Shown here piece after piece: positions 1-32,039 of a stretch of 32,039 nt of DNA. The notes below the pieces were generated by a model that worked only from the letters and a program-made list of their open reading frames with translations, was not told the DNA's origin and did not search any database. Positions within the stretch are counted from its first letter, which is position 1. The number at the start of each line of letters is the position of its first letter. This stretch comes from an uncultured Lachnospiraceae bacterium (lineage in GTDB: Bacteria; Bacillota; Clostridia; Lachnospirales; Lachnospiraceae): assembly GCA_947384285.1 (NCBI GenBank), contig CANDGI010000038.1, positions 1 through 32,039 of the forward strand, read 5' to 3'. Both the position numbers and the translations under genes were made by a program.

Positions 1-374
1 AGATAACTCCGAATTATCCATCAATTATGCAATATACCGAAAACCATAGAAAGAACAAAAAGACCACAAAACGCAGACTTTCATATTCCCAACCCAGGAA
101 GCCAACATGAAAAATCGATGAATTGAAAAAGTAAATTCCAGTGCAGGACTAAATTCCATCGTTCTTTAAAATTCAGCCTGGATTATGAGGTTTTTAACGT
201 AATGATTCCAGAAAGCTGTTATAATATAAGATGACTTTCTATAAAAAATCTGATTTCCGGACATGGTAAACAGGCTGCTGGAATCCTATGTGCGAGACTA
301 AATTCCACCAGCCATATTCCAAAAATGTCAAAAGTCTGCTTCCAGCCTGACAGCAGATTTTTATAAGTTAGTGA
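1..374. other. Gene-poor, eroded stretch with a degenerate direct repeat
   Basis: No convincing coding sequence is seen here. An 18-base segment at 141-158 recurs at 290-307 with two differences; both share GACTAAATTCCA. Each copy is followed, at different distances, by a similar AGCCTG segment. This may be a decayed end of the transposon remnant that follows, but no clean terminal inverted repeat or target duplication could be drawn. Confidence 0.35.
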
Positions 375-638
375 GCGGTTGAAACGGATCGGCTTAGGCG
401 TCAGGTTCACCTCGCCGGGTGAAATACGATTAAGCTGAAGTGCTTTCAAAGTATTTTCGCCGAATGACTACAATGCGGCGCCATAAGGTGTTTTTCCATC
501 CAGGCTTTTCCTGGGAGTGGAGCTGATATGGTTCACAATCAGATTCACGTCCCATTGAGTCAGATACTCAAAGCTTGTCCCTTTAGGGAGTACCATGCGC
601 AGCATAGTGCGGGCATTTTCCACGCGGAGCAGGGAATG
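375..638 (-). pseudogene. IS30-family transposase remnant (C-terminal part, in-frame stop)
   Basis: The minus strand encodes the typical end of an IS30-type DDE transposase: VENARTMLRMVLPKGTSFEY, then TQWDVNLIVNHI, STPRKSLDGKTPYGAAL, then after one TAG codon (468-470) the same frame continues with LKALQLNRISPGEVNLTPK. The stop interrupts what should be one continuous C-terminal domain. Homology begins near 638, and the N-terminal two thirds, including the first catalytic aspartates, are absent. No start codon, ribosome site or terminal repeats accompany it, so it is a dead relic. The family assignment rests on recognising the C-terminal motif, not on a search. The promoter of the next gene (678-704) lies beside its broken upstream edge. 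Confidence 0.7.
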
Positions 639-677
639 ATCTTGCCGCAAGCGTTTGTCTTTTTGCAGAATTTTTAT

Positions 678-704
678 TGTGATTTGTATGGAATATGGTA
701 TAAT
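678..704 (+). promoter_or_regulatory. Putative extended -10 promoter upstream of the MerR remnant and GH3 gene
   Basis: TATAAT at 699-704 is preceded by TG one base upstream (TGGTATAAT), an extended -10 element. A TTGTGA at 678-683 is a poor -35 with short spacing. It points towards the MerR remnant and the beta-glucosidase. Confidence 0.45.
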
Positions 705-806
705 TATTAGACAAAATATACAAAACATGTTGAAGACAAATGAAGTGTAGGAAGAAAAACTGTACAGTTGGCTGTTCGGTTTTACGAAAAATAGGAATAG
801 TGGGAC

Positions 807-1125
807 ATGTCTTTATTAAGATTCAGGAAGTGTGCAAGAGAACAGGGCTTTCAAAACGGAATATTGATTTTTATATGAAAGAGAAGCTGCTTCTGCCGGA
901 GATGAACGAAGAGAATGGTTATTATAATTTCTGTGAGGAAGACGGCCACACCGTTTGCTGATTGTGTGGGAACTTTGCAGAGCGGGCATGGCTATCTCGG
1001 CTGTCCGCTCAATTTTAAATACACCAGCTGTAACCAGATATTATCTGCGTCTTCATGTAAATCAGCTGAAAAAGGAAATCAAACACCAGGAGCAGATAGT
1101 TGGAAATTTGAAATTTTATTCATGA
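807..1125 (+). pseudogene. MerR-family transcriptional regulator, frameshifted
   Basis: The first frame reads FIKIQEVCKRTGLSKRNIDF then YMKEKLLLPEMNEENGYYNF, a MerR-type winged helix-turn-helix. It runs into a stop at 959-961. From 952 the next frame continues exactly where the family should: RLLIVWELCRAGMAISAVRS, then a charged helix (YLRLHVNQLKKEIKHQEQIV) typical of the MerR dimerisation coil, ending with TGA at 1123-1125. Removing one AC from CACAC (947-951) would restore EEDGH-RLLIVW, so a dinucleotide duplication is the simplest lesion. The start is also suspect: ATG at 807 is two bases out of frame with TTTATTAAG. The gene probably once regulated the adjacent beta-glucosidase. A sequencing error cannot be excluded. 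Confidence 0.75.
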
Positions 1126-1143
1126 CAGGGAGGAAATGAATCA

Positions 1144-3417
1144 ATGGAACAGAAAAAATTGAAAGACTTAATTTCACAAATGACATTAGAAGAAAAAGCC
1201 AGCCTGTGTTCCGGGCTTGATTTCTGGCATACGAAAGGGATTGAACGTCTTGGGATTCCATCAGGGATGGTGTCGGACGGACCCCACGGGCTTCGGAAGC
1301 AGGATCAGACGGCAGACCATCTTGGCATCAACGACAGCATCAAGGCAGTCTGCTTCCCAGCGGGATGCGCAACGGCTTCCAGCTTTGACAGGGATTTGCT
1401 TAGAAAGCTTGGAGAGACATTGGGGGAAGAGTGCCAGGCAGAAGATGTCAGTACAATCCTTGGGCCAGCCATGAACATCAAACGTTCTCCGCTGTGCGGG
1501 CGCAATTTTGAATATTATTCCGAGGATCCGCTTGTCTCAACGGAGATGGCAGGAGCCTTTGTACATGGGGTACAAAGCAAACATGTGGGAACCAGCCCCA
1601 AGCATTTTATGGCAAACAACCAGGAATACCACCGGATGACCAGTTCTTCCGAAATGGATGAGCGAACCATGCGGGAAATCTATCTTGCTTCTTTTGAAGG
1701 CATGGTTAGAAAAGAAAAACCATGGACCATCATGAATTCTTATAATAAGCTAAACGGCACATATTTGTGTGAAAACAAAGAAATGCTGATAGATATCCTG
1801 CGGAAGGAGTGGGGATTTGACGGCTATGTGATGACAGACTGGGGAGCCATGAATGAGCGTGTGGAGGCCTTGAAAGCAGGATGCAATCTGGAAATGCCGT
1901 CCTGCGGGGGAGCCACAGACGCAGAAATTGCAGCGGCAGTACAGGAAGGAGAGCTGGAAGAAGCGGTTCTTGATAAGCGTTGCGAGGAATTCCTGAACAT
2001 TATCTTCCGCTATGAGGAAAACCGTGAGAAAAAGGCGGTATTTCAACTGGAAAGAGATCATGGGATTGCCCGCCAGATGGAGGAAGAGTGCATGGTTCTT
2101 CTGAAAAATGAGGGAGCTATCCTTCCGCTGTCCGCCGAAAAAAAAGCGGCGTTTATCGGGAAATATGCGAAAGCCCCGCGGTATCAGGGTGGAGGAAGTT
2201 CCCACATCAACAGCTTTAAAGTGGAATCGGCAATGGACGCAATCGGATTCTGTGAAAAAGTAAAGGAAGAAAATATTATTTTTGCACAGGGGTATGATGA
2301 TGCAGAGGATGTGACAGACGAGGTTCTTTTGGCAGAAGCCGTAGAGGCAGCGAAGCATGCAGACGTTGCAGTTGTCTTTGCGGGGCTTCCAGACAATTTC
2401 GAATCGGAAGGCTACGACAGAAAACACATGGGCATGCCAGACTGCCAGAACCGGCTGATTGAGGCCGTGTCCAAAGTACAGCCCAATACCGTTGTGGTAC
2501 TTCACAATGGGGCGCCTGTGGAAATGCCCTGGATTGGGAAGGTCAAGGCTGTGCTGGAGGCTTACCTTGGCGGACAGGCGGTAGGCGGCGCCGTGGTCAA
2601 TGTGCTTTATGGAAATGCCAATCCCAGCGGACGACTGGCAGAGACTTTTCCCCTTCGGCTGCAGGATACCCCCTGCTATCTGAATTATGGGGGAGAGCAT
2701 GACAAGTCTGTATACTCGGAAGGCGTGTTTGTGGGATACCGCTATTATGCATCGAAGGATATGGAAGTGCTGTTTCCCTTTGGCCATGGATTATCTTATA
2801 CCACATTTTCTTATGAAAATGTGGCTGTAAACAAAGAAAAGATTACGGAAAGTGAGATGCTGACGGTAACCGTTGACGTGGCAAATACTGGAAAAATGGC
2901 AGGGAAAGAAGTTGTACAGCTTTATATATCCCCAAAAGGCGGGGCAGCCATCCGTCCGGTAAGGGAATTGAAAGCTTTTGAAAAAATTGAGCTGGCGCCG
3001 GGCGAGACGGGGAAAGTTCAGTTTACGTTAGACCGGAGGGCATTTGCATATTGGAGTACGCAGATTCATGGCTGGCATGTAGAGAGCGGAGAATATGAGA
3101 TTCAGATAGGGAAAAATGCACAGGATATCCTGCTTTCGTATCCAGTGGAAGTGGAATCTGAAGGACATATACCGAAGGTATTCAACATGAATTCTACCAT
3201 GGGGGAGATTCTGGCAGACCCAAAAGGAAAAGAAATCTTGGAACAGGCAATGGCAGGGACAGGAGCAGCGCAGGCAATGGCAGGGGACGGGGAGGCAATC
3301 AGTGGGGAGATGATGGCCGCCATGATGGAGGGAATGCCCCTTCGCCAGCTGGCTAGCTTTGTGCCGGGAGTGACAAAGGAGGCATTAAATCAACTGATTT
3401 CAGCGCTGAATGCGTAG
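1144..3417 (+). CDS. Glycoside hydrolase family 3 beta-glucosidase
   Basis: Predicted cytoplasmic exo-acting beta-glycosidase (757 aa), releasing terminal beta-linked glucose or a related sugar from oligosaccharides or plant glycosides. The N-terminal TIM-barrel domain contains KHFMANNQE and the GH3 nucleophile motif GYVMTDWGA, placing the catalytic Asp at residue 232. The second alpha/beta domain carries ESEGYDR (residues 420-426), a likely site of the acid/base Glu. PFGHGLSYTTF and the following VANTGKMAGKEVVQLYI mark the fibronectin III-like domain. The last 80 or so residues form an extra Ala/Met/Gly-rich helical tail common in clostridial GH3 enzymes. No signal peptide is present. AGGGAGG at 1127-1133 sets the ATG start. 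The exact sugar specificity cannot be read from sequence. Its final codons and stop are the first unit of a 62-bp tandem repeat. Confidence 0.93.
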   Translation: MEQKKLKDLISQMTLEEKASLCSGLDFWHTKGIERLGIPSGMVSDGPHGLRKQDQTADHLGINDSIKAVCFPAGCATASSFDRDLLRKLGETLGEECQAEDVSTILGPAMNIKRSPLCGRNFEYYSEDPLVSTEMAGAFVHGVQSKHVGTSPKHFMANNQEYHRMTSSSEMDERTMREIYLASFEGMVRKEKPWTIMNSYNKLNGTYLCENKEMLIDILRKEWGFDGYVMTDWGAMNERVEALKAGCNLEMPSCGGATDAEIAAAVQEGELEEAVLDKRCEEFLNIIFRYEENREKKAVFQLERDHGIARQMEEECMVLLKNEGAILPLSAEKKAAFIGKYAKAPRYQGGGSSHINSFKVESAMDAIGFCEKVKEENIIFAQGYDDAEDVTDEVLLAEAVEAAKHADVAVVFAGLPDNFESEGYDRKHMGMPDCQNRLIEAVSKVQPNTVVVLHNGAPVEMPWIGKVKAVLEAYLGGQAVGGAVVNVLYGNANPSGRLAETFPLRLQDTPCYLNYGGEHDKSVYSEGVFVGYRYYASKDMEVLFPFGHGLSYTTFSYENVAVNKEKITESEMLTVTVDVANTGKMAGKEVVQLYISPKGGAAIRPVRELKAFEKIELAPGETGKVQFTLDRRAFAYWSTQIHGWHVESGEYEIQIGKNAQDILLSYPVEVESEGHIPKVFNMNSTMGEILADPKGKEILEQAMAGTGAAQAMAGDGEAISGEMMAAMMEGMPLRQLASFVPGVTKEALNQLISALNA

Positions 3418-3553
3418 AGGGTTTTATTTGAGCGGCAAAGGAGGCATTAAATCAACTGATTTCAGCGCTGAATGCGTAGAGGGTTTTATTTGAGCGGCAA
3501 AAGAGGCATTAAATCAACTGATTTCAGCGCTGAATGCGTAGAATGTTTTATTT
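3374..3553. repeat. 62-bp tandem repeat, about 3 copies, starting inside the GH3 gene
   Basis: Units start at 3374, 3436 and 3498, each opening with CAAA(G/A)GAGGCATTAAA. The first lies in the last 44 bases of the GH3 gene and includes its TAG stop. The others are untranslated copies of the tail, and the last fades at the stop codon of the convergent recombinase. Each unit holds the 12-bp perfect palindrome TTCAGCGCTGAA. The copies are almost identical, so the duplication is recent. As 62 is not a multiple of three and each unit carries a stop, the protein is unchanged. Confidence 0.95.
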
Positions 3554-4472
3554 ATATGCAAAAATCTTTTCGCGGATGCTTCGTAGCAAGGATATCCCGC
3601 TGTTTCGCCACCGCCACATGGGTATAAATCTCTGTAATATTAATCGAGCTGTGCCCAAGCATTTCCTGGATATACCGGATATCAACATCCGCTTCCAGAA
3701 GGCTTGTTGCAAAGGTATGGCGGAACATGTGGGGCGTGATATGCAGATCTATGGAAGCAAGGGCAGTGTACTTGTTTATCATCCTGCGCACTGCCTGATC
3801 CGATAATGCTGTTCCAGATTGGTTTGTAAAAAACCGGCGGCAGGACTGGATTTCTTTGTGAAAGCTGTCCCGGTATTCTTCCAGGATACGGATAACGGCT
3901 GCATTTCCAATTTGGATGCGCCGTTCCTTATCCCCTTTCCCGTAAATCAAAATGATTCCATCGTATAAATTTACATCTTCATCCTTCAACGTACAAAGCT
4001 CTGATATCCGCATGCCCGTGGAAAATAGAAGCTCCACAACAGCGGCGTCCCGCAGGGCATTTCTTTTCTGATAGTCGGTTTTTGCATAGTTCCGCTGGCG
4101 GTAAATGGTGGCAAGGAATGTTTCAACCGTGTGCAGAGGTATGGTTTTTGGCAGTATCACAGGCTCCCGGAACCGTATCTGTATTTTGTTGAAAGGATTC
4201 CGGTCGATGATTTCTTTGTATTCGAAGTAGTGGAAGAGAGCTTTGACCGATGCAATCTTGCGTTTGGCGGTTCTGGGCTTGTACTGCTGGTGGAGTATGG
4301 TGATATATTTTTCTAGTATGTCGGAAGTGATTTCCGACGCATCTGCCGCGGCGGTTTGTTCCGAAAACTGTCTTAAGTCAATCCGATAGGCTTTTAAGGT
4401 TTTTTCATCCAGGCATTTTTGGGATGCGCAAAAGTCCAGATAATCTTTCATGTGTGTCTGCAAATTTTTCAT
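3552..4472 (-). CDS. Tyrosine recombinase/integrase (XerC/XerD-like), intact
   Basis: Site-specific DNA recombinase of 306 aa. The N-terminal SAM-like core-binding domain covers about residues 5-90 and the catalytic domain about 110-300. All catalytic residues are visible: Arg155 (STGMRISEL), Lys179 or 182 (YGKGDKER), His248 and Arg251 (HMFRHTFA), His274 (MLGHSS) and nucleophile Tyr283 (EIYTHV). The start at 4472 is chosen because AAAGGAG lies about 8 bases upstream; a longer frame to 4514 has no ribosome site. It stands alone, convergent with the GH3 gene, with no obvious att or inverted repeats or phage genes nearby. It could be a stray integrase, a DNA-inversion enzyme, or a substitute for the truncated XerD at 20644. 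Confidence 0.9.
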   Translation of the reverse strand: MKNLQTHMKDYLDFCASQKCLDEKTLKAYRIDLRQFSEQTAAADASEITSDILEKYITILHQQYKPRTAKRKIASVKALFHYFEYKEIIDRNPFNKIQIRFREPVILPKTIPLHTVETFLATIYRQRNYAKTDYQKRNALRDAAVVELLFSTGMRISELCTLKDEDVNLYDGIILIYGKGDKERRIQIGNAAVIRILEEYRDSFHKEIQSCRRFFTNQSGTALSDQAVRRMINKYTALASIDLHITPHMFRHTFATSLLEADVDIRYIQEMLGHSSINITEIYTHVAVAKQRDILATKHPRKDFCI

Positions 4473-4649
4473 AATGAATTTCTCCTTTGTAAAAATTTTC
4501 CTGCGGGCTGCCATCAGGCAGAAGCGCCAGTGTGGGATTTCGCCTGATAAAGATATATTGTAAACGCATTTTCAAAAAAAGGAAATCCGGGATACAGCCA
4601 TAAGAACAGAGTTCAAAGGACTTCTAGCATGGAGTTTTGATTGGAATTC
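4473..4649. other. Spacer upstream of the recombinase, nothing recognised
   Basis: The strand serving the recombinase contains its ribosome site (near 4480). No clear promoter, repeat or gene was seen. Confidence 0.4.
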
Positions 4650-4915
4650 TGGAAGTGAAAAGCCGATGGGCATTTCCTCCAACCGGGAAATGGGGAAGGC
4701 TGTGCAGATATCCTTGTGGAACCGGATACCAGGGATATGGGCATTATCATAGAAGTAAATACGCCCATGACGGAAATCTGGATGCTGCATGAAGGAAAGC
4801 ATTAAAGCAGATAGAATACACAAAGTATGAGGACGGACTGGAAGACGACGGGGTAGAGAATATCTTAAAATATGGGATTGGCTGCTATAAAAACGGTGTA
4901 AGGACATGCTGGTGA
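4650..4915 (+). pseudogene. Remnant of an AAA-ATPase-like/PD-(D/E)XK nuclease-family protein
   Basis: Three frame-shifted pieces together resemble the C-terminal nuclease-like domain of the AAA-ATPase_like/PDDEXK_9 proteins common in Lachnospiraceae. They are ISSNREMGKA (near 4667-4696), CADILVEPDTRDMGIIIEVN (4701-4760), and ALKQIEYTKYEDGLEDDGVE followed by NILKYGIGCYKNG (4799-4915). The order and spacing match the family. The frames do not join, and the usual E-x-K active-site Lys is Asn (EVN). The ATPase half is missing. No start or ribosome site is evident. This is a decayed relic, not an expressed gene. Confidence 0.6.
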
Positions 4916-4999
4916 ACGGTGCCCATTAAAATGTAGTATGGGCGTCAATTTAACGATAGTTGATAAGATCAATGAATAATGAAAGAGAGCTTACCCGCA

Positions 5000-5052
5000 G
5001 CGGAAGCGTTCGTTAAAGGGTCTAAAGGACAGATCTTTTAACGGCCGCTTTT
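5000..5052 (+). terminator. Possible stem-loop terminator relic
   Basis: GCGG (5000-5003) and GTTAAAGG (5012-5019) can pair imperfectly with CTTTTAAC and CCGC (to 5048), followed by TTTT. No intact gene precedes it, so it may belong to the decayed gene upstream. Confidence 0.3.
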
Positions 5053-5134
5053 GTCATGGTTGTAAGCAGGAGGCATATTTTGGTTTGGGACATTGCCATG
5101 ACTGTGGACTGTTGTATTCCGTCCAGATGCGGTA

Positions 5135-5163
5135 TTGTAATGGCAAATCCGAAATGATATAAT
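5135..5163 (+). promoter_or_regulatory. Sigma-A-type promoter for lipoprotein-MATE operon
   Basis: TTGTAA (5135-5140), a 17-base spacer and TATAAT (5158-5163) lie 50 bases before the lipoprotein start. This is a good vegetative promoter match. Confidence 0.65.
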
Positions 5164-5213
5164 CATACGGAGAACTCTATGGCAAAACCATGTGGGAAGG
5201 AAAAGGTGATAAA

Positions 5214-6200
5214 ATGAAAAAGAAATGTTTCTTAGGGGCATTGCTGGCAGTTTTTGTGATGCTCCTGTGTTCTGGCTGCGGAGTGGAGCAAAGCATTACC
5301 ATCCGTAAGGATCTCTCCTCCAGGATTTTGGTGAAATATTATACAACCAGCCAGGAGGAGGCGGCAGTGGCAGAAGCATTGGACGGTGTCGCTTATGAAC
5401 AGTTAATGAAGGAGACGGGCTGCACTTATGCAGGAACAGAGGAATTAGGCGGGGTTTCCCACAATGTCTACCAGCTGGCACAGAAAATGTCAAAGGCAGA
5501 AACAAAGGAATCTTTTGCTGTACTGAATACACATCAGGCAGTATTGGGAATGGAGGATGTGCAGGAGATGTCAGATGAGCTTGTGGGAGGGGAGGAGTTT
5601 CCAGAAAATCTGAATTTTCTACAGGAAGGCCATGTAATGTTAAAGATTAAATATCCCTTCCCGGTGTACAAAGCCAATGGAACATTACAGCCGGACGGAT
5701 ACACGGTGCAGTATTCCATGGATGACATGAAAGCCAGCGGGAGAATTTATGCCGTGGACAGCAAGAAAATTGCGAATGCCAGGAAATGTACCATAAGCGG
5801 CGTGAAAAACAAGGGCTGCTACCGGAAAACGAAAAAAGTGAAGATTTCCTCTGAGGGAGTCATTACAGGTGTGGCAGTCAATGGGGAGAGCTATCCCTTG
5901 AATGAATATGAGGCAAGCCAGGATGGGACATACAAGATAACGGTAAAGCTCCTTTCGGGAAGCGTGAAAAATCTCCAGTTTATCATTGATAAGACCAAGC
6001 CGACCACCAGCGTCAAGGCAAAATCATATCGGAATAAAGTGAGAATTTCCTTCCAGGATAAGACTTCCGGCGTCAAGCAGGCAGTTCTTGACGGAAAGAA
6101 AATCAAGAATGGAACCGTGGTATCCCAGAAGGGAAATCATTTATTAAAGATTACAGACCGGGCGGGAAATGTAAGGTCTGTGAAATTTTCTGTGAAATAG
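5214..6200 (+). CDS. Predicted lipoprotein with LppM-like N-terminal and Ig-like C-terminal regions
   Basis: The 328-aa product starts MKKKCFLGALLAVFVMLLCS and has a lipobox ending SGC, so it should be lipidated on Cys and anchored outside the membrane. AGGTGAT seven bases upstream fixes the start at 5214 rather than 5190. The first half after the Cys (GVEQSITIRKDLSSRI) resembles LppM-like/DUF3153 lipoprotein domains. The second half is Lys-rich, and its last 70 residues (TKPTTSVKAKSYRNKVRISF, ITDRAGNVRSVKFSV) look like a bacterial Ig-like beta-sandwich repeat. Ten bases separate it from the MATE gene, so they are probably co-transcribed. Function unknown; domain names are pattern-based. Confidence 0.8.
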   Translation: MKKKCFLGALLAVFVMLLCSGCGVEQSITIRKDLSSRILVKYYTTSQEEAAVAEALDGVAYEQLMKETGCTYAGTEELGGVSHNVYQLAQKMSKAETKESFAVLNTHQAVLGMEDVQEMSDELVGGEEFPENLNFLQEGHVMLKIKYPFPVYKANGTLQPDGYTVQYSMDDMKASGRIYAVDSKKIANARKCTISGVKNKGCYRKTKKVKISSEGVITGVAVNGESYPLNEYEASQDGTYKITVKLLSGSVKNLQFIIDKTKPTTSVKAKSYRNKVRISFQDKTSGVKQAVLDGKKIKNGTVVSQKGNHLLKITDRAGNVRSVKFSVK

Positions 6201-6210
6201 AGGAATCCCA

Positions 6211-7569
6211 ATGAAAAGAAAATCATATGAAATCGATATGTGCAACGGCTCCTTATTGCCAAAAATCCTGCTGTTTTCCATACCCCTTATGATGTCAAGC
6301 ATCTTGCAGCTTTTGTTTAACGCGGCGGATATGGTTGTGGTGGGAAGGTTCGCAGGAAACTCTGCGCTGGCGGCGGTAGGAGCCAATGCTTCCCTGATTA
6401 ATCTTTTGACAAACCTGTTCATCGGGTTTTCCGTAGGGGCAAATGTGTTGGTTGCAAGGTTTTACGGTGCAAAAAAGGAAAAGGAAATCAGTGAGACGGT
6501 GCACAGTGCCATTGTGTTAAGCTTTTTTTGCGGCTTGGGGCTGATGGTTTTTGGGATGATTGTGGCACCCCGGATTTTGGAGCTGATGGGAACGCCCCAT
6601 GATGTGCTTGACCAGGCGGTTTTGTATATCAGAATTTATTTTGCAGGAATGCCGGTGATTCTTTTATATAATTTCGGCAGTGCGATTTTAAGGGCGGTAG
6701 GAGATACCCAAAGGCCTTTGTACTATTTATCTGCAGCAGGTATGATTAACATTATTTTGAATTTGATTTTTGTCATAGGATTTCATCTGGGTGTGGCAGG
6801 GGTGGCATTGGCCACTGTGATTTCCCAGATTGTATCGGCATTTCTGATCCTTCGCTGCATGTCTAAGATGGAAGGCGGCTGCCAGGTGGAGTGGAAGAAG
6901 CTGCGCATGAAGAAGGAAAAGGTAGTGCAGATTGTGCGCATTGGTTTTCCGGCAGGATTGCAGGGAACGGTGTTTTCCCTGTCAAATGTGCTGATCCAGT
7001 CTTCCGTGAATTCCTTTGGCTCTGTGGCTATGGCGGGAAATACAGCGGCATCCAATATTGAAGGATTTATTTACATGGCAATGAACTCTTACCACCAGAC
7101 TGCCCTAAGCTTTACCAGCCAGAATTTCGGGGCAGGCAATTTTAAGCGGATTGGGAAGGTTTTGGCGGAATGCCTTGCCATGGTGGCAGGAGTAGGCCTT
7201 CTCATGGGCTGGGCAGCTTATCTGTGTGGAAACCAGCTTTTGGGCATTTATTCTTCTGACCCGGGGGTGATTGAGGTGGGGCTGATGCGTTTATCTGTCA
7301 TATGCACCACCTATTGCCTGTGCGGGATTATGGATGTGCTGGTAGGAGCCCTTCGGGGGCTGGGATATGCAGTTATGCCCATGATTGTGTCGCTGGTAGG
7401 AGCCTGCGGATTTCGGATTTTATGGATTTTTACAGTGTTCCAGTGGCGCCGCAGCCTGCTGTCCCTCTATATTTCCTATCCGGTGTCCTGGGCATTGACC
7501 GGAGGGGTCCATATGATTTGTTTTCTTTGGGTAAGAAAGAAGCAGGCAGTTTCCTTGGGAATGAAATAG
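6211..7569 (+). CDS. MATE family efflux transporter
   Basis: Twelve-helix multidrug and toxin extrusion protein (452 aa), expected to export cationic compounds by Na+ or H+ antiport across the cell membrane. The two MATE repeats are visible. The first opens LLPKILLFSIPLMMSSILQL and contains NAADMVVVGRFAG; the second opens IVRIGFPAGLQGTVFSLSNV and contains ALSFTSQNFGAGN. Length is normal for the family (about 450). AGAGGA lies six bases upstream of the ATG. It follows the lipoprotein by ten bases. The substrate cannot be inferred. Confidence 0.92.
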   Translation: MKRKSYEIDMCNGSLLPKILLFSIPLMMSSILQLLFNAADMVVVGRFAGNSALAAVGANASLINLLTNLFIGFSVGANVLVARFYGAKKEKEISETVHSAIVLSFFCGLGLMVFGMIVAPRILELMGTPHDVLDQAVLYIRIYFAGMPVILLYNFGSAILRAVGDTQRPLYYLSAAGMINIILNLIFVIGFHLGVAGVALATVISQIVSAFLILRCMSKMEGGCQVEWKKLRMKKEKVVQIVRIGFPAGLQGTVFSLSNVLIQSSVNSFGSVAMAGNTAASNIEGFIYMAMNSYHQTALSFTSQNFGAGNFKRIGKVLAECLAMVAGVGLLMGWAAYLCGNQLLGIYSSDPGVIEVGLMRLSVICTTYCLCGIMDVLVGALRGLGYAVMPMIVSLVGACGFRILWIFTVFQWRRSLLSLYISYPVSWALTGGVHMICFLWVRKKQAVSLGMK

Positions 7570-7574
7570 GGATA

Positions 7575-7603
7575 TTGATTTTTGGCTGTTAAAATTATAT
7601 AAT
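7575..7603 (+). promoter_or_regulatory. Putative promoter for pepF
   Basis: TTGATT (7575-7580), 17 bases, then TATAAT (7598-7603). It starts just after the MATE stop codon and would give pepF a leader of roughly 100 bases containing the stem-loop at 7615-7647. Confidence 0.5.
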
Positions 7604-7614
7604 AAATGAAAATA

Positions 7615-7647
7615 AAAGGCGGCAGTTCCCGGTGGGGCGCTGCCTTT
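7615..7647 (+). terminator. Stem-loop between MATE and pepF (terminator or leader hairpin)
   Basis: AAAGGCGGC (7615-7623) pairs with GCTGCCTTT (7639-7647), with one G-U pair. The T run is only three bases long. It may terminate the MATE transcript, or act as a leader hairpin if the promoter at 7575-7603 is real. Confidence 0.4.
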
Positions 7648-7713
7648 CAAGTGTAAACGCTGTTTGCACAAAGGGTGCAGGCAGGATGCCAAAAATTTAA
7701 AGGAGCGCATATT

Positions 7714-9522
7714 ATGGCAAAGGAATTAAAGAAAAGAAGCCAGGCTGCCAGGGAAGATACCTGGGCAATTGAGGATTTATATGCATCGCCAGAATTGTTT
7801 TTGGAGGATGTTCGCAAATTGGAAGAGTTGGTGAAGAAATTAAAAGGTTTTACAGAAGAATACCTTATAGAAAGCGGTGTGCATCTGCTGGAATATTTTC
7901 AGGAATTGGAGAAAGCCACAATTATTCTGGATAGGGGGCTGTGTTATTCCCAGCGCAGCGTGGATGTGGACACAGGCAATGACCAGTATCAGCTATTGAG
8001 CGGAAAAATGATGGGGGTTTACCATAAGTTTGTGACTGTGACCGCGCCTGTGGATGCCTGGATTGCATCTATGGATGAGGAGAAAATACAGAAATTTTAT
8101 CAGGAGACGCCGAAGCTTACCGCCTATAAAGTAACGATTGACGACCTGCGCAGGTTAAAGGATCATACCCTTCCCTCGGAAATGGAGGAGCTTTTGGCTG
8201 CTTCCCAGGAAATGGGGGCGGCTATGGAAAAATCCTATAGTTTTTTGACGGATGCGGACTTTGAGCATCCAATGGTCAAGGATGAGACAGGGGAATGGGT
8301 AAAGGTGAGCGCGGGGCGGTTTATCCCTCTGCTGGAAAGCCGGGATAGAAACGTGCGGAAGGATGCTTTTTTTGCATATTACGATCGCTATGAGCAGTAT
8401 AAAAATACCTTTGCATCTTTGTATGAAGGGAAGGTGAAGTCTAATATTTTCTATGCGAAAGCCAGAAAATACAACTCTTCCATGGAGGCTGCGGTGGATG
8501 CCAGCAATGTGCCCAAGGAGGTGTATCGTAATCTGATTGAAGCGGTCAACGAAAATATGCATTACATGCACGAATACATGTCCCTGCGAAAGAAGCTGAT
8601 GGGCTTAGAGGAGCTTCATATGTATGATGTCTATGTGCCCATGGTGGCTAAGGAGACTGGGAAAATCACCTATGAGCAGGCTCAGGAGGAAATCATACAG
8701 GCGCTGCAGGTTCTTGGGGACGATTATGTAAGCGTATTGAAGGAAGGGTTTGCAAACCGCTGGATTGACAAATATGAGAATGAGGGGAAGAGAAGCGGCG
8801 CTTATTCTGCCGGATGCTATTCCAGCCATCCTTATGTGCTGATGAATTATCAGTATAACTTAGATTCTGAGTTTACCCTTGCCCATGAGATGGGGCATGC
8901 CCTCCATTCTTACTATTCGGCAAAGCATAACAATGTGTTTGACAGCGAGTATAAAATATTTGTGGCAGAGGTGGCTTCCACCTGCAACGAAGCCCTTTTG
9001 ATGGATTATCTTTTGAAGCATACAAAAGACAAAAAGAAAAAGGCTTATCTGATTAATCATTTCCTGCACCAGTTCCGCAGTACCTTGTACCGCCAGACCA
9101 TGTTTGCGGAGTTTGAGCTTTTGACCCACGAGATGGCGGAGGTGGGAAGGCCATTGACTGCGGAGTCGCTGAAAAAGCTTTACTATGACCTGAATGTGCA
9201 GTATTATGGAAAAGATGTGGTGATAGATGAGGAAATTGCCATTGAGTGGGCGAGAATCCCGCATTTTTATTATAATTTTTATGTATATCAATATGCCACC
9301 AGTTTTGCGGCTTCCATGGCACTTTCCAAAAAGATTTTGGAGCAGGGGCAGCCAGCGGTGGAGCGTTACCTGCAGTTTTTAAAAGGCGGGTGCAGCAAGG
9401 CGCCTATTGAGTTGTTGAAGGATGCAGGCGTGGATATGGCTGCGAAGGAGCCTGTCTGTGAAGCCTTGAAAATGTTCGGCGGGCTGCTTGAGGAAATGGA
9501 GGAACTATTCTGCCAGATTTAA
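7714..9522 (+). CDS. pepF: Oligoendopeptidase F (M3 family zinc metallopeptidase)
   Basis: Cytoplasmic zinc endopeptidase of 602 aa that cuts short peptides, probably in peptide turnover. The zinc motif HEMGH is at residues 391-395 (TLAHEMGHALHS), and the third ligand is expected among the glutamates of FVAEVASTCNEALL about 25 residues later. The preceding GAYSAGCYSSHPYVLMNY and the following HYNFYVYQYATSFAAS-like segment (FYYNFYVYQYATSFAAS) are PepF hallmarks. GGAG eight bases before ATG 7714 fixes the start; the frame extends to 7675 without a ribosome site. The last nine codons (EMEELFCQI and stop) are the first unit of a 54-bp repeat running into prfC. Confidence 0.93.
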   Translation: MAKELKKRSQAAREDTWAIEDLYASPELFLEDVRKLEELVKKLKGFTEEYLIESGVHLLEYFQELEKATIILDRGLCYSQRSVDVDTGNDQYQLLSGKMMGVYHKFVTVTAPVDAWIASMDEEKIQKFYQETPKLTAYKVTIDDLRRLKDHTLPSEMEELLAASQEMGAAMEKSYSFLTDADFEHPMVKDETGEWVKVSAGRFIPLLESRDRNVRKDAFFAYYDRYEQYKNTFASLYEGKVKSNIFYAKARKYNSSMEAAVDASNVPKEVYRNLIEAVNENMHYMHEYMSLRKKLMGLEELHMYDVYVPMVAKETGKITYEQAQEEIIQALQVLGDDYVSVLKEGFANRWIDKYENEGKRSGAYSAGCYSSHPYVLMNYQYNLDSEFTLAHEMGHALHSYYSAKHNNVFDSEYKIFVAEVASTCNEALLMDYLLKHTKDKKKKAYLINHFLHQFRSTLYRQTMFAEFELLTHEMAEVGRPLTAESLKKLYYDLNVQYYGKDVVIDEEIAIEWARIPHFYYNFYVYQYATSFAASMALSKKILEQGQPAVERYLQFLKGGCSKAPIELLKDAGVDMAAKEPVCEALKMFGGLLEEMEELFCQI

Positions 9523-9684
9523 GCGGTAAGTGATGAAGTAATGGTAGAGATGGAAGAACTATTCTGCCGGATTTAAGCGGTAAGTGACGAAGTAATGGTA
9601 GAAATGGAGGAACTATTCTGCCAGATTCAGGCGGTATAGGATGAAGTAGCGATAGAAATGGAGGAACTATTTTGCTGGATTTAG
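9493..9684. repeat. 54-bp tandem repeat, 3.5 copies, bridging pepF and prfC
   Basis: Units start at 9493, 9547, 9601 and 9655, each opening GA(A/G)ATGGA(G/A)GAACTATT. The first codes the pepF C-terminus. The last supplies GGAGG at 9660-9664 and the TTG start codon (9672) of prfC. The middle copies contain the same ribosome-site-like sequence followed by CTG instead of TTG. The period is 18 codons. Copies differ at several positions, so this array is older than the 62-bp one. Confidence 0.93.
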
Positions 9685-11264
9685 AAAAAGAGATAGAAAA
9701 GCGCAGAACTTTTGCTATTATTTCCCACCCGGATGCGGGGAAAACAACGTTGACAGAGAAATTCCTGCTGTATGGCGGAGCCATCAATCTTGCAGGATCT
9801 GTGAAGGGAAAAGCTACAGCCCGCCATGCGGTGTCTGATTGGATGGAAATTGAAAAGGAGAGGGGAATTTCTGTTACCTCTTCGGTGCTGCAGTTCAATT
9901 ACGATGGTTACTGCATCAATATTTTGGATACGCCGGGACATCAGGACTTTTCGGAGGATACCTACCGGACATTGATGGCGGCGGATTCTGCGGTGATGGT
10001 CATTGACGGTTCGAAGGGTGTGGAAGCCCAGACCAGGAAATTGTTTAAGGTGTGCGTCATGCGCCATATTCCGATTTTCACATTTATCAACAAGATGGAC
10101 CGGGATGCAAACGACACTTTTGAACTGCTGGATGAGATTGAAAAAGAGCTTGGGATTGCCACCTGCCCCATTAACTGGCCCATAGGCTCCGGAAAGAATT
10201 TTAAGGGAGTCTATGACCGGAATACCAGGAAGGTCAAAACCTTTTCTGATACGCTGAAGGGAACAAAGGAAGGGCTGGAAAAAGATATTGATGTGGACGA
10301 CCCGGCGTTGGCAGCGGAAATCGGGGAAGATGCTAAGGCGGTTCTGCTGGATGAGGTGGAACTTTTGGATGGGGCAAGTGCTGAATTTGACATGGAACTG
10401 GTGTCAAAGGGAGAGTTATCGCCTGTATTTTTTGGCTCAGCACTGACGAATTTTGGTGTGGAGACCTTTTTGCAGCATTTTCTGCAGATGACCTCATCCC
10501 CTCTTCCCAGAAATGCAGATGTGGGGCAAATTAATCCTTTTTCCCAGGATTTTTCTGCCTTTGTGTTTAAAATCCAGGCCAATATGAACAAAGCCCACAG
10601 GGACAGGATTGCATTTATGCGTATTTGTTCTGGGAAATTTGAGGCTGGCATGGAGGTTACCCACATCCAGGGGGAAAAGAAAATGCGCCTTTCCCAGCCC
10701 CAGCAGATGATGGCTCAGGAGCGGAAAATTGTGGAGGAGGCTTATGCCGGGGATATTATCGGTGTGTTTGACCCAGGAATTTTTTCGATTGGGGATACCA
10801 TCACCAATTCAGCTGGAAAATTTGCCTTCGAGGGCATCCCTACCTTTGCGCCGGAGCATTTTGCCAGGGTGCGCCAGGTAGATACCATGAAGCGCAAGCA
10901 GTTTGTGAAGGGAGTGAGCCAGATTGCCCAGGAGGGGGCGATCCAGATTTTCCAGGAGTATCACGGCGGGATGGAAGAAATTATTGTAGGAGTGGTAGGG
11001 GTATTGCAGTTTGATGTGTTGAAATACCGGCTGGAAAATGAGTACAATGTGGAAATCCGTCTGGAGAAGCTGCCTTACGAGCATATCCGCTGGATTGAAA
11101 ATAAGGAAGAGGTTGATGTGGAGCGGCTTTCTGGAACCTCTGATATGAAGAAGGTTCAGGATTTGAAGGGCAATCCATTGCTTTTGTTTGTGAATAGCTG
11201 GAGCGTGGGAATGACGTTGGACCGGAATGAGGGGTTGGTTTTGTCAGAGTTCGGGCGGAATTAG
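9672..11264 (+). CDS. prfC: Peptide chain release factor 3 (RF3)
   Basis: Translational GTPase of 530 aa that removes RF1 or RF2 from the ribosome after termination. GTPase motifs are intact: SHPDAGKTT (G1, about residues 18-26), RGISVTSS (G2), DTPGHQDF (G3, 86-93) and NKMD (G4, 140-143). RF3-specific stretches include GGAINLAGSVKGKATARHAV and, near the end, VGVLQFDVLKYRLENEY. Length matches RF3 (about 530), not EF-G. The start is TTG, positioned seven bases after GGAGG; no in-frame ATG is available upstream. Both features lie within the last copy of the 54-bp repeat. It lies 149 bases after pepF on the same strand and may be co-transcribed with it. Confidence 0.95.
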   Translation: MLDLEKEIEKRRTFAIISHPDAGKTTLTEKFLLYGGAINLAGSVKGKATARHAVSDWMEIEKERGISVTSSVLQFNYDGYCINILDTPGHQDFSEDTYRTLMAADSAVMVIDGSKGVEAQTRKLFKVCVMRHIPIFTFINKMDRDANDTFELLDEIEKELGIATCPINWPIGSGKNFKGVYDRNTRKVKTFSDTLKGTKEGLEKDIDVDDPALAAEIGEDAKAVLLDEVELLDGASAEFDMELVSKGELSPVFFGSALTNFGVETFLQHFLQMTSSPLPRNADVGQINPFSQDFSAFVFKIQANMNKAHRDRIAFMRICSGKFEAGMEVTHIQGEKKMRLSQPQQMMAQERKIVEEAYAGDIIGVFDPGIFSIGDTITNSAGKFAFEGIPTFAPEHFARVRQVDTMKRKQFVKGVSQIAQEGAIQIFQEYHGGMEEIIVGVVGVLQFDVLKYRLENEYNVEIRLEKLPYEHIRWIENKEEVDVERLSGTSDMKKVQDLKGNPLLLFVNSWSVGMTLDRNEGLVLSEFGRN

Positions 11265-11321
11265 CAGTGAGAGAGTTTCATGCAGAGGATAATAAAGCAC
11301 GAACAGACGGAGGTGATGATT

Positions 11322-11714
11322 GTGGATCAAGGTGGCCAAGATGGCATGGAAAAAATCGGGGAACGAAAAGAACAGATAGAGAAGCTGCCAGCCGCACATA
11401 TAATTAAGAGAAAATTTGAAACCAATATACGCATGGGAAAAGTTCTCGCCAGCATGGTAAAGCAGGTTCATGGACTGCAAAAGAGAGACTGCTTTGAAAG
11501 AATCAGCAAATATCTGTACAGCAATGACTATACTCGTGTATGCGCGGTTTATGGACTGCGCCGGACAGGAAAGACCACAATGATCTTCCAGGCGATCGCG
11601 GATATGCCGGCACACTCCGCAGGGGGGACGGATTTTGACAATGAGGAACTGACGGATGGGGATGCTTTCTGTTTGGAAATGGTAAAAATAAATCGACAAT
11701 TAGAGAATGAATAG
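11322..11714 (+). pseudogene. Truncated AAA-type ATPase (N-terminal fragment)
   Basis: GGAGGTGA at 11309-11316 precedes a GTG start at 11322. The product (130 aa) contains GKVLASMVKQVHGLQKRDCF, then SKYLYSNDYTRVCAVYGLRR with the P-loop GLRRTGKTT. This is the N-terminus of the AAA_14/DUF4143-type ATPases abundant in Lachnospiraceae. Homology stops at FQAIADM. The rest (PAHSAGGTDFDNEELTDGDA, CLEMVKINRQLENE) is unrelated to the ATPase core and ends directly before the hairpin element at 11719. The Walker B and C-terminal domains are missing, so an internal deletion joined two pieces. Probably non-functional, though the short protein could still be made. Confidence 0.65.
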
Positions 11715-11718
11715 AGAA

Positions 11719-11817
11719 GGGGCTGTCGGGAAATGGAATTTGTCTGCAATATATAGCTGTGGCGCTGAAAACATCACAGTATATATTGTGGATAACTTAT
11801 CATTTCCCGACAGCCCC
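11719..11817. mobile_element. 99-bp hairpin element with 17-bp perfect terminal inverted repeats (MITE-like)
   Basis: GGGGCTGTCGGGAAATG (11719-11735) is exactly inverted at 11801-11817. Inside, CAATATATAGCTGTG (11747-11761) is inverted at 11775-11788 with one bulged base, leaving a 13-base loop. The whole element can fold as one long interrupted hairpin. It contains no gene. The GGGGCTGTC end resembles terminal repeats of several DDE-type insertion sequences. The flanks share only AA, so no firm target duplication is seen. A transcription terminator is less likely because the loop is long and no T run follows. Confidence 0.65.
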
Positions 11818-11887
11818 AAACGCTTGGGATACTTATTTGCTTTTGGCCTTAAGCATTGCATCATGGAGGAGCAGAACCATCCATTGG

Positions 11888-12955
11888 TTACTGAAACAGC
11901 TTAAATTCATACCCCTGCGCCCTGGCCTGGTCGATAAAATCTCCCAATACCTGGGTATTTGTTTCAGATTCCGCATGCAGAAGGTAAAGGGCGCCCGGAT
12001 GCAGGCAGTCTATCATTTTCTGCAGGCTTTCCGCAGGATCCGGCTGGTTCTCCACGTCATAGTCCAGATATGCGAAGCTCCAGAACACGGTCTTGTAATT
12101 TAAGTTGTTCAAAAGAGCCAGGGACTGTTCGTTAAATTTCCCGGCCGGATAGCGGAAGAGATGCATATCATAGCCGAACTGGTTCTTGATATAATCATGG
12201 AGGCCTGTAACCTCGTTAGTCTGTTCCTCAATGGTCTGGGAATACAGCCCGGCTGCGGGGTGGGTCACGCTGTGGTTGCCAACCTCGTGCCCTTCGTCAA
12301 TCATTCGCTGTACTAAATCTGGATTCTGCTCTGCAAAGGGCTTGGTTACAAAGAAGACAGCATGGACATTTTTTTCTTTCAAGGTATCCAGGATCCTCGG
12401 GGAGCAGCCATATTCGTAACCTTCATCAATCGTTAAATAGATTACTTTTTTTTCTGTGTCATCCTTGATAAAATATGCGTTGTTTTTTCCATATTTCTCC
12501 TGATACTGCAGACAGCCAGCGGGGCGGTTCCACTGATCCTTGTCTCCGCCCTGCCCCCAGTCCAGCCCAGTGGTATCCAGCCCATTCAGGTCAATCTGCT
12601 GGTTTTGCAGTACGATTCCATGTTCGGTGGGCCGGATGTCAAAGCCATCTGGGTTGTCCAGGTCTGCCAGGGTGAATTCCTTTTCCGCTTCCGGCGTTAC
12701 GGCTGCTTCGGGGGAGTTCTCTTCCTGTTTTTCGGCAGCCTGTTTCTTTTCCTTTTTTTCTTTCTCCGCTTCTGCCTGCGCCTGCTGTTTTAATTCCTGC
12801 TCTTTCTGCGCTTTGCGTTCCGCAGATTTTTTGGCGGCGCTGCTGATTCCTACGCCTGCAATAACCACAACAGCCAATGCTGTAAGGCCTACCAGGATAC
12901 GTGCCCGGAGCACCTGTTTCCTCCGTCTTCTCCGTCTTCTCTCTCTGTCGTTCAT
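11888..12955 (-). CDS. PdaA-like polysaccharide deacetylase (CE4/NodB domain), membrane-anchored
   Basis: Predicted metal-dependent de-N-acetylase of peptidoglycan or another surface glycan (355 aa). An Arg-rich start (residues 5-12) precedes one membrane helix (about 19-40), then a Lys/Glu/Gln-rich coil (41-92), then the outward-facing NodB domain. Motif 1 is TIDEGYEYG (175-183), motif 2 is NHSVTH (227-232), motif 3 is FRYPAGKF, and the end has VFWSFAYLDYD and GALYLLHAES. The DEGYE, FWSFAYLD and ALYLLHA patterns resemble Bacillus PdaA, which makes muramic delta-lactam in spore cortex; spoIIM in this window supports a spore former. The resemblance is from memory, so a vegetative PdaA-like role remains possible. 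The ribosome site is weak (AAGG). Confidence 0.85.
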   Translation of the reverse strand: MNDRERRRRRRRKQVLRARILVGLTALAVVVIAGVGISSAAKKSAERKAQKEQELKQQAQAEAEKEKKEKKQAAEKQEENSPEAAVTPEAEKEFTLADLDNPDGFDIRPTEHGIVLQNQQIDLNGLDTTGLDWGQGGDKDQWNRPAGCLQYQEKYGKNNAYFIKDDTEKKVIYLTIDEGYEYGCSPRILDTLKEKNVHAVFFVTKPFAEQNPDLVQRMIDEGHEVGNHSVTHPAAGLYSQTIEEQTNEVTGLHDYIKNQFGYDMHLFRYPAGKFNEQSLALLNNLNYKTVFWSFAYLDYDVENQPDPAESLQKMIDCLHPGALYLLHAESETNTQVLGDFIDQARAQGYEFKLFQ

Positions 12956-13018
12956 GCTTTGTCACTACCTTCATTCTGTTCTAAATTTCTGGCATCATTT
13001 TAAACAGATACCTCTACC

Positions 13019-13053
13019 ATTGTATACAATAAAATGAAAAAAAACAATTGTAT
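13019..13053 (-). promoter_or_regulatory. Promoter of the deacetylase gene with a palindrome over the -10
   Basis: On the minus strand, TTGTTT, 17 bases and TACAAT form a promoter. The -10 sits within ATTGTATACAAT (13019-13030), a perfect 12-bp palindrome that could be an operator. Confidence 0.5.
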
Positions 13054-13066
13054 TTTTCTTAAAAAT

Positions 13067-13777
13067 TTATAGATTTTCCTCATCATCCGCCATCCGGTAG
13101 CCTACGCCCACTTCGGTAAAAATGTAGACAGGCTGCGCAGGGTTCTTTTCTATTTTCCGCCGGATGTTTGCCATGTTTACCCTCAGGATCTTATTGTCGG
13201 ATTCGGTATATGGCCCCCAGACATTGTTCATAACAGCAGAATAAGTCATAACCTTGCCAGAATTCTGTGCGAGAAACGCCACGATTTTGTATTCAATGGG
13301 AGTAAGATGGATGGCTTCTCCTTTTACCGTAATGCTGCGTTTGTAGAAGTCAATTTCCAATTCCTTGGAGTGGTAAGGATGGGCGGGCAGGCCATTGCCG
13401 CTGTTCACTTTGTTGCTATGGCGCAAAGAAGTACGGATCCTGGCTAAAAGCTCCGAAATACCAAAGGGTTTTGTAAGATAATCATCTGCCCCGGCATCTA
13501 ATGCGCGTACTTTGTCCTCCTCCTGGGTACGGGCAGAGACTACGATAATTGGGATGCCGGACCAGGTGCGGATTTTTTGGATTACCTCCATGCCATCCAA
13601 ATCTGGAAGCCCCAGATCAAGCAGAATAATATCCGGGCAGAGAGAAGAGGCCAGGGAAAGGGCTTCGCTTCCGGTAGATGCGCAGGAGACACGATAGCCA
13701 TGGGAAGTTAAGGCTCTTGAAGTAAAATCACAAATACTTTTTTCATCTTCTACGATAAGTACAGTAAATTTATGCAT
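13067..13777 (-). CDS. KdpE-like OmpR-family response regulator
   Basis: DNA-binding response regulator of 236 aa. The receiver domain has the acidic pair in IVEDEKS, phospho-acceptor Asp54 (DIILLDLGLPDLDG), the conserved Ser of VVSAR and Lys in YLTKPFG. It is followed by an OmpR-type winged helix (HLTPIEYKIVAFLAQNSGKV to VYIFTEVGVGYRM). The start is ATG 13777, with AGGAGG six bases upstream. A longer frame to 13942 only overlaps the kinase gene. It overlaps the kinase stop by eight bases, so the two are translationally coupled. KdpE-type by its tail and partner; no kdpFABC pump genes are in the window, so targets are unknown. Confidence 0.9.
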   Translation of the reverse strand: MHKFTVLIVEDEKSICDFTSRALTSHGYRVSCASTGSEALSLASSLCPDIILLDLGLPDLDGMEVIQKIRTWSGIPIIVVSARTQEEDKVRALDAGADDYLTKPFGISELLARIRTSLRHSNKVNSGNGLPAHPYHSKELEIDFYKRSITVKGEAIHLTPIEYKIVAFLAQNSGKVMTYSAVMNNVWGPYTESDNKILRVNMANIRRKIEKNPAQPVYIFTEVGVGYRMADDEENL

Positions 13778-14849
13778 AATTTTCCTCCTTTGGTAAAGTG
13801 AACAAAAATTCTGCCCCTTCTGTATGGTTCTTTGCGGTGATGCTGCCGTGGTGGGCAGAAATGATGGTTTTACAGATGGACAGGCCGATGCCCATGCCTT
13901 TTCGCGTATCGGAAGAGGAACCGTCGGAGTATGTGCCGTCAAAGATATGGTTCAGATGGTTTTCCTGTAGTCCGATTCCGTAGTCAATGATACGGAAACA
14001 AATATCATTTTGTTGATTTTCTACGATTAGCTGAACTGGTTTGCTGCTCTTTGAGTGGGTAATGGCATTTTCCAACAGATTAATCAGCACCTGTTCAATC
14101 AGCATGGCGTCCATGGGAACTATAAGTATTTCGGTGGGAATGGATACGTCAATTTTAATGTCTGGAAACCTTTTCTGCAGACGGGTGACAGATTCAGCCA
14201 CAACTTCGTCCACGATTTCCGGGCTGGTTTTTAATTTGGAGGCTCCTGTCTGGATTCTCGTTATGGACAAGAGGTTTTCCACCATATTTAAGAGCCAGCT
14301 TGCATCATCATGGATATTGTGAATCAATTCCTGGCATTCTAAGGAGTCAGGTTCCAGCTCTTCCGTTTCCATGGAAGAGACAGATCCAAGGATGCTGGTT
14401 AGAGGGGTGCGTAAATCGTGGGATATTGCGCGGAGGAGGTTTGCCCGCATTTTTTCCTTTTCGGCTTCAATTAATTGTTTTTCATGGAAGGCAAGAATTT
14501 CAGTCTGATGCTTCAGATGTGTTGTGGTAGCGCTGGTGATGCAAGAAAGAGTCAGCATGCATATAAATGTGAACGGATAATCCTGAAGGGAAAAATCCAG
14601 CCTGAAATATGGATAAGTAAAAAAACAATTGATGAAAAGGATGCTAAGGAAAGATGCAAAGATACCGCAATAATATCCATCCGTATACCGTGCAACCGTA
14701 ATGATGCCGATAATGTAAAACAGAGCAATGTTAGCCGGGTTCTTGGAAATGAAAAGAAACAGAACAAATGTCAGCCCGGTTGTAAGGAAGAGCAAGCCAA
14801 TTGTAACAGGTAAATCGTGTAACAGTTGCTTTAAGGAAGTTTTATTCAT
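13770..14849 (-). CDS. KdpD-like sensor histidine kinase, short form without the KdpD N-terminal domain
   Basis: Membrane sensor kinase of 359 aa, partner of the response regulator at 13067. Residues about 15-110 hold three to four helices of the DUF4118 type found in KdpD (FYIIGIITVARYTDGYYCGI). The phospho-acceptor is His144 in RAISHDLRTPLTSI, followed by LINLLENAITHS (N box), DYGIG (G1) and GKGMGIGLSIC-like GMGIGLSIC (G2). The cytoplasmic N-terminal KdpD domain and Usp domain are absent; full-length KdpD is about 900 aa. The stimulus is unknown. AGGTGT lies shortly before the ATG. Confidence 0.9.
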   Translation of the reverse strand: MNKTSLKQLLHDLPVTIGLLFLTTGLTFVLFLFISKNPANIALFYIIGIITVARYTDGYYCGIFASFLSILFINCFFTYPYFRLDFSLQDYPFTFICMLTLSCITSATTTHLKHQTEILAFHEKQLIEAEKEKMRANLLRAISHDLRTPLTSILGSVSSMETEELEPDSLECQELIHNIHDDASWLLNMVENLLSITRIQTGASKLKTSPEIVDEVVAESVTRLQKRFPDIKIDVSIPTEILIVPMDAMLIEQVLINLLENAITHSKSSKPVQLIVENQQNDICFRIIDYGIGLQENHLNHIFDGTYSDGSSSDTRKGMGIGLSICKTIISAHHGSITAKNHTEGAEFLFTLPKEENYA

Positions 14850-14980
14850 CTGTACACCTCAATCTGTGTTCTTTAGTATCTTGTCTGTCTTTTAATGTAA
14901 CACGAAGAAGCAAAGTATTCAAGAAGGAAAGAAAAATTTAACATTTTTTTAGCAGAAATGTAAAAGTTATGTGAAAAGTG

Positions 14981-14989
14981 TGTTATACT
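14981..14989 (+). promoter_or_regulatory. Extended -10 promoter for trxA
   Basis: TG, one base, then TATACT (14984-14989) lies about 70 bases before the thioredoxin start. No good -35 is seen, as expected for an extended -10 promoter. Confidence 0.5.
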
Positions 14990-15057
14990 ATCAATATTAT
15001 ACATGCACAATAGAATAAGCATGGAATTTTAGAAAAATATTTTAGGAGGAAGCAGAT

Positions 15058-15366
15058 ATGGCAGTATTGGAGATTACAGTGGATAATTTTGAAAAGGAAG
15101 TGTTAAAGAGCAAGAAGCCGGTGCTGGTGGATTTTTGGGCGGTATGGTGCGGCCCTTGCCAGATGCAAGGTCCGGTGGTTGAGCAGGCGGCAGAAAGATT
15201 TCCAGAGATAACGGTAGGCAAAGTAAATGTGGATGAGCAGGGAGAGCTGGCACAGAAGTACGGCGTTATGAGTATTCCTACTTTGATTTTATTCAAAGAT
15301 GGACAAGCAGCACAGAAAGCCGTAGGATTCCATTCCTTGGAGGAAATTGGAAAAATCTTGGCTTGA
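15058..15366 (+). CDS. trxA: Thioredoxin
   Basis: Small cytoplasmic disulfide reductase of 102 aa, normal thioredoxin length. The active site WCGPC has its cysteines at residues 31 and 34. The cis-proline segment YGVMSIPTLILFKDG is intact, as is VDFWAVW before the active site. AGGAGG about seven bases upstream sets the ATG. It is a single-gene unit: it has its own extended -10 promoter and a strong terminator right after the stop. No thioredoxin reductase is next to it. Confidence 0.96.
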   Translation: MAVLEITVDNFEKEVLKSKKPVLVDFWAVWCGPCQMQGPVVEQAAERFPEITVGKVNVDEQGELAQKYGVMSIPTLILFKDGQAAQKAVGFHSLEEIGKILA

Positions 15367-15392
15367 CGAACCGGGAAATAGATTTTATAATG

Positions 15393-15425
15393 AAAGACAG
15401 TTACAGCATGTAACTGTCTTTTTTC
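15393..15425 (+). terminator. Rho-independent terminator after trxA
   Basis: AAAGACAGTTACA (15393-15405) pairs perfectly with TGTAACTGTCTTT (15409-15421) around a 3-base loop, and the T run continues to 15424. Confidence 0.93.
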
Positions 15426-15466
15426 TTCAGCAGAATATGGCTGTCATATAAAATTACAGAAAATGG

Positions 15467-15496
15467 TTGACAATCCCCCAAAAGTATAATAATATA
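15467..15496 (+). promoter_or_regulatory. recA promoter
   Basis: Consensus TTGACA at 15467-15472 is followed after 18 bases by TAATAT (15491-15496); overlapping TATAAT at 15486 would be too close. It lies directly upstream of the LexA box. Confidence 0.6.
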
Positions 15497-15500
15497 AAAA

Positions 15501-15514
15501 CGAACATTAGTTCG
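15501..15514 (+). promoter_or_regulatory. SOS box (LexA/DinR operator) of recA
   Basis: CGAACATTAGTTCG has perfectly inverted CGAAC/GTTCG arms with a four-base spacer, matching the Gram-positive LexA consensus. Placed between the -10 and the ribosome site, it should repress recA until DNA damage. Confidence 0.9.
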
Positions 15515-15530
15515 CAAAAGGAGAATGAAT

Positions 15531-16709
15531 ATGGCAAAAGAAGATAAGAAAGATGATAAATTAAAAGCATTGGATGCTGCGATTGCAAAGATTGAGAAGG
15601 ATTATGGGAAAGGTTCTATTATGAAGCTGGGTGATTCCGTGGCGAATATGAATGTGGAATCCATTCCTACCGGGTGCCTCAGCCTGGATTTGGCATTGGG
15701 AGTGGGGGGTGTTCCCCGGGGAAGGATTATAGAAGTATATGGGCCGGAATCCAGCGGTAAGACGACAGTTGCGCTGCATATGGTAGCGGAGGTTCAAAAG
15801 AGCGGAGGAATTGCAGGCTTTATCGATGCGGAGCATGCCTTGGATCCGGTATATGCCAGGAATATCGGGGTGGATATTGATAATCTGTATATTTCCCAGC
15901 CAGACAATGGAGAACAGGCACTGGAGATTACGGAGACAATGGTGCGTTCCGGGGCGGTGGATATTGTGATAGTGGATTCCGTTGCAGCGCTGGTGCCCAA
16001 GGCGGAGATTGATGGAGATATGGGGGATTCCCATGTGGGGCTGCAGGCGCGGCTGATGTCCCAGGCTCTGCGTAAGCTTACGGCTGTTATCAGCAAGTCC
16101 AACTGTATTGTTATTTTTATTAATCAGCTCCGTGAAAAGGTAGGGGTTATGTTTGGAAACCCGGAGACAACCACCGGCGGCCGTGCGCTGAAATTTTATT
16201 CCTCTATCCGTCTGGATGTCCGCAGGATTGAAGCCTTGAAGCAGGCAGGCGAGTTTGTGGGGAACCGTACCAGAATCAAGGTGGTGAAGAATAAGGTTGC
16301 GCCCCCCTTTAAGGAAGCGGAATTTGATATTATGTTCGGCAAGGGGATATCCAAGGAGGGGGATATTTTGGATAATGCGGTTGAGCTTGGAATTGTCAAC
16401 AAATCAGGAGCCTGGTTTGCATATAACAGCGCAAAAATCGGGCAGGGGCGTGAGAATGCCAAGCAGTATCTGCGGGAGCATGAAGAGATCTGTGAGGAAG
16501 TGGAGAAGAAGGTAAGGGAACAGGTGTTAGCGAAGACGGCAGGCGAGGAGGCTAAGAAGCCAGAGAAGGAAGAGAAGCCCCAGAAGGAAGAGAAGCCGGC
16601 AGGAAAAGCAGAGAAGGAAATAAAAGCAGAGAAGGAAATAAAGGCAGAGAAGGAGCCGAAGCCGGAGAAGGTGGAGGAGCCAAAAGAGGATACAGCCAGC
16701 GGGGCATAG
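15531..16709 (+). CDS. recA: RecA recombinase
   Basis: DNA strand-exchange ATPase and SOS co-protease (392 aa). The P-loop GPESSGKTT is at residues 71-79; VDSVAALVP (Walker B region), [20 protein letters not shown] (loop L2) and [10 protein letters not shown] are intact. The start is ATG 15531 because AAGGAG is seven bases upstream; ATG 15525 is too close. From about residue 340 the family core ends and a Lys/Glu/Pro-rich tail of about 50 residues follows, with internal repeats ([20 protein letters not shown]). Most RecA proteins stop near 350. It is the first gene of a recA-recX unit. Confidence 0.98.
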
Positions 16710-16721
16710 AAGGTGGAAGAA

Positions 16722-17336
16722 ATGTCAGGGATGATGGTTACACAGATTACGGAGCTTGACAAAAAGCGCATCCGCATATTTTTAGAAGGAGGGAACAGCT
16801 TTGTCCTGTACCGGGGAGAAGGAAGGAAGTATCATTTGCAGGAGGGAAGCCAGCTTTCCCTGGAACAGTATGAAGAAATCTGCAGCGAGATTTTAACCAA
16901 GCGTGCAAGAAGGAGAACCATGCATCTTCTGGAAAAAATGGATCGTACAGAGTCGCAGCTCCGGTTAAAGCTCCAGCAGGGATTTTACCCGGAGGATATC
17001 ATAGAGGACGCCATTGGATATGTAAAAAGTTTTCATTATCTGGATGACGTCCGGTATGCACAGAATTATGTCAGGAACCAGAGAGAGAAAAAGAGCCAGA
17101 GAAAGATTTGGGCAGAACTGGTTGGAAAAGGAATCGAGAAGGAGACGGCTGCCCAGGCATTGGAGGAGGAATACCAGCAGGAGAAGGAGCAGGATCTGAT
17201 TCTGAAATGGATAGAGAAAAAGAATTATTCCAGCGAGATGGCAGATTGGAAGGAAAAGCAGAGGATGTACCAGTTTTTGATGCGGAAAGGTTTTCAGCCA
17301 GATGATATTTTGCATGCATTAGACTACTTGACATAA
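16722..17336 (+). CDS. recX: Regulatory protein RecX
   Basis: Predicted modulator of RecA filaments (204 aa). RecX helical repeats are recognisable: RRTMHLLEKMDRTESQLRLK, then GFYPEDIIEDAIGYVKSFHY-LDDVRYAQNYV, then REKKSQRKIWAELVGKGIEK and, near the end, MYQFLMRKGFQPDDILHAL. The N-terminal 60 residues are a less conserved beta-rich region. It begins 12 bases after recA stops. AGGTGG at 16711-16716 favours ATG 16722; an in-frame GTG at 16713 overlaps that ribosome site. Co-transcription with recA would place it under LexA control too. Confidence 0.93.
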   Translation: MSGMMVTQITELDKKRIRIFLEGGNSFVLYRGEGRKYHLQEGSQLSLEQYEEICSEILTKRARRRTMHLLEKMDRTESQLRLKLQQGFYPEDIIEDAIGYVKSFHYLDDVRYAQNYVRNQREKKSQRKIWAELVGKGIEKETAAQALEEEYQQEKEQDLILKWIEKKNYSSEMADWKEKQRMYQFLMRKGFQPDDILHALDYLT

Positions 17337-17479
17337 AGCGGAAAAAAGTATAAAATCAATATGTTGTAATTCATGTCTGTAGATTGCAGGTAAGGACTGT
17401 AATTTATTGTATATGACATATTAGAAACGGATAAAAGTTTGCAATATGTACAATGAAAATTTAATAAGGAGGTGCTCCT

Positions 17480-19027
17480 GTGCCACAAATTTTAATCGCT
17501 GTAGTAGTCACGTTAATTTTTGCAGTGCCTGTTACTTACTTTTCAACGGTTGAATACCGGAAACGCGTGATAGAATCCAAAATTGGAAGTGCGGAAGAAA
17601 AAGCAAGGGAAATAATAGATGAAGCTGTAAAAACTGCTGAGACCAAGAAGCGCGAATCTCTGCTGGAGATTAAGGAAGAGTCTATCCGCACCAAGAATGA
17701 CCTGGATAAGGAAATCAAAGAGCGGAGAAATGAGCTTCAGCGCAATGAGCGGCGGGTGATTCAGAAGGAAGAAAACCTGGATCGGAAACTGGAAGCCATT
17801 GAGAAAAGGGAATCCGGTTTTGCAGCAAAAGAAGAAGAAATTAACAGACAGAAAGCAGAAGTTGCAAGGCTGAACGAAGAACGTGTACAGGAACTTGAGA
17901 GAATCTCGGGATTAACCTCTGAACAGGCAAAAGATTATCTTTTAAAAATGATTGAAGATGATGTGAAGCTTGATACTGCAAAATTAATTAAGGAAATGGA
18001 AATCAAAGCAAAGGAAGAGGCTGGTAAAAAAGCCAGGGAATATGTTGTCACCGCCATCCAGAAATGCGCTGCGGATCATGTGGCAGAGACGACCATATCT
18101 GTGGTTCAGCTTCCGAATGACGAGATGAAGGGAAGGATTATCGGCCGGGAAGGAAGAAATATCCGGACGTTAGAGACGATGACGGGTGTTGATTTAATTA
18201 TTGATGATACACCGGAAGCAGTTATTCTTTCTGGATTTGATCCGGTCCGCCGGGAAGTTGCCCGGATTGCTTTGGAAAAACTGATTGTGGATGGACGTAT
18301 CCATCCGGCAAGAATTGAGGAAATGGTTGAGAAAGCCCAAAGAGAAGTGGAAGTCATGATGCGGGAGGAAGGAGAAGCAGCAACTTTGGAAGTAGGGGTG
18401 CATGGCATTCATCCAGAGCTGATACGGCTTCTTGGCAAAATGAAATTCCGTACAAGCTATGGACAGAATGCATTGAAGCATTCCATAGAAGTAGCGCAGC
18501 TTTCCGGTTTATTGGCGGCGGAGATCGGCGTGGATGTAAGGGTGGCAAAGCGTGCCGGCCTGCTCCATGATATCGGGAAATCTGTTGACCATGAAATGGA
18601 AGGATCACATATCCAGATTGGCGTGGACTTATGCAGGAAATATAAAGAAAGCCCAACCATAATTAATGCAGTGGAAGCACATCACGGAGATGTAGAAGCA
18701 GAATCTTTGATTGCGTGTCTGGTGCAGGCAGCTGATGCAATATCAGCGGCAAGGCCCGGTGCAAGAAGAGAAACATTAGAAACATATTCAAACAGGTTGA
18801 AGCAGTTGGAAGATATTGCCAATGGTTTTAAAGGTGTTGATAAGTCTTTTGCTATTCAGGCAGGTAGAGAGATTCGCATTATGGTGGTTCCTGATCAGAT
18901 TAATGATGCTGATATGATATTGCTGGCGCGTGATATTTCCAAGCAGATTGAGAATGAGCTGGAATATCCGGGACAGATTAAAGTGAATGTAATTCGTGAA
19001 TCTCGCGTAACTGATTATGCGAAATAG
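17480..19027 (+). CDS. rny: Ribonuclease Y
   Basis: Membrane-anchored endoribonuclease (515 aa) that starts mRNA decay in many Firmicutes. Order: N-terminal membrane helix ([17 protein letters not shown]), long charged coiled coil (about residues 20-190), KH RNA-binding domain ([20 protein letters not shown]), then the HD metal-dependent nuclease domain with His363-Asp364 in [17 protein letters not shown]. The length matches family members of about 520. The GTG start at 17480 is set by AAGGAGGTG just upstream. A strong terminator follows. The 143 bases before it hold no gene; they are AT-rich and could contain its promoter. Confidence 0.97.
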
Positions 19028-19095
19028 TGAGTATGCAGTTTTGAGAAAAGGGACAATCTTCCAGAGGAAGTTTGCCTGATATACTCAAAAATTTA

Positions 19096-19125
19096 GACCG
19101 TCAACATTTTGTTGGCGGTCTTTTT
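19096..19125 (+). terminator. Rho-independent terminator after rny
   Basis: GACCGTCAACA (19096-19106) pairs with TGTTGGCGGTC (19110-19120), one G-U pair, then TTTTT. Confidence 0.9.
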
Positions 19126-19180
19126 GACCGGTATATCACCTTTTTCTTTCTAAAAAAAGTGATGCTTCAGGAGGAGAACT

Positions 19181-19723
19181 ATGAATCAGCCAATGTTAAA
19201 AAGAATAAAAAGAGTGTTAGAGCATGAAGGGACGATTCTTGATATCTATTCAGATTATATGGAATTGCCCGATGGGAAGATAGAAAAATGGGATTATGTG
19301 GAACATCGGAAAGGCGCTGCAGCAGTGGTTCCTGTATTGCCGGATGGCAGGATTCTGATGGTCCGCCAGTATCGCAATGCATTGGAGCGGTTTACGTTGG
19401 AGATTCCGGCTGGGGCAAGGGATACCAAGACGGAGCCAACCATAGAATGTGCAGCCAGGGAACTGGAGGAGGAAACAGGATACCGTTGTGAGCAGCTGGA
19501 GTTTTTACTGTCTTTAAGGACTACGGTTGCTTTTTGCAATGAGCTGGTGGATGTATATGCAGCCCGGAACCTGATACCTGCAAGCCAGCATTTGGATGAG
19601 GGGGAATTTATTGACCTGGAGCCCCATACACTGGAAGAGCTGTGCACTTTGATTTATCAGGGAGTGATACAGGATGGCAAAACGGTTGCCGCAATTATGG
19701 CATATAAAAATAAATATGCTTAA
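19181..19723 (+). CDS. NUDIX hydrolase, ADP-ribose pyrophosphatase type
   Basis: Predicted to hydrolyse ADP-ribose or a similar nucleoside diphosphate derivative (180 aa). The NUDIX box is GARDTKTEPTIECAARELEE followed by ETG (about residues 78-100), with the RExxEE core intact. Upstream VVPVLPDGRILMVRQYRNAL and PAGARD are typical of the NudF/ADPRase group. GGAGG lies before the ATG. The neighbour spoIIM matches the order near nudF in Bacillus as I recall it, which supports the subfamily, though the exact substrate is not proven. Confidence 0.9.
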   Translation: MNQPMLKRIKRVLEHEGTILDIYSDYMELPDGKIEKWDYVEHRKGAAAVVPVLPDGRILMVRQYRNALERFTLEIPAGARDTKTEPTIECAARELEEETGYRCEQLEFLLSLRTTVAFCNELVDVYAARNLIPASQHLDEGEFIDLEPHTLEELCTLIYQGVIQDGKTVAAIMAYKNKYA

Positions 19724-19766
19724 CAGGAACGCGAAAGTTTCCATCAGCAGGGATGGCTGTGCGGCC

Positions 19767-19914
19767 TGCTGCACGACAGGCCTGGGATATTGGAAATTTC
19801 CTTGAGGAAGCGGGACATTACAGATAATTTTTTCAGGCGGTGCTGCATGATAGGCCTGGGATATTGGAAATTTCCTTGAGAAAGCGGGACATTACAGATA
19901 ATTTTTTCAGGCGG
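19767..19914. repeat. 74-bp tandem duplication between the NUDIX gene and spoIIM
   Basis: Two copies, 19767-19840 and 19841-19914, both start TGCTGCA(C/T)GA and end TTTTTTCAGGCGG, with about four differences. Each contains the palindrome GGAAATTTCC. The unit has no reading frame of note. It fills most of the gap before spoIIM, and any spoIIM promoter would have to lie in or before it. Confidence 0.93.
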
Positions 19915-19950
19915 ACTTGCATAAGATAAGAAAAAAAGAATTGGAAGCTT

Positions 19951-20583
19951 ATGAAAAAATTATTGCGTTTATCCTGGAGACAGAGAGACAGCATCACAAA
20001 AAATCAGTCTATATGGATAAAGATTATGAAAATTTTTCTTCTGCTGTCTTTTGTGGCAGGTATTTTTGCAGCAAATCTGATTGGACGGGAGGCCGTCTCC
20101 CATGCGGGTGTGTTGAATGATTATTTCATTGAGAAGTTTCAATACACGCAGATCAAGGGAGAAAATTTGTTTTTCTATGTGGTGGGGGAACGTCTTCCGA
20201 TGATGCTTCTACTGTTTCTGCTGATTGTCACTTCCTTTGGAATTCCAGGAGGAATCCTGGCGTTGGGCTGGCAGGGATTTTCTGTGGGATTTATGCTTTC
20301 CACAGGAATCGCGAAATACGGCATAAAGGGGATCATGCTGGTTTTAGGCGGATTGTTTCCCCAATATTTGTTTTATTTTCCCGTTTACATATTTTACTGC
20401 TGTATGGCTGTCTTTCTGCGCCAGCGCCTGCATGGGCAGGGAGGAAATAGGCCGGAGCGTGGGTTTATATATGGGATGGGAATGCTGGCTGCGGTTTTGA
20501 TGCTGGCCATGTTTACAGCAGGAATTTTTCTTGAGAGTTATGTGAATCCGGTAATTTTGAAGAATATATTAAAATTTTTCTAA
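19951..20583 (+). CDS. spoIIM: Stage II sporulation protein M
   Basis: Membrane protein (210 aa) of the SpoIIM/DUF95 family. In Bacillus it works with SpoIID and SpoIIP in peptidoglycan hydrolysis during engulfment. Four to five membrane helices are visible: about residues 26-45, 85-105 (MMLLLFLLIVTSFGIPGGIL), 125-150 and 180-200. The family region FGIPGGILALGWQGFSVGFM followed by KGIMLVLGGLFPQYLFYFPV is clear. The ribosome site (GGAAG) is close to the ATG and weak. It precedes the truncated xerD by 60 bases, a conserved neighbourhood in spore formers. Its presence suggests sporulation capacity. Confidence 0.9.
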   Translation: MKKLLRLSWRQRDSITKNQSIWIKIMKIFLLLSFVAGIFAANLIGREAVSHAGVLNDYFIEKFQYTQIKGENLFFYVVGERLPMMLLLFLLIVTSFGIPGGILALGWQGFSVGFMLSTGIAKYGIKGIMLVLGGLFPQYLFYFPVYIFYCCMAVFLRQRLHGQGGNRPERGFIYGMGMLAAVLMLAMFTAGIFLESYVNPVILKNILKFF

Positions 20584-20643
20584 GATGTGGGCTAGGGATG
20601 GCCAAGGCCCGCTGTTTACGGGAATAAAAGAGGTAACAGGGTT

Positions 20644-21402
20644 ATGACATGTGAAATTCAAAAATTTGTTTGGTATATGAAAGAGGTTCGTAAGACATCT
20701 GACAATACAGTGGTATCTTATGAACGGGATTTGAGGAAAATGAGCCAGTTTTTTGTGGAGCAGGGAATGGACCAGGTAGGCCAGGTTACCGTTACAATGC
20801 TGAATGCTTATATTTTATTCCAGGAAAGGCAAGGGCGTAAGTCGTCCACCATTTCCAGGAGCGTGGCGGCGCTGAAAGCGTTTTTCTGCTATTTGTACAA
20901 AGAAGGGTACATAGAAGAAAATGTAGCGGAAGAATTAAAGGCGCCCCGGGTGGAGAAAAAGGAGCCTGATTATCTGACAAGGGAAGAAACGGCGCGGCTG
21001 CTGGGGGAGACGAAAGGAAAATCACCCAAGGAATTACGGGACAGCGCAATGCTGGAATTGCTGTATGCCACTGGAATCCGCGTGTCCGAATTGATTTCGC
21101 TAAAGATTTTGGATGTGAATTTAATCATGGAGTATATTATTTGCAGTGATGGGAACCGGGAGCGTATCGTTCCTTTTGGAAGAGAGGCAAAGCAGGCATT
21201 GGAACTATATCTGCGGGAAGGGCATCCTGTGCTGGCAGGAGAGAACAACCCTTATCTGTTTACCAATTGTTCCGGCCAGGTGATGAGCCGCCAGGGGTTT
21301 TGGAAATTGGTGAAGGGTTATGGCAGGAAGGCGGGGATTACAAGGGAATTAACGCCCCATATGTTAAAGCATTCTTTTGCCGTCCATTTATTCCGTCCGT
21401 AA
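20644..21402 (+). pseudogene. xerD: XerD-type tyrosine recombinase, C-terminally truncated and catalytically impaired
   Basis: Residues 1-250 align in order with XerD: core-binding domain (TVVSYERDLRKMSQFF, STISRSVAALKAFFCYLYKE), Arg146 in YATGIRVSEL, and the HxLRH box. However, the protein ends HMLKHSFAVHLFRP at 252 aa, about 45-50 residues short of the usual 295-300. The LGH histidine and nucleophilic tyrosine are therefore lost. In addition, the second catalytic Arg is Lys242 (HMLKH), and the active-site Lys region reads GNRERIVPF with Arg instead of Lys. A hairpin starts in the stop codon. Location beside spoIIM is the normal chromosomal place of xerD. It is probably unable to recombine DNA, though it could still bind it. 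Confidence 0.75.
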
Positions 21403-21422
21403 GGAACTGCTAACAGTTCCTT
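21401..21422. other. Perfect hairpin at the truncated xerD stop codon
   Basis: AAGGAACTG (21401-21409) pairs perfectly with CAGTTCCTT (21414-21422) around CTAA. It begins with the last two bases of the stop codon. No T run follows on either strand, so it is not a standard terminator; it may mark the deletion junction. Confidence 0.6.
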
Positions 21423-21500
21423 AGGAAGAAAGCCGGGATGCCTTTCACCCTAAGTATCCGTTAGCTGCAGCTTTCCCCTGCTTTAAGGGCGGCAAGGAGC

Positions 21501-22532
21501 CTATTCATTCATTTCTGCAATATGATAAATCAATTCTTCTGATTCCTGCCAGCCCAGGCACGGGTCTGTGATCGATTTTCCATATACATGTTCCCCAACC
21601 TTTTGGCATCCAGGTTCCAGATAGCTTTCAATCATGACTCCTTTCACCATCTTCTTAATTTCCGGTGAGGTTCTCCGGTTGTGCATTACTTCTTTTACAA
21701 TCCGTATCTGCTGTTCATATTGTTTGTTGGAATTGGAGTGGTTGGAATCAATGATGGCAGCAGGATTTACAAGATCCATTTTGTCATACATCTGAATCAG
21801 GCGTTCCAGGTCTTCATAGTGATAATTGGGAATGCAGACGCCTCGTTTGTTCACAGCTCCCCGGAGAACCACATGGGTGAGAGGGTTTCCTGTGGTGCTT
21901 ACCTCATAGCCCCGGAATACAAAATGATGAGGATGCTGCCCGGCATATACCGAATTAAGCATGACAGAATAGTCTCCGCTGGTGGGATTTTTCATTCCGG
22001 CAGGAACGTCAAAGCCGCTGACGGTTAAGCGGTGGTGCTGGTCTTCTACGGAACGTGCTCCGATAGCAACGTAGGACAGCAGGTCTTCCACATAAGGCCA
22101 GTTTTCGGGGTAAAGCATTTCATCTGCTGCGGAAAGGCCGCTTTCTTCGATTGCGCGGATATGCATTTTGCGCATGGCAATGAGCCCCGCCAGCATATCA
22201 GGCCTTTTTTCTGGATCGGGCTGGTGGGCGATACCCTTGTAGCCTTCCCCGGTGGTACGTGGTTTGTTGGTATAGATACGAGGGACAATGACCAGCCGGT
22301 TCGCCGTCTTTTCCTGGACTTTGCACAGCCGGCTGATGTAGTCGCAGACAGCATCTTCATTGTCAGCAGAACAAGGGCCGATGATAACCAGGAATTTATC
22401 TGATCTGCCAGTGATAATATCCTGGACCATTTGATCCCGCTGCATTTTTATGGCGGCTGCCTTTGGGGATAAGGAATATTCTTGTTTGATTTCTTCTGGG
22501 CTTGGAAGCTGTTTTAAAAATGTAAAACTCAT
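21501..22532 (-). CDS. 3-deoxy-7-phosphoheptulonate (DAHP) synthase, class I AroFGH type
   Basis: First enzyme of the shikimate pathway (343 aa): condenses phosphoenolpyruvate and erythrose 4-phosphate. Diagnostic stretches are LVIIGPCSADNEDAVCDYIS, then RIYTNKPRTTGEGYKGI, GARSVEDQHHR and RGAVNKRGVCIPNYHYEDL, and IIDSNHSNSNKQ with the metal-binding His. It belongs to the AroF/AroG/AroH type, not the AroA/class II types. AAAGGAG before ATG 22532 decides the start; an upstream extension to 22589 lacks a ribosome site. It is divergent from the chorismate mutase-shikimate kinase gene, with separate promoters back to back. No leader peptide or riboswitch was recognised. Confidence 0.94.
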   Translation of the reverse strand: MSFTFLKQLPSPEEIKQEYSLSPKAAAIKMQRDQMVQDIITGRSDKFLVIIGPCSADNEDAVCDYISRLCKVQEKTANRLVIVPRIYTNKPRTTGEGYKGIAHQPDPEKRPDMLAGLIAMRKMHIRAIEESGLSAADEMLYPENWPYVEDLLSYVAIGARSVEDQHHRLTVSGFDVPAGMKNPTSGDYSVMLNSVYAGQHPHHFVFRGYEVSTTGNPLTHVVLRGAVNKRGVCIPNYHYEDLERLIQMYDKMDLVNPAAIIDSNHSNSNKQYEQQIRIVKEVMHNRRTSPEIKKMVKGVMIESYLEPGCQKVGEHVYGKSITDPCLGWQESEELIYHIAEMNE

Positions 22533-22594
22533 AATGATTCTCTCCTTTAAAATATATGTAAGTATCAATTTTTGAAGGAAATTTCCCATGGAAT

Positions 22595-22623
22595 ATCTTA
22601 ATGGATTCTGTAAAATATGTCAA
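22595..22623 (-). promoter_or_regulatory. Promoter of the DAHP synthase gene
   Basis: On the minus strand TTGACA (22618-22623), 17 bases, TAAGAT (22595-22600), leading to the DAHP synthase gene. Confidence 0.7.
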
Positions 22624-22651
22624 TGGCAGAAATGATGCGGTTATTTTTATA

Positions 22652-22680
22652 TTGCAATGAAGCCCGGGAGTTGCTATAAT
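22652..22680 (+). promoter_or_regulatory. Promoter of the chorismate mutase-shikimate kinase gene
   Basis: TTGCAA (22652-22657), 17 bases, TATAAT (22675-22680), 70 bases before the ATG. It diverges from the DAHP synthase promoter only about 30 bases away, so one regulator could control both. Confidence 0.7.
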
Positions 22681-22750
22681 TAGTCTGCTGCTTTCCAGTG
22701 ATAAGGAAAAATCAGGAAGCAGAAACAGAGAAACATGAATGGAGGAAGTC

Positions 22751-23554
22751 ATGAATCATTTAGATGAATTGCGTATCAGGCTGTCTGTATGTGACGAGCA
22801 GATTCTGGAGTGCCTTTTAAAAAGGAATGCTATCGTAGAAGATATTATGAAATATAAGGAATCCCATAATATGCAGATTATTCAGCCGGAGCAGGAGAAA
22901 CGGCAGACCCAGAAGCTGTTAGGGGAACTGGAAGGGCAGAGGCATGCCAAGGAAATTCTGGATATATTTAACCGTATTACATACAACAGCAAGAAAATCC
23001 AGGCCAGGCATTTGTTCCATTATAATATTGTCCTGATTGGGTTTATGGGAAGCGGTAAATCCACCATATCAGATTATTTAAGCACGATGTTCGCCATGGA
23101 GACCGTAGAGATGGATCAGATTATTTCTGAGCGTGAAGGATTGAGTATTTCTGATATTTTTGCAGTATATGGAGAAGAGTATTTCCGTAATCTTGAAACC
23201 AGCCTATTAATCGAAATGCAGGCGAAGAATAATGTGGTAATCTCCTGCGGCGGCGGCACGCCTATGCGGGAAAATAATGTGGTTGAGATGAAGAAAAACG
23301 GGAAGGTTGTCCTGCTAACTGCAAGCCCGGAAACCATCTATCACCGGGTGAAGGACAGCCATGACAGGCCTCTTCTGGAAAATAATAAAAATGTTTCCTT
23401 TATCTCAGAATTGATGGAAAAGAGAAAAGAGAAATACGAGGCAGCTGCCGATGTGATTATTCAGACGGATGGAAAGAACGAGCTGGAGATTTGTGAGGAG
23501 ATTGTGCAAAGGCTGTTGGAGCTGGAGGAAAATGAAAGCGGAAGCATAAATTAA
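22751..23554 (+). CDS. Bifunctional chorismate mutase (AroQ type)-shikimate kinase
   Basis: Fusion of 267 aa. Residues 1-85 form an all-helical AroQ chorismate mutase (LDELRIRLSVCDEQILECLL, then RNAIVEDIMKYKE). This converts chorismate to prephenate. Residues 92-260 are shikimate kinase: P-loop GFMGSGKST (97-105), the shikimate-binding MDQIISEREGLSISDIFAVY, GEEYFRNLET and the SCGGGTPM glycine motif, then SHDRPLL. This phosphorylates shikimate with ATP. The two activities are separated by two pathway steps, so channelling is not obvious. GGAGG at 22741-22745 favours ATG 22751 over the in-frame ATG 22739. It is divergent from DAHP synthase, consistent with aromatic amino acid biosynthesis. Confidence 0.92.
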   Translation: MNHLDELRIRLSVCDEQILECLLKRNAIVEDIMKYKESHNMQIIQPEQEKRQTQKLLGELEGQRHAKEILDIFNRITYNSKKIQARHLFHYNIVLIGFMGSGKSTISDYLSTMFAMETVEMDQIISEREGLSISDIFAVYGEEYFRNLETSLLIEMQAKNNVVISCGGGTPMRENNVVEMKKNGKVVLLTASPETIYHRVKDSHDRPLLENNKNVSFISELMEKRKEKYEAAADVIIQTDGKNELEICEEIVQRLLELEENESGSIN

Positions 23555-23623
23555 TTTTGAATCTATAAAGCGGCAGATAGCCCCGCATATGGTTTCCAGA
23601 AACAAGGGGCTGCCGTGAATAAT

Positions 23624-23654
23624 GGCAGGGCTGCCGGGATGTGGCAGCCCTGCC
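23624..23654. other. Strong GC-rich hairpin downstream of the mutase-kinase gene
   Basis: GGCAGGGCTGCC (23624-23635) and GGCAGCCCTGCC (23643-23654) form a perfect 12-bp stem with loop GGGATGT. On the plus strand A residues, not T, follow, so it is not a classical terminator, but it may stabilise or block convergent transcripts. Confidence 0.7.
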
Positions 23655-23669
23655 AAAAAGGAGATTGCA

Positions 23670-23738
23670 GGCCCAAACAATCAGGTAAAAAGGAAGTATG
23701 GTCTGTTTGGGCCAGGCATAAACCTGCGTTTTTACCTG
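23670..23738. repeat. Two interleaved inverted repeats in a convergent 3' region
   Basis: Pair A is GGCCCAAACA (23670-23679) with TGTTTGGGCC (23704-23713). Pair B is CAGGTAAAAA (23682-23691) with TTTTTACCTG (23729-23738). The order is A-B-A'-B', so both pairs together would form a pseudoknot in RNA of either strand, or the two stems would be alternatives. It lies between the convergent mutase-kinase gene and the flavin oxidoreductase. Confidence 0.75.
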
Positions 23739-23764
23739 CCTTTTGGCAAGCCCAATGATATAGG

Positions 23765-25771
23765 TTAAATAAAATCTCGTTTGTCTAAAACGTTGAGGAT
23801 GTTCCGTGCCTCTTCCGTGCCTTCAATAATTCTTCTTGCCCGGACACTGTCCCCGATATTCATGATTTCTGTTTTTCCAGTATCGAAGCTTTCCTGCAGC
23901 TGCTTAAGGATTGGATTGTTTGCACGCATTCCAAGACATACGAAGCCATAATCAAAGGGAAGTTCTTCTTCTGTGCCGTCAGGATTCTTCACAAGGAAAG
24001 AAGCTTCCTTAACCTCTAAAAGTGCAGTGTTGGTAAGCTGTTTTACTCCATGCTTTTCCATTAAATTGAAGGTTCCTGTCTTGGATACCGGGTCGATTCC
24101 ATTTCCGATGATGGGCATCATTTCCACAATGCTTACATCCGCGCCCCGGGGAGCAAAGTATTCTACAACGTCTAAGCCTACGGCGCCGCCGCCGATTACT
24201 ACGACTTTTTTGCCGCTCATATCTTCTGGGTAATCTCCAGATACTACGTGGTTAATCATATTTAATATAGAAGAAACTTTGCCATTTTCTTTGTCAATCA
24301 CATCATGAAGCCCTTTGATTGGGGGCAGGAGAGGACTGGAGCCGGTAGCATTGACAATAATGTCAGGATGCAGGCTTTGGATTTGCTCAATCGTTGCCTC
24401 TGTATTTTTGAAAATAAACATGTTCTTCATTTTTTCCGCGCGATGAATCAGGTAGTTGGGGAAATCTGCCAGGCGGTTTTTATCTGGAATCTTTGAGATT
24501 TCTGCGGCTAAGCCGCCCAGGTATGGTTTTTTCTCGATGATAAATGTGGTGCATCCAACTTCAGCGGCGGTGCATGCAGCTTCCAAACCAGCAGTACCTG
24601 CGCCGATAACCACTACGTTGCACTGGCGTTTCACACGTTTCTTTTTATAATCTTCCCCTGTATTGACGCCGGGATTGATGGTGCAGCGGATGGGGCGGTT
24701 AATGCCAATCCGGTGTCCGGCACAGCCGATGTTGCAGGAAATACATTTGCGGATATCCGCTGTATCGCCGAATTCGACTTTATTTACCCATTCCGGGTCT
24801 GCAATCAGTCCGCGGCCGATACCGATAAGATCTGCATCCCCTCGTGCCAGGATGTCGTCTGCAATCCTGGGGTCACGGATATTTCCCATGGTAATGCAGG
24901 GCTTGCTGTAACGCTCTTTGACGGCCTTTGCCATATAGGAGCGCCATCCATCTGCCAGGTAATTGGCATCAATCTGATATTGGATGGAGCCGTTTAAGCC
25001 GGCAGAGACGTCGAACACATCCACTTCTTTTTCAAAATACTGCAGATATTCCAGGGCATCTTCCAATGTATTTCCGCCTTCCATAAATTCGTCGGCGCTG
25101 ATGCGGACAAAAATTGGGAAGAATGAGCCAACCTGCCTGCGGACTTCTTCGATTACCAGCTTGGCGAAACGGGCGCGGTTTTCCGGCGAGCCGCCAAATT
25201 CATCTGTCCGTTTGTTTGTTAACGGAGAAAGGAACTGGCTGAGAAGATAGGAGTGCCCGGCATGTATTTCTACTGCGTCAAATCCAGCTGTCTGCGCACG
25301 TTTTGCTGCTTTTCCGTATTTTTCCACAATCTCATAAATTTCTTCTTTGGTTAAGGGGCGCGGAATCTCGCCGCCTTCCTTAGAAGGAATATCGGAAGCG
25401 GATACTGGCTGTATGCCGGTACGCTGTGCCTGCGCAGAGGCGCCAGCATGGTTAATCTGGATGGCAATGCATGCGCCATGCTTATGTACGGTTTCACATA
25501 ATTTGTACAATCTGGGGATGTAGCTGTCGTGGTCAATGCGCAATTGAGTGGTTCCGTTAGATCCCTGAGGAGAAAATACGCTGGCATTCTCCACAATAAT
25601 CAGGCCTGTACCGCCTTTTGCGCGCTGCTCATAATAATTAATGTGCAGGAAACTCATTTCACCATTTTGTTCGCCGTAGTTGGTTCCCATTGGCGTCATG
25701 ACGATTCGGTTTTTCATGGTCATGCGTTTTACGGTAAATGGTTCAAAAATATGTTTGTATTCATTTTTCAT
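23765..25771 (-). CDS. NADH:flavin oxidoreductase, Old Yellow Enzyme/2,4-dienoyl-CoA reductase-like
   Basis: Predicted three-cofactor enoate or enone reductase (668 aa). Residues about 1-340 are an FMN-binding TIM barrel with EIHAGHSYLLSQFLSPLTNK, then FGGSPENR. A 4Fe-4S cluster motif follows, CISCNIGC with another Cys in PIRCTINP. The C-terminal half has two dinucleotide folds, VVVIGAGTAGLEAA (FAD) and VVVIGGGAVGLDVV (NADH). This layout is shared by FadH, 2-enoate reductases and bile-acid BaiC/BaiH-type enzymes. The natural substrate is unknown. It is divergent from a LysR gene and beside quinate/shikimate genes, so an alpha,beta-unsaturated shikimate derivative is a reasonable guess. A G-rich ribosome site precedes ATG 25771. 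Confidence 0.9.
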   Translation of the reverse strand: MKNEYKHIFEPFTVKRMTMKNRIVMTPMGTNYGEQNGEMSFLHINYYEQRAKGGTGLIIVENASVFSPQGSNGTTQLRIDHDSYIPRLYKLCETVHKHGACIAIQINHAGASAQAQRTGIQPVSASDIPSKEGGEIPRPLTKEEIYEIVEKYGKAAKRAQTAGFDAVEIHAGHSYLLSQFLSPLTNKRTDEFGGSPENRARFAKLVIEEVRRQVGSFFPIFVRISADEFMEGGNTLEDALEYLQYFEKEVDVFDVSAGLNGSIQYQIDANYLADGWRSYMAKAVKERYSKPCITMGNIRDPRIADDILARGDADLIGIGRGLIADPEWVNKVEFGDTADIRKCISCNIGCAGHRIGINRPIRCTINPGVNTGEDYKKKRVKRQCNVVVIGAGTAGLEAACTAAEVGCTTFIIEKKPYLGGLAAEISKIPDKNRLADFPNYLIHRAEKMKNMFIFKNTEATIEQIQSLHPDIIVNATGSSPLLPPIKGLHDVIDKENGKVSSILNMINHVVSGDYPEDMSGKKVVVIGGGAVGLDVVEYFAPRGADVSIVEMMPIIGNGIDPVSKTGTFNLMEKHGVKQLTNTALLEVKEASFLVKNPDGTEEELPFDYGFVCLGMRANNPILKQLQESFDTGKTEIMNIGDSVRARRIIEGTEEARNILNVLDKRDFI

Positions 25772-25881
25772 TGATGGTTACCCCCAAGTTTGTTTTATCG
25801 TGCCATATCTATATTCCCCGCTGCTATGCACAGGTGCAGATGCTGGCAGGGATGGCCAAAATATGGGTTTGAGAGGTTGTT

Positions 25882-25890
25882 AATATAGCA
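25882..25890 (-). promoter_or_regulatory. Extended -10 of the flavin oxidoreductase promoter
   Basis: Minus-strand TG, C, TATATT, immediately beside the inverted-repeat operator. The -35 position shows no consensus and is covered by the operator, as expected of an activator-dependent LysR target. Confidence 0.5.
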
Positions 25891-25920
25891 TACATCAGAA
25901 TACGGGCGGTTCTGATGTAT
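25890..25920. promoter_or_regulatory. Probable LysR operator: perfect 11-bp inverted repeat
   Basis: ATACATCAGAA (25890-25900) and TTCTGATGTAT (25910-25920) are exact inverted repeats around a nine-base spacer. The site lies between the divergent flavin oxidoreductase and LysR genes, covering the -35 region of both promoters. This is where LysR-type regulators bind to activate the divergent target and repress themselves. Confidence 0.8.
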
Positions 25921-25938
25921 TTCTGGTTTAAGTATAAT
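25910..25938 (+). promoter_or_regulatory. Promoter of the LysR gene
   Basis: TATAAT at 25933-25938, with a weak -35 (TTCTGA, 25910-25915) 17 bases upstream that coincides with the right operator arm, suggesting autorepression. It is about 130 bases before the start codon. Confidence 0.55.
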
Positions 25939-26066
25939 GGAGAAATAACGGAAAAACAAATTGGTATTTTTGTGGAAATCTATAGAAAATGTGCATGGGT
26001 TTTGGTATGATACTTGTATAAGGAGCCGGAAAAGCATTTTATTTTGGGAAAGGATATGTGCAGAGT

Positions 26067-26954
26067 ATGAATTTGAGTCAGCTTTATTATTTCGTAACAT
26101 TGGCAGAGACGGAGCATTATTCCAGGGCAGCAGAGATTTTGTCCATCACCCAGCCCAGCTTAAGCCATGCGGTTGGAAAGCTGGAGGAGGAGCTGGAAAC
26201 GAAGCTTTTTGAGAAAAAAGGGCGGAATGTTGTCCTGACAAAATACGGCAAGGTATTCCTGGAATATGCCACAGAGTCTTTGCAGTCCCTGGAGGTTGGG
26301 ATAAAGAAGACAAAGGCTATGACAGGCAGGAATTCCGGCGTGATTGACCTGGCATATATCTATACCCTTGGATTGGAATTTGTGCCGGGGCTGGTGAGAA
26401 GCTTTCTTAAGGACAATCCCCAGATGGATGTGCAATTCCGGTTTACGGTGGGAAATACCCAGGATATCATCCGCGGGCTGAAGGAGGAAAAATATGACGT
26501 GGCATTCTGCTCCCGGAGAGAAGAGGAGAGGCAGATTGTGTTTGAACCGGTGGCAGAGGAAAAACTGGTGGTGGTTGTGTCAAGGGAACATCCCCTGGCG
26601 GCAAAAGAAGATATTTCCTTGAAGGAGACAGAAAGCTATCCGCAGATATTTTTCACCAAATCCAGCGGGCTGCGCCCTACCATAGAAAAAATGTTCGAGA
26701 TGGCACAGGTTGTTCCAAAAATCGCTTATGAAATAGAAGAGGACAGCGCAATGGCGGGCCTTGCTGCAAAAAATTTTGGAATTGCGGTAATGCCGGAGGT
26801 TCCTGTGCTGAAATATTTGGATGTGAAGATACTGGATATTACCAATCCTGTGATTGAACGCTACATCTATATGGCGCAGATTAAGGATCAGTACCAGCCG
26901 CCGGTTCTAAAAAAATTTATGAAATATGTGCAGAATCACCAATTGAAAAAATAA
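26067..26954 (+). CDS. LysR-family transcriptional regulator
   Basis: DNA-binding regulator of 295 aa. The N-terminal helix-turn-helix is complete: LSQLYYFVTLAETEHYSRAA, EILSITQPSLSHAVGKLEEE, then LFEKKGRNVVLTKYGKVFLE. The rest is the two-lobed effector-binding domain (from GVIDLAYIYTLGLEFVPGLV), as in CynR/CysB-like regulators. ATG 26067 matches the usual LysR start; an in-frame GTG at 26058 sits only three bases from AGGA and is less likely. It is divergent from the flavin oxidoreductase and upstream of the dehydrogenase-carrier-dehydroquinase genes, so it probably controls both sides in response to a shikimate-like effector. Confidence 0.92.
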   Translation: MNLSQLYYFVTLAETEHYSRAAEILSITQPSLSHAVGKLEEELETKLFEKKGRNVVLTKYGKVFLEYATESLQSLEVGIKKTKAMTGRNSGVIDLAYIYTLGLEFVPGLVRSFLKDNPQMDVQFRFTVGNTQDIIRGLKEEKYDVAFCSRREEERQIVFEPVAEEKLVVVVSREHPLAAKEDISLKETESYPQIFFTKSSGLRPTIEKMFEMAQVVPKIAYEIEEDSAMAGLAAKNFGIAVMPEVPVLKYLDVKILDITNPVIERYIYMAQIKDQYQPPVLKKFMKYVQNHQLKK

Positions 26955-26971
26955 AAAAGGTGTTATATAAT
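26943..26971 (+). promoter_or_regulatory. Promoter of the quinate/shikimate dehydrogenase gene
   Basis: TTGAAA (26943-26948), 17 bases, TATAAT (26966-26971), starting within the last codons of the LysR gene. AGAGGTTGTTA at 26980-26990 just downstream also occurs near 25873 in the divergent LysR promoter region. Confidence 0.65.
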
Positions 26972-27065
26972 AGTTGCCAAGAGGTTGTTAGAGATTTAAC
27001 GAACGGGCAAGAAACAAATAGGAAAGATACAAGGATAATGACAAAAAGAAAGAAGGAAATTTATC

Positions 27066-27941
27066 ATGGCAGAGAGAATTACAGGACATACAGAACTTAT
27101 CGGATTGATGGCTTATCCAATCAGGCATTCAAGCTCACCGGCAATGCACAATGAGGCATTTGCATATCTTGGTCTGGACTATGCATATCTTGCTTTTGAA
27201 GTAGACAATGATACTTTGGAGGATGCTGTGAAGGGGCTTCGCGCATTGAAGATGGTTGGCTCCAATGTATCTATGCCCAACAAAACAGTCGTACATAAAT
27301 ATCTGGATAAATTATCACCGGCAGCAGAACTCTGCGGCGCAGTAAACACAATCGTGAATGAGAACGGCGTATTAACCGGGCATATCACAGATGGCATCGG
27401 ATATATGAAAGCCTTGAAGGATAACAATATTGACGTGATTGGCAAAAAAATGACAATCGTAGGCTCCGGCGGGGCAGCTACAGCCATTGAGGTCCAGGCA
27501 GCCCTTGACGGCGTAGCAGAAATGTCTATCTTCAATATTAAGGATAAATTCTGGGACAATGCCCAGGAGACGGTAAAGAAAATCAGTGAAAGGACAAGCT
27601 GCAAGGTTGCTTTGTATGATTTGGCAGATTTGGATAAGCTGAAAGAGGAAATTGCGGATTCTTATCTGTTTGCAAATGCAACAGGCATGGGAATGAAGCC
27701 TTTGGAGGGACAGACCTATATTCCTGATAAATCCTTCTTCCGCCCGGATTTAATTGTGACGGATGTTGTGTACTCCCCGCGTGAGACCGCAATGCTTAAG
27801 ATGGCAAAGGAAGTGGGCTGCAAGACCATGAATGGCATGGGCATGATGTTATTCCAGGGAGCAGCTGCTTTTGAAATGTGGACCGGAAAAGAAATGCCTA
27901 TTGAGCATATGAAAGAAGTTCTTGACATTAAGTACGAATAG
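27066..27941 (+). CDS. Shikimate/quinate dehydrogenase, YdiB-like
   Basis: NAD(P)-dependent oxidoreductase (291 aa) interconverting 3-dehydroshikimate and shikimate, and possibly 3-dehydroquinate and quinate. The substrate site shows YPIRHSSSPAMHN, catalytic Lys73 in NVSMPNK and Asp109 in HITDGIGY; the nucleotide loop is GSGGAATA (133-140). The wording SMPNK, LSPAAELCGAVNTIVNENG and TGMGMKPLE followed by MGMMLFQGAAAFEMWTGKE is closer to Escherichia coli YdiB than to biosynthetic AroE, from memory. AAGGAAA upstream supports ATG 27066. It is followed by an MFS carrier and type I dehydroquinase, the same partners as ydiB in E. coli, which argues for a role in uptake and use of cyclic polyol acids. 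Confidence 0.9.
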   Translation: MAERITGHTELIGLMAYPIRHSSSPAMHNEAFAYLGLDYAYLAFEVDNDTLEDAVKGLRALKMVGSNVSMPNKTVVHKYLDKLSPAAELCGAVNTIVNENGVLTGHITDGIGYMKALKDNNIDVIGKKMTIVGSGGAATAIEVQAALDGVAEMSIFNIKDKFWDNAQETVKKISERTSCKVALYDLADLDKLKEEIADSYLFANATGMGMKPLEGQTYIPDKSFFRPDLIVTDVVYSPRETAMLKMAKEVGCKTMNGMGMMLFQGAAAFEMWTGKEMPIEHMKEVLDIKYE

Positions 27942-27960
27942 AATGAAATAGAAAAGAAGC

Positions 27961-27989
27961 TTGACAATTGAATATAGTATATGAATAAT
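27961..27989 (+). promoter_or_regulatory. Possible internal promoter before the MFS gene
   Basis: TTGACA (27961-27966), 17 bases, AATAAT (27984-27989), 20 bases after the dehydrogenase stop. Confidence 0.45.
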
Positions 27990-28007
27990 AGCGGACGGTG
28001 CATGGCG

Positions 28008-28032
28008 CACTGGGTGTGCTTTTGCACCAGTG
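28008..28032 (+). promoter_or_regulatory. Leader hairpin touching the MFS ribosome site
   Basis: CACTGGGTG (28008-28016) pairs with CACCAGTG (28025-28032) with one bulged G. The right arm overlaps the first base of GGAGG (28032-28036), so folding could limit translation of the carrier. Confidence 0.45.
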
Positions 28033-28041
28033 GAGGGAAAA

Positions 28042-29229
28042 ATGAAGAAAAAGTATTTGTTTAGTGCACTGATTCTGTATTTGAATTATTTTATCCATGG
28101 GATTGGATGTTCGATTTTGAGCCAGCAGGTTGTGAAGGAGACATTGATTACCCAATGGGGAATTGACGATGTTATGCAGGTAACTGCAATTGCGGCTGCG
28201 CTGGGACTGGGACGTCTCATCTCACTGCCTTTTGCAGGGCCTTTGTCTGATAAGCTGGGACGCAGGATTTCTGTTTTAATCGGCGTGGCATCCTACGTCA
28301 TCTTTTTTGTAGGCATTGCATTTTCACCAAATATGCAGATTGCTTATGTGGCGGCGGTTCTTGGCGGCATTGCCAATTCCTTCCTGGATACGGCGACTTA
28401 TCCTGCGGTAGCGGAGATTATCTATGAGTATACGGGCATTGCAACCATGGGGATTAAATTTTTCATTTCGATTGCTCAGTTATTGATGCCTTTCTTCCTG
28501 GGCGTGTTTGCGGGAACAAAGATGTCATATCTGACCTTGCCATTGGTGGCAGGCATTGCGATTGCAGTTCTCGGCGTGCTGGCTGTTTTTATGCCATTGC
28601 CCCAGGAATCTGCCAGCGGCAAATCAGAATCCTTCATTGAGAATTTGAAAAATGCCCATTTTTCATTGGAAAGCGTTGCTTTGATTTTGATCGGATTTAC
28701 AAGTACAGCAACCTTTCAGCTTTGGCTTAACTGTGCCCAGACATTCGGAAAAGAAATTGCTGGTATTCCATCAGAGACCGTTTCCATCATGCAGACCTAT
28801 TATTCAGCCGGAACGATGGTCGCGCTTGTGGTGACGAGTATTTTGATTACGAAATTCAAACAGGTAAGGTTTCTTGTGATTTACCCGGCAATCTCATCCG
28901 TGATGCTGGTGCTTGTGTACCTGATTAAGACGCCCATGATTTGTTATGTAGGCGCTTTTGTGCTTGGATATGCGGCAGCAGGCGGCGTGCTGCAGATGGC
29001 GACTGCAACGGTAAACGACCTGTTCCCGAAGATTAAGGGAACCATCACAAGCCTTGTTATGATTGCATCCAGCTTGTGTAATTATACGATTCTCAGTGCT
29101 GCATCAAAAATGACAGCTATGAATGTAATTGTGATGAACCTTGTGATTACCATTATAGGCGTTCTTCTTGCAGTATTTGTAAATTTAAGATATGGAACCT
29201 TGTTGGAGAATGCAGAGAAATCAAAATAA
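28042..29229 (+). CDS. MFS transporter, YdiN/YdiM-like (probable quinate/shikimate-type carrier)
   Basis: Twelve-helix major facilitator (395 aa). The conserved loop between helices 2 and 3 is present as GPLSDKLGRR. The segments FIHGIGCSILSQQ, LGLGRLISLPFAG, GGIANSFLDTATYPAVAE and FVLGYAAAGGVLQMATATVN resemble E. coli YdiN, whose gene adjoins ydiB-aroD. No direct evidence of substrate. GGAGG at 28032-28036 selects ATG 28042 over the in-frame GTG 28030, which overlaps that site. It lies between the dehydrogenase and dehydroquinase genes; 15 bases separate its stop from the aroD start. Confidence 0.88.
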   Translation: MKKKYLFSALILYLNYFIHGIGCSILSQQVVKETLITQWGIDDVMQVTAIAAALGLGRLISLPFAGPLSDKLGRRISVLIGVASYVIFFVGIAFSPNMQIAYVAAVLGGIANSFLDTATYPAVAEIIYEYTGIATMGIKFFISIAQLLMPFFLGVFAGTKMSYLTLPLVAGIAIAVLGVLAVFMPLPQESASGKSESFIENLKNAHFSLESVALILIGFTSTATFQLWLNCAQTFGKEIAGIPSETVSIMQTYYSAGTMVALVVTSILITKFKQVRFLVIYPAISSVMLVLVYLIKTPMICYVGAFVLGYAAAGGVLQMATATVNDLFPKIKGTITSLVMIASSLCNYTILSAASKMTAMNVIVMNLVITIIGVLLAVFVNLRYGTLLENAEKSK

Positions 29230-29244
29230 ATGGGAGGGAACAGA

Positions 29245-30006
29245 ATGAATCCGGTAGTTGTAAGAAATGTGAAAATAGGGGAAGGAATTCCTAAAATCTG
29301 TGTGCCGATTGTTGGTGTGACAAAGGAAGACATTATCAAAGAAGCAAAAACTTTTGATGCGATTCCGGTGGATGTGGTAGAGTGGCGTGTGGACTGGTTT
29401 GAGCACGTATTTGAGATTGAAAAGGTGAAAGAGGTGTTGAAAGAGCTGCGGGAAGCATTGAAGGAGACACCGATTCTTTTTACCTTCCGTACTGCCAAGG
29501 AAGGCGGAGAAAAATCCATTGATCCGAAAGCTTATGCGGAATTAAACAAAGCAGCTGCAGAAAGCGGATACGTTGATCTGGTTGATGTGGAAGCATTTAC
29601 AGGGGATGAGATTGTAACAGAGGTGATAGAAGCGGTACATCAGCATGGAGTCAAAGTGGTTGCCTCCAACCATGATTTCGACAAGACTCCAGAGAAGGAT
29701 GATATTGTAGGAAGGCTCTGCAAGATGCAGGAGCTTGGCGCAGATATTCCGAAAATTGCTGTGATGCCTCAGAGCAAGGAGGATGTTTTGACCTTGTTAG
29801 CGGCAACAGAAGAAATGAACAGAAAGCATGCGGATCGTCCGATTATTACCATGTCCATGGCGGGTACAGGGGTTATCAGCCGTCTTTGTGGCGAAGTCTT
29901 TGGTTCCGCGCTGACGTTTGGGGCTGCAAGGAAGGCTTCTGCCCCAGGGCAGATGGGAGTGGAAGATCTGGCACAGGTGCTTTCTCTTTTACATAAAAGC
30001 TTGTAA
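29245..30006 (+). CDS. aroD: 3-dehydroquinate dehydratase, type I
   Basis: Schiff-base dehydroquinase (253 aa) interconverting 3-dehydroquinate and 3-dehydroshikimate. Lys170 (DIPKIAVMPQS) forms the imine and His143 (ASNHDFDKTP) is the general base, both at the residue numbers I recall for E. coli AroD. EWRVDWFE and LFTFRTAKEGG bind substrate, and PGQMGVEDL closes the site. GGGAGG favours ATG 29245 over the in-frame ATG 29230. Last gene of the dehydrogenase-carrier-dehydroquinase run, followed by a terminator. It could serve biosynthesis as well as catabolism; no other dehydroquinase is in the window. Confidence 0.95.
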   Translation: MNPVVVRNVKIGEGIPKICVPIVGVTKEDIIKEAKTFDAIPVDVVEWRVDWFEHVFEIEKVKEVLKELREALKETPILFTFRTAKEGGEKSIDPKAYAELNKAAAESGYVDLVDVEAFTGDEIVTEVIEAVHQHGVKVVASNHDFDKTPEKDDIVGRLCKMQELGADIPKIAVMPQSKEDVLTLLAATEEMNRKHADRPIITMSMAGTGVISRLCGEVFGSALTFGAARKASAPGQMGVEDLAQVLSLLHKSL

Positions 30007-30023
30007 TATATTTGACGGTACAG

Positions 30024-30060
30024 AGGGGTCTGACGATGTGTTCGCCAGTCCCCTTTTTCT
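30024..30060 (+). terminator. Rho-independent terminator after aroD
   Basis: AGGGGTCTG (30024-30032) pairs with CAGTCCCCT (30046-30054) with one T-T mismatch, followed by a T run to 30058. It separates the aroD transcript from the TRAP genes. Confidence 0.8.
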
Positions 30061-30159
30061 TGTTTAAAAAAGCAAGAGCGAAGCGGCGCTGGCCGTTTTG
30101 TTTCCAGAAGCCGTTTTTAAAAATGAAGAGCGGCTGTCAAACGAAGAAGGAGGAAGTCT

Positions 30160-30714
30160 ATGAAAAAAGTGCTGTTGTGGCTGAATGACAGCCTTGAGGA
30201 ATTTCTTATGATTGCCAGCTTGGTTTTGATGACAATGATTATGGGGATACAGGTGTTTTCCCGGTATGTGCTGGGCGCATCTCTTTCCTGGTCTGAGGAG
30301 CTGACAAGATATATTTTTGTATGGGCTGGATTTCTAAGTGTTAGCTATTGTACGAAAAAATGTGTTTCTATTAAAATCGAACAATTTGTGGCTATGTTTC
30401 CCAGACGGGGAAAAGCAGTTTTTAAACTGGTAAACCATACGTTTGAATTAATCTTCTTTTTCTATCTGATGCCTTTTGCTGTGAAATATCTGATGTCTGC
30501 AGTGGAGAGCGGGCAGGTCAGCCCCGCTTGCCAGATTCCCATGTATTATGTACAGGCGGCTCCGCTTGTTAGCTTTCTTCTGGTAGCCATAAGGATTATG
30601 CAAAGGTGGTATATCGAGCTTCAGGTAATCCGAAAAGGATATGAGGAGCCAGGGAAAGGGAATCCGAAAGGGAAAACCGCAAAAAGAGAGGAGGCGCCAA
30701 AATGTCAGCAGTAA
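30160..30714 (+). CDS. TRAP transporter small membrane subunit (DctQ family)
   Basis: Four-helix membrane subunit (184 aa) of a tripartite ATP-independent periplasmic-type transporter, which imports organic acids using an ion gradient and an extracytoplasmic binding protein. DctQ features: FSRYVLGASLSWSEELTRYI, then FVWAGFLSVSYCTKK, with helices near residues 15-35, 50-65, 90-108 and 125-145, and a charged C-terminal tail. AGGAGG precedes the ATG. It overlaps the large-subunit gene by 13 bases. No clear promoter was found in the 100 bases upstream. Confidence 0.92.
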   Translation: MKKVLLWLNDSLEEFLMIASLVLMTMIMGIQVFSRYVLGASLSWSEELTRYIFVWAGFLSVSYCTKKCVSIKIEQFVAMFPRRGKAVFKLVNHTFELIFFFYLMPFAVKYLMSAVESGQVSPACQIPMYYVQAAPLVSFLLVAIRIMQRWYIELQVIRKGYEEPGKGNPKGKTAKREEAPKCQQ

Positions 30715-31991
30715 TTGTTTTTATCATTTTTGTGATCTGCCTGGTGATTGCGATTCCGGTTTCCATTTCCCTGGGCATCGTATCCGTTCTTCCAGGCGCT
30801 TTTGATGCATCCTTTACAGCATCCGGGCAGTTTGTCATACGCTCTATGCTGGGCGGGATTGACAGCTTTCCTCTTCTGGCAGTGCCGATGTTTGTGCTTT
30901 CCGGCATTGTGATGGCCAGGGGCGGGATTTCCAAAAAGCTGTTTGATGTGTTTGCGTATTTTCTGGGCAAACGGACCGCGGGGGTTCCCTGTGCAGTGAT
31001 TGTAACCTGCCTGTTTTATGGAGCCATTTCTGGTTCTGCACCGGCAACGGTAGCGGCAGTAGGGAGCATGACGATTCCGATTTTGACGAAGCTTGGGTAT
31101 GACAAGGTTTTTTCTACCGCAGTGGTGGCGGTATCTGGCGGCCTGGGGGTAATCATTCCTCCAAGCATTCCATTTATCATGTACGGTATGGCGTCTGGGG
31201 CGTCAGTCAGTGACCTGTTTCTTTCAGGGATTATTCCAGGATTGTTAATCAGCGGCTTGCTCATGGTATATGCCATCTATTATTGCAGGAAAAATGGCGA
31301 GGATAAAGAGAAAATCCATGCAGTTGTGGGAGAACTCCACGAAAAAGGGCTTCTGGCTGTGCTTAAGGACAGCTTTTTTGCATTGTTAAGCCCGGTGATT
31401 ATTTTGGGCTGCATCTATTCCGGCATTGCTTCCCCCACGGAAGCGGCAGTCATTTCTGTATTTTACGCACTGATTGTCAGCCTGTTTATCTATCGGACCA
31501 TTCAATTTAGGGATGTTTGGGGAATCATGGAAGAGTCTGTCCGCACATACGCGCCGATTCTGTTTATTTTAGCCACCTCTGTGGCTTTTTCCAGGGTGCT
31601 GACGCTGATGCAGGTGCCCCAGGCGGTCAGCGGATGGATTCTTGCGCATTTTACCAATCGGATTGCGCTGCTTTTGGTTATCAACCTGTTCCTGCTGATT
31701 GTAGGCATGGTTATGGACACTACGCCGGCGATTTTGATTTTAACGCCGATTCTTCTTCCGATTGTGGAAGCGGTGGGCATGCATCCTGTTCATTTTGGAG
31801 TTATGATGGTGGTTAATCTGGCCATTGGGTTTGTTACGCCGCCCATAGGGGTCAACCTGTTTGTGGCAAGCTCTTTAACGGATATTCCGGTGATGAAGAT
31901 TGCAGGAAAGGCAATGCCTATGATTTTTTATTTTTTGATCGCTCTGCTTCTTTTGACGTTTATACCGGCAATCAGCATGGCGTTTATTTAG
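30702..31991 (+). CDS. TRAP transporter large membrane subunit (DctM family)
   Basis: Large permease subunit (429 aa) with about 12 helices, forming the ion-coupled channel of the TRAP system. DctM hallmarks: FPLLAVPMFVLSGIVMARGG, then FYGAISGSAPATVAAVGSMT, GLGVIIPPSIPFIMYG, IASPTEAAVISVFYAL, GMVMDTTPAILILTPILLPI and GFVTPPIGVNLFVAS. Length is normal. GAGGAGG inside the end of the small-subunit gene sets the ATG. The substrate-binding protein is not in the window; it may follow past 32039. Being next to the quinate/shikimate genes, the cargo might be a hydroxylated carboxylic acid, but this is inference. Confidence 0.94.
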   Translation: MSAVIVFIIFVICLVIAIPVSISLGIVSVLPGAFDASFTASGQFVIRSMLGGIDSFPLLAVPMFVLSGIVMARGGISKKLFDVFAYFLGKRTAGVPCAVIVTCLFYGAISGSAPATVAAVGSMTIPILTKLGYDKVFSTAVVAVSGGLGVIIPPSIPFIMYGMASGASVSDLFLSGIIPGLLISGLLMVYAIYYCRKNGEDKEKIHAVVGELHEKGLLAVLKDSFFALLSPVIILGCIYSGIASPTEAAVISVFYALIVSLFIYRTIQFRDVWGIMEESVRTYAPILFILATSVAFSRVLTLMQVPQAVSGWILAHFTNRIALLLVINLFLLIVGMVMDTTPAILILTPILLPIVEAVGMHPVHFGVMMVVNLAIGFVTPPIGVNLFVASSLTDIPVMKIAGKAMPMIFYFLIALLLLTFIPAISMAFI

Positions 31992-32039
31992 CATTCTGGT
32001 GATATGTCAAGAACTTTTTGAAAAAGATTTTGATATGTT

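What the first reader, a model, noticed from the sequence alone, without database searches (positions are those of the whole stretch)
23765..30006. Candidate inducible module for quinate/shikimate (or related enoate) use, combining a flavin enoate reductase with YdiB-MFS-AroD
Seen: a divergent flavoprotein/LysR pair, then a YdiB-like dehydrogenase, a YdiN-like MFS carrier and a type I dehydroquinase, with TRAP subunits next. Known: E. coli keeps ydiN-ydiB-aroD together, and Listeria has a LysR (QuiR) shikimate-induced set which, as I recall, includes a similar NADH:flavin oxidoreductase. Inferred: quinate or shikimate is imported and oxidised or dehydrated to 3-dehydroshikimate. That compound is both an enone and an enoate, a suitable substrate for an OYE/2-enoate-reductase-type enzyme. 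The cell could thus use these plant acids as electron sinks, a reductive route rather than protocatechuate formation.
Basis: partly seen in the sequence, partly recalled or inferred. Interest (0 to 1): 0.7.

Follow-up and report, generated by a model that had tools for sequence, protein, structure and literature searches.

The report
Gut bacterial quinate/shikimate-reducing gene module
A set of genes that gut bacteria appear to use to take up the plant acids quinate and shikimate and, by our inference, to chemically reduce them rather than turn them into aromatic compounds; the gene set is real and widely conserved, but the reduction itself has not been tested.

Summary
The window's OYE-type flavoprotein, LysR, YdiB-like dehydrogenase, MFS, type I dehydroquinase and TRAP permeases form a module that recurs across many genera. 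Around the flavoprotein's own clade a YdiB-type gene lies nearby in 49 of 49 loci of at least 19 kb and AroD in 45 of 49; around 20 related but different OYE genes the figures are 1 and 0. Listeria carries LysR|OYE-SDH-aroD and Klebsiella OYE-SDH-MFS-aroD|LysR, with OYE 55-62% identical. The LysR is closest, among solved structures, to Lmo0488, which I recall as QuiR, Listeria's shikimate-responsive regulator. A conserved box precedes the flavoprotein gene. In Ligilactobacillus salivarius a non-homologous fumarate/urocanate-reductase-type flavoprotein sits beside SDH and aroD, which favours C=C reduction. Best reading: a qui1-type operon with an added TRAP importer, whose flavoprotein reduces 3-dehydroshikimate. 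Against the simple reading: in 11 of 24 carrier genomes the module's AroD is the only dehydroquinase found while AroB is present, so it very likely serves biosynthesis too. No enzyme activity was shown.

The parts
23765..25771 (-). OYE/2,4-dienoyl-CoA-reductase-type FMN/FAD/4Fe-4S flavoprotein (668 aa), proposed 3-dehydroshikimate (or shikimate) C=C reductase
25953..25988 (-). Conserved box (CTATNNATTTN5AAAATATNNATTTGTTTT) upstream of the flavoprotein gene, candidate LysR operator
   Evidence: 57 of 76 upstream regions score at least 17 of 24 against 5.8% of Markov-resampled sequences; 34 of 34 with a divergent adjacent LysR; the motif was refined on these same regions
26058..26954 (+). LysR-type regulator, QuiR-like (ATG probably 26067)
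   Evidence: best solved structure 5TED 'Lmo0488 protein' (effector domain) 175 bits, next 97.5 bits; 48% to the LysR beside the Listeria flavoprotein
27066..27941 (+). YdiB-type quinate/shikimate dehydrogenase
   Evidence: NF001313 533 bits (cut-off 431); best PDB 3TNL, then 3t4e and YdiB 1vi2/1npd; 66% to the Listeria and 67% to the Klebsiella module SDH
28030..29229 (+). MFS carrier, candidate quinate/shikimate importer
   Evidence: PF07690; an MFS of 40% or more in 44 of 49 long loci; 32% to the MFS in the Klebsiella operon
29230..30006 (+). Type I 3-dehydroquinate dehydratase (AroD)
   Evidence: PF01487 283 bits; TIGR01093 260 bits, cut-off 139; Glu/His/Lys motif regions shared with solved AroD (residue roles recalled)
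30160..30714 (+). TRAP small permease DctQ
   Evidence: PF04290 109 bits; found in 36 of 49 long loci
30702..31991 (+). TRAP large permease DctM; DctP would follow beyond the contig end
   Evidence: PF06808 367 bits; DctP lies next to DctM in L092/L093; DctP Pfam PF03480 on L035
22739..23554 (+). Chorismate mutase-shikimate kinase fusion next to the module (biosynthetic neighbour)
   Evidence: PF01817 + PF01202; near the OYE clade in 19 of 49 long loci
21501..22589 (-). DAHP synthase, neighbour in the nearest relatives only
   Evidence: PF00793, TIGR00034; found in 3 of 80 loci, L092-L094

Best explanation
This is a qui1-type operon of a Lachnospiraceae-like gut bacterium with a TRAP importer added. 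A QuiR-like LysR senses shikimate-type acids and controls a divergon: the flavoprotein on one side, and LysR-YdiB-MFS-AroD-TRAP on the other. Quinate or shikimate enters by MFS and TRAP. YdiB oxidises the C3 hydroxyl with NAD+; AroD removes the C1 hydroxyl of dehydroquinate as water; both routes meet at 3-dehydroshikimate. The OYE-type flavoprotein then reduces its C1=C2 bond with NADH, and a ketone reduction (YdiB running backwards, or another dehydrogenase) would give dihydroshikimate for export. Net: quinate + 2[H] -> dihydroshikimate + H2O, or shikimate + 2[H] -> dihydroshikimate, an electron sink. The order is that of bile-acid 7-dehydroxylation: oxidise, eliminate, reduce the enone. Shown here: the genes, their families, their conservation as a set, and a conserved upstream box. 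Inferred: ligand, cofactors, substrate, direction, product and physiological role. AroD is probably shared with aromatic amino acid biosynthesis in many carriers.
For: Linkage far above control (49/49 YdiB-type and 45/49 AroD against 1/20 and 0/20), kept through gene-order changes and across phyla (Listeria, Klebsiella; OYE 55-62%, SDH 66-67%, AroD 50-62%). In 38 genomes with AroD loci examined, an MFS lies in the AroD locus of 12 of 15 genomes with this OYE (two of the 12 are the second MFS type) and 0 of 23 without; TRAP 11 of 15 and 0 of 23. LysR closest to Lmo0488. Box upstream. OYE catalytic His/His/Tyr and Fe-S cysteines kept in 36 relatives and an ene-reductase fold. A non-homologous FMN_bind/FAD_binding_2 reductase takes the flavoprotein slot in L. 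salivarius. 3-Dehydroshikimate is the cyclohexenone of the shikimate set (established chemistry). Lactobacilli are recalled to reduce quinate/shikimate to dihydroxycyclohexanecarboxylate (Whiting and Coggins; recalled, not read).
Against: No activity, induction or metabolite data. In 11 of 24 carrier genomes the module's AroD is the only dehydroquinase found while AroB is present, so part of the module very likely works in biosynthesis. In 6 of 25 family loci the OYE sits by CM-SK and/or YdiB with no AroD near, in 2 by none of these. The Listeria qui operons are recalled as protocatechuate-forming. In Paenibacillus polymyxa the gene stands alone. One family copy lacks both H170 and Y175 and another lacks H170. 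OYE relatives of this architecture include dehydrogenases (trimethylamine, histamine), so the direction is not fixed by fold. The box is missing in 19 of 76 regions.
Confidence: 0.55

Rival explanations
1. Salvage into aromatic amino acids: imported quinate/shikimate is fed through YdiB, AroD and the neighbouring CM-shikimate kinase to chorismate, and the flavoprotein has a side role.
For: AroD is the only dehydroquinase found in 11 carriers with AroB; CM-SK is beside the module in the window and in 19 of 49 long loci; only one SDH was found in the window's genome.
Against: Gives no job to an ene-reductase that is conserved with the set down to Klebsiella and Listeria; three carriers with a module YdiB (G104, G138, G232) have another SDH next to or near AroB; CM-SK also lies near AroD in genomes without this OYE, so it may be an older neighbour.
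Confidence: 0.15
2. Aromatisation: 3-dehydroshikimate is turned into protocatechuate (or gallate), as recalled for the Listeria qui operons, and the flavoprotein is auxiliary or oxidative.
For: Orthologous set in Listeria; a second cluster in relatives and in Listeria holds a TIM-barrel protein with a weak QuiC match (22.5 bits; Lmo2234 326 bits).
Against: That TIM protein was found in 8 of 24 carrier genomes and not in the window's; the qui1-type locus itself shows no such gene in Listeria, Klebsiella or the window; dehydration to protocatechuate needs no flavin.
Confidence: 0.12
3. The flavoprotein reduces the hydroxycinnamate half of chlorogenate (caffeate and the like), and the rest of the module handles the quinate half.
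For: Caffeoylquinate is a common dietary source of quinate (general knowledge); 2-enoate reductases of this architecture reduce cinnamates (recalled).
Against: Among the neighbour clusters seen in four or more loci none looks like an esterase (named by eye except where scanned); R78, D80, N107 and D268 are invariant in all 25 family copies and, with N72 and Q266, shared by the Listeria, Klebsiella and Paenibacillus copies but by none of nine OYE2/control sequences, which would suit a small hydroxylated acid (inference).
Confidence: 0.1
4. The flavoprotein acts on shikimate itself (a 2-enoate) rather than on the enone 3-dehydroshikimate.
For: Shikimate is the recalled inducer of QuiR; the AroD-less arrangements by CM-SK are compatible.
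Against: A ring enone is the easier OYE substrate (general knowledge); co-location with YdiB and AroD, which make the enone, is among the strongest seen.
Confidence: 0.08

Closest known systems
Listeria monocytogenes qui1 operon (lmo0488-lmo0491; QuiR). Operon name, locus numbers and function recalled; genes seen in L192
   Same: LysR divergent from flavoprotein, then SDH and aroD; identities 48, 61, 66 and 62%; LysR nearest to Lmo0488
   Different: Window adds MFS and TRAP; YdiB/AroD lie on the LysR side, not downstream of the flavoprotein; no homolog of the TIM-barrel protein of Listeria's second cluster found in the window's genome
Klebsiella pneumoniae leuABCD-linked OYE-SDH-MFS-aroD | LysR-MFS locus (L194)
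   Same: Same four genes in the order OYE-SDH-MFS-aroD with a LysR; OYE 55%, SDH 67%, MFS 32%, AroD 50%, LysR 45%
   Different: No TRAP in the stretch shown; different phylum; function not known to me
E. coli ydiN-ydiB-aroD (recalled)
   Same: YdiB-type dehydrogenase (1npd/1vi2 match), MFS, AroD
   Different: No flavoprotein: no DNA match of the Klebsiella gene in 5,426 E. coli genomes (nucleotide search only)
Ligilactobacillus salivarius megaplasmid cluster (L197)
   Same: LysR (39%), SDH (60%), AroD (44%) and a flavoprotein in one cluster
   Different: Flavoprotein is FMN_bind + FAD_binding_2 (fumarate/urocanate-reductase type), not OYE; also SDR and TIM protein
BaiCD / 2-naphthoyl-CoA reductase / 2,4-dienoyl-CoA reductase flavoproteins
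   Same: Domain order and fold; best named NCBIfam model is BaiCD
   Different: Far below the BaiCD cut-off (474 of 825 bits); own clade, with intact family copies at 57% or more and the next matches at 39% or less

Membership tests
Listeria-type qui1 operon (QuiR regulon) | LysR of the QuiR type next to the operon | tested here: met
   5TED (Lmo0488) best by 175 against 97.5 bits; 48% to the LysR of the Listeria locus
Listeria-type qui1 operon (QuiR regulon) | Flavoprotein, SDH and type I DHQase orthologs together | tested here: met
   61, 66, 62% and same locus
Listeria-type qui1 operon (QuiR regulon) | Shikimate-dependent transcription | not testable with these tools
   Only a conserved upstream box; the Listeria upstream region scores 19 of 24, Klebsiella 18, Paenibacillus 15
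Old yellow enzyme / DCR-type ene-reductase | Oxidored_FMN domain with substrate-carbonyl His pair and proton-donor Tyr | tested here: met
   PF00724 285 bits; H170, H173, Y175 invariant in 36 sequences (residue roles recalled). In the 25 family copies of A1, H173 is invariant, H170 is replaced in 2 and Y175 in 1
Old yellow enzyme / DCR-type ene-reductase | 4Fe-4S Cys motif and C-terminal FAD/NAD(P)H domains | tested here: met
   C343, C346, C350, C363 invariant; PF07992
BaiCD bile-acid enzyme | Score over the curated cut-off | tested here: not met
   474.4 bits, cut-off 825
YdiB-type quinate/shikimate dehydrogenase | Closer to YdiB and Listeria SDH than to AroE | tested here: met
   NF001313 533 bits (over its cut-off); PRK12749 quinate/shikimate dehydrogenase 340.8 (cut-off 349); TIGR00507 aroE 208 (cut-off 200, so also passed); PDB order 3tnl, 3t4e, 1vi2, 1npd
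YdiB-type quinate/shikimate dehydrogenase | Activity on both quinate and shikimate with NAD+ | not testable with these tools
   none
Protocatechuate-forming quinate/shikimate pathway | 3-dehydroshikimate dehydratase present | tested here: inconclusive
   The Lmo2234-type protein was not found in G000 but was in 8 of 24 carriers; G000 is 83% complete and other dehydratase families were not sought

The most novel reading that the evidence does not exclude
Gut Firmicutes carry a two-stage, bile-acid-like reductive dehydroxylation of quinate. Stage 1 (this module: YdiB-AroD-OYE1) removes the C1 hydroxyl and yields dihydroshikimate. Stage 2 (the OYE2-YdiB2-TIM cluster that is also found in Listeria and lies beside stage 1 in several gut genera) uses the TIM protein not as a protocatechuate-forming dehydratase but as an IolE-like second dehydratase, followed by OYE2, to give 3,4-dihydroxycyclohexanecarboxylate, the product recalled for lactobacilli and a step towards the cyclohexanecarboxylate that the host turns into hippurate.
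Probability: 0.2. Interest if true: 0.8.

Novelty: new variant of a known kind. Interest (0 to 1): 0.55.

Why it matters
Quinate and shikimate are abundant in fruit, coffee and vegetables, and gut microbes are recalled to turn quinate into reduced cyclohexane acids that end as urinary hippurate; as far as I know the genes are not assigned. If the flavoprotein reduces 3-dehydroshikimate, this gene set names candidate organisms (Coprococcus comes, Roseburia inulinivorans, Blautia, Anaerostipes, Mediterraneibacter and others) and gives single-gene tests. It would also give a function to an enzyme that sits, as far as I know, unexplained in Listeria and Klebsiella loci, and would show that the oxidise-eliminate-reduce logic of bile-acid dehydroxylation is used on plant acids.

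Tried and rejected
Chance neighbourhood: rejected by the paralog control. Membership in BaiCD, bilirubin reductase or mycofactocin OYE families: all under their cut-offs. Module as a plain biosynthetic cluster: not excluded as a shared role, kept as a rival. A dedicated catabolic AroD: not supported in general, because type II DHQase was found in only 2 of 24 carriers; the window's genome is one of the two. Box before ydiB: none (best 13-14 of 24).

Caveats. Box: first drawn from the window and four relatives (L092-L095), then generalised after I had seen the 76 regions and tested on those same regions; the four relatives are among the 76 and the loci are not independent; so the figures are optimistic. 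Sampling: one search kept the best 80 of 380; thresholds were set by hand, and YdiB at 40% and MFS at 40% also admit the second SDH and MFS types (stricter counts: 44 and 39 of 49); the AroD loci are 40 of the listed places, mostly top-scoring; the present/absent sets were typed from the output, leaving out partial matches (G025) and one MFS at 31% (L069). That G000 is Lachnospiraceae-like rests on the names of its relatives.

Papers: all 10 searches used. By the titles and abstract openings listed (lists were capped), I saw none on a flavoprotein reducing 3-dehydroshikimate or on the Listeria QuiR study; that library lacks most subscription journals and preprints, so this is no proof of absence. 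The one paper opened was PMC8706239 (passages): it uses 'dihydroshikimate' in a muconate route, not this reaction. A second structure job and plain Foldseek searches were not used.
Full report
WHAT IS THERE. The window is one whole contig (G000:C38) of a genome reported as 83% complete. DAHP synthase and a chorismate mutase-shikimate kinase fusion flank it. In the held genome the window's SDH is the only one found, its type I DHQase the only one of type I, and a type II DHQase lies on another contig; an AroB is present.

IT TRAVELS WITH YdiB AND AroD. Of the 25 family loci, 17 have AroD within the stretch fetched; 6 have CM-SK and/or YdiB but no AroD (in L077 only a CM-SK end at the contig edge); 2 have none of these (L073, 15 kb; L081, a 7-kb contig). 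Among 80 named loci the counts are YdiB 71, LysR 73, AroD 63, MFS 60, DctQ 51, DctM 49, DctP 48, CM-SK 25; in the 49 of at least 19 kb: 49, 49, 45, 44, 36, 36, 36 and 19; in 20 control loci around paralogous OYEs: YdiB 1, LysR 2, others 0. Eight of the 80 have none of YdiB, AroD or CM-SK: six are on contigs of 3-10 kb, two are Hespellia stretches of 12 and 17 kb. The four long loci without AroD are L100, L123, L166 and L167. Conversely, among 38 genomes behind 40 AroD loci, an MFS in the AroD locus was seen in 12 of 15 genomes with this OYE and 0 of 23 without (Fisher p 1.7e-7; two of the 12, L043 and L050, are the second MFS type); TRAP in 11 of 15 and 0 of 23 (p 1.1e-6). Gene order varies while content is kept: OYE next to YdiB, next to AroD, or divergent from LysR; in Sarcina ventriculi it is AroD-YdiB-MFS-OYE. 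Across 398 genomes drawn from the phylum only 4, the window's own among them, have a match at E 1e-140 or better, so the gene is far from universal.

NAMED RELATIVES. Listeria monocytogenes: LysR | flavoprotein-SDH-aroD, 48/61/66/62% identical. Klebsiella pneumoniae: leuABCD then flavoprotein-SDH-MFS-aroD and an opposing LysR, 55/67/32/50% and LysR 45%. Paenibacillus polymyxa: the gene alone. From memory, Listeria's locus is lmo0488-0491, the QuiR-controlled qui1 operon (Prezioso and colleagues 2018, recalled; not seen in the listing), described as induced by shikimate and leading to protocatechuate. The tool outputs independently give Lmo0488 as the nearest solved LysR.

A SECOND CLUSTER. In 11 loci (two probably of one species) an OYE2 (about 33% to the window's) sits with a second SDH in 11, a TIM-barrel protein in 10 and an MFS in 10 (in two of these the MFS is only 23-34% alike). 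Listeria has the same set, LysR | TIM-OYE2-SDH-MFS-MFS, elsewhere in its chromosome, and the TIM protein's best solved structure is Lmo2234. Its NCBIfam hit to QuiC is only 22.5 bits. It was found in 8 of 24 carrier genomes and not in the window's.

THE STRONGEST HINT FOR REDUCTION. In Ligilactobacillus salivarius plasmids the slot beside SDH and aroD holds no OYE but an FMN_bind + FAD_binding_2 flavoprotein of the fumarate/urocanate-reductase family (28 records carry it; the neighbourhood was read in one record). Two unrelated C=C-reducing families in the same context argue that the step is an alkene reduction. It is an argument by analogy: members of both superfamilies can also work as dehydrogenases.

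REGULATION. Between LysR and the flavoprotein lies a box conserved in the nearest relatives. A 24-position version reaches 17 or more in 57 of 76 upstream regions against 5.8% of resampled ones, in 34 of 34 with a divergent adjacent LysR and 23 of 42 without (Fisher p 1.4e-6); the window scores 23, Listeria 19, Klebsiella 18, Paenibacillus 15. The motif was refined on the same regions and relatedness inflates the figures.

WHAT SPEAKS AGAINST A SIMPLE CATABOLIC READING. Type II DHQase was found in 2 of 24 carriers, AroB in 21 of 24. In 16 of 24 carriers a single type I DHQase is all that was found; in 11 of these it is the one in the module, and all 11 have an AroB match. There AroD very likely serves biosynthesis as well. 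SDH counts per genome range from 0 to 3; in G104 and G138 a separate SDH lies beside AroB and in G232 within 3 kb of it, which leaves the module's YdiB free; in G148 the one SDH found is beside AroB and its module has none. AroD occurs in 179 of 299 genomes of the family, mostly without this OYE, so the reductive branch looks added to an existing aro neighbourhood.

MECHANISM (INFERRED). Quinate or shikimate -> 3-dehydroshikimate by YdiB and AroD (established chemistry of the families) -> reduction of the C1=C2 bond by the flavoprotein with NADH -> ketone reduction -> dihydroshikimate. For quinate this is a net C1 dehydroxylation by oxidation, elimination and enone reduction, the logic of bile-acid dehydroxylation; the nearest named model, BaiCD, fits in kind though far below its cut-off.

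VERDICT. Observation confirmed; interpretation well supported as context, unproven as chemistry, and in need of the correction that AroD is probably shared. A new variant (TRAP-equipped, gut-anaerobe) of the qui1-type operon, interest 0.55.

Noticed in passing
L043, L050, L074, L109, L124, L128, L158, L160, L165-L167; Listeria L198: A second OYE-SDH-TIM-MFS cluster, in most loci with its own LysR, matching a second Listeria cluster in gene content, often beside the first module.
   Followed up: partly
L197:9001-14094: L. salivarius plasmid cluster with a fumarate/urocanate-reductase-type flavoprotein in place of the OYE, plus an SDR.
   Followed up: partly
L058, L070, L082, L088: Zinc-type medium-chain dehydrogenases stand near OYE-AroD; no YdiB was found in the stretch in three of the four (L070, L082, L088), so they may take its place.
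   Followed up: no
L165:14135-15517, L166:12092-13441, L158:13431-14774; L147:4375-5739, L160:5907-7007: Other transporters near the module in loci where no TRAP genes were found: a ~450-aa membrane protein (weak MFS_MOT1 match; only the L165 copy was scanned, the others look alike by eye) and Sodium:dicarboxylate symporters (PF00375 in L147 and L160).
   Followed up: partly
L049 (G025) 9317-10713: AroD at 81% between partial matches to DctM and MFS: looks like a decayed module that kept AroD.
   Followed up: no
window 20644-21402: XerD-like recombinase (named by eye) that ends early after an HxLxHxF motif; no continuation seen in the two other frames of the next 130 bases.
   Followed up: partly
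G005:C37:1872262-1874252 and C40:2474-4989: Flavoprotein gene in pieces with stops or a frame change, in a genome with no type I or II DHQase and no AroB match.
   Followed up: no
L075, L076, L078, L079: Flavoprotein beside the CM-shikimate kinase without AroD or YdiB in the stretch; two of these four genomes (G145, G296) also showed no AroB match.
   Followed up: partly
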